Assembly: GCA_035573895.1 (NCBI GenBank)
Contig: DATLZR010000041.1
Location: 1 to 42,619 of the forward strand
Source of the DNA: Blastocatellia bacterium
GTDB taxonomy: Bacteria > Acidobacteriota > Blastocatellia > HR10
Reading direction: 5' to 3'
Length of the DNA: 42,619 nucleotides
Each line of letters begins with the position of its first letter. Position 1 is the first letter of the stretch. The position numbers and the translations under genes are program-made. The notes beneath the pieces are model-generated. The model worked only from the letters and a program-made list of their open reading frames with translations, was not told the origin of the DNA and did no database searches. Below, one piece after another: positions 1-42,619 of the stretch.

Positions 1-1
1 G

Positions 2-1168
2 ACTCTGGGATCACGCTCGATACTCGGGGCCAATGACCGCGTGCGCCTGGGTGTGATTGGGGTTGGCGAGTGGGGACAGCAGCTCATTCGCCAGGCATTA
101 TGGAACGATAACGTAGAGGTTGTCGCCGTCGCCGACGTTTACGACGCACGGCATCAAGAGGTGCAGAGGCTCGTCCCCGGCGTTACCGCCTATTTCGATT
201 ATCGCTCGATACTCGACCGCCAGGATATTGATGCCGTGATGATTGCTACGCCGCTTCATTTACACGCGAGCCAATTCCTCGATGCTCTGAGTGCGGGTAA
301 AGACGTTTATTGTGAGAAGACGATGGCTTATAGCATCGAAGAAGCCAAACAATGTCGTGATGCGGCCAGGATGTCCGATCGGATCGTCAGTATCGGGCTT
401 CAGCACCAGAGTTCGGGATGGCTCACTGATGTTCAGCAATTCGTCACCAGCGGGATGTTAGGGAAGGTCACTGCGGTTGAAGCCTGGAAGAGTCGGAAAA
501 TCACCTGGGTTCGTCCAGTTCCTTCGGATGTTCGACCCGAGCATGTTCGTTGGGAGGCCTTCCTCGGTCCTGCTCCGGTACGACCGTTTGATCCTTTCCG
601 ATTCATCAACTGGAAGCTGTACTGGGACTATGCCGGCGGCATCGTCACCGAGCTGATGGTGCACCAGGTTGCGTTCATCCTGCGCGCGCTCGATTTGCCG
701 ATTCCGGAGACGGTTTATGCATCCGGCGGAATTTATGTCTGGCGCGATGGGCGCGAAGTGCCTGACACGGTGAGCGCCATAATGGATTTTCCCGCTCAGG
801 GGGTGACGGTCAGCTGGACGGGTACGCTCGCCAACCCCTTTCACGGAATCGGTGAGCGGTACCTGGGGACCGATGGAACCATCGAGCGCCTCTTGGGCGC
901 GACAAATCCCGTCACCGGGAAAGTTGAGGATAGTCTCTGGTACTATCCCAATCGAAATGACCGGCTGAAGCAACCGGGGACGACGCCGGATGTCAACCAT
1001 GTGAGAAACTTCATCGAGTGCGTCCGCAGCCGACGGACACCGAATGCGCCGGTAGAGATCGGATACCGTTCGGCCGTCACGGTTCACATGGTCAACCTCT
1101 CCTACCGACTGGGTCGGCGGGTTCGGTGGGACCCACTGCGCGAAGAAGTGATCATTTCCGAGGCGTAA
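2..1168 (+). CDS. Gfo/Idh/MocA family oxidoreductase, 5'-truncated by window edge
   Basis: NAD(P)-dependent sugar or polyol dehydrogenase-like protein. A Rossmann motif (GVIGVGEWG) follows the GTG at 41. The family signature CEKTMAYS, where Glu-Lys contacts the cofactor, lies near residue 90 counted from that GTG, and the C-terminal alpha/beta substrate domain is complete to the TAA. The frame stays open to base 2 and reads SRSILGANDRVRLG. This is the usual junction between a Tat-type signal region and the Rossmann fold in exported members of the family, so the true start most likely lies outside the window and GTG 41 is internal. It precedes a glycan cluster, which suggests a sugar substrate, but the substrate cannot be read from the sequence. 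A start at 41 is the alternative. Confidence 0.88.
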   Translation, partial: TLGSRSILGANDRVRLGVIGVGEWGQQLIRQALWNDNVEVVAVADVYDARHQEVQRLVPGVTAYFDYRSILDRQDIDAVMIATPLHLHASQFLDALSAGKDVYCEKTMAYSIEEAKQCRDAARMSDRIVSIGLQHQSSGWLTDVQQFVTSGMLGKVTAVEAWKSRKITWVRPVPSDVRPEHVRWEAFLGPAPVRPFDPFRFINWKLYWDYAGGIVTELMVHQVAFILRALDLPIPETVYASGGIYVWRDGREVPDTVSAIMDFPAQGVTVSWTGTLANPFHGIGERYLGTDGTIERLLGATNPVTGKVEDSLWYYPNRNDRLKQPGTTPDVNHVRNFIECVRSRRTPNAPVEIGYRSAVTVHMVNLSYRLGRRVRWDPLREEVIISEA

Positions 1169-1258
1169 GAGTAAGCGTCATCCCTCCCGGCCCCTTCGCC
1201 AAACAGAGGAAGGGCGGGTTGAGCACCCGTCCCTCTCCTGACGATACGCAGACCAAGT

Positions 1259-2080
1259 ATGATGGTGCCATTCGGAAAAAAACTTTCGACGGACGTGCAT
1301 CCGCTGGGCCTCAGAATGCCACCCCTTGAGGCGGTGCGGGACAATTTTGCCTACCGTTATTATTTCACTCCCGAGTTCGGCTTTGGGAGAAAAGCGGTGC
1401 GGCACATCCGCCGGCGGCGCATCGAGATCGTGCTGGGGTTTCTGCAAGGGATGAGCGGCTGCGATGTCCTCGATGTTGGGTGTGGTCCGGGCGATGGGAC
1501 GCTTCTGCTAGGGCGCCACTTCACATCACCTCGTTGGGTGATCGGGGTGGATCTCGGCTGGGAGTGTGTGACCCTGGGACGACAGATGGCATCAGCAAAT
1601 AAGATGACGGCTCATTTCATTCAGGCTGAAGCGGGGGCACTCCCATTTCCGTCGCGGTCCTTTGATGCCGTCATTTCGTGGGAATTGATCGAGCACCTGC
1701 CTCACTATCGCACGTTCCTGGCGGAAGCGCATCGGGTGCTGCGTCCGGGAGGGCATTTGGTCCTTTCGACACCGACGCGGGCCGGCTTCCATAGCTGGCT
1801 CAAGCGAGCCTGGGTCCGGCTGCGTCGGCTGGACCGGCAATTTGCTCAGTACCGGAAGCCGGGTGATCTGTATGAACGTTTCCTTGGCCGCCGGGAACTC
1901 ATCTCCGCTCTCAAGGAGTCCGGATTTGAGATCATCTCTCACTCGGTCAAAATTTTCGTTTTCTCGTTTCTCCCCGACTGGCTCTTCCCGCTCAATTGCG
2001 CTCTGGAACCGATCCTCGAATCCTTGCCAGGAATACGGCAGCTCGGCGTCACCGCCTTTTATCATTGTCGGAAAGCCTGA
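1259..2080 (+). CDS. Class I SAM-dependent methyltransferase
   Basis: 273 residues with a Methyltransf_11-type fold. Motif I, VLDVGCGPGDG, is at residues 70-80, an acidic motif II (GVDLGWE) follows, then the FDAVISWELIEHLP segment and the post-motif RVLRPGGHLVLSTP. It should transfer a methyl group from S-adenosylmethionine to a small molecule or glycan. Its place between the oxidoreductase and an O-antigen ligase-like gene suggests a surface-glycan or lipid-linked sugar substrate, which is inference. The start is uncertain because no clear ribosome-binding site precedes 1259; ATG 1262 and ATG 1316 are alternatives. The 90-bp gap upstream holds an imperfect hairpin (1212-1233) without a T-tract. 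Confidence 0.85.
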   Translation: MMVPFGKKLSTDVHPLGLRMPPLEAVRDNFAYRYYFTPEFGFGRKAVRHIRRRRIEIVLGFLQGMSGCDVLDVGCGPGDGTLLLGRHFTSPRWVIGVDLGWECVTLGRQMASANKMTAHFIQAEAGALPFPSRSFDAVISWELIEHLPHYRTFLAEAHRVLRPGGHLVLSTPTRAGFHSWLKRAWVRLRRLDRQFAQYRKPGDLYERFLGRRELISALKESGFEIISHSVKIFVFSFLPDWLFPLNCALEPILESLPGIRQLGVTAFYHCRKA

Positions 2081-2108
2081 GCAGGTAGTTGACAATCCAT
2101 TGTCAGCA

Positions 2109-3557
2109 ATGGTAACCAATGTCCCCGACGATGCTATGAGACGGGACTTGTCAGCCTTGCTGGAGCGGGATCGGCTGATTCACTTGACGCTGGCGATGGC
2201 GATTGTGATCGGGTTTTTCCTGGCCTACATCAAGGATCACTATCCGTCGCCCCTCAGCTACTTTCTCTTTGACATCGTCCTGGCCCTTGCTCTCGTGTTC
2301 TGGCTGACGACGCGAGCGCGACGGGGGCGGGCGCTTTTGCCGGATACTCCGCTGACGAAGGTGCTGCTTGTTTTTTATGCCCTCTGTTTCGTCTACGCAC
2401 TTGCTTCTGACACCCCTTTTCTCATCGGATTGTCGGCCTTCCGGGGATGGTGCTTTTTCACGGTGGCTTTCTTACTCGGCTATGATGTGATTGTTTCGGG
2501 CAGGCAGGTGCGAGCTTACCTGTTGCTCATCGTGAGCCTGGCGGTGCTGACGGGCTTCTACGGGCTTTATCAGTACATCGTTGGGGCCGAAAGAATTCTC
2601 CCCGAAGATGAGCTGGTCGCCGAGCGTCACCCCTTCGCCACCTACGTGACGCCGACAGGGGAAGTGGAATTTCGTATCTTCTCGACCTTTGTCTCGGCAG
2701 CCGCCTTTGGGACTATGATGGCCTACGGATCGTGCCTTGCGCTGATGCTCGCCATGAGCCCTCAAACCCGGCGGCTCCTTCGGGCGGCCCTTCTTCTGGG
2801 GATCATCCCGATGATGGTCGCGCTCGTTTTGACGGGAACGCGGGCGGCATTCGTGATGGTCTTCATCGGTCTGGGCGTTCTGTGGGCTTATCGGCGAAAT
2901 CTCCGCATATATATTCTGGCGGCAGTTCTCATTGGCCTGGGCATCCGGATGGGTATCGTGTTGACGGAAGGCCGGGCAGCGGCTCGATTTGCGACTTTGT
3001 TCGATCCGGGTCTTTTCCTCGGTCGGGTCTCACAGCCTTTGCGAGCGGGTTGGGAAGCAATCCGGGAATCTCCCTGGGGGCATGGATTGGGACAGACCGG
3101 GCACGGGGTACCGCTCTTTCTCGGTAAATGGTATCCCACATTTCGCCCGATTTTCGCTGACGGTGACTTCGGGCGGATTATGGTCGAGATGGGAATTATT
3201 GGCTTGATCCTTTTGACGGTCATCCTGGGAATCGCGCTCAAAGGGGGAGCGCGGGCGGTGCGTGACCTCAATCAGACTGACGAGAGGGATATTGCACTCG
3301 GCATTTTCAGCGGGACGATTATGATCGGAGTGGGGACGTTCGTTGGGTCTCCATTCTTGAGCATCCCTCACGGTATGTTGTGGTGGTTTTTGTTGGGAGG
3401 ACTCTACAAACTCTCGGCGCTGCATCGCCGACGCGGACACGCATACTGGTATGCGCCAGCCCGGTCGCCGGATGCCCAGGCGCTCATCGTCCGCGCGCGA
3501 CGCGCCGCCCTGTCTGTCCGGGGGGAGAGGCGACGCGTCGTCTCCGAGCCTCAATGA
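2109..3557 (+). CDS. O-antigen ligase / Wzy-like multi-spanning membrane protein
   Basis: About 482 residues with roughly ten or eleven hydrophobic segments and a large extracytoplasmic loop between the later ones. This is the layout of the Wzy_C (O-antigen ligase/polymerase) family. The LTGTRAAF segment after a central helix and the glycine-rich GHGLGQTGHG in the big loop are typical positions for conserved Arg and Gly. It should act at the periplasmic face of the inner membrane, ligating or polymerising lipid-linked glycan. The frame is open further upstream to 1842, but that part overlaps the methyltransferase and is not hydrophobic, so ATG 2109 (or 2136) is preferred. The stop overlaps the next start as ATGA, implying translational coupling. 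Ligase and polymerase cannot be told apart here. Confidence 0.8.
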   Translation: MVTNVPDDAMRRDLSALLERDRLIHLTLAMAIVIGFFLAYIKDHYPSPLSYFLFDIVLALALVFWLTTRARRGRALLPDTPLTKVLLVFYALCFVYALASDTPFLIGLSAFRGWCFFTVAFLLGYDVIVSGRQVRAYLLLIVSLAVLTGFYGLYQYIVGAERILPEDELVAERHPFATYVTPTGEVEFRIFSTFVSAAAFGTMMAYGSCLALMLAMSPQTRRLLRAALLLGIIPMMVALVLTGTRAAFVMVFIGLGVLWAYRRNLRIYILAAVLIGLGIRMGIVLTEGRAAARFATLFDPGLFLGRVSQPLRAGWEAIRESPWGHGLGQTGHGVPLFLGKWYPTFRPIFADGDFGRIMVEMGIIGLILLTVILGIALKGGARAVRDLNQTDERDIALGIFSGTIMIGVGTFVGSPFLSIPHGMLWWFLLGGLYKLSALHRRRGHAYWYAPARSPDAQALIVRARRAALSVRGERRRVVSEPQ

Positions 3558-4687
3558 GAATTGCACTCGTTGTCCATGATTTCACCGAGACCACCGGGCA
3601 GGGCCGGTATACCGTGGAACTCGCCCGCCGCTTCTCACGCGACCATGAGGTTCATGTTTTCGCCAATCGGTTCGACCAACCGGAGAGCATCGGATTGGCG
3701 AAGGGAAATCTCGCTTACCATCGCGTGATGGCATGGCGTGCGACGGCGCTCACCACGATTCTGACCTTTCCCCTGTTTTCCACCACCCCGTGCGCCCGAG
3801 GATTCGACATCGTGCACGCACAGGGGTTCACCTCCTTCTCTCAGGATGTGGTAACGGCTCACTTTTGTTTGTCTGCCTGGGCAAAGGCCCGGCATTCTGA
3901 GCAGCAGGCGCAATCCATGAGGGAGAAGGCATTTGTACACCTTGTACTTCCCTGGGAGCGCCGGATGTTCCGCCAACAACAAACACAGTGGGTCATCGCC
4001 GTCTCAGAGCGACTCAAGACGGATATTGCCCACGCATACGGTCGGGAGTCGCACGTCCGGGTCATCCGACCGGGAATTGATAGTGAGCGGTTTCATCCGC
4101 GCAATCGAGCCTCTTTCCGGGAGGACGTTCGCCGCAGACTCGGTTATTCTGACAACGACTTTTTGTTGCTCTATGTCGGTGACCTTGAGAAAGGGTGCGT
4201 CGAAGCGCTTCGAGCCTGTGCTCTGGTTCCCGAGGTGAAGCTCGTGTGCGTCTCCCGGCGGCCTGCGCACCGGTACGCCCGCTTCGCCGAGCGACTTGGC
4301 GTGCGCGACAGGGTGATGTTCGTAGGGCCGACGCGCGCTGTCGAAGCCTATTATGCAGCCTGCGATCTCTTTTTTTACCCCACAATCTACGATGCGCATG
4401 GCATGGTGATCTGGGAAGCGATGGCCAGCGAACTGCCCGTGCTGACGACAGGTCGAGCAGGCGCGGCAGAAGTCATCCAGCATCTTCGGAACGGAATCGT
4501 CGTTGAAGATCCGTCGGATGTCTCAGCGATGGCGGACTACATCGGTCAGTTGATGCGAAACGAGCGATGGCGGAAGGAGATGGGGCAGGCCGGGCGCGAG
4601 GCAGTCTCTTCGTATACGTGGGATCGCGCCGCCGAGCAGACTTTGGCCGTCTACGAGCAAATTGTTGGGCGAAAGGGAAGCCCATGA
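3554..4687 (+). CDS. GT4-type glycosyltransferase
   Basis: 377 residues, two Rossmann-like halves (GT-B fold). The N-terminal half begins MRIALVVHDF with a Gly-rich donor-side loop (ETTGQGRYTVELARR). The C-terminal half has VIRPGIDSERFHP, then LLLYVGDLEKG and the nucleotide-sugar motif HGMVIWEAMASELPVLTT, which contains the conserved second Glu of the E-x7-E pair; the first Glu position is not obvious. It would add a sugar to a lipid-linked glycan at the cytoplasmic face. The start is set by the ATGA overlap with the preceding membrane protein, and its own stop overlaps the next start in the same way. Donor and acceptor are unknown. Confidence 0.85.
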   Translation: MRIALVVHDFTETTGQGRYTVELARRFSRDHEVHVFANRFDQPESIGLAKGNLAYHRVMAWRATALTTILTFPLFSTTPCARGFDIVHAQGFTSFSQDVVTAHFCLSAWAKARHSEQQAQSMREKAFVHLVLPWERRMFRQQQTQWVIAVSERLKTDIAHAYGRESHVRVIRPGIDSERFHPRNRASFREDVRRRLGYSDNDFLLLYVGDLEKGCVEALRACALVPEVKLVCVSRRPAHRYARFAERLGVRDRVMFVGPTRAVEAYYAACDLFFYPTIYDAHGMVIWEAMASELPVLTTGRAGAAEVIQHLRNGIVVEDPSDVSAMADYIGQLMRNERWRKEMGQAGREAVSSYTWDRAAEQTLAVYEQIVGRKGSP

Positions 4688-5787
4688 GGCGAACTGTTGC
4701 GTTTGTCGTCAACGACGAGCCCGGTGGTGCCTTAGCGCGACGAGCTGAGAGTCTGGCTGATCGGCTGAGACCGGACAGCAGCATCATTGTCCTTTGCCGG
4801 GGGAGGAGAAAGGTCCTGGCGATCCTTCGATTCATCGTGAACCTTGCCGATGCGCGACCGGAAATTGTGTACGTTTTTGACATGGGCTATTCGGGAGTCC
4901 TCGCCGGTGTTTTTTACAAGCTGGTGAGCAGGAGGCCACTTATCATTGAAACGGGGGATGTCATTTCAGCACTGGCGCGATCACTCGGGCGAACAGCAGT
5001 GGGATTGTGGTTGACCGAGCGGTTGGAATCGCTCGCCTTTGCTGTGGCAGACAGGATCGTCGTGCGCAGCACAACGTTTCAGGACGTCTTGAAGGAGCGA
5101 GGGGTGGAAAATGTGGTCGTGATCCCGGACGGAGTGGATACGCAAATTTTCACTCCGCGCCAAGCTGGATGCCTTCGGGCGGATCTCGGGTTAAACGACG
5201 CCCTGGTCGTGGGAGTGGTGGGGACCTGCCGCTGGAGTCCGACATTGAACTGGTGCTATGGGATGGAACTCGTGGAAGCAATGAGGTGGCTCATCGGGGA
5301 ACCGGTCAAAGGACTCATCGTCGGCGACGGCGATGGCCTGCCGCTCCTGAAAAAGAGAGCCCGGGAACTCGGGGTCGCCGATCGGTTGGTTTTCGTCGGA
5401 AGGGTCCCTTACGAGGAACTGCCTGAGTACATCAACGCGATGGACGTATGCCTGTCAACGCAGACAAACGATCTCGTGGGTCATGTGCGCACGACGGGCA
5501 AATTGCCACTCTATCTGGCCTGCGGCCGATTCGTTCTGGCTACACGTGTGGGAGAGGCAGCTCGGGTTCTCCCGGAGGGGATGCTCGTTCCTTGTCAGGG
5601 CGTCATTGACCCGGATTATCCTCGCCGGCTGGCCGAGCGCATTCGTGAACTGCTTCACCAGCGGGAATTGCTCGCGGAGGGCATGAGACTGCGTCAGATT
5701 GCACGGGAAATGTTTGACTACGATCTACTGGCTAGGCAATTGAAAGCGCTCCTCGTCGAAGTAGTGAGAACGAAGCACGGCGAGTGA
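4684..5787 (+). CDS. Glycosyltransferase, GT4-like, degenerate donor motif
   Basis: 367 residues, GT-B-like. Recognisable parts are IPDGVDTQIFTP, VVGVVGTCRWSP, KGLIVGDGDGLP and LGVADRLVFVGRVPYEELPEYINAMDVCLST, all standard C-terminal-half segments. Where many GT4 enzymes have a K-x-x-E-Y-x-A-x-G donor motif, this protein reads GKLPLYLACG, so the conserved Glu is Leu (residue 276, counted from ATG 4684). It may use a different donor geometry or be impaired. The start comes from the ATGA overlap with the preceding glycosyltransferase. The frame opens earlier at 4567, but that stretch is inside the neighbour. The stop codon lies in the loop of an 8-bp hairpin. Confidence 0.8.
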   Translation: MRRTVAFVVNDEPGGALARRAESLADRLRPDSSIIVLCRGRRKVLAILRFIVNLADARPEIVYVFDMGYSGVLAGVFYKLVSRRPLIIETGDVISALARSLGRTAVGLWLTERLESLAFAVADRIVVRSTTFQDVLKERGVENVVVIPDGVDTQIFTPRQAGCLRADLGLNDALVVGVVGTCRWSPTLNWCYGMELVEAMRWLIGEPVKGLIVGDGDGLPLLKKRARELGVADRLVFVGRVPYEELPEYINAMDVCLSTQTNDLVGHVRTTGKLPLYLACGRFVLATRVGEAARVLPEGMLVPCQGVIDPDYPRRLAERIRELLHQRELLAEGMRLRQIAREMFDYDLLARQLKALLVEVVRTKHGE

Positions 5788-5796
5788 ACGCCGTGC
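5775..5796 (+). other. GC-rich hairpin spanning a stop codon
   Basis: A perfect 8-bp stem (GCACGGCG with CGCCGTGC) encloses a 6-nt loop that carries the TGA of the upstream glycosyltransferase gene. No T-run follows, so a classical intrinsic terminator is unlikely. It may slow ribosomes or protect the upstream mRNA end between two glycosyltransferase cistrons 95 bp apart. Confidence 0.4.
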
Positions 5797-5882
5797 CCTC
5801 ACCCTGTCGCATATGGTAGGAGAATGAAGGCAAGCCGATGGTTGCACGGTGAACGTCCAGAGGACCCGACTGCACGCAAACG

Positions 5883-7013
5883 ATGAGAATCTCCCTTTTC
5901 CCCGATCTGGAACTTGAAGGATGGAAGAGCATGAATCTGTATGCCGAACACCTGGCTCGCCACCTTCGTCGTGTGAACCATCAGGACGAGATTGTCCTTG
6001 TGCGCGTGGGCCCGCCTGACCCAATCAGAGGACGTAAACGCGAGGGATCGTCCGAACAAAGGGAAGTTTTTCGCTACTTTTGGCGCTATGTGGTCTATCC
6101 CCGGAAGGCGGCGCGGTGGTCAGCCGATGTGAATCATATTCTCGATCACAGCTATGCGCATGTCGTGGGTCGGCTGAATCCTCAGCGAACGGTCATCACG
6201 GTTCATGACCTCTATCCCCTGCGCGTTATCCGCTCAACGCCACGAACTCTTCGGGAATGGATACGAAGGGAGGTCCTCCTCTGGGTGATGGATCATCTCC
6301 GGCAGGCATCCTGGTTGATTGCCGACTCTCAGTTTGTCAAGCGGGAGATTGTAGAGTTTCTCGGTTATCCCGAGCATCGAATCGCAGTGGTTCCCCTGGG
6401 GGCAGATCATATCACGGTGAGGGGACCCGAAGCAGGAGCAGCCTTTCGGCGACGATATGCGATTGACAATCGGGACCGCGTGATACTGCACGTCGGGGGA
6501 TGCGATGAACGGAAGAACATCCGGGTTCTCTTGTTGGCTTTAAGCGAACTGGTTCGGGAGCGAAGGAGGGACGCGGTCTTGGTTCATATTGGAGAGAGCT
6601 TCAGGCCGGAAGACCGGAGGGTCATCGAGGAGCACGGGCTTCAGCCTTCTCTGCGGCTGATCGCCAACGCGACGGCAGAAGATCTCGCGGCAGCTTACGT
6701 GGCGGCGGATGTCGTGGTCGTTCCTTCAACGTATGAGGGATTTGGCCTACCGGCAGTGGAAGCGATGGCCGCAGGCACTCCGGTCGTCGGGCTGCGCGCC
6801 GCTGCTTTACCCGAAGTGATCGGTGAGGCCGGTCTGCTCGTTGACGACAATACCCCATCGGCGTTTGCCGATGCTATAGAGAAGATATTGAGCGACCCTG
6901 AGAAGCAGCAGACGCTTTCTCGCAGGGGAAGGGAGCGCGTAGCCTGCTTAACCTGGGAGCGTACAGCACGTTTCACCAATGAGGTCTATCGGCGAATCAT
7001 TGAGGAGAGCTGA
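5883..7013 (+). CDS. GT4-type glycosyltransferase
   Basis: 376 residues, a full-length GT4 enzyme (Glycos_transf_1). The N-terminal half has the HVVGRLNPQRTVITVHDLYPLR acceptor-side region and SQFVKREIVEFLGYPEHR. The C-terminal half has VVPLGAD, ILHVGGCDERKN, and the intact donor motif EGFGLPAVEAMAAGTPVV with both Glu residues, then LPEVIGEAGLLVDD. This is the textbook pattern of mannosyl- or rhamnosyltransferase-like proteins that use NDP-sugars. It starts at ATG 5883 after a 95-bp gap, so it may have its own translation signal. It ends one base before the next start. The sugar and linkage are not predictable. Confidence 0.9.
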   Translation: MRISLFPDLELEGWKSMNLYAEHLARHLRRVNHQDEIVLVRVGPPDPIRGRKREGSSEQREVFRYFWRYVVYPRKAARWSADVNHILDHSYAHVVGRLNPQRTVITVHDLYPLRVIRSTPRTLREWIRREVLLWVMDHLRQASWLIADSQFVKREIVEFLGYPEHRIAVVPLGADHITVRGPEAGAAFRRRYAIDNRDRVILHVGGCDERKNIRVLLLALSELVRERRRDAVLVHIGESFRPEDRRVIEEHGLQPSLRLIANATAEDLAAAYVAADVVVVPSTYEGFGLPAVEAMAAGTPVVGLRAAALPEVIGEAGLLVDDNTPSAFADAIEKILSDPEKQQTLSRRGRERVACLTWERTARFTNEVYRRIIEES

Positions 7014-7014
7014 G

Positions 7015-8175
7015 ATGAACGGGTCGTCACCGATCAAGGTTCTCTCCCTGATCGCGAGCGCAGAACTTGGAGGAGCCGAGCGCGTGATGCTCGATGTCAT
7101 TCGGTTTCTGGATCGGACGCGGTACGACCCCTGGATCGTCGTTCCCCGGCCGGGACCGCTCGTCGGGGAACTGGAGGCCCTCGGAGCACAGGTGAGGGTG
7201 ATGGATCTCTTCGGCAGAGGTGGTTTTCTCGGTCGCTATTCTCAGCCGAGGGATTATCTTCGCGCTCTCAGCGGCTGGCCACAGCTTGTCCGGGGACTGG
7301 TGAAACTTGCTGGACTCGTGAATGACCAAAAAATTCAAATCATTCATTCCCACAGCCTGAAAACCCATATCCTGACCTGTCTCCTGTCGCCCCTGGTACG
7401 ATGCCGGATGGTTTGGCATCTTCATGATTTCTATCTTCATCGGAGAGGGTTTCCGTGGTTCGCGCTCTGCGCCGAGGCCTTTCCCGACCTTCTCATTGCT
7501 AATTCGCGGGCGGTAGCCGATCAATTCCCACGGCGATCCAGAATAGCGGTCATCTACAACGGTGTGGATGTTGAGACTTTCAGGCCATCACCGGAAGAGC
7601 GCAGGCATCACGACGGCTGTTGGATCGGGATGGTGGGGGCATTCGCGCCCTGGAAGGGACAGCACATCTTTGTTAAAGCAGCAGCAGAGGTCGCTAACCG
7701 AATTCCCGATGCGACGTTCTTTCTCGTCGGTGATGTGATTTACTCGACAGCAGGACACCGTGACTATCGGGGGGAACTTGAGCGACTGGTCCAGCAACTC
7801 GGCCTGGAGGGACGTGTTATCTTCACGGGATTTCGCAGAGATATTGCCACGGTCCTTGGGGACCTTGACATCGTGGTGCATTGTTCGGTCGAACCGGAGC
7901 CCTTTGGGCGGGTGATCATCGAAGCCATGGCCTGCGGCAAACCCGTCATCGCTGCTTGCGGTGGCGGAGTGAACGAGATCGTCGTCAACGGACACGATGG
8001 ACTTCTTATTCCTCCAGGCGATCCTTATCTGCTCGCCGAGGCGATTCTACTGCTTGCCCGCAATCCCGACCGACGCGCCCGCCTGGGTGACGCCGCGCGA
8101 CGCCGCGTCGAAGAAAGGTTCCGGATTCAGGATCAGGTGCGGTTGATGGAGCAGTGCTACGAACAACTGCTATGA
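7015..8175 (+). CDS. GT4-type glycosyltransferase
   Basis: 386 residues from ATG 7015. The N-terminal ASAELGGAERVMLDV is the family's typical donor-side start, then IHSHSLKTHIL and MVWHLHDFYLH. In the C-terminal half, VIYNGVDVETFRP, GMVGAFAPWKGQHIFVKAA and EPEPFGRVIIEAMACGKPVIA carry the conserved Glu pair, followed by GGVNEIVVNGHDGLLIPPGD. An upstream frame extension to 6979 lies inside the previous gene and looks unlike the family. It is the last gene of the glycan cluster, and its 3' end overlaps the convergent phosphoribosyltransferase gene by 19 bp, leaving no room for a terminator between them. Confidence 0.9.
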   Translation: MNGSSPIKVLSLIASAELGGAERVMLDVIRFLDRTRYDPWIVVPRPGPLVGELEALGAQVRVMDLFGRGGFLGRYSQPRDYLRALSGWPQLVRGLVKLAGLVNDQKIQIIHSHSLKTHILTCLLSPLVRCRMVWHLHDFYLHRRGFPWFALCAEAFPDLLIANSRAVADQFPRRSRIAVIYNGVDVETFRPSPEERRHHDGCWIGMVGAFAPWKGQHIFVKAAAEVANRIPDATFFLVGDVIYSTAGHRDYRGELERLVQQLGLEGRVIFTGFRRDIATVLGDLDIVVHCSVEPEPFGRVIIEAMACGKPVIAACGGGVNEIVVNGHDGLLIPPGDPYLLAEAILLLARNPDRRARLGDAARRRVEERFRIQDQVRLMEQCYEQLL

Positions 8176-8858
8176 TCCCGAAGGCCGCCCTCCTGGTGTT
8201 TCCGGAATGCGGCGAGGCACTGGATTACCTCTTCGTCGGTCAGATCGTGGAAGTCTTCGTAAAAGGAGGCAACGGCAAAAACGGGAGTGTCAACAGTGAG
8301 AAGACAGATGAACTCATCACTCATGTGAGAGACAGTTTCAGCCGTTCGTTCCGGACTCACGGGGACAGCGACGACGACGCGATGCGGGTGATTTTTTCTG
8401 ACGCTGACGATGGCCGCCATCATCGTATATCCGGTGGCCAGACCGTCGTCGGTGAGGATCACGGTTCGACCGATCATATCAGGTAAAGGGCGGTTGCCTC
8501 GATAGCGCGCGATCCGACGGTGAATTTCTTCAAGGACCTTGCCCTTGATGTGTTCGACATCTTCGGTTGTGAGGTGGCACGCCTCCATCAGGCTGTGATC
8601 AAGATAGACGGTACCGTCCTCGGCAACGGCTCCGAATCCGGCCTCAGGATTGAAGGGAATGGGAAGCTTGCGCGGGACGATGACTTCCAGATGACCATCG
8701 AGGGCCCGGGCGATTGGGGCTCCGACAACGACGCCGCCACGAGCAATCCCCAAAACAAGCGGATCTAGTCCCCGATAGTGGAGGAGTCGGTCAGCAAGGC
8801 GAGAGCCGGCGCTCGCGCGGTCAGCAAAGGTGACACTGCGTTGCGACCACCAGTTCAT
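8157..8858 (-). CDS. Phosphoribosyltransferase-domain protein
   Basis: 233 residues of the type I phosphoribosyltransferase fold. The PRPP-binding loop VILTDDGLATGYTM (residues 133-146) has the two acidic residues that bind ribose, followed by the Gly/Thr phosphate loop. The N-terminal FADRASAGSRLADRLLHYRG and LGIARGGVVVGAPIA match the family of about 210-230 residues often annotated only as a predicted phosphoribosyltransferase. The substrate is unknown. The frame is open to 8960, but ATG 8858 gives the family N-terminus. No ribosome-binding site precedes it, and a TAAAAT box ends 8 nt before the ATG, so a leaderless transcript is possible. Confidence 0.82.
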   Translation of the reverse strand: MNWWSQRSVTFADRASAGSRLADRLLHYRGLDPLVLGIARGGVVVGAPIARALDGHLEVIVPRKLPIPFNPEAGFGAVAEDGTVYLDHSLMEACHLTTEDVEHIKGKVLEEIHRRIARYRGNRPLPDMIGRTVILTDDGLATGYTMMAAIVSVRKNHPHRVVVAVPVSPERTAETVSHMSDEFICLLTVDTPVFAVASFYEDFHDLTDEEVIQCLAAFRKHQEGGLRDHSSCS

Positions 8859-8964
8859 ACGAAAAAATTTTACCGCTGCCCTTACGGTGAGGCTACCAGG
8901 CGAGACGGGCAGCTTAATCATGTGCTTCACGGGTGGACACGGAGGGAATATCTTCAGCATCGCA

Positions 8965-8993
8965 TTGTGGGCTCAGGTGTGTTGTGGTATAAG
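8965..8993 (+). promoter_or_regulatory. Sigma70-like promoter for the zinc-ribbon protein gene
   Basis: TTGTGG, 17-nt spacer, TATAAG. The predicted transcription start is near 9000, leaving a leader of about 25 nt that contains the GGGGAG ribosome-binding site (9011-9016) for ATG 9026. Confidence 0.5.
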
Positions 8994-9025
8994 TCTCCAG
9001 ACGGATCACCGGGGAGTAAATGGAG

Positions 9026-9883
9026 ATGCAGCTCAAGGCCGTCATCATGAGTAGCCGGTTTGGGTTGGACACGGTGGAGTGCGATCTCAAGCTGGTACTT
9101 CCGGGGACGGTTGAAAGCCTTCGCCCCCGATTGGCGACGGCGTTGGAGCAGATGGGCTATCACGTCGTAAGTGATGAGCCGCTCCAGGCCAGGCGAGGAG
9201 GGACAAGTTTTTCTCTAGAGGTACTCAAATACCCGATCTCGTTGTTTCTCGGCTTCAAGCCAGTGGGAGAACGAGCGACTCAGGTCACCTTCAGTTATTC
9301 TTTGAAGCACTCGGGTGTGGGATTGATTACGAAAGGGGATTTACCTGTTCTGGCGCGGGAAGCCGAAGCTGTCGCTGCAATCGCCCTGCGTGAGTTGCAG
9401 GGGTTCACCTGTGATGCCTGTGGTTCGGATAATCCGCGCGGTGCCCGGTTTTGTCGGCGATGTGGTGCCCCTCTGGTCATCTCCACACCGGCTGAGGTTG
9501 AACTGCTGCACCTTGTTGCCCAGGGGCGGGTTGCCTTTCAAGCCATTACCTCGAGTGCAGTGGTGCTCATGGTGGCGATGATGCTTTTTGCGCTTCTTCC
9601 GGGGAAGCCGGAACGGGTCGCTACGTTGCTTGGAGTTGCCTCCGCGATAATGGGATTTATTCCCCTTTGGTGGGGGATCTATAAGCTGAGGCGGAGCTTG
9701 CGACCCAAAGAGGCGGCGGAATCCATACCGTTTGAGCGTCGGCTGGAAGAAGTGCCTCCCATCGCAAGTTTTCCCTCGAGTGGGGTGCCGATGTCTGTTA
9801 CGGAGCGGACGACTCAGCTTCTGGATGAACCGGCTCGCCCACCCGTGGTGACAGAAGACCGTCGTGGTGAAGAGTCAGTCTGA
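9026..9883 (+). CDS. Zinc-ribbon membrane protein of unknown function
   Basis: About 285 residues; I do not recognise a named family. An N-terminal domain of about 115 residues is soluble alpha/beta with a SRPBCC- or DUF-like look, which is a guess. It is followed by a compact zinc ribbon with Cys 129, 132, 143 and 146 (CDAC and CRRC), then two hydrophobic segments (about 170-192 and 200-219) and a basic, then Pro/Thr-rich cytoplasmic tail. ATG 9026 is chosen because GGGGAG lies 9 nt upstream; ATG 9020 would be only 3 nt from it, and ATG 9047 is also possible. It stands alone between two divergent or distinct units, so context gives no function. Confidence 0.7.
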   Translation: MQLKAVIMSSRFGLDTVECDLKLVLPGTVESLRPRLATALEQMGYHVVSDEPLQARRGGTSFSLEVLKYPISLFLGFKPVGERATQVTFSYSLKHSGVGLITKGDLPVLAREAEAVAAIALRELQGFTCDACGSDNPRGARFCRRCGAPLVISTPAEVELLHLVAQGRVAFQAITSSAVVLMVAMMLFALLPGKPERVATLLGVASAIMGFIPLWWGIYKLRRSLRPKEAAESIPFERRLEEVPPIASFPSSGVPMSVTERTTQLLDEPARPPVVTEDRRGEESV

Positions 9884-10036
9884 GGTGAAAAGTCGGTGCC
9901 AGGATCTGGAGATCGGGGATGAACAGGGTGGGACCCGGTGGTGTGAAGGACTGAATTGCTGACCGAAAAAACCGCGGTGGAAATGTTGCCATCCGGGTTT
10001 GCTTTCTCGCCGTGGATTCACGCGTGGGGCCGTTGC

Positions 10037-10066
10037 TTGACACACTCTGGGAGGTTTGGCTATTCT
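10037..10066 (+). promoter_or_regulatory. Strong sigma70-like promoter for rplM-rpsI
   Basis: A perfect -35 TTGACA, 18-nt spacer and -10 TATTCT. The start of transcription is expected near 10073, about 37 nt upstream of the rplM ATG. The rest of the 226-bp gap (9884-10109) shows no gene. Confidence 0.7.
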
Positions 10067-10109
10067 TAGGCTTCATCTGTTGTGATGTGACTTCGTGAGG
10101 CATAGGGGA

Positions 10110-10547
10110 ATGAAGACATTTGTTCCGAGCGGAAAGAACCTTGAGAAGCAACGCAAATGGTATCTGATTGACGCCACCGGGATGACCGTGGGACGGTTGG
10201 CGTCGAGGGTTGCGCCACTTCTGATGGGGAAGCACAAGCCGACCTACACTCCGTTTCTCGATCTGGGGGATCATGTGATTGTGATCAATGCGGCGAACGT
10301 GGTGTTTACAGGGCAAAAGTGGCGGCAGAAGGTTTATCGCTGGCATTCGGGATATCCGGGAGGTCTCAAAGAGACGACGGCACGACACCTCATGGCCAAA
10401 CATCCAGAGCGAGTCGTTGAGCTGGCAATTAAAGGGATGCTTCCGAAGACCCCGCTGGGGAAGAAGATGGCGCGAAAGCTAAAAGTCTATGCGGGTCCGG
10501 AACATCCGCATCAGGCGCAAAAGCCGGAGATTTTAACCTTTGATTAG
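10110..10547 (+). CDS. rplM: 50S ribosomal protein L13
   Basis: 145 residues from ATG 10110. The L13 hallmarks are in order: [19 protein letters not shown]-type segment [27 protein letters not shown], the [12 protein letters not shown] region, [19 protein letters not shown] and the terminal [13 protein letters not shown]. It binds 23S rRNA early in large-subunit assembly. The start is supported by GGGG at 10105-10108 and by the conserved MKTF-type N-terminus; the frame opens 15 bp earlier at 10095 with no better signal. It is paired with rpsI as in almost all bacteria, transcribed from the promoter at 10037. Confidence 0.97.
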
Positions 10548-10557
10548 CGAGGGGGAG

Positions 10558-10953
10558 ATGGCAGAACTGATCCAGTATTACGGGACGGGGCGACGGAAGA
10601 CGGCGACAGCGCGAGTTTTCCTTCGACCGGGAAAAGGGGAGATCATCGTCAACGGACGGCGACTGGAAGAATATTTCCCTATCGAGCGGCTCGTGGCGGA
10701 GATTCGCCGGCCGCTGCTGCTGACGGATACGGTTAACAAATTCGATGTCCTCGCAACGGTGGGGGGAGGAGGAATCCGGGGACAGGCGGAAGCAATACGG
10801 CATGGTCTGGCACGGGCATTGACCAATTTCAATTCCGATCTCCGGAGGACGCTGAAGGAGGCGGGATTGCTCACCCGCGATCCCCGTGTCAAGGAACGCA
10901 AGAAGTATGGACAGAAGGGAGCCCGGAAGCGATTCCAATATTCCAAACGGTAA
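10558..10953 (+). CDS. rpsI: 30S ribosomal protein S9
   Basis: 131 residues from ATG 10558. Typical S9 features are [19 protein letters not shown] at the start, [12 protein letters not shown], the [20 protein letters not shown] core and a basic tail ending FQYSKR, whose last residues reach the P-site tRNA in the ribosome. GAGG (10549-10552) lies 5 nt before the ATG. A TTG at 10540 would also be in frame but lacks a ribosome-binding site. Only 10 bp separate it from rplM. The next 160 bp lead into the rpsB leader. Confidence 0.97.
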
Positions 10954-11029
10954 GTCGCAGTACCAGGCTAATTGCGCAGGATCTGTTGAACCCCGTGGCC
11001 GGGAGGAGAGTTATCTGTTTGATCCCATC

Positions 11030-11102
11030 GGTCGTCGCCCTGATTGGTTGTTCGGGGCTCCCCGAATTGAGGACGGCCGAGTACAAAAACCAATCCAGGA
11101 GG
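11030..11102 (+). promoter_or_regulatory. Candidate rpsB leader RNA with interleaved stems
   Basis: Three pairings can be drawn by eye. GGTCGTC (11030-11036) pairs with GACGGCC (11072-11078), with one G-U. GATTGGTT (11042-11049) pairs perfectly with AACCAATC (11088-11095). A local hairpin TTCGGG-GCTC-CCCGAA sits at 11051-11066. The first two interleave, so they form a pseudoknot or two exclusive folds. The second stem ends one base before the AGGAGG ribosome-binding site (11097-11102). Ribosomal protein operons often use such leaders for feedback by the encoded protein; that role for S2 here is inference. Confidence 0.42.
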
Positions 11103-11113
11103 TGACTTGAGCG

Positions 11114-11986
11114 GTGGTGACTATTAGCATGAAAGAGTTGCTGGAGGCGGGTGTTCATTTCGGACACCAGACACGCCGATGGAACCCGAAGATGAAAGAG
11201 TTTATCTTCGGCGAGCGCAATGGAATTCATATCATTGACCTGCAAAAGACGCAGCGATACTTCCGCGAGGCCGTGAAGTTTGTCACCGAGGCCGCCCGCG
11301 AGGGCAAAACGTTCCTCTTTGTCGGGACGAAGCGGCAGGCGCAGGATGCCATCGCGGAAGAGGCTCAGCGTTGTGGTCAGTTCTACGTCAACCAGCGGTG
11401 GCTGGGCGGCTTACTGACGAATTTCCAGACGATTCAGAAATCCATCCGTCGGCTCCAGGAGATCGAACAGATGAAGGCGGATGGGCGTTTCGCTCAGCTT
11501 CCGAAGAAGGAGGCCATTCGCTTGGAACGCAAGCGCGCGCTGCTCGAACGAAATTTCATGGGCATTAAGACCATGACGCGCCTTCCCGATGTGCTGTTTG
11601 TCATTGATACGGAAAAGGAGGCCATCGCTATTAAAGAGGCCAGAAGGCTGGGCATTCCCATCGTGGCCGTCGTGGATACCAACTGTGATCCCGAGGGAAT
11701 TGATTATCCCATCCCGGGCAATGACGATGCGTTGCGAGCAGTGCGGCTGTTTGTCTCCAAGATAGCCGACGCTATCATTGAGGGTCGCCAGATGGCCAAG
11801 GAAGAGCTGCCCGAGGTGCCAACTGAAGCGAAAGCCGAAGGTGCGCAGGCAGCCGCCGAGCGAAAAGTCGCGGCCTCTGCCGCCGATACCGCTGATGTCG
11901 GTGCAGCGACAGGCGAAGGCGAGCCCGTGTCGGCGGTGGTCCTGTTGGATGCCGATCGGGACATCGTCGCGGAACTGGAGGGATAG
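11114..11986 (+). CDS. rpsB: 30S ribosomal protein S2
   Basis: 290 residues from GTG 11114. [49 protein letters not shown] and the [16 protein letters not shown] segment are all diagnostic of S2, as is the [25 protein letters not shown] block. The body ends near residue 230, and an Ala/Glu-rich, low-complexity tail of about 50 residues follows, longer than in E. coli S2 (241 residues). The start is GTG 11114 (11 nt after AGGAGG); GTG 11117 and ATG 11129 are alternatives. It is the first gene of rpsB-tsf-pyrH-frr, a classical order, and probably binds its own leader. Confidence 0.97.
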
Positions 11987-12004
11987 AGAAGGAGGAGACT
12001 CGTT

Positions 12005-13400
<1,396 letters not shown>

Positions 13401-13417
13401 GAGGAGGAAAACGGCTC

Positions 13418-13975
13418 ATGATTAAGGAGATACTTCGTGACGCCAGGAGCCGGATGGAAGCGGCGGTGGAGGACTGTCGGAGAAAGCTCGCCTCGCTCCG
13501 TACGGGACGAGCCTCTACGAGCATCTTGGACCACATCACAGTGGAATATTACGGGGTTCCCACACCACTGAATCAGGTAGCACAACTTCATGCGCCGGAG
13601 CCGACACTGCTGACCATTCAGCCGTACGATCCTTCTCTCCTGGGTGCTATTGAGCGCGCCATCCTTGCTTCGGATCTCGGTCTGACGCCCTCCAATGATG
13701 GTCGGATCATCCGTATCCCGATTCCGCCGCTGACCGAGGAGCGGCGGCGGCACCTGGCCAAGATCGTTGGTGATGTCGCGGAGGAGCACCGCACGGCCAT
13801 CCGCAACATTAGGCGGGACGCGAATGATCGCTTGAAAAAGTTGCTCAAAGAAAAGGCGATCTCCGAGGATGATGAACGGAAAGCCATCGAGGAGGTTCAA
13901 AAGCTCACCGACGCCCACATCGTCAGGGTTAACGAGCTGGCCCGAGCCAAGGAGGAAGAAATCCTCGGCCGATGA
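13418..13975 (+). CDS. frr: Ribosome recycling factor
   Basis: 185 residues, the family's usual length. With EF-G it splits post-termination ribosomes. Signature parts are [48 protein letters not shown] near the N-terminus, [19 protein letters not shown] in the hinge region and the long C-terminal helix of domain I with [18 protein letters not shown] just upstream sets ATG 13418. It is the last gene of the rpsB operon; the convergent AAA+ gene ends 14 bp away, with no visible terminator between them. Confidence 0.97.
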
Positions 13976-13989
13976 TCCTGGAATCCGGC

Positions 13990-15132
13990 TCAGGACATTT
14001 TCCCGCTCGATGAAGCAGCCTTCCCCCGTTCTTTGTGGGGTGATGGCGGCATAAGGTGTTCGCCGAAAAGATTGAGATAATTCCCCACCAGCGCTCCCCC
14101 GACTTCCTTTGTGAAGATCATACGATCGGGTGAGGACGGATCGTAATGGACGGTGACCAGGTCTCCCGTGTCAACCTGTCGTGTGGCCACGAGATTGGAC
14201 AAGGGGAACACAAGGAATCGTTCGATGGCTCTTTTGAGATGGCGAGCCCCATATTTATAGTCGGTTCCCTCGCGCAGCAAGAATTCCTTGGCCGCGTCGG
14301 TACAGGTGAAGATGAATTTCGGCGCCTGGGACTTGAGGATGCGTTCCTGTACCATCTTCAACTCAATATCGAGAATGCGGCGCAGGTGCTCGTCCTTGAG
14401 CGAACGGAAGACGACGACTTTGTCAATGCGGTTCATGAATTCTGGCGAGAACTTGCGCTTGGCCGCTTCCAGAGCCGTCCGGTAGATCTTTTGGTCAACG
14501 ACCGAGTCCTGCTGCCCCTGACGCGGTGTGAACCCGATTCCGCCGGAGATAAGATCGGCCATCTCCTTGGCTCCAAGGTTAGAGGTCATGACGATGATGC
14601 AGCGGGAAAAGTCCACCCGGCGGTTGTCCCCGAGTGTCAAAGAGGCTTTATCGAGGATTCCCAGAAGCAGCTGCCACAGCGCGTCAGAGGCTTTTTCGAT
14701 TTCGTCAAACAGGACGTAGGTCAACTTGAGATTCTCGGTGTGGTAGCGATCGAGGTTTTCTTGTGTGAGGAGCGGGGGAGTCTCGCGGTGTCCGAGATAA
14801 CCGGGGGGCGACCCGATAAGCTTCGCGATTTCATGGCTATGCTGAAATTCGGCGCAGTCAATTTTGACAACAGCATTGGGATCGCCAAAGAGGACCTCAG
14901 CGGCTGCTTCGACCACGCGGGTCTTCCCCGACCCCGTGGGTCCGAGGAAAAGGAGAGATCCTATGGGGCGCCCCGGTGGTGTGAGCCCGGCCAGGTAGAT
15001 CTGGAACAAGTTGGCCATTCGGCGAACAGCCCGTTCCTGTCCGACGATGCGTTCGAGCAACTTCTTCTCGAACTCTTCGGCCTGGGGGTGCTTCCGCTCA
15101 GGGTCGAGCGGGATGGGTTGAACGGCAGCCAT
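13990..15132 (-). CDS. Stand-alone Clp-type AAA+ ATPase (single D2-like module)
   Basis: 380 residues from ATG 15132, preceded by GGAGGA. It contains one AAA_2 module as in the second ring of ClpA/ClpB/ClpC: Walker A GPTGSGKT (64-71), pore loop GYLG (111-114), Walker B LFDE (141-144), sensor 1 SN (184-185), Arg finger in FMNRID (R235) and sensor 2 GAR (295-297) with the C-terminal small domain. There is no N-domain or D1 ring. Between sensor 1 and FSPEFMNR it carries IGF (199-201), where ClpA has IGL and ClpC has VGF. It may therefore dock to ClpP; that is inference. The frame opens to 15390, but that part lacks family likeness. Confidence 0.85.
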   Translation of the reverse strand: MAAVQPIPLDPERKHPQAEEFEKKLLERIVGQERAVRRMANLFQIYLAGLTPPGRPIGSLLFLGPTGSGKTRVVEAAAEVLFGDPNAVVKIDCAEFQHSHEIAKLIGSPPGYLGHRETPPLLTQENLDRYHTENLKLTYVLFDEIEKASDALWQLLLGILDKASLTLGDNRRVDFSRCIIVMTSNLGAKEMADLISGGIGFTPRQGQQDSVVDQKIYRTALEAAKRKFSPEFMNRIDKVVVFRSLKDEHLRRILDIELKMVQERILKSQAPKFIFTCTDAAKEFLLREGTDYKYGARHLKRAIERFLVFPLSNLVATRQVDTGDLVTVHYDPSSPDRMIFTKEVGGALVGNYLNLFGEHLMPPSPHKERGKAASSSGKMS

Positions 15133-15274
15133 TGTCGTTTCCTCCTTCGCTGTCAGCCAGCCCGAGTTGTTGATCGTTGGATTCACACACGCCTTAGACG
15201 TGAGAGGGCACTCGACCGTTGTCCTTGACGTCGTTGTCGCATTTTCTCCGACAGGCTCGCGCCTTCCGACAACA

Positions 15275-15303
15275 TATATGGCAGATTTCAGGTCTTGCGT
15301 CAA
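15275..15303 (-). promoter_or_regulatory. Possible promoter of the AAA+ gene
   Basis: On the minus strand TTGACG (15303-15298), 17-nt spacer, CATATA (15280-15275). The leader would be about 135 nt. The -10 match is weak and a TATATG at a 19-nt spacing overlaps it. Confidence 0.4.
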
Positions 15304-15480
15304 CCGGCATACTGGGCCCAAGCCGAGTGGGAGCGATGATGCGGCGCACGGGAGCCACCTTCCGACATCGAGACCCGGGACTGGGCGCAAAAAAGGCTCT
15401 GCGTATGATTCTCAACAGCCATTTGGGATGCAACAATTTACGCATCGAGGTTTCAGCTTTGAGACGATTGAGTCATGGTC

Positions 15481-15510
15481 TTGCTCCGGTTGTGTGGGCT
15501 TTGCTATAGT
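15481..15510 (+). promoter_or_regulatory. Promoter of yggS, predicted leaderless
   Basis: TTGCTC, 18-nt spacer, TATAGT. Only 7 nt separate the -10 box from ATG 15518, so transcription should begin at or next to the start codon. No ribosome-binding site is present. The same two hexamers occur before the E1alpha gene (42560-42588). Confidence 0.5.
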
Positions 15511-15517
15511 GCGGACG

Positions 15518-16210
15518 ATGAACGAGTTGGCGGAGCGAATCGAGAGTGTGCGACATCGCATCGCGGAGGCGCTTCACCGCGCCGGACGAGAGGCTGAAAA
15601 GGTGCGTTTAATTGCAGTGACAAAAACGGTCCCGGTGGAGCGCATTCAAGAGGCTATCGAGTACGGGGTGAAGGATTTCGGTGAGAATCGGGTTCAAGAG
15701 GCGGAGAAAAAAATCTCCTACCTGCCACAAGAGGTTTGCTGGCACTTCATCGGACACCTTCAATCGAACAAGGTCAGGAAGGCCGTTCCCCTGTTCGATT
15801 GGATCCAGTCGGTAGACAGCGTGCATCTGGCGGAGCGACTGAATCGCACGGCGGCTGAAGCTGGGCGCAGGATTCCGGTGCTGATTCAGGTGGCGCTCGA
15901 CCGGGAGCCGACAAAGCACGGGATAGCCCCGGAAGATCTCGGAGAGCTTGCCCGAGCGCTGGCTTCGATGCCCCATTTAGATGTGCGCGGCCTCATGGCA
16001 ATTCCTCCTTTCTTCGAGGATCCTCAAAAGGTCCGACCCTACTTCCGGAAACTGGCCGAGTTACTGCGAGATTTGAATGAACAGGCGATCTTCTCGCAGC
16101 CGCTGACGGAGTTATCCATGGGGATGAGCCACGATTTTGAGATCGCCGTTGAAGAAGGGGCTACGATGGTGAGAATCGGAACGGCTATCTTTGGAGAACG
16201 ACAGAGATGA
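15518..16210 (+). CDS. yggS: YggS-family pyridoxal-phosphate homeostasis protein
   Basis: 230 residues, a PLP-bound single TIM-barrel protein of the alanine racemase N-terminal type. AVTKTVP carries the PLP-binding lysine (K36), followed by YGVKDFGENRVQEAEKK and WHFIGHLQSNKVRKA, then the SMGMSHDFEIAVEEGATMVRIGTAIFGER phosphate-binding end. The family balances PLP and amino/keto acid pools and has no known strict catalytic role. ATG 15518 gives the family N-terminus (MNELAERIESVRHRI). The frame extends upstream to 15167 without likeness. It is followed at once by yggT through an ATGA overlap, a common pairing. Confidence 0.95.
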   Translation: MNELAERIESVRHRIAEALHRAGREAEKVRLIAVTKTVPVERIQEAIEYGVKDFGENRVQEAEKKISYLPQEVCWHFIGHLQSNKVRKAVPLFDWIQSVDSVHLAERLNRTAAEAGRRIPVLIQVALDREPTKHGIAPEDLGELARALASMPHLDVRGLMAIPPFFEDPQKVRPYFRKLAELLRDLNEQAIFSQPLTELSMGMSHDFEIAVEEGATMVRIGTAIFGERQR

Positions 16211-16812
16211 TCTGGTTTTCTCAGTTCATCGCTCTGGTACGATGGGGCGTGATTCTTCTGGTTGCAGGAGTGATTGCACTCACACTCCTGCGGGTGATCG
16301 TCCAGTGGATCGGGCTCAACCCGTTCGGATGGTTGCCCTTTACACTGCGGCGCGTGACCGAACCCTTCCTTGGTCCGCTCAGGAAAAATCCCCTCGTCTG
16401 GCAATCGCGGGTGGACATCGCCCCACTGCTTCTGATCATCCTGCTTATTATCGCGGCTGCCTTTGGGCTTCAGCTTCTCGCCGATTTCCATGAGTTTGTG
16501 ATGGGAATGGCACGCAGTGTGACTCTTGCGCTGAGAGGGGCCGTTATCCCCGCTCTGCGGATGTTCGTGGGCCATGCTTTGCTGGGAGTGATTTCGCTAC
16601 TCATGGCCTGCGTCATTGTTCACGTCATTTTCTCCTGGTTGGGCGTGTATGGAACGCGATTGTCGAGATTTGTCCGGAGGATGAGCGGACCCCTTCTGGA
16701 GCTTTTGCACAAACACGTTCCGCCGGTCGGAGTGTTTGATTTCACTCCGGTTATCGCATACTTCCTCCTGATGATTGCAGCATGGTTTGTGCGTCAAGTG
16801 TTTCTTGGATGA
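16207..16812 (+). CDS. yggT: YggT-family integral membrane protein
   Basis: 201 residues with two tandem YggT halves, each a hydrophobic hairpin followed by a conserved NPFGWLP-like or GVYGTRLSRFVRRMSGPLLE segment. There are about four or five membrane helices, including LLLIILLIIAAAFGLQLL and VFDFTPVIAYFLLMIAAWFV. In homologues the two halves carry P-x-L-x-P-x-R motifs; here TEPFLGPLRK and SGPLLELLHKHVPPVGVFDFTP fill these places. The function is poorly known, with links to osmotic stress and cell-envelope maintenance. Its start overlaps the yggS stop (ATGA), and its stop overlaps the DUF167 start the same way. Confidence 0.9.
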   Translation: MIWFSQFIALVRWGVILLVAGVIALTLLRVIVQWIGLNPFGWLPFTLRRVTEPFLGPLRKNPLVWQSRVDIAPLLLIILLIIAAAFGLQLLADFHEFVMGMARSVTLALRGAVIPALRMFVGHALLGVISLLMACVIVHVIFSWLGVYGTRLSRFVRRMSGPLLELLHKHVPPVGVFDFTPVIAYFLLMIAAWFVRQVFLG

Positions 16813-17117
16813 GTGGGAACCTTGAAACTCGGGAGACGGCGGAGGGGGTTGAAATCACCGTGTTCGTTCAGCCTCGGGCTGCGACCACGGCGCTCGTAGG
16901 GATTCACGGGGGCGTGCTCAAGGTGCGCGTCGCAGCTCCGCCGGTAAAGGGACGAGCGACGGAAGAGTGCCTTCGTTTCCTGGCGAAAATGGTAGGGGTT
17001 CGGCGATCCGATGTGGAACTGATGGCGGGAATGACGAGTCGAATCAAACGCGTTCGATTTCGTGGGGTTTCACGAGAGCGTTTGCTGGAAAGTCTTTTCG
17101 CAAGGGGCGATCGGTGA
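16809..17117 (+). CDS. DUF167 (YggU-like) family protein
   Basis: 102 residues. VEITVFVQPRAATTALVGIHGGVLKVRVAAPPVKGRATEECL contains the DUF167 signature (V-x-P-x-A, then APPVxGxAN/T). The C-terminal part carries RSDVELMAGMTSRIKRVRFRG, where family members have a G-x-x-S-R-x-K motif. The domain is small, soluble and of unknown biochemical role; it often follows yggT. ATG 16809 overlaps the yggT stop codon and gives the family length. Its own stop overlaps the GTG of the next gene, so four genes here are translationally linked. Confidence 0.88.
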   Translation: MSGNLETRETAEGVEITVFVQPRAATTALVGIHGGVLKVRVAAPPVKGRATEECLRFLAKMVGVRRSDVELMAGMTSRIKRVRFRGVSRERLLESLFARGDR

Positions 17118-17368
17118 TCAAAGTCCCTGTTGATGTGCGAGAATACTCCGGTTATCGAGCTGACGAGAGGCCAGCGTCGTTTCATTACCTGGGAACTGTT
17201 TATGTGATTACCTCGGTGATTGGGCTTGTACGAGAACTTACGTCGGATGGTCGGCTGGTAAATCGCTTCGATGTGCAGGTGGGAGATGACCACTTCACCC
17301 TTTTGCACGATGAGACGGAAGGACAGTGGTACCTGCTGGTTGAAAAACCGCTTGCCAAAAAGGTGTGA
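17114..17368 (+). CDS. Small hypothetical protein, last gene of the ygg operon
   Basis: 84 residues from GTG 17114, which overlaps the TGA of the DUF167 gene as GTGA. The sequence is acidic-to-neutral with alternating hydrophobic strands (HYLGTVYVITSVIGLVREL, DVQVGDDHFTLLHDETEGQWYLLVEKP), suggesting a small beta-rich fold. There is no signal peptide, membrane helix or Cys cluster. I do not recognise a family. The frame is open upstream to 16967, but that part lies inside the DUF167 gene. The gene is supported by tight coupling and by protein-like composition rather than by homology. Confidence 0.65.
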   Translation: MIKVPVDVREYSGYRADERPASFHYLGTVYVITSVIGLVRELTSDGRLVNRFDVQVGDDHFTLLHDETEGQWYLLVEKPLAKKV

Positions 17369-17472
17369 CTTGCGTACCATAGCCAGCGTACGGAGTGATG
17401 CAGAGCGGGTAAAGGCCGCCGGGCAGCAGGGCTCAAGTGAGGCTGACGCGGATGATAGAATGGTGAGCAGCG

Positions 17473-18282
17473 ATGGACAAACCAGTTATTGCCGGTTCGA
17501 CCTACCTCAATTCAGCCCCCCTCTGCTACAGCTTCCTCCGAGGCGCGCAGCGACCGTTATGCCACTTCGTTCCCAATACGTCACCGGCGACTTGTGCGGC
17601 GTTATTGCGTGACGGGGAGGTGGATGCCGCCTTAATCCCGGCCATCGAATACCAGCGCATGGAAGGGATCGCGCTGGTGCCGGGGGTGGCGGTAGCGGCG
17701 CACCGGGAAGTACGAAGCGTTTTTCTGGCCTCATTCAAGCCTCTGGAGGAGATCGAAACGGTGGCCCTGGACATATCGTCGCGAACGTCGGCGGCTCTGA
17801 CGCGGATCTTTTTCCAGTATTTTCTGGGGCGGCAGGTTCGTTATCTTCCCTGGAATCCCGATCTGGACGAAATGTTGCGGGTCGCCGACGGAGCATTACT
17901 TATAGGAGATCCGGCCCTCAGCGTACGGTTTCGCCGACAGGAGCTGCGGTTCTACGACTATGCCAGTCTTTGGTACGAGTTTACCGGTCTACCGCTGGTT
18001 TTTGCGCTCTGGGCGGTGCGCCGCGACCGATGGCAGAAACTGCAGGCAATCTCCTTTGAGCGGGCGCGCCGTGAGGGGGTTGAGCATATCCCGGAGATCA
18101 TCCGGGCAGCGGTCAACGAGTTGAAGCTGCCCGCTGATTATCTTCGGAGTTATTTCGCTCAGTGTGTCGTGTATGATCTGGACGCGCAGAAACAGGCGGG
18201 TCTCGACCGGTTCTATGAGCTGGCTTTCGAGTTGAAGCTCATCCCCGATCGGAAGGAGCTGATGTTTCTGCCCAGAAGCTAA
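17473..18282 (+). CDS. mqnA: Chorismate dehydratase (futalosine menaquinone pathway)
   Basis: 269 residues of the MqnA/MqnD periplasmic-binding-protein-like family. It removes water from chorismate to give 3-[(1-carboxyvinyl)oxy]benzoate, the first step of the futalosine route. The start IAGSTYLNSAPLCYSF matches the ligand-binding loop, and DAALIPAIEYQR, VRSVFLASFKPLEEIETVALDISSRTS, DGALLIGDPAL and ASLWYEFTGLPLVFALWAVRR are the typical MqnA blocks. The small unknown gene ends 104 bp upstream. No mqnB, mqnC or mqnE lies in the window. Confidence 0.92.
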   Translation: MDKPVIAGSTYLNSAPLCYSFLRGAQRPLCHFVPNTSPATCAALLRDGEVDAALIPAIEYQRMEGIALVPGVAVAAHREVRSVFLASFKPLEEIETVALDISSRTSAALTRIFFQYFLGRQVRYLPWNPDLDEMLRVADGALLIGDPALSVRFRRQELRFYDYASLWYEFTGLPLVFALWAVRRDRWQKLQAISFERARREGVEHIPEIIRAAVNELKLPADYLRSYFAQCVVYDLDAQKQAGLDRFYELAFELKLIPDRKELMFLPRS

Positions 18283-18389
18283 CTGAAAAGGAACGCGCCC
18301 TGACAGAGGATCTCATTCTGACGGGGGTTGAACTCGGGGCGAAGATGTTACTTGGCCGAACAATGGGTGCTGTTGTGAGAGGAGGATGC

Positions 18390-20810
18390 ATGAGAAAGTG
18401 GATATGGCTTGCCGCGACTGTCGTTATCGCAGTGAATCCTTTGGCGCAGGTTTGGCCGCAGGCACAACGCCAAACAGAACGAATCGAGCAGCCGGCTTAC
18501 CATGCCGTTTCCTCGACGTTCGGAGCGACGAGCACGGGTCTGTATGGCACCATGAGCGTGCGAACGCTTCGACGCGGGGAGTGGACGGTTGGCGTCCTCT
18601 GGAACAATTTTGATCGGGATCCGGGAGATATAGATGTCAACCAGATCCCGGTGACTCTCACGTTAGGACTTACGAATCGGCTGGAGGTATTCGGGGCAGT
18701 AGATCTCATGCAGGAGGTAACCTCGCGGCAGCCGTTCCTCTTGAGTGGCAGTTCCTTTAACATTGGTCGGTTTCGATTTGGCGGACCGGGAGCTGACCCG
18801 ATCCAGGCATTTGGACCGCCCCGCGGCGGCCGTGAAGGGACTGCTTTCTTCCCCCGCACACAAGCCCCTGGCGGAGGGATTCTCCCTTCCATTGGGGCGT
18901 TCGCCGGAGACTTTCCCGGGTTCGGCCCGTTTGATCGCCCGAGTTATTACAATGACTTTCCGTTCTTTCCTTTTGCAACGGATGCGGGGGCGAGGATGTC
19001 CTCATCTGGACTGGGGAATTTCACGCTCGGCCTGAAGTATGCACTTTCGGATCCGGATAAATGGATCAGTTTCGGGGCCGGTGGATTGGTGCGCCTGCCA
19101 TCGGCGCGAAATTTTCATGCGCTCGCCCAGGGGCGAGGGGCCGGAGCGGTTGATGGAGGGCCCTTCATTCTGGCGAGCGAAGAGGTCTTCAATGGCCGGA
19201 TGCGAATTCATCAAAACCTCGGCTACATCTTCACCGGGGACATCGAGCGCGGCGGAATTCGCTTGCTGGATCGGCGGGATGAGTTGTTGATGAATGCCGG
19301 TCTGGAGTTTGTTGCGACGAAGAATATCGTCTATACAGGCGAACTGAATGCCAAGGTTTTCGTGGGAGGTGGAACGCCGAATCTCAATCCTGTCAACCCG
19401 CTGGATCTCGTCCTGGGGGCACGGTTCTATCTTCGGGAGGGCTCGATTCACTTCGGGGGGAGCTGGCGGAGATTGTTGACGGCAGCCGATGATCGCACCG
19501 TCTTTTCTGAGGATCCGGTGCAGGTTCGTCTCCGGCAAGGTGATGTGAATGGGTTCGTGGTCACGCTGGGATTTGGTCGCAGACAAGCCAAGGTTATCCC
19601 GCCTCCTCCGAACCGGCCTCCGGTGATTACGGCGCTCGAAGCAGATAAAGAGGAGGTCTACGATGGGGAACCCGACGGATTCACCTGTCGGGCGACCGAC
19701 CCGGACGGGGATTTTCTCATTTACACCTGGGAGACGACGGCCGGTCGAATCGAGGGGAGCGGAGCGCGCGTGACCCTTAACACGACAGGTATTAATCCAC
19801 GGACGGGTTCGCCGCCGGTGAGAGTAACTGTCACGGTGACGGTTGATGATGGGCGAGGAGGGACGGCAACGGCAAGCAAGACCATCTCGGTATTAGCTCC
19901 GGTGCCTCCCCCGCCGCCTCCGCCTCCACCCAATCGCCCGCCGAGGATCGAGGCAATTGAGGTTAGTGTAGTTGGCACACCGCAGGTCGAAGGTCAGTTC
20001 ACGGACGGAGACATTCTCCAGATCCGTGGGCGAGCGACTGATCCCGATAACGACCCACTCACTTACCAGTGGTCAGTGACGAGCGGCTCTCTGACTGGCA
20101 GCGGGGAGCAGGTGCGCTTGAATACCGGCGGGGTTACGTCCGGGCCGGGTGCTCCACCGGTTACGATCACCATCTCTCTTACGGTCAGCGACGGGCGAGG
20201 GGGTACGGATTCCGACTCGCGAAGCGTGATCGTTCATGCCGTACGGAAACCTGAGCCGATCCGTGCGCCGGACATCGTGTTCCCGCGCGGGAGTGCTCGC
20301 GTGACCAATCAGCACAAGGCTGTGCTCGATGATGTGGCGGAACGGCTCGTCCAGGATCCTCGGGCAACGCTCATCATTGATGCTCATGCCGATCGGGGAG
20401 AACCTCGGGGGATTGCGCGGCGTCGGGCCGAGAATGCCAAGGCATATCTTGTGCAAAAACGAGGGATCAATCCCAATCGCATCACCATTCGGGTATTTGA
20501 TGCGACGCGACCTCACCCGAGTGGACAGCGGCGGCTGAATCCCAGACTGGAGCTGTGGATTGTACCTGAAGGCGCGGAGATCCCGAAACCTCCCGAACCG
20601 GTCAGGCGTCCGCAAGCTCACAGCGAAGTGGCGCCTCGATCACTTCTGGCCAAGCAACTCGCCCTGGGAGGAGATTGGCGCCGATATTCAGCATCGTTTC
20701 TGGCTGCGAGCCCGGCGACTCGGCGCCATTTGAGCATGCGGGGCCGCTTGCCTCAGAGGGAGGGGCGAAGCGTTTCCTCGATTCTCCGGCTGAATCGAAC
20801 ACGATCGTGA
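18390..20810 (+). CDS. OmpA-family outer-membrane protein with tandem PKD/Ig-like domains
   Basis: 806 residues from ATG 18390 (GAGAGGAGG just upstream). Residues 1-25 form a signal peptide (KWIWLAATVVIAVNPLAQVWPQA). Residues about 30-390 alternate short strands typical of an outer-membrane barrel. Two PKD/Ig-like repeats start at about 407 and 514, each opened by a Pro-rich linker and NRPP and containing RATDPD plus DGRGG. An OmpA C-terminal peptidoglycan-binding domain spans about 628-726 (DIVFPRGSARVTNQHKAVLDDVA, then RRRAENAKAYL). The last 75-80 residues are Arg-rich and unlike any domain; another frame is also open there, so a late frameshift is possible. The probable role is tethering the outer membrane to peptidoglycan. 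Confidence 0.85.
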   Translation: MRKWIWLAATVVIAVNPLAQVWPQAQRQTERIEQPAYHAVSSTFGATSTGLYGTMSVRTLRRGEWTVGVLWNNFDRDPGDIDVNQIPVTLTLGLTNRLEVFGAVDLMQEVTSRQPFLLSGSSFNIGRFRFGGPGADPIQAFGPPRGGREGTAFFPRTQAPGGGILPSIGAFAGDFPGFGPFDRPSYYNDFPFFPFATDAGARMSSSGLGNFTLGLKYALSDPDKWISFGAGGLVRLPSARNFHALAQGRGAGAVDGGPFILASEEVFNGRMRIHQNLGYIFTGDIERGGIRLLDRRDELLMNAGLEFVATKNIVYTGELNAKVFVGGGTPNLNPVNPLDLVLGARFYLREGSIHFGGSWRRLLTAADDRTVFSEDPVQVRLRQGDVNGFVVTLGFGRRQAKVIPPPPNRPPVITALEADKEEVYDGEPDGFTCRATDPDGDFLIYTWETTAGRIEGSGARVTLNTTGINPRTGSPPVRVTVTVTVDDGRGGTATASKTISVLAPVPPPPPPPPPNRPPRIEAIEVSVVGTPQVEGQFTDGDILQIRGRATDPDNDPLTYQWSVTSGSLTGSGEQVRLNTGGVTSGPGAPPVTITISLTVSDGRGGTDSDSRSVIVHAVRKPEPIRAPDIVFPRGSARVTNQHKAVLDDVAERLVQDPRATLIIDAHADRGEPRGIARRRAENAKAYLVQKRGINPNRITIRVFDATRPHPSGQRRLNPRLELWIVPEGAEIPKPPEPVRRPQAHSEVAPRSLLAKQLALGGDWRRYSASFLAASPATRRHLSMRGRLPQREGRSVSSILRLNRTRS
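19898..19941 (+). repeat. Poly-proline coding repeat between PKD domains
   Basis: CCT/CCG/CCC/CCA codons in a row encode nine consecutive prolines and flanking Val-Pro and Asn-Arg-Pro-Pro. A shorter Pro-rich linker precedes the first PKD repeat at about 19600-19625. Such tracts can stall ribosomes and depend on EF-P, whose gene is also in this window. Confidence 0.7.
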
Positions 20811-20976
20811 CCGTGAAGCCGAGCCCCAGGGTGGCGATTTGATCATACGCTTGCGGGATGATGGTTGGATCGCGCGAAGGTTAGACGGAATCACGACCAA
20901 AGCAAGCCTACCAGCGGCAACCGTCAGATCTCTGCTGTCCCTTCTGTCCTTTTTCAATAGAGAACTGATGGGTATC

Positions 20977-21004
20977 TTGAAATTTCGGCGAGTCCGGTTA
21001 TACT
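20977..21004 (+). promoter_or_regulatory. Sigma70-like promoter of greA
   Basis: TTGAAA, 16-nt spacer, TATACT. Transcription should start near 21011, leaving about 25 nt with GAGGGAGGGG before ATG 21036. The remaining part of the 225-bp gap after the OmpA-like gene shows nothing else. Confidence 0.65.
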
Positions 21005-21035
21005 TGATACCGCATCATCATCAAGAGGGAGGGGC

Positions 21036-23440
<2,405 letters not shown>

Positions 23441-23466
23441 TCACGCATCTTTATTAAAGACGGAAA

Positions 23467-23496
23467 AGTATATTCGCACCAGCCACACCTCAGCAA
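23467..23496 (-). promoter_or_regulatory. Promoter of thiC
   Basis: Minus strand TTGCTG (23496-23491), 18-nt spacer, TATACT (23472-23467). The start is expected near 23461, giving a leader of about 33 nt. A 7-bp inverted repeat (AGCCACA/TGTGGCT) with a GC-rich inner stem lies across and upstream of the -35 box, on the DNA rather than in the transcript. Confidence 0.5.
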
Positions 23497-23650
23497 CGGC
23501 GCCGGTGAGCCTCCGGCCGAGTTTGTGGCTTTTCGATGCCATATACCTGACAGAGGCTGGTTGCGTGGGGATGACCAGTGGTGTAACATAGTCCGCGAAG
23601 GTGGATCATGAGACAAGCGTAAAGGCGCCAAGAGCGAGGGAGCGAAGGAC

Positions 23651-24892
23651 ATGGCGATGAGAATTAAAATCAGCGTGCTGGTGATTTCCGTCATTGTGGC
23701 ATTCTACATCATCGTGGGTGGGTTACTGCCGCGCTATGGTGTGATTGCGAGCAACAATGATCCCTACTCTCAGCTCACGATATTCCAGGAGGTTTTGAGT
23801 CGGATTGTGAGCGATTACGTTGACGAGCCCGATCTGGAGAAGGTCCGGTTGGGAGCGTTGCGTGGTCTTGCAGAGGGACTTGATCCCTACAGTGCCTATC
23901 TATCTCCCGCTCAGGTGAAGCGGATGACGTCCGGTGTCCCTGCGGGGGAAGGAGAGAGTGGTTTGATCGTGTCTAAAGTGGCTGGCTATCTCTACGTCGT
24001 CTCTGTGATTCCGGGATCACCAGCGGCAACTATTGGGCTATCGGCCGGAGATGTCATCGAGTTCGTTGCCGGAAAAGCAACTCGTGACTTAAGCCTCTAT
24101 GAAGCGAAGGATCTGCTTGTCGGTCCAGTGGGGACTGAGGTTGAACTCAGGGCTTTCCGGGGGGGGCGGTCGGAAACTTTTAAACTCAAACTTGAAGCTC
24201 TTCGACCAAGACGACCTGAAGGAAAGGTTCTGGAGGCCGGCGTCGGGTATCTGAGGCTTGGATCGCTAGAGGAAGGAGAAGCCGATTTGATCAAGTCAGA
24301 GCTTATGGCGCTTCAGGCTCGTGGCGTGGATCGGCTAATTTTAGATGTTCGAGGTGTGGCTACGGGGAAGCTGTCAGAGGCTGTGAGAATTGCGAATTTC
24401 TTTGTGGGAAGTGGGGTGTTGGTGAAAATGGTTGGTCGTGAAGGGCGTGTTCGTGAGACGATCGAGGCAGATCCACATCAGGTCATTTTCCGCAAGCCCC
24501 TTATTGTTCTCATTGATCGAAGCACAGCGGGACCGGCTGAAGTTCTGGCTGCAGCCATTGGGGAAAACAAAAGAGGGGAACTTGTTGGAGAACGAACCTT
24601 TGGCATCGGTGGAGAACAAGAGCTCTTTCGATTGCGGGATGGAGGTGCCCTCTACATTACCACCGTTAAGTACGCATCTCCTACCGGGCGACCGATCATG
24701 GGTGCCACATCGGCGACAAGTGGAGTTCAGCCGACGATCGAAGTTCGACGTCCCGATCGTGGGATGAGCCCGGAAGAGCTGGAAGAACGTGAGGAACTGC
24801 CTCCTTCGGAGCAACGTTTACCCCGGCAGCCATCGGCTCAGGCAGAAGATATTCAACTTAAGAGAGCCCTGGAGATTATTCGTTCAAAGTGA
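23651..24892 (+). CDS. S41 (CtpA/Prc-type) peptidase homologue, catalytic residues apparently lost
   Basis: 413 residues. An N-terminal hydrophobic segment (about 5-28) anchors or exports it, a PDZ domain follows (about 101-180; SVIPGSPAATIGLSAGDVIE), then the S41 fold (about 190-350) with VGYLRLGSLEEGEADLI and LILDVRG. Active members read S-A-S-A-S-E and, 25 residues after the nucleophile, FGKG. Here the strand reads STAGPAEVLAAA and FGIGGEQ, so the Ser position is Gly 294 and the Lys position Ile 319; the accessory Gln is kept. This predicts a non-proteolytic scaffold. The Pro/Glu-rich tail may be flexible. GAGGGAG precedes ATG 23651, and a weak TTGCGT-17-TAACAT promoter precedes that. Confidence 0.85.
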   Translation: MAMRIKISVLVISVIVAFYIIVGGLLPRYGVIASNNDPYSQLTIFQEVLSRIVSDYVDEPDLEKVRLGALRGLAEGLDPYSAYLSPAQVKRMTSGVPAGEGESGLIVSKVAGYLYVVSVIPGSPAATIGLSAGDVIEFVAGKATRDLSLYEAKDLLVGPVGTEVELRAFRGGRSETFKLKLEALRPRRPEGKVLEAGVGYLRLGSLEEGEADLIKSELMALQARGVDRLILDVRGVATGKLSEAVRIANFFVGSGVLVKMVGREGRVRETIEADPHQVIFRKPLIVLIDRSTAGPAEVLAAAIGENKRGELVGERTFGIGGEQELFRLRDGGALYITTVKYASPTGRPIMGATSATSGVQPTIEVRRPDRGMSPEELEEREELPPSEQRLPRQPSAQAEDIQLKRALEIIRSK

Positions 24893-25525
24893 AGGTTTCC
24901 GCTGAAGAAGGAAAGGGTGGCGGCTGACTTAAGTCAGCGGTTGTCCCGTGTGGAAAGCACTCCTCATAGAACAGGGGAAGTCATGCCGAGATTTTATTCG
25001 AGGTTATGTAATGAGGGGGGTAAAATGGGGGTCATCACCAACCTCGCGCCCGAGAATCTCTCATATTACGCAAAGCTACGTTCAGGGTCAGCAAGAGGGA
25101 AGCTTTGCCCCAGGTGGTCGTGTTGGATGATTCGTTGGTGGAATTGTGACGTGCGTCTGATAACTTCCAGCATTTTCAAATGTTGACTAAATAGCGGACC
25201 TTTAAGGATGCACTTCCGATTAACAAGCGTCAGGCGATCAGCGAGTTATCGCTAGTTCTTTCGGGTTTTTCAAAAAGTGGGGGAGTACGACTCCCGCTGG
25301 GATTTGATATGCGTGTCTTAAGGAGCTTACGATCGTGTTATGGATCAGATTGGTTCCCAAGATTCCGTGGTTCTGGATTGCGTGGCGGAATCCTACTGGC
25401 CGGAGGAATAATGAAATCTTGGGTTGGGTAATGCCTTGCGTTCGAGGGATAGTAGATGCTACTTGCATTTCAGCAAACGAACGAGTGTGATCTGGGTGCG
25501 GAAGATGAAAAAGCGGGGCAAGGGC
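24893..25525. other. 633-bp region without a recognisable gene, rich in inverted repeats
   Basis: It lies between the S41-like gene and the Nudix gene. Short frames occur on both strands, none with a ribosome-binding site, family motif or protein-like composition. Inverted repeats seen by eye: 24923-24938 (perfect palindrome), 25281-25295 (GGGAGT/ACTCCC, 3-nt loop), 25356-25364 with 25415-25423 (CCCAAGATT/AATCTTGGG), and inside that pair 25362-25367 with 25386-25391. It looks more A+T-rich than its neighbours. It could hold an untranslated RNA or a decayed element; no transposase trace is clear. Confidence 0.5.
24923..24938. other. Perfect 16-bp palindrome downstream of the S41-like gene
   Basis: GCTGACTTAAGTCAGC reads the same on both strands and begins 31 bp after the stop codon. 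As RNA it forms a 6-bp stem with a TTAA loop but no U-run follows. It may be a weak terminator hairpin or a dimeric-protein site. Confidence 0.4.
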
Positions 25526-26008
25526 ATGGCGACAAAGAAAAGGAGCGCGGGGTTACTTCCTTTCCGGAAAGTTTCTGGGACCATTGAGGTACTGTTGGTT
25601 CATCCTGGGGGTCCGTTCTGGGTGAAGAAGGACGAAGGCGCGTGGTCCATTCCCAAGGGTGAGATTGAAGGTAATGAGGACCCTCAGGTTGCAGCAAGGC
25701 GTGAGTTCGAAGAGGAGGTAGGGGGTATGGTCGTCGGAGACATGATCGCGTTGGAACCGGTCCGCCTGCCGGGAGGAAAACTGGTTTATGCCTGGGCTGT
25801 CGAAATGGATTTGGAGCCCTCGAGAGTCAAGAGCAACACCTTCACGATGGAATGGCCACCGAAGTCTGGAAAGATAGCAGAATTTCCCGAGATAGACAGG
25901 GCCGAATGGTTCACGCTCGATGTTGCTCGGCGGAAAATCGTAAAAGGTCAGGTTAGTTTCCTTGACCAGCTGGAAAGGATACTCATAGGGGGAAGGGGAA
26001 ACCTGTAG
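25526..26008 (+). CDS. Nudix hydrolase
   Basis: 160 residues from ATG 25526. The full Nudix box G-x5-E-x7-R-E-F-x-E-E-x-G is at residues 45-66. The N-terminal SAGLLPFRK and EVLLVHPGGPFWVKKDEGAWSIPKG match a family of small MutT-like proteins often annotated as NTP pyrophosphohydrolases. Such enzymes cleave nucleoside diphosphates linked to another group; the substrate cannot be read. ATG 25505 also lies in frame with GGAAG next to it, and the frame opens to 25424, but 25526 gives the family N-terminus (M-x-K-K-R-SAG). It converges with lpxK, with 72 bp between them. Confidence 0.9.
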   Translation: MATKKRSAGLLPFRKVSGTIEVLLVHPGGPFWVKKDEGAWSIPKGEIEGNEDPQVAARREFEEEVGGMVVGDMIALEPVRLPGGKLVYAWAVEMDLEPSRVKSNTFTMEWPPKSGKIAEFPEIDRAEWFTLDVARRKIVKGQVSFLDQLERILIGGRGNL

Positions 26009-26080
26009 TAAGTTTTTCGGTTGAGAACCTGCAGGTTGAACCCATTTTGCCGGGAATGTCTGCCGTTGAAACACGGGTCG

Positions 26081-27259
26081 TCAGACTGAGAAAAGGTTGG
26101 TTGATGAGTGAAGGTGGGACAGCAGGAACTGTCGGAACCGGGCTTCATCGTCAAGGTGGGCTTGGATTCGGCTGACATAAATCGGTACTTGGACTGGTGT
26201 GGAAATGACCTGTCGGAGACGAATCCAATCCTTTTCCGTTGTAACAATCATTTGACAGCGAGATCGTTCCGCCTCCTGTAGAAGATGTTTGACGTCACCC
26301 GGAGTGTACCGGTGATGGTCACGAAAGGAAACGAAGCGAATGACGCGAGCTTGAAAGTGACAGAGGTCTTCGTAAAACAGGAATGGATTTCCAATTGAAC
26401 AAACGGCGAGGACGGTAAGACCGGAGAGCTTCTGGGGAGGGAGGCGATTTCCGGTAAGCGGATCGTAAACGTCTGTCATTTCATGGTAGCTATAGAAGAT
26501 GGGGGCAGCAGGGGCGATAGTCCGAATTGTATGCTCAAGGCTGAATTGGTCAAAGGGTCTGTCGGCGCGGGTAATGACAACGGCACTAGCTCGGGCAAGG
26601 CTGTGGACTGGCTCCCGGAGTGTTCCCTGTGGCGGAAAAGCGAAGTCACCGAAGGGGTTGGTGGCATCAACTAAAACAATGTCAGCAGTGCGCTCGATTT
26701 GGAGGTGCTGGAAACCATCGTCGAGGAGATAGATGTCGCAGGGAGAAGTAGCTTCAACAAGCTGGATCGTCTGATAGCGGCTTGACCCGACGGCGATCAC
26801 GGAGCCGTGCAGGTGCTGGGCGAGGAGCAGGGGTTCATCGCCGCTTATATTGGGATCGGGGTGGAGAATGTGGGAGCCGTCGGAGACGAGCAGGGGGTGG
26901 GAACCCTGGCGTCCATATCCGCGACTGATAACGGCAGTTCGGTACCCTGCCTGTTGCAACAACCGTGCAAGGTATTCCACAAAGGGAGTCTTACCCGTCC
27001 CTCCGAGAGTCAGATTGCCGACACTGACAACAGGTTTAGATACTCGCTTGGACTTGAGGTACCCCTGTTGATAGAGGCTGAGCCGGGTGCACGCGGCTAT
27101 TTGATAGAGGCGGGAAAGCAAGACACGAATTGGCTTTGGGACGAGGGATTGATACCGTGCCCAGGTGTCCATCATCTGAAATGAAGGCAGAGGTGACGGC
27201 GTGTTCTGCACTCTCTTTGAGCGGTGTATTTTCCCTCCAGGGCCTTTGTCCTGCTTCAT
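26081..27259 (-). CDS. lpxK: Tetraacyldisaccharide 4'-kinase
   Basis: 392 residues. It phosphorylates the 4' position of the lipid A disaccharide at the inner membrane. The P-loop VGNLTLGGTGKTP, then TAVISRGYGR, SGDEPLLLAQ, VGSSRY and the YLLDDGFQHLQIERTADIVLVDA segment are all LpxK signatures, and the C-terminal IVTTEKDWIRLRQ completes it. ATG 27259 is chosen because AGGAGA lies 9 nt upstream; it adds 28 basic residues before MMDTWARYQ (27175), where no ribosome-binding site is present. A hydrophobic amphipathic start (LLSRLYQIAACTRLSLYQ) fits membrane attachment. waaA lies 155 bp upstream. Confidence 0.94.
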   Translation of the reverse strand: MKQDKGPGGKIHRSKRVQNTPSPLPSFQMMDTWARYQSLVPKPIRVLLSRLYQIAACTRLSLYQQGYLKSKRVSKPVVSVGNLTLGGTGKTPFVEYLARLLQQAGYRTAVISRGYGRQGSHPLLVSDGSHILHPDPNISGDEPLLLAQHLHGSVIAVGSSRYQTIQLVEATSPCDIYLLDDGFQHLQIERTADIVLVDATNPFGDFAFPPQGTLREPVHSLARASAVVITRADRPFDQFSLEHTIRTIAPAAPIFYSYHEMTDVYDPLTGNRLPPQKLSGLTVLAVCSIGNPFLFYEDLCHFQARVIRFVSFRDHHRYTPGDVKHLLQEAERSRCQMIVTTEKDWIRLRQVISTPVQVPIYVSRIQAHLDDEARFRQFLLSHLHSSTNLFSV

Positions 27260-27414
27260 CCGACGCGCTCTCCTGGCAGTCCACGACGGTTCAGCAGCGA
27301 TCCTGACCGGTGAGGATTAAGTGGCACGAAATGTGGCGAGCCGGCATCGTTTTCCATGTTGCTCTCTCGACAGGTGTCGGTTAATGGGTGAGGGACATTT
27401 TGTAGTGAGCATCT

Positions 27415-28782
27415 TCAGCCTCTGGTCATTGGTTCGGAGCTATAGCGATTCATTCCGGAAGGGTGTCGGGAAGTGAGGGCGGCGGTTATATAAGCAAGGC
27501 ATCTTTCCGTAGCTCCCTGGTAGTACCTCCGTGCGAACCAGGCCAGTTGATGGAGCGGTCCATTCCTCGAGGCGGGGAAATAGAGAGATATTGCTGTTGC
27601 GAGCGCGCTTGCGAGATCCTCAGATCGAGACCGGCTGGCGGGAGCGAGTCGGGTAACGGGCGGAAGATCTCCTGCTGTCTCCGGCCATTTCGGAATAGCA
27701 GATTCTGGAAATCCCGGTCCGACGATGACGGGGCATCCTCGGAGCAAGGGTTCTGCGATGTTATGACGGGCGGAGCCGAGGAGCGAGCCACCAAGAACGG
27801 CAACCGAGGCGATGTGGTAGAAGGCGGGTAACTCTCCCAGTGTATCGAGGAGAATTACGGTCGTATCAGGAGAAGGGGAGGTTGTGCGAGTCCGACGGGC
27901 AAAGGAGAGGCCGGATGCCCGAATGATCCGTCCAACGTGGTCGAACCGTTCGGGCCGCCGTGGCGCAATCACGAGTCGTGAAGTGCGAAGAGACGATGAG
28001 TTCTCCAGGAGCTTCTTGAAGGCCGAGAGAATGATTTCCTCTTCCCCTTCGGCTGTGCTGGCCGCGACGATGACTGAGGATTGTTCAGAGAGGGAGAAGA
28101 GGTGAGAGAGTTCGCCGAGCTTTTTCTCCTCCTCAGGCGAAACGGACACATCCCATTTCATATTGCCGACGACGACCACCCGTTTCGGATCGGCGCCCAA
28201 GGCGAGAACTCGGCTGGCATCTTCTTCAGATTGCATGAGCAGGTAGGAGAAGTCGTTCAGGATCCGCGCCGCAAACCGCCCGAGCCGGCGGTACCCGTTG
28301 AATGAACGCTGAGAGATCCTCCCGTTGATCAGGATCACGGAAATGCCGCGCTGTCGGCATTCGTGGAGGAACCGCGGCCATATTTCCGTTTCCATGATGA
28401 GGACGAGATCCGGATTAATGCGATCCAGAGCACGTCGGACAGAGAATGCCCAATCGAAAGGGAAGTAGACGGTGATGGCGTCCTGGCTGTAGAGATTGCG
28501 TGCGATTTGCTGGCCGGTGGCTGTTACGGTGGAGATGACAAGCCGCAGGGGACTGAGGTTGGCGCGAAGCTTTTCCACAAGCGGCTGCGTGGATAGGACC
28601 TCGCCGACGGAGACGGCGTGGATCCAGATCGTTGGGGCCCCGGGCCCGAGTGGGGGGAGAAATCCCAGCCGGTGACGAAGATCCGGAAGGGCGTCCTTCC
28701 GGCGCTGGGCTCGAAGCAGCGCCCGGGGAGCCAGAAGCACCGCAGCACACGTAAGGAGCGCGCTGTAGAGCCAAAAGATCAT
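27415..28782 (-). CDS. waaA: Kdo transferase (3-deoxy-D-manno-octulosonic acid transferase)
   Basis: 455 residues, GT30 family, GT-B fold. An N-terminal membrane anchor (MIFWLYSALLTCAAVLLAP) precedes the catalytic part. IWIHAVSVGEVLSTQPL holds the conserved catalytic Glu, followed by STVTATGQQIA, YFPFDWAFSVRRALDRINPDLVLIMETEIWPRFLHECR and INGRISQRSFNGYRRLG. The C-terminal half has GNMKWDV, VIAPRRPERF and an AVLGGSLLGSARHNIAEPLLRGCPVIVGP region, where most members read HNPLEPA. It transfers Kdo to lipid IVA. The start has only a weak ribosome-binding site, and ppdK ends 6 bp upstream, so translation may be coupled. Confidence 0.94.
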   Translation of the reverse strand: MIFWLYSALLTCAAVLLAPRALLRAQRRKDALPDLRHRLGFLPPLGPGAPTIWIHAVSVGEVLSTQPLVEKLRANLSPLRLVISTVTATGQQIARNLYSQDAITVYFPFDWAFSVRRALDRINPDLVLIMETEIWPRFLHECRQRGISVILINGRISQRSFNGYRRLGRFAARILNDFSYLLMQSEEDASRVLALGADPKRVVVVGNMKWDVSVSPEEEKKLGELSHLFSLSEQSSVIVAASTAEGEEEIILSAFKKLLENSSSLRTSRLVIAPRRPERFDHVGRIIRASGLSFARRTRTTSPSPDTTVILLDTLGELPAFYHIASVAVLGGSLLGSARHNIAEPLLRGCPVIVGPGFPESAIPKWPETAGDLPPVTRLAPASRSRSEDLASALATAISLYFPASRNGPLHQLAWFARRYYQGATERCLAYITAALTSRHPSGMNRYSSEPMTRG

Positions 28783-28788
28783 CTGGCA

Positions 28789-31500
28789 CTACTCGACGAC
28801 GGCAGCAAGCTCGGTCACAGACGCCTGTGCGGCAGCAAGGATAGCGATGGGAATTCGGTAGGGAGAGCAGCTCACATAATCGAGACCGATGTGGTGGCAA
28901 AGTTCGATACTTTTCGGATCACCACCATGTTCTCCGCAGATCCCGGTTTTGAGATCGGCACGAGTACGACGACCTCGTTCGACTCCGATTTTAATCAGCT
29001 CACCCACTCCCTTCGAGTCGAGCGTTGAGAAAGGATCTGATTCGAGGATACCGATCTTCAAATAGTGTTCGATGACGGCCGTCGTATCATCGCGGGAAAG
29101 GCCGAAGGTCGTTTGCGTCAGATCGTTCGTTCCAAAGCTGAAGAACTCTGCGCTCCGGGCGATCTCATCGGCGAGCAGAGAAGCTCGTGGTAGTTCGATC
29201 ATTGTCCCGACGAGGTAGGGCAGCGTTATTCCTTGCTCGGCGAATACGTCATGAGCGACCCGCTGAATGATCTCCCTCTGGCGTTGGAGTTCGCCCGCCG
29301 TGCTGACGAGGGGAACCATTATCTCCACGATGGGGTGAGCACCCTCTTTAGTGACTTGACAGGCGGCCTCAAAGATAGCCCGAGCCTGCATTTCGGTGAC
29401 TTCTGGGTAAAGGATGCCCAATCGGCATCCCCGCAGGCCAAGCATGGGATTGAACTCATGTAGTTCTTCGACGCGGCTGAGAATCCTCTCCAGGTGGGAG
29501 ACGACGGTCGTTTCTCCCTTGGATCGAGCAGATGCGATATCGGAGAGAAGCTGCTCTCGCCGTGGGAGGAATTCGTGTAAAGGAGGATCGAGGAGGCGAA
29601 TCGTCACGGGCAGTCCATCCATTTCTCTGAAAATGGCAGCGAAATCGGATCGCTGCATCGGCAAAAGGTGTTGAAGAGCCTCACGGCGCTGCGCGGGGGT
29701 TGTGGCCAGGATCATGGACTGCATCCAGGGGAGCCGGTCAGGTCCAAAGAACATGTGTTCCGTACGACAGAGGCCAATCCCTTCGGCCCCGAGAGCGCGG
29801 GCCAGGCGAGCATCTTCGGGAGTATCGGCGTTGGCACGGACGCCGAGTTTCTTGACTCTTTTTGAGATGGTCATGATTCGATTGAAGTATTGATAGAGAG
29901 GGGAGGATGCGGGGTCGAGCTGACCTCGGATGACCTGGAGGATTTCCGAATCCGATTTACGAATTTCGCCCAGTAGAACCTCACCGGTTGTCCCGTCGAG
30001 AGAGATCACATCTCCTTCGTGGAGGAGGGTCTCTTTGAGGCGAATTACTCTATTGGTTTCGTCCACGACAAGATCAGCGCATCCAACGACAGCGGGCTTA
30101 CCCATCTGGCGACCGACGACGGCAGCATGTGAGGTTGCTCCCCCACGGGCGGTGAGGAAGCCTTCAGCAGCTTGCATTCCCGCGATATCGTCGGGGGATG
30201 TTTCAGTGCGAACGAGGATAACGGGGAAGCCATCCCGGCGGAAGCGAAGGGCTTGATTGGCCGTGAGAGCAATTCGGCCAGCAGCAGCGCCAGGGGATGA
30301 CGGTAATCCGCGTCCGATAACCTTAGCCGAAACCCTCGCCGACCTCTCAAATGCCGGGTGCAGCAACTGGTTCAACGACTGAGCCTCGATCAACCGAAGC
30401 GCCTCCTCCTCAGAAACCAGTCCCTCCTCAATAAACTCACAAGCAATGCGGACAGCCGCGTAACCCGTCCTCTTACCGCTTCGGGTTTGTAGCATGAAGA
30501 GCTGTCCTTCTTGAACGGTGAATTCAAAGTCCTGCATATCGTGATAGTGACGTTCCAGTCGCTCGGCAATCTCCTGAAGCTGGTCATAAACGTCGGGCAT
30601 TCGCGTTTTGAGTTCAGAAAGGGGAAGGGGAGTCCTGATACCGGCGACGACATCCTCGCCTTGAGCATTAAACAGAAACTCGCCGAACAGGGCCTTTTCA
30701 CCCGTCGCGGGATTTCGTGTGAATCCCACACCCGAGCCGCTGCGCTCACCCATGTTACCGAAGACCATCGCCTGGACTGTCACTGCGGTGCCGAGATCAT
30801 GGGGGATGTGGTGGATTTGGCGGTATGTAACAGCCCGTTCGTTGTTCCAGGATCGGAAGACGGCATCCCTGGCTTCTTTGAGCTGTATGTAAGGATCCTG
30901 TGGGAAAGGTCGGCCCGTCCTTTCCTCCACGAGCTTTTTAAAGGCAATAGTCAGCTCATGCAGGTCGTCAGCCGATAAATCAACGTCCTGGATCGCGCCG
31001 CGCTTCTCCTTCTGATTTTGGAGCAAATGCTCGAACGCCTGTTTATCTATCCCCATCACCACGTTACCGAACATTTGAATGAAACGGCGATAGCAATCGA
31101 AGGCGAAGCGGCGGTCAGAAGTTCTCCGCGCCAGGGCCTCCACGGTCTCGTCATTGAGGCCGAGGTTCAGGATGGTATCCATCATTCCCGGCATGCTGAA
31201 CTTTGCCCCCGACCGGACCGATACCAGTAGGGGTCTCTCCGAATCTCCCAGCCGTTCACCGCGCAGTTGTTCGAGGCGTTGAAGGGCTTCACGCATCTGA
31301 TGCTCAATCTCGTCCGTCAGGTTACCCCCTCTCTCATAATAGACACGGCATGCCTCGGTTGTGATCGTAAATCCTGGTGGAACCGGGAGGCCGGCGTTTG
31401 TCATCTCCGCCAGGCCTGCTCCCTTTCCCCCCAATAGGTCGCGCAACCGAGCAGATCCCTCGGCTTTTCCGTCGCCAAAGAAATAAACATACTTTTTCAT
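28789..31500 (-). CDS. ppdK: Pyruvate, phosphate dikinase
   Basis: 903 residues. It interconverts pyruvate, ATP and phosphate with phosphoenolpyruvate, AMP and pyrophosphate. Domains run in order: N-terminal nucleotide-binding (VYFFGDGKAEGSARLRDLLGGKGAGLAEM; SVRSGAKFSMPGMMDTILNLGLND), the mobile phosphohistidine domain (TARGGATSHAAVVGRQMGKPAVVGC, His 458) and the C-terminal PEP/pyruvate barrel (LCRTEHMFFG; SFGTNDLTQTTFGLSRDD; the catalytic Cys in GICGEHGG, about residue 855). The start overlaps the recO stop (ATGA), with AGGAG upstream. It lies in a recO-ppdK-waaA-lpxK run. Confidence 0.97.
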   Translation of the reverse strand: MKKYVYFFGDGKAEGSARLRDLLGGKGAGLAEMTNAGLPVPPGFTITTEACRVYYERGGNLTDEIEHQMREALQRLEQLRGERLGDSERPLLVSVRSGAKFSMPGMMDTILNLGLNDETVEALARRTSDRRFAFDCYRRFIQMFGNVVMGIDKQAFEHLLQNQKEKRGAIQDVDLSADDLHELTIAFKKLVEERTGRPFPQDPYIQLKEARDAVFRSWNNERAVTYRQIHHIPHDLGTAVTVQAMVFGNMGERSGSGVGFTRNPATGEKALFGEFLFNAQGEDVVAGIRTPLPLSELKTRMPDVYDQLQEIAERLERHYHDMQDFEFTVQEGQLFMLQTRSGKRTGYAAVRIACEFIEEGLVSEEEALRLIEAQSLNQLLHPAFERSARVSAKVIGRGLPSSPGAAAGRIALTANQALRFRRDGFPVILVRTETSPDDIAGMQAAEGFLTARGGATSHAAVVGRQMGKPAVVGCADLVVDETNRVIRLKETLLHEGDVISLDGTTGEVLLGEIRKSDSEILQVIRGQLDPASSPLYQYFNRIMTISKRVKKLGVRANADTPEDARLARALGAEGIGLCRTEHMFFGPDRLPWMQSMILATTPAQRREALQHLLPMQRSDFAAIFREMDGLPVTIRLLDPPLHEFLPRREQLLSDIASARSKGETTVVSHLERILSRVEELHEFNPMLGLRGCRLGILYPEVTEMQARAIFEAACQVTKEGAHPIVEIMVPLVSTAGELQRQREIIQRVAHDVFAEQGITLPYLVGTMIELPRASLLADEIARSAEFFSFGTNDLTQTTFGLSRDDTTAVIEHYLKIGILESDPFSTLDSKGVGELIKIGVERGRRTRADLKTGICGEHGGDPKSIELCHHIGLDYVSCSPYRIPIAILAAAQASVTELAAVVE

Positions 31501-32267
31501 CTCTCCATTCTCCTCTCGTTTCGATGATAAGCAATGAATATTATCTCAGTCCTCAGGTGATGCTCAAGAATCGTGGTGATCAAAAGGTGGGCGAGTTGCT
31601 TGATCTTCTGCATCGCCGTTGGACTCACTTCCTGTTCGGTCCAGCTCAACGGATCGAGGCGAGAAATTTGCTCAATGGCCTGCCGCACATCCTCGCCAAC
31701 AGTCAGGTACTGTACCGGTGGAGGGCACTTCTGGCAGAAGGTCGTCCCATCAGCGCCAACGAGAATTTCTTCTTTTGTTCGATAGGGGTGCTGACAGCGG
31801 AGGCATCTATCCCAGTGTCCGAGGAAGCCGCTGAGCTTAAGCATCCAGATGTCGAAATAGGCACTTAGCCGGTTGAGGTCAGGAGCTGAGCGAAAAGTTT
31901 CGACAATGGCTTTGAGAAGGCGATAGATGCGGTCGTTGGGTTCTGACAGAGGCTGAAAGCGATCGGTTACTTCGCCGATGTGGTGAAGGAAGAGTTCCCC
32001 TTCTGGAGTGCAAGCGCGCTCAAAGGGAGACATCAGAAGCTCGCACCGGCGAAGGGAGACGAGTTCTCGTGTTTCCTTTTCGAAGAAGGACACGTGGACT
32101 TCGCTCAACGGCTCCAAGCTCGCCCCAAAGAGGCTTTTCGGTCGCCGCGCCCCTCGTGCGACGGCACGAATTTTCCCGAACTCTCGGGTAAACATCACGG
32201 CAACTTTATCGGCTTCGCCCATAGGATATGTGATGAGGACAAAGGCGTCGCTCTCCCTAAGCGGCAT
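31497..32267 (-). CDS. recO: DNA repair protein RecO
   Basis: 256 residues from ATG 32267. The N-terminal OB fold reads DAFVLITYPMGEADKVAVMFTREFGKIRAVARGARRPKS, and the helical C-terminal part holds a four-Cys zinc site (CLRC 155-158, CQKC 178-181). RecO loads RecA onto single-stranded DNA with RecR in the RecF pathway. AGGGAA precedes ATG 32267 by about 5 nt; the frame opens to a TTG at 32309 with no ribosome-binding site, inside the tRNA promoter region. It overlaps ppdK by 4 bp at its stop. Confidence 0.94.
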   Translation of the reverse strand: MPLRESDAFVLITYPMGEADKVAVMFTREFGKIRAVARGARRPKSLFGASLEPLSEVHVSFFEKETRELVSLRRCELLMSPFERACTPEGELFLHHIGEVTDRFQPLSEPNDRIYRLLKAIVETFRSAPDLNRLSAYFDIWMLKLSGFLGHWDRCLRCQHPYRTKEEILVGADGTTFCQKCPPPVQYLTVGEDVRQAIEQISRLDPLSWTEQEVSPTAMQKIKQLAHLLITTILEHHLRTEIIFIAYHRNERRMER

Positions 32268-32302
32268 AAGATTCCCTGGCTGCGCTCTCTGCAGATTGCG
32301 TG

Positions 32303-32331
32303 TTGACAAAATGCCCGCGAGGCATTAGGCT
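32303..32331 (+). promoter_or_regulatory. Promoter of tRNA-Phe
   Basis: A perfect -35 TTGACA, 17-nt spacer and -10 TAGGCT. Transcription should begin within a few bases of the tRNA 5' end at 32345. It lies just upstream of recO on the opposite strand. Confidence 0.65.
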
Positions 32332-32344
32332 AATGACCTCGTGT

Positions 32345-32420
<76 letters not shown>

Positions 32421-32480
32421 ACGATTTCCCCTCATGAGCTGCTCCGGAGATCACCATCCGCCTCAGTGTGTCATGGCGGG

Positions 32481-34709
32481 TCATTTCTGAGATTCAATTT
32501 GAGTAGAAAGTGCCGTGCGCCATATAAGCTCCAGTTCCTGAACCGGATCATCAATAGCGACGTGACCATCAATCAGGATGTGCAGGCGAGTCCCGCCGAC
32601 ATAACCGATCCGCTGGTAAGGAATCCCGTAAGCGTTTGCAATCTTCTCCACCTCGCGTGTGTCTCCTGGAGCGACAGTGACGACGATCCGAGATGGCGTT
32701 TCGCTAAATAGAAGGGATGTTGGAGAACGCACTCCTTCTGTCGTCAGCGAGAGCACTGCTCCTATAGCAGGTCGTTTGTGGCTGGAGAAACAGGATTCGG
32801 CGAGAGCGATGGCCAATCCTCCGTCGGAACAGTCGTGGGCCGAGTGCAACAGGTTGGCATGAATCATTTCCAAGCACGCTTGTTGGACGCGACGCTCGAG
32901 CTCCAGATCGAGAGTGGGAACAGGTCCCGCAACAATCCCGTGAATCCAGGCAAGATATTCGCTTCCACCTAGATGGTCTCGCGTCTCACCAAGCAGGTAG
33001 ATGACATCTCCTTCGGCCTTGAAACCGGCGGTGACCACGTGCCGGGGCAGGCCGCCATGATTATTCGCTGACGGGGGCGCGATGTCGGCGATCAGCCCAA
33101 CCATCCCGATGACCGGAGTTGGATAAATCCCCCGGCCTTCCGTTTCGTTATAGAAGCTCACATTTCCTCCCGTGATGGGAGTCTCAAAGGCGCGACAGGC
33201 CTCGGCCATTCCGTCAATAACCTCGCTGAACTGCCACATAACTTCCGGGTGTTCCGGGGAGGGAAAATTCAGGCAGTTCGTGCAGGCGATCGGGCGCGCC
33301 CCTGTGACAACGAGATTTCGACAAGCTTCAGCCACGGCCAGCCGAGCACCCTCGCGAGGATTGAGCCAGCAGTAACGACCGTTGCCGTCAAGGGTGAGAG
33401 CGATGCCTTTGCGCGTCTCCTTGATTCGAAGGACGGCAGCATCGGCTCCAGGCAGGACGATAGTATTCGTGCGGACCATGTGGTCGTATTGCGAATAGAT
33501 CCACTCCTTCGACGCTATGTTGGGAGAAGCAAGAAGCCGGCGGAGAGTCACGTCCAAGGAGTACGGGCTTTCAGGAATGTCGGAGAGCTCCGGAATAGAC
33601 GATGGCCTCCGCATGGGGCGCCTGTAGACGGGCGCATCCTCAACCAGGGCTCGGTTGGGAACATCAGCAACGATCTGGCCCTGATGGAGCACGCGCAGGT
33701 GTCCGTCAGGGGTCACCCGCCCGATTTCGCACGCCTCCAGGCCCCATCGAGCGAATGTCTCGATGACCTCGCGTTCGCGACCCGACCGGACAACGAGAAG
33801 CATTCGCTCCTGGGATTCCGAGAGGAGGATTTCGTAGGGGGTCATGGCAGGATCCCGTTGAGGAACGCGGTCCAGGTATATCTCCATCCCGGTTCCCGCG
33901 CGCGCTCCCATCTCGGCGCAGGCGCATGTCAGACCGGCAGCCCCCATATCCTGGATGCCGACGACAGCCCCGGTGCGAATCGCTTCCAGGCAGGCCTCCA
34001 GCAGGAGTTTTTCCATGAACGGATCGCCGATCTGCACGGCCGGACGATTGGCCGCGTGTGCCCGGTCGAACTGGGCCGACGCCATGACGGCTCCGTGAAT
34101 CCCGTCGCGTCCCGTCTTCGCCCCAACGTAGATGACTGTGTTGCCGGGACCCGTTGCGCGGCCCAAGAAGATGTGGTCCTTTCGGCCCAGGCCGATCGCC
34201 ATGACATTCACTAAAGGATTCGTCGAGTAGCAATCGGCGAAAAAGACTTCTCCTCCGACGGTGGGTATCCCCACGCAGTTACCGTAATCGCCAATCCCCT
34301 TCACGACTCCGCGAAGCAAGGAACGATTCCGAGGGTCGTCCAGGGGTCCGAACCGAAGGGAATCCAATAGCGCGATCGGGCGCGCTCCCATGGTGAAAAT
34401 ATCCCGGAGAATCCCGCCAACCCCTGTTGCCGCTCCCTGATACGGCTCGATAAAACTGGGGTGATTGTGAGACTCGATCTTAAAGGCCAGGCACCACCCA
34501 TCTCCCACATCAATGATCCCGGCATTTTCACCGGGCCCCTGAAGAACCATCGGTCCGGTTGTGGGGAGGCGCCTGAGATGAATTTTAGATGACTTATAGG
34601 AGCAGTGCTCCGACCAAAGGGCGGAAAACATCCCGCGCTCCACCTCGTTCGGCTCACGTCCGAGAAGGGCTGTAACACGTTGATACTCTTCTGCTGTCAG
34701 GCCACTCAT
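32481..34709 (-). CDS. purL: Phosphoribosylformylglycinamidine synthase subunit PurL
   Basis: 742 residues, the small PurL type that works with separate PurQ and PurS subunits (neither is in this window). It makes formylglycinamidine ribonucleotide from FGAR, ATP and ammonia in purine synthesis. N-terminal signature [22 protein letters not shown], then [59 protein letters not shown], and the repeat half with [11 protein letters not shown] and [24 protein letters not shown] lies just before ATG 34709. Its promoter overlaps that of divergent efp. Confidence 0.97.
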
Positions 34710-34750
34710 CGTCCTCTCTGTATCTGTGAGGATCTTACTTTTAAGGCGGG

Positions 34751-34779
34751 ATTATAGCCGGGATGATTGACCTCGTCCA
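34751..34779 (-). promoter_or_regulatory. Promoter of purL, overlapping the efp promoter
   Basis: Minus strand TGGACG (34779-34774), 17-nt spacer, perfect TATAAT (34756-34751). The leader is about 35 nt. The -35 box lies within the spacer of the opposing efp promoter. Confidence 0.6.
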
Positions 34780-34793
34780 TGTGGATATACTAT
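34767..34793 (+). promoter_or_regulatory. Possible promoter of efp
   Basis: TTGACC with TACTAT at a 15-nt spacing (TATACT at 13 nt overlaps it). The spacing is short, so confidence is limited. It would start transcription near 34800. Confidence 0.4.
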
Positions 34794-34833
34794 GGTTTTT
34801 GGTTCTGATGGTTGAGAGGGAGGATTCAAAGCG

Positions 34834-35394
34834 ATGATTCAAGCGACGCAGATTCGCAAGGGAATGATTATCGTTCATGAGGGGGACCCATGTCGGGTTC
34901 TCGACTTTCGCCACGTGACGCCGGGGAACTGGCGGGCGATGGTTCAAACGAAACTTCGGAATTTGCGGACGGGGGTTTCCTTCGAACATCGGTTCCGCTC
35001 CACCGACACGGTCGAGCGCGCTGTGCTGGATGAGCGAGAGTTCATCTATCTCTATCAAGAGGGAGAGATGTACCACTTCATGGATGTGGAGACATTCGAG
35101 CAAATCTCGATGGATCAGGAAGCACTGGGGGACGCCGTTCTCTACCTGCTCCCCGAGATGCATATCCGGGTGCAGTATTACCAGGGTGCCCCGATAGGCA
35201 TTGAGCTGCCGCCCACTGTCGATTTGAAGGTCGTGGAGACGGAACCGGGGTTGAAGGGCGCGACGGTCAGCGCCGTGAATAAACCAGCCCGGCTTGAGAC
35301 GGGGCTTGTCGTACAGGTCCCTCCGTTTGTCGAGGTAGGTGATGTCGTTCGGATCAATACAAGTGATGGGACTTACCTGGAGCGCGCCAAATAG
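34834..35394 (+). CDS. efp: Elongation factor P with Asn at the tip loop
   Basis: 186 residues, three beta-barrel domains. It helps ribosomes through consecutive prolines. [56 protein letters not shown] and [29 protein letters not shown] are all EF-P blocks. The tip loop that carries a modified Lys (PGKG) or Arg in many bacteria reads PGNWRA here, with Asn 32 at the usual Lys position and Arg 34 two residues later. Lysylation or rhamnosylation at that place is therefore not expected. GAGGGAGG precedes ATG 34834. Confidence 0.96.
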
Positions 35395-35423
35395 GAGATT
35401 GTAATGGGGCGTTGCCTTGCTGG

Positions 35424-35456
35424 CACTGGGGAGATCGTCCCCTGGCAGGGCCAGTG
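35424..35456. other. Nested inverted repeats between convergent efp and the lptFG gene
   Basis: CACTGG (35424-35429) pairs with CCAGTG (35451-35456), and inside it GGGGA (35428-35432) can pair with TCCCC (35438-35442), sharing two bases with the outer arm. It lies in the 84-bp gap between converging stop codons. There is no T-run, so a terminator role is only possible. Confidence 0.3.
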
Positions 35457-35478
35457 TGGATCGGGGTGCACGTGGGGA

Positions 35479-37851
35479 TCAACTTCGGAGGCGAAAGAGC
35501 GCATAGAGTCCCCCTGCGCCGAGCAATCCACAGGGAGCCCAGGCTGCCACCGCCGGAGAGAAGTAGCCGTACTTCCCCATCTGGGAGAAAATGTCCAGTA
35601 AGAGCCAGTAAGTGAGGCCGAGACCGATACCCAGGCCCACGGCTTGGAGGGCACCATGCCGACCCGTGGCAATGCCGAAGGGAATCCCGAAAAGGCCCAT
35701 GACAAGACATGCAACTGCCAGTGCGCTCTTGCGGTGAAGGGTAACTTCAAGCTCAGTGGTATCGGTACCTGTTTGAGCGAGATAGCGAATATAGCGGGTC
35801 AGTTGTGAGATTGTCAGAGCGTCGGGCTTGAGCGGCTCCCGGGTGAAGTACTCGGGTTGCTCCGGCAGCCGCAAGGCGAGCGAGGAGAACGATTGCTGAG
35901 AGGTTACGTGGCTTCCGTCAAATTGCCAGCGCCGCCCTTCGGAGAAAATCCATTGTTGTGACTCTCTATCCCAGCGGGCAGATCGGGCCTCAATTCGCGC
36001 GCGGGGAGCGAAGGTGAGCGGATCGAGTTCAACGATAAAGGGGAAATCAAGGCGCTGAGCCCACCGGTCGAACGAGCGGAAGTGATAGACGCGATATGTC
36101 GTCGGGGGGACCAGATCGGTCTGCTGCCAGGGTTCGGCGGACATGATCCAGGAACTTCCTGCAGGAGCTAGTTCTACATGCTGCGGCGAGCGACCCTGCT
36201 TGATGTAAAATCGCAGCGCATCCTGTCGGGCATAAGCCCGTGGGAGGAAGGAATTCTCTCCAAGAAAAACAGCTGCCGTGAGAAGGCAGCAGATCGCGAT
36301 GACCGGTGCCGTGGTGCGGTAGATCGAGATCCCTGATGCTTTAAAAGCCACCAGCTCGGATGTTCGACTGAGTAGGCTGAAGCACACCATCGTTGCCAGG
36401 AGCGCCGCAGGAGGCAGTAAATACACCCCGACGACAGGGGTGAGATAGAGACAGTATTCGGCCACGATATGGGCCGGGATGCGATGGGCGATAATATCTG
36501 AGGCCAGCTCAAAGAGCGTGAAAACGAGAAAGAGCACCCATAGACCGACCAGTGCGGGAAGAAGAGACGAGAGAAACCTCCCGGCGAGGTAACGATCGAG
36601 AATGAGAGGAGCCGCTCGGGGAGGCCCTTGTACGGAGTGGGGGAGAGGTGCCCTGCGCGACAGCCGAAAGGAGAGGTGTTGGACCCTGGAGCGCAACTCG
36701 CCAATTATCTCGACCAGACGAATGAGAACTCCCGGAAGCACGTCACCGCGCCGATAGACTCTGGTTGCCAGGGCGAGGAAAATTCCATTCGCCATCCAGA
36801 GACCGAGGGCCGGTGGGAGCGTGCCCGCTCGTGATAGATTCTCGCCAGCAAGCAGCAGGAGATAGTAAACGCAAGCAAGAAGCAAGGCCGTCGTCAACCC
36901 GGCTCCGCGCGTCATCCGTCGCAGTCTCAACCCAAGGACCGAGCCCAGAAGACCGAAGATCACCGGTGAGAGCGACAACGCGAGTCGTTTATGAAGTTCA
37001 ATCTGCCGACGCTGAGACAGTGCCGGATCTTCTTTTTGGGGACGGAGCAGCTCTCCCAGGGTCATCTGTTGGAGGCGGGTTCGAACTGACGGCGGTTGCC
37101 CGCTACTCCTTATGGCCTCACGGGATTTCGCATCGAATCGGAGAAAGAGACGGTCGAATGTCTCGATCTCGTACTGCTCATGCCCGTTCTCCAGCGTCCG
37201 CCGGTGGATCATACCATCCTCCAGCCTGAGCAACGACGTCTCAGGGACGTCACCAAGCTGGAGAATACCCGTCTTTGCTGTGATCAGAAGCGGAGAAGAT
37301 TCGGAACCCTCCCGCATGATGAGAAGAAGGCGGCTCCATCGGTCAGAACGGCGGTCAATATCCCCGATGTAGAGGACCTTGTTGACGAAGCGATCGTCGA
37401 AAACGCGCGCCTTCATCTGAGTTCGCAGTCCCTGGACCAACAGCTCAGCCCGAATACGCTGGAATTGGCGGTAGGATCGGGGCAAGACCTCTCCGAGGAG
37501 TATCAGAAGTATGAGCGACAGCAACCCACCGAGCAGGATCAATGGAAGAACGATCCGGCTTCGGCTGACGCCCGCTGCGAAAAGAGCTGTCGTCTCGTGA
37601 TCGGCCGTCATTCGACCAAGACCCGTCATCACTCCCACCAGCAGAGAAAGAGGGATCGTAATGACCAACACGCGGGGTACGAGCGAGGCTAACAGCGTAC
37701 GGATCATCCCCGGAGGAACGTTCCGCTTGATGAATAACTCGCCGAAATCAGCGATCTGGGCAGCAAGCAGAATGGCCATTGAGATGATGACTGCCAGAAT
37801 GAGGTACGACGTGACCTCCCGGAGGATCGAACGGTCAATGAGGCGAAGCAT
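35479..37851 (-). CDS. LptF-LptG fusion, LPS export permease
   Basis: 790 residues carrying two YjgP/YjgQ permeases in one chain. Half one (1-365) starts MLRLIDRSILREVTSYLILAV and has three N-terminal helices, a periplasmic beta-rich domain (about 135-285) and three more helices. Residues 366-415 form a basic linker. Half two (416-790) repeats the plan from APLILDRYLAGRFLSSLLPAL to the end. In most bacteria LptF and LptG are separate and pair with the LptB ATPase to pull LPS from the inner membrane. The first half may be LptF-like and the second LptG-like, judged by order only. It ends the operon behind the lipB fusion (7-bp gap). Confidence 0.9.
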   Translation of the reverse strand: MLRLIDRSILREVTSYLILAVIISMAILLAAQIADFGELFIKRNVPPGMIRTLLASLVPRVLVITIPLSLLVGVMTGLGRMTADHETTALFAAGVSRSRIVLPLILLGGLLSLILLILLGEVLPRSYRQFQRIRAELLVQGLRTQMKARVFDDRFVNKVLYIGDIDRRSDRWSRLLLIMREGSESSPLLITAKTGILQLGDVPETSLLRLEDGMIHRRTLENGHEQYEIETFDRLFLRFDAKSREAIRSSGQPPSVRTRLQQMTLGELLRPQKEDPALSQRRQIELHKRLALSLSPVIFGLLGSVLGLRLRRMTRGAGLTTALLLACVYYLLLLAGENLSRAGTLPPALGLWMANGIFLALATRVYRRGDVLPGVLIRLVEIIGELRSRVQHLSFRLSRRAPLPHSVQGPPRAAPLILDRYLAGRFLSSLLPALVGLWVLFLVFTLFELASDIIAHRIPAHIVAEYCLYLTPVVGVYLLPPAALLATMVCFSLLSRTSELVAFKASGISIYRTTAPVIAICCLLTAAVFLGENSFLPRAYARQDALRFYIKQGRSPQHVELAPAGSSWIMSAEPWQQTDLVPPTTYRVYHFRSFDRWAQRLDFPFIVELDPLTFAPRARIEARSARWDRESQQWIFSEGRRWQFDGSHVTSQQSFSSLALRLPEQPEYFTREPLKPDALTISQLTRYIRYLAQTGTDTTELEVTLHRKSALAVACLVMGLFGIPFGIATGRHGALQAVGLGIGLGLTYWLLLDIFSQMGKYGYFSPAVAAWAPCGLLGAGGLYALFRLRS

Positions 37852-37858
37852 AGCAGGG

Positions 37859-39022
37859 CTAAAGGTCGGCTCCCGTGCGGAGACGCTTGAGGACGGAAAG
37901 CTGGTTGAGCGTCTGTTCGGCGAGCTTCAGCGCTCGTCGCGTTCCCGCCCATACCACGCGCGTGAGGGCCTGGTCGTAGGGTACAAACTCGTACTCGGTG
38001 TGTTCCCGAGGATCAAGCTCGATTTTTCCTGGCTCACCCGGGAGCTCCGCCGCAAACGTGTGCTCGCGGACGATAACCGGTTGGGGAAGTGACAAATCCG
38101 GCAGAAGTTCTGGTGCAATGGCAAAAGCATGAATGTAGGGCAGCCGATGAAGGGGCGGGCACTGGTCCTTCAGGCCGGTTTCTTCGGCAACTTCACGGAT
38201 GGCGGCTGCCGGTGGCGATTCCCCCGGTTCAATGAATCCGGTCACTGGTTGCCAGAATCCTCCCGCTTCAGCACGCCGTTTGAAAAGAAGATAACGGTTA
38301 TCCGGCAGCGAGCGAAGGATTACCATGACAGATTCACGATCAATCGGTTTCACGAAGGGCCTACGATTGAATACCTGGCCGAAGTGGCCGATAAGAGCTG
38401 ACTCGACCTGGTCGAAGGAGACGTGCTGCCCGCAGACCCTTTCCATCGAGGTCATGCGAACTCCGCTCAGCCCGCAGGGGACAATCAGGTCAAAGGGTGA
38501 AAGGTCATTGGCAACATTCAGAGCCAAACCGTGTCGCGTGATCCAGCGGCTGAGGTGAACTCCGATGGAGGCGATTTTTTCTCCTCGGACCCAGACGCCC
38601 GTTCGACCTGCCTCTCGATGGGCCTCGATACCAAAATCCGCCAATGTGCGGATGATGACCTCTTCCAATAAGCGCAGATAATGATGGACGTCCCGCTCCG
38701 CGCCCCGAAGTTGGAGGATGGGATAGGCAACGAGCTGACCCGGCCCGTGGTATGTTACAGCTCCCCCCCGATCCGTTTGAACTACATCTATCCCGAGTTC
38801 GCGCAGCCTCTCAAGTGGACAGAGAATCTGCCGGGATGCCTTCTGAGCGGCACTTCTGCCCACTGTGATCACCGGAGGATGCTCAAGGAGCAGGATTGTA
38901 TCGGGTACGGCTCCACGCTGACGCTCCTGTTCGACAAGCCGTTGAATGAGTAAACCGTCTTCGTACTCAACCAACCCCAGTCTCCGAACAGCCAGAAGAC
39001 CGTCTTCATCCCACATGCCCAC
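37859..39022 (-). CDS. LipB octanoyltransferase fused to a Nudix hydrolase
   Basis: 387 residues. Residues 1-220 are LipB: LEHPPVITVGRSA, then TDRGGAVTYHGPGQLVAYPIL, with the conserved Lys 149 (RGEKIASIGV) and Cys 183 (LIVPCGL) of the cysteine/lysine acyltransferase. LipB moves octanoyl groups from acyl carrier protein to lipoyl domains. Residues 225-387 are a Nudix domain with an intact box (residues 262-284) and resemble the NudB/dATP pyrophosphohydrolase branch. The Nudix substrate is unknown. The start is GTG 39022 with GGGAG upstream (ATG 39016 is an alternative). It sits 2 bp behind the lipoylated E2 gene, whose product is a LipB client. Confidence 0.92.
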   Translation of the reverse strand: MGMWDEDGLLAVRRLGLVEYEDGLLIQRLVEQERQRGAVPDTILLLEHPPVITVGRSAAQKASRQILCPLERLRELGIDVVQTDRGGAVTYHGPGQLVAYPILQLRGAERDVHHYLRLLEEVIIRTLADFGIEAHREAGRTGVWVRGEKIASIGVHLSRWITRHGLALNVANDLSPFDLIVPCGLSGVRMTSMERVCGQHVSFDQVESALIGHFGQVFNRRPFVKPIDRESVMVILRSLPDNRYLLFKRRAEAGGFWQPVTGFIEPGESPPAAAIREVAEETGLKDQCPPLHRLPYIHAFAIAPELLPDLSLPQPVIVREHTFAAELPGEPGKIELDPREHTEYEFVPYDQALTRVVWAGTRRALKLAEQTLNQLSVLKRLRTGADL

Positions 39023-39024
39023 GA

Positions 39025-40407
39025 TTACTCCCGGCTGATGTCGAAAGTCTCCAGGAAGCGCTTGATATGAGACATAAACTGGTCGGCAACAGCTCCATCA
39101 ATGAGGCGGTGATCAAACGTCAGCGCAAAGTACGCCGTGGGACGAATGGCAAGAGCATCGCCCCTGTCCGTCTCGATAACTACAGGACGCTTGGCAATCT
39201 GACCAACACCGAGGATGGCGACTTGAGGCTGGTTAATGATGGGAGTTCCGAAAAGCGAGCCGAAAAGACCGGGATTGGTGATGGTGAATGTTCCTCCTTG
39301 AACGTCCTCCGGTTTGAGTTGCTTAGCTCGGGCTCGTGTGGCGAGATCGGAAATGGCTTTGGCCAAGCCCACGAGACTTTTTTCATCCGCGTTTTTGATG
39401 ACGGGAACGATCAGTCCCCAATCCAGAGCGACGGCGATGCCGATGTTGATGTCCTTTCGATAGATGATCTTGTCCTCGGCGACCGATGCGTTGAGAATGG
39501 GGAAGGCCTTGAGCGCGTCAACGGTGGCGCGGGTGATAAACGGGAGGTAGGTTAGATGAATCCCGTGTCGCTTCTGGAATTCCTCGCGCAACTGGCGGCG
39601 AAGCTCTTCGACCCGGGTCATGTCAATCTCAAAGACCGTCGTCACGTGGGCTGAGGTGCGCTGGCTCAGGATCATGTGCTCGGCGATCTTTTTGCGCATG
39701 ACGGTCATGGGAACGACCTCGACGCGCTCACCTTCAAAGGTCACCCCGCTCACAGCAGGCCGCTCAGGCTCGATAGGTTCGGCGGGAACTGGGCTGACAG
39801 AAGCCCTCCGGTTTTCGATGTAGCTCAAGACATCTCGTTTGGTAATGCGGCCCCCCATTCCCGTTCCCTGGATGTGCGAGAGATCAATGTTATACTCTCG
39901 TGCGAGTTTGCGGACCACAGGAGAGGCACGCAACCCAGGCGCAGAAACACCAACCGGAGCTGGTTGTTCCGGGACGGAAATTGTAATTGGCTTTTTCTGC
40001 TTCTCCCAGGGATAAGGTTCAAGCGTGAGCCTGCGCTCTGGTGTTTCTCGTTTGGGCGGCGTTGCTGACAGGGAAGGGGACGAGGGCAACGTAGCGGCGG
40101 TATGCGTGCTTGGCTCAGGTCTCGGTATCGAAGAAGCAGTAGGGGGACCTGCTGCTGATGACACCTCAGCTTCCGTCTCCAGTCTGGCCACGACTGTCTT
40201 GATTGGGACGGTTTCTCCCTCTGCCACGAGAATCTCCGCCAGAATCCCTTCCGCCGGCGATGGGATCTCCGCGTCGACTTTGTCTGTGGAGATCTCAAAT
40301 AGCGGTTCGTCCCGCTTTACCCGTTCGCCGGGTTTCTTGAACCACTTCGTAATGGTTCCTTCCGCGATACTTTCCCCCATCTGGGGCATGATGACGTCTA
40401 CTCTCAC
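39025..40407 (-). CDS. 2-Oxoacid dehydrogenase E2 component (dihydrolipoamide acyltransferase)
   Basis: 460 residues. The lipoyl domain carries the lipoylated lysine in ISTDKVDAEIPSP (Lys 43). A Pro/Ala/Ser-rich linker follows, then the E3/E1-binding peripheral domain (RASPVVRKLAREYNIDLSHIQGTGMGGRITKRDVLSYI) and the acyltransferase domain with HRLIDG (His 433, Asp 437). It passes an acyl group from lipoate to CoA. The sequence fits pyruvate or branched-chain complexes and cannot decide between them. The start is GTG 40407 with GGAGGGG upstream. A gap of 108 bp separates it from E1beta, which is the loosest joint in the operon. Confidence 0.94.
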   Translation of the reverse strand: MRVDVIMPQMGESIAEGTITKWFKKPGERVKRDEPLFEISTDKVDAEIPSPAEGILAEILVAEGETVPIKTVVARLETEAEVSSAAGPPTASSIPRPEPSTHTAATLPSSPSLSATPPKRETPERRLTLEPYPWEKQKKPITISVPEQPAPVGVSAPGLRASPVVRKLAREYNIDLSHIQGTGMGGRITKRDVLSYIENRRASVSPVPAEPIEPERPAVSGVTFEGERVEVVPMTVMRKKIAEHMILSQRTSAHVTTVFEIDMTRVEELRRQLREEFQKRHGIHLTYLPFITRATVDALKAFPILNASVAEDKIIYRKDINIGIAVALDWGLIVPVIKNADEKSLVGLAKAISDLATRARAKQLKPEDVQGGTFTITNPGLFGSLFGTPIINQPQVAILGVGQIAKRPVVIETDRGDALAIRPTAYFALTFDHRLIDGAVADQFMSHIKRFLETFDISRE

Positions 40408-40515
40408 AGTCCCCTCCGGTTATGGATAGAGATTAGCATGGACCACAAGGCCGATCCGCGTCAGTCGGACCCCGTCCAGTACGGAATTCTCACAATGTCC
40501 TGGCATGATCGCCTG

Positions 40516-41490
40516 TCAGTAGAGCGCCAGCCACCGGGCTGCCGCCACGATTTCCTCCACCTGAGGAAGGAAGAACTCCTCCAACGGAGGGCTGTACGGA
40601 ACGGGAGTATCCGGAGCGGTGACGCGGAGAATAGGGCCATCAAGATACTCGAATACGCGCTCCGTGATGCGTAGGGCAATCTCTCCAGCAATGCCGCCGG
40701 TTCGTGTGTCTTCATGGACAATGAGAACCTTTCCCGTCTTCGCTGCCGATGACAGGATGGTTTCGTCATCCAAAGGAAGGAGCGTTCTGAGATCAATGAC
40801 TTCTGCATCTATTCCCTCAGCAGCAAGCTGATGGGCCGCGTCCAATGATTTGTGGAGCATCCAGCCGTAGCTGATGATCGTCAGGTCCTTTCCCGGCCTC
40901 CGAATCGCCGCTTTACCGATCGGGACGATATAGTCCTCTTCGGGAACCTCTTCTTTGATCCTTCGGTAGAGGTATTTGTGCTCAAAGTAAAGGACGGGAT
41001 CTTCATCCCGGATGGCCGCCTTGATCAAACCCTTTGCATCATACGCCGTCGCCGGTTCAACAATCTTCAGGCCAGGCGTATGGAAGAAATAGGCTTCCAC
41101 GTTCTGCGAGTGAAAGGGACCCCCATGGACGCCACCACCGCAGGGACCGCGGACAACGATGGGAACACCAGCACCCCAACGGTAGCGTGACTTCGCCGCC
41201 ATGTTGGTAATCTGATCGAAGGCGCAGGAAATAAAGTCAATGAATTGCATCTCCGCAACAGGACGCATTCCGAGAAGAGCTGCGCCAATGGCAGCTCCGA
41301 CGATGGCAGCTTCCGAGATGGGCGTGTCTATGACCCGTTCCTCTCCAAAATGCTCAAGGAATCCCTCGGTCACCTTGAACGCACCACCGTAGACCCCAAT
41401 ATCCTCGCCGAGGAGAAATACCCGTTCGTCCCGTTCCATCTCTTCCCATAGCCCTTGACGAATCGCTTCCAGATACGTGAGAACCGCCAT
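40516..41490 (-). CDS. 2-Oxoacid dehydrogenase E1 component, beta subunit
   Basis: 324 residues. It forms the alpha2beta2 E1 with the upstream gene product and builds the thiamine-diphosphate site. LTYLEAIRQGLWEEMERDERVFLLGEDIGVYGGAFKVTEGF and PISEAAIVGAAIGAALLGMRPVAEMQFIDF are standard for the PdhB/BkdA2 family, and the C-terminal half has VIDLRTLLPLDDETI and the GGIAGEIALRI region. AGGAGGA overlaps the end of the E1alpha gene, so the pair is translationally coupled. Pyruvate and branched-chain 2-oxoacids are both possible substrates. Confidence 0.95.
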   Translation of the reverse strand: MAVLTYLEAIRQGLWEEMERDERVFLLGEDIGVYGGAFKVTEGFLEHFGEERVIDTPISEAAIVGAAIGAALLGMRPVAEMQFIDFISCAFDQITNMAAKSRYRWGAGVPIVVRGPCGGGVHGGPFHSQNVEAYFFHTPGLKIVEPATAYDAKGLIKAAIRDEDPVLYFEHKYLYRRIKEEVPEEDYIVPIGKAAIRRPGKDLTIISYGWMLHKSLDAAHQLAAEGIDAEVIDLRTLLPLDDETILSSAAKTGKVLIVHEDTRTGGIAGEIALRITERVFEYLDGPILRVTAPDTPVPYSPPLEEFFLPQVEEIVAAARWLALY

Positions 41491-41493
41491 CAG

Positions 41494-42549
41494 TTATGTC
41501 CTCCGGTATGTTGGTTCGCGTTCAAGCGATGGGGGAAAAGAACCAACCCCCTCATAGTAAACATCCTGGAGTGCGATTGAGGGATCAGGCATCGGGGACT
41601 GTTCGGCGTACCGGAGGTCGTGCTCCACCTCGGCGTCAATTCGTGAGTCAATCCCAGCGAGATCATCTTCTGAAGCCAAATTGTTCTCCCTGAGATAGCG
41701 GACGAGGCGATCAATGGGATCCTTTTGCCGCCAGTGCTCGAAAAGTTCGGCCGGCACATACCGGGCATCGTCGTGCTCGGCATGACCGCGCATGCGGAAT
41801 GTCTTGACCTCCAGAAGTGTTGGACCAAGTCCCTGGCGCGCCCTTTCAACGGCTCGGCGCGTTGCTGCGTAAACAGCCTCTACATCATTGCCATCAACAG
41901 TCTCGCCGAAGATACCGTAACCGATGGCCCGATCAGCGATATTCTCGATGGCCATTTGCTTGTGCTTGGGCGTGGAATACGCGTACCCGTTATCTTCTGC
42001 GACTACAATCAAGGGTAGTTTGAAAACCGCCGCGAAGTTCAGACCCTCGTGGAACACTCCGGTACTCGTTCCACCGTCGCCAATGTAAGTCAGTGCAACC
42101 GATCGGAGGCGTTTCATTTTCGAGGCAAGAGCAATACCAGCCATGACGGGAATGAGGTCCCCAAGGTGGCTGATGGGGGGAATGATCCCCCGTTCCACAC
42201 TGCCGAAGTGAACCACTGAATCCTTACCTCGTGTCGGACTCGTCCCCCGCGCCATATATTGCGTGAATATCTCCCAGGGCTTGACGCCACGAACCAGAAG
42301 TGACCCGAGATTGCGAATCATCGGGGCGATGAAGTCTCCGGGTTCAAGGGCATATGCGCTTGCGACGGATTCGCCTTCCTGTCCAAGACTGCGATAAAGC
42401 CCACCGACGATCTTCCCCTGGCGGTAAAGGTGTGTGAGCCTCTCCTCAATCGTTCGGGTGAGTTTCATGTAGTAGTAAATCTCAAGCAGTTGTTCTCTTG
42501 TCAGTATCCCCATGCCTTCTTTGTCCTGTCCTTGGGCGGGATTTGTCAT
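41494..42549 (-). CDS. 2-Oxoacid dehydrogenase E1 component, alpha subunit
   Basis: 351 residues from ATG 42549. The thiamine-diphosphate motif reads YIGDGGTSTGVFHEGLNFAAVFKLPLIVVAEDN, with GDG and the closing Asn that ligate Mg2+ and diphosphate. LTRTIEERLTHLYRQGKIVGGLYRSLGQEGESVASA is the family N-terminal part, and TFRMRGHAEHDDARYVP contains the phosphorylation-loop region of E1alpha. The frame extends to 42588, but that part overlaps the promoter. ATG 42513 (MGILTREQ) is a plausible alternative with AGGA upstream; ATG 42549 has no ribosome-binding site and would be nearly leaderless. First gene of the five-gene operon. Confidence 0.94.
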   Translation of the reverse strand: MTNPAQGQDKEGMGILTREQLLEIYYYMKLTRTIEERLTHLYRQGKIVGGLYRSLGQEGESVASAYALEPGDFIAPMIRNLGSLLVRGVKPWEIFTQYMARGTSPTRGKDSVVHFGSVERGIIPPISHLGDLIPVMAGIALASKMKRLRSVALTYIGDGGTSTGVFHEGLNFAAVFKLPLIVVAEDNGYAYSTPKHKQMAIENIADRAIGYGIFGETVDGNDVEAVYAATRRAVERARQGLGPTLLEVKTFRMRGHAEHDDARYVPAELFEHWRQKDPIDRLVRYLRENNLASEDDLAGIDSRIDAEVEHDLRYAEQSPMPDPSIALQDVYYEGVGSFPPSLEREPTYRRT

Positions 42550-42559
42550 AGGGGCTGAA

Positions 42560-42588
42560 ACTATAGCGGAATTCGATAGAAGGAGCAA
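42560..42588 (-). promoter_or_regulatory. Promoter of the 2-oxoacid dehydrogenase operon
   Basis: Minus strand TTGCTC (42588-42583), 17-nt spacer, TATAGT (42565-42560). The hexamers are identical to those before yggS. Transcription should start about 3-5 nt before ATG 42549, or 40 nt before ATG 42513. Confidence 0.55.
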
Positions 42589-42619
42589 GAGTGGGTTAGC
42601 GGGGGGGGTGTTTGCTGTG

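Follow-up and report, generated by a model that had tools for sequence, protein, structure and literature searches.

A LipB octanoyltransferase joined in one gene to a NudB-related Nudix domain in Acidobacteriota

In the 42,619-nucleotide stretch of Blastocatellia DNA analysed here (the window), one gene joins two intact known enzyme families, a LipB octanoyltransferase and a Nudix hydrolase. The domain fusion is real, is widely kept within one phylum, the Acidobacteriota, and is apparently undescribed. The joining of two genes strongly hints at a functional link between them, and in the carrier genomes the annotation as LipB conceals a second enzyme. Judged from sequence, the product would, with somewhat better than even probability, be a bifunctional protein consisting of LipB and an active pyrophosphohydrolase which derives from NudB and whose substrate has shifted. 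In the open-licence literature we found no description of a LipB-Nudix fusion; the accessible portions of PMC10332631 make no mention of Nudix, and those of PMC5389931 mention neither LipB nor lipoyl.

The fusion gene and its operon

The gene, its domains and its neighbours in the window are as follows.

37859-39022, minus strand: lipB-nudix fusion gene, 387 aa (open reading frame and domain profiles; fusion carried by 64 genomes)
38381-38959, minus strand: LipB octanoyltransferase domain, residues 22-214 (PF21948, LplA-B_cat, 1.1e-49)
37949-38335, minus strand: Nudix domain, residues 230-358 by profile span (PF00293, 7.8e-17)
38171-38239, minus strand: complete Nudix box, residues 262-284 (read from the translation)
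39025-40407, minus strand: E2 acyltransferase with lipoyl Lys43, the likely substrate of the LipB domain (domain profiles)
40516-41490, minus strand: E1 beta subunit (NF006667, 358.8 bits, cut-off 321)
41494-42588, minus strand: E1 alpha subunit (domain profiles)
35479-37851, minus strand: LptF and LptG as a single frame, located 3' of the fusion at a distance of 7 bp

The fusion frame starts with GTG, with GGGAG located 5 bases 5' of this start, and contains zero internal stops. Its first half scores 197.7 bits against NF010925 (cut-off 155) and 179.5 bits against TIGR00214 (cut-off 83.55), and Lys149 and Cys183, which we take to be the catalytic residues of the LipB half, are invariant across 39 aligned fusion rows. 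The second half reaches 62 bits against PF00293 (cut-off 21.1) and carries the full box G262-x5-E268-x7-R276-E277-V-A-E280-E281-T-G283-L284, which places it in the Nudix superfamily. Reading frame and profiles thus bear out the first-pass annotation, which had described LipB and Nudix in one uninterrupted frame with Lys149, Cys183 and a box at residues 262-284. In the window genome the fusion is the sole LipB match. Divergent unfused LipBs are present in G006, G008 and G009 (L055:6517-7206, L063:7476-8156), of which G008 and G009 hold them in addition to the fusion. The window's contig encodes a further Nudix protein, separate from the fusion and 194 aa long, at 25424-26008 (plus strand).

An AlphaFold2 model of residues 220-387 has a pLDDT of 90, and the full-length model a pLDDT of 88.5 and a pTM of 0.86. 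The latter matches the LipB structure 2qhs best (TM 0.93 by target) and NudB 5u7e at 0.80; the linker is short in the model, with a helix running to residue 217 and the next strands spanning 221-224 and 229-238.

On the minus strand the genes follow each other in the order E1 alpha, E1 beta, E2, fusion, and the E2 stop (39025) is separated from the fusion start (39022) by a 2-base gap; the lipoyl lysine of E2 lies within S-T-D-K-V. As the window is an entire contig, the upstream context was read as far as E1 alpha. The earlier placement of the fusion 2 bp behind an E2 gene with lipoyl Lys43, inside a 2-oxoacid dehydrogenase operon, proved correct, and the setting is conserved in relatives: a same-strand upstream E2 is found in 16 of the 64 fused genomes, at a distance of 150 bp or less in 12 (f1, f2, f3, f9, f31). 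The remaining 48, including all nine f6 and all 37 f29 genomes, show no upstream E2 within the fetched stretch, which in many cases covered only 1.5 kb upstream. A LipA-like gene lies directly 3' of the fusion in G007 and G124, the latter type having homologues in the other four f31 genomes, and in G124 a pyridine-nucleotide-disulphide oxidoreductase (E3-like) is located 5' of the operon. Annotated f6 and f29 loci are flanked by genes for an amidase, a Na/H antiporter, an acyl-CoA dehydrogenase and PurE. Hence, the fusion accompanies lipoylation genes in several lineages and resides elsewhere in others.

The loci read from f1, f2 and f3 likewise have LptF-LptG 3' of the fusion; in G007 the LipA-like gene intervenes. 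The LptF-LptG protein of the window (790 residues) scores above the cut-offs of both TIGR04407 and TIGR04408, and long homologues occur in f1, f2, f3 and f4 loci. An LptFG-like gene adjoins the free-standing NudB of f4 in five of seven loci (L050, L052, L053, L064, L173), while none was seen beside it in the L051 stretch, the sixth locus whose neighbours were read. That this neighbour is a free-standing NudB in f4 and LipB-Nudix in f1-f3 is a possible trace of fission.

By analogy with its family, the LipB half would load Cys183 with octanoyl from acyl carrier protein and hand this group on to the lipoyl lysine of the neighbouring E2 (Lys43) and to other lipoyl domains, where LipA would then turn octanoyl into lipoyl. 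To our knowledge, LipB itself produces no acyl-AMP; the octanoyl it uses derives from ACP, as stated in the accessible part of PMC10332631.

Distribution and origin

A search among the nearest relatives returned matches over both halves in 21 of 98 genomes, counting that of the window; these belong to families f1, f2, f3, f6 and f9. A profile built from the Nudix half (15 rows) matches 59 of 396 Acidobacteriota genomes, and inspection of the frames resolves these into 54 LipB-Nudix fusions (one, in G418, split across two contig ends), four free-standing proteins (G010, G017 and G021 of f4, and G106) and one Nudix-FolP fusion (G013). Altogether the fusion is found in 64 genomes of eight families (f29 37, f6 9, f1 6, f31 5, f9 3, f2 2, f3 1, f45 1), which describes, for this phylum, the phylogenetic spread that the first-pass annotation had wanted established. 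A scan of 84,980 species with narrow peptide patterns taken from the fusion protein yielded one fused locus, L031 (G009, a member of the window's order). Set against the 54 fused genomes among the 396 are seven with another architecture (G010, G012, G013, G016, G017, G021, G106); two, G012 and G016, have both, where about one is expected by chance, so that the overlap is uninformative.

An artefact of assembly or gene calling is ruled out and in our view virtually impossible, as the fusion recurs on independent contigs in all these genomes and families, several of them one-contig genomes; no support for an artefact was found. The corresponding caveat of the first-pass annotation, an assembly error joining what homologues keep as separate genes, fails against the 21 of 98 and 54 of 396 genomes, which rule out chance as well.

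Three label changes between fused and unfused are required by a quick tree with 91 rows. Removal of the outgroups, one duplicate, seven Bacillota rows and the f29 near-copies left 59 rows, for which a careful tree requires two changes. The careful tree does not reject a single fusion clade (p-AU 0.365), and a single origin is therefore compatible with these weakly resolved trees. In the LipB tree, which is poorly rooted, fused and unfused LipBs are intermixed, which early fusion with later loss fits as well as repeated gain. Around the free-standing Bacillota relatives no pattern was seen in gene positions, which alone were compared. Tentatively, and with more doubt than confidence, we propose that LipB acquired an old NudB copy in an ancestor shared by much of the Acidobacteriota and that this copy gained a new substrate, so that one two-headed enzyme would couple protein lipoylation to nucleotide or pterin polyphosphate turnover. 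If true, this would be a link between lipoate and nucleotide metabolism not known before.

The Nudix half: relatives, pocket and constraint

Among solved structures, E. coli NudB gives the best profile match to the Nudix half (8.6e-21), followed by a next match at 1.7e-16 and by Ap4A hydrolases at 2e-12. A Foldseek search with the Nudix model likewise ranks NudB first, while VIA-align does not separate NudB from Ap4A hydrolases or from an uncharacterised Nudix protein of Listeria (Z 17.4-18.2). This proximity to NudB and Ap4A hydrolases in sequence and predicted fold favours a nucleoside or pterin polyphosphate as probable substrate over CoA or acyl-AMP. Dihydroneopterin triphosphate, the substrate of NudB and one of the compounds that the first-pass annotation proposed to assay, appears to be a good candidate, yet not the favoured one. 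Of the roles suggested in that annotation, clearance of an acyl-nucleotide or dephospho-CoA by-product, sensing of a nucleotide or simple co-expression, none is singled out by the present data. The domain misses the NudB cut-off (NF006961, 103 bits) with 71.5 bits for the protein and 73.9 in the genome search, and all fused domains listed lie below it. Lys7 and Tyr91 of E. coli NudB are found in none of 62 distinct fused domains (2 and 4 gaps, respectively), where the alignment of Lys7, close to the LipB/Nudix junction, is uncertain; in the free-standing NudB proteins of f4, they are kept in 7/7 and 6/7. Pro9 and the Y-x-P-G-V-T loop before E100 are gone from the fused domains as well, which mostly have P-x-[FI]-x-x-E in place of the loop. 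According to the accessible part of PMC5526541, Lys7 is unique among close homologues and Tyr91 sits at the substrate in a docking model; these roles stem from crystal contacts and docking of E. coli NudB rather than from work on the fused family.

The catalytic residues, in contrast to this pocket, are largely kept. The full Nudix box is present in 59 of the 62 domains, and in E. coli NudB numbering R29, W36, E47, E100 and H118 are found in all 62, E56, E60 and T40 in 61, E59 in 60, E117 in 59 and Q37 in 57. The window copy keeps all metal ligands (E56, E60, E117). The fused domain of G202 deviates at the box glycine, E117 is replaced by Gln in G008 and G009, and G045 and G051 (L020, L021) have lost the metal-binding Glu of the box while retaining the domain, which indicates that Nudix activity is dispensable in those two genomes. 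Two additional residues in the box (G-x7-E) occur in f9 and two f6 genomes (L010, L011, L012, L013, L015). Over 17 close pairs, dN/dS ranges from 0.02 to 0.36 for the Nudix half and from 0.05 to 0.23 for the LipB half; as all values lie below 0.37, both halves are under purifying selection. The Nudix value exceeds that of LipB in 13 of the 17 pairs, so that the Nudix half is constrained, but less tightly.

The two genomes without metal ligands suggest a different reading, in which the Nudix half would act as a folded module without enzyme activity, sensing nucleotides or stabilising LipB, and be retained by fusion. The full-length pTM of 0.86 fits a fixed domain arrangement, and non-catalytic Nudix domains typically reside within multidomain proteins (PMC5389931, part of the text). 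However, the whole catalytic box in 59 of 62 distinct domains renders such a module very improbable. The operon position, in turn, would suit a Nudix half that clears damaged cofactors which would otherwise poison E1-E3, given that Nudix-type diphosphates include thiamin diphosphate, CoA, FAD and NAD. There is a precedent in Tnr3, a fusion of Nudix with a thiamin gene through which a pyrophosphatase was discovered (a table in the accessible part of PMC4921024). We nevertheless regard clearance as improbable, since profile and fold place the domain nearer to NudB and Ap4A hydrolases than to NADH or CoA families, and the operon link is unseen in f6 and f29 loci.

Under the preferred reading of an active enzyme with shifted substrate, the Nudix half would descend from NudB (dihydroneopterin-triphosphate diphosphatase) and act as a Mg-dependent pyrophosphohydrolase, presumably cutting a nucleoside or pterin polyphosphate. 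With Lys7, Tyr91 and the Y-x-P-G-V-T loop lost, its remodelled pocket would no longer, or not only, have dihydroneopterin triphosphate as main substrate. The likeliest reason for the tie to LipB would be the co-supply or protection of a cofactor used together with lipoylated complexes.

The folate question and comparison with known systems

The main rival to a shifted substrate is a Nudix half that still serves the folate pathway as dihydroneopterin-triphosphate diphosphatase, the fusion co-supplying lipoyl groups and folate, two cofactors brought together in the glycine cleavage system. NudB is indeed the closest known relative, and in the same class four genomes (G012, G013, G016, G048) carry a NudB-like Nudix domain N-terminal to FolP (dihydropteroate synthase), at the following loci.

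L046:5030-6400, Nudix-FolP
L047:915-2360, Nudix-FolP
L048:4746-6089, Nudix-FolP
L049:4963-6315, Nudix-FolP

Tyr91 is retained in all four domains, and the fusion of related Nudix domains to FolP points to pterins; free-standing relatives above the NudB cut-off occur in the same class too (G010, G017). The window genome adds to this. It has FolE, FolK and FolP, whereas neither FolB nor a PTPS-III motif was found in it; its PTPS motif is CRNLHGH, type I only, in a gene that runs to the contig end. No known enzyme thus accounts for the steps from FolE to FolK, and besides the fusion the genome has no NudB-like protein, the next match scoring 22.8 bits. For the window's order (f1, f2, f3), this gap and the single NudB-like protein speak in favour of a folate function. 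Furthermore, G006 has an unfused LipB only and no FolP, FolK or PTPS was found in it, while its sister genus has the fusion and the pathway. Within the window's order, G000, G002, G007 and G008 have FolE, lack FolB and show PTPS of type I only.

Against a folate role stand the score of 71.5 versus 103 bits and the loss of Lys7, Tyr91 and the loop, and also the rest of the phylum. The PTPS-III motif (ExxHGH) is present in 14 of the 19 fused genomes typed, among which the window's order alone is without both FolB and this motif; PTPS-III was called from the six-letter motif alone, by motif rules from the accessible part of PMC5041015. Dihydroneopterin triphosphate itself is reported as a substrate of PTPS-III (PMC4674097, PMC5041015, each in part), which would make NudB needless or competing where the motif is present and suggests that folate synthesis can bypass NudB in those 14. 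Some archaeal PTPS-III may use the monophosphate (PMC5041015, same part), which, if so, would reopen the bypass argument. FolK is found in 370 of the 396 phylum genomes and the NudB-like domain in 59, so the folate pathway runs without such a domain; among the 54 fused genomes of the 396, G261 and G351 lack a FolK match. An association with folate genes by presence and absence was dropped, as FolK in 370 of 396 genomes cannot discriminate. In addition, G012 and G016 hold LipB-Nudix as well as Nudix-FolP, and the neighbours of the fusion are lipoylation genes, with no folate genes among them. On the PTPS-III and FolK counts, we consider a conserved folate role rather unlikely and rate a shifted substrate higher. 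The fusion would either fill a folate-pathway hole in lineages without FolB and the PTPS-III motif, or reveal a new connection of lipoylation to the turnover of nucleotides.

Compared to known systems, the window protein agrees with LipB (NF010925, TIGR00214; PDB 2qhs) in scoring above the cut-offs, in Lys149 and Cys183 and in fold, but adds a C-terminal Nudix domain to what the solved LipBs 2qhs and 1w66 (about 210-237 residues) contain. With NudB (NF006961; 2o1c, 5u7e) the fused domains mostly share R29, W36, Q37, T40, E56, E59, E60, E100, E117 and H118, whereas they score below the cut-off and are without Lys7, Pro9, Tyr91 and the loop before E100, and the window Nudix domain is joined to LipB in a lipoylation operon. 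The asymmetric Ap4A hydrolases (4ijx, 1ktg, 3i7u) tie with NudB in fold (Z 17.4-17.7), but are more distant in sequence (2e-12 versus 8.6e-21). Like Nudix-FolP, LipB-Nudix combines a related Nudix domain with an enzyme of cofactor synthesis; it differs in its partner, in having the Nudix domain C-terminal instead of N-terminal, and in being without the Tyr91 that Nudix-FolP keeps in 4/4.
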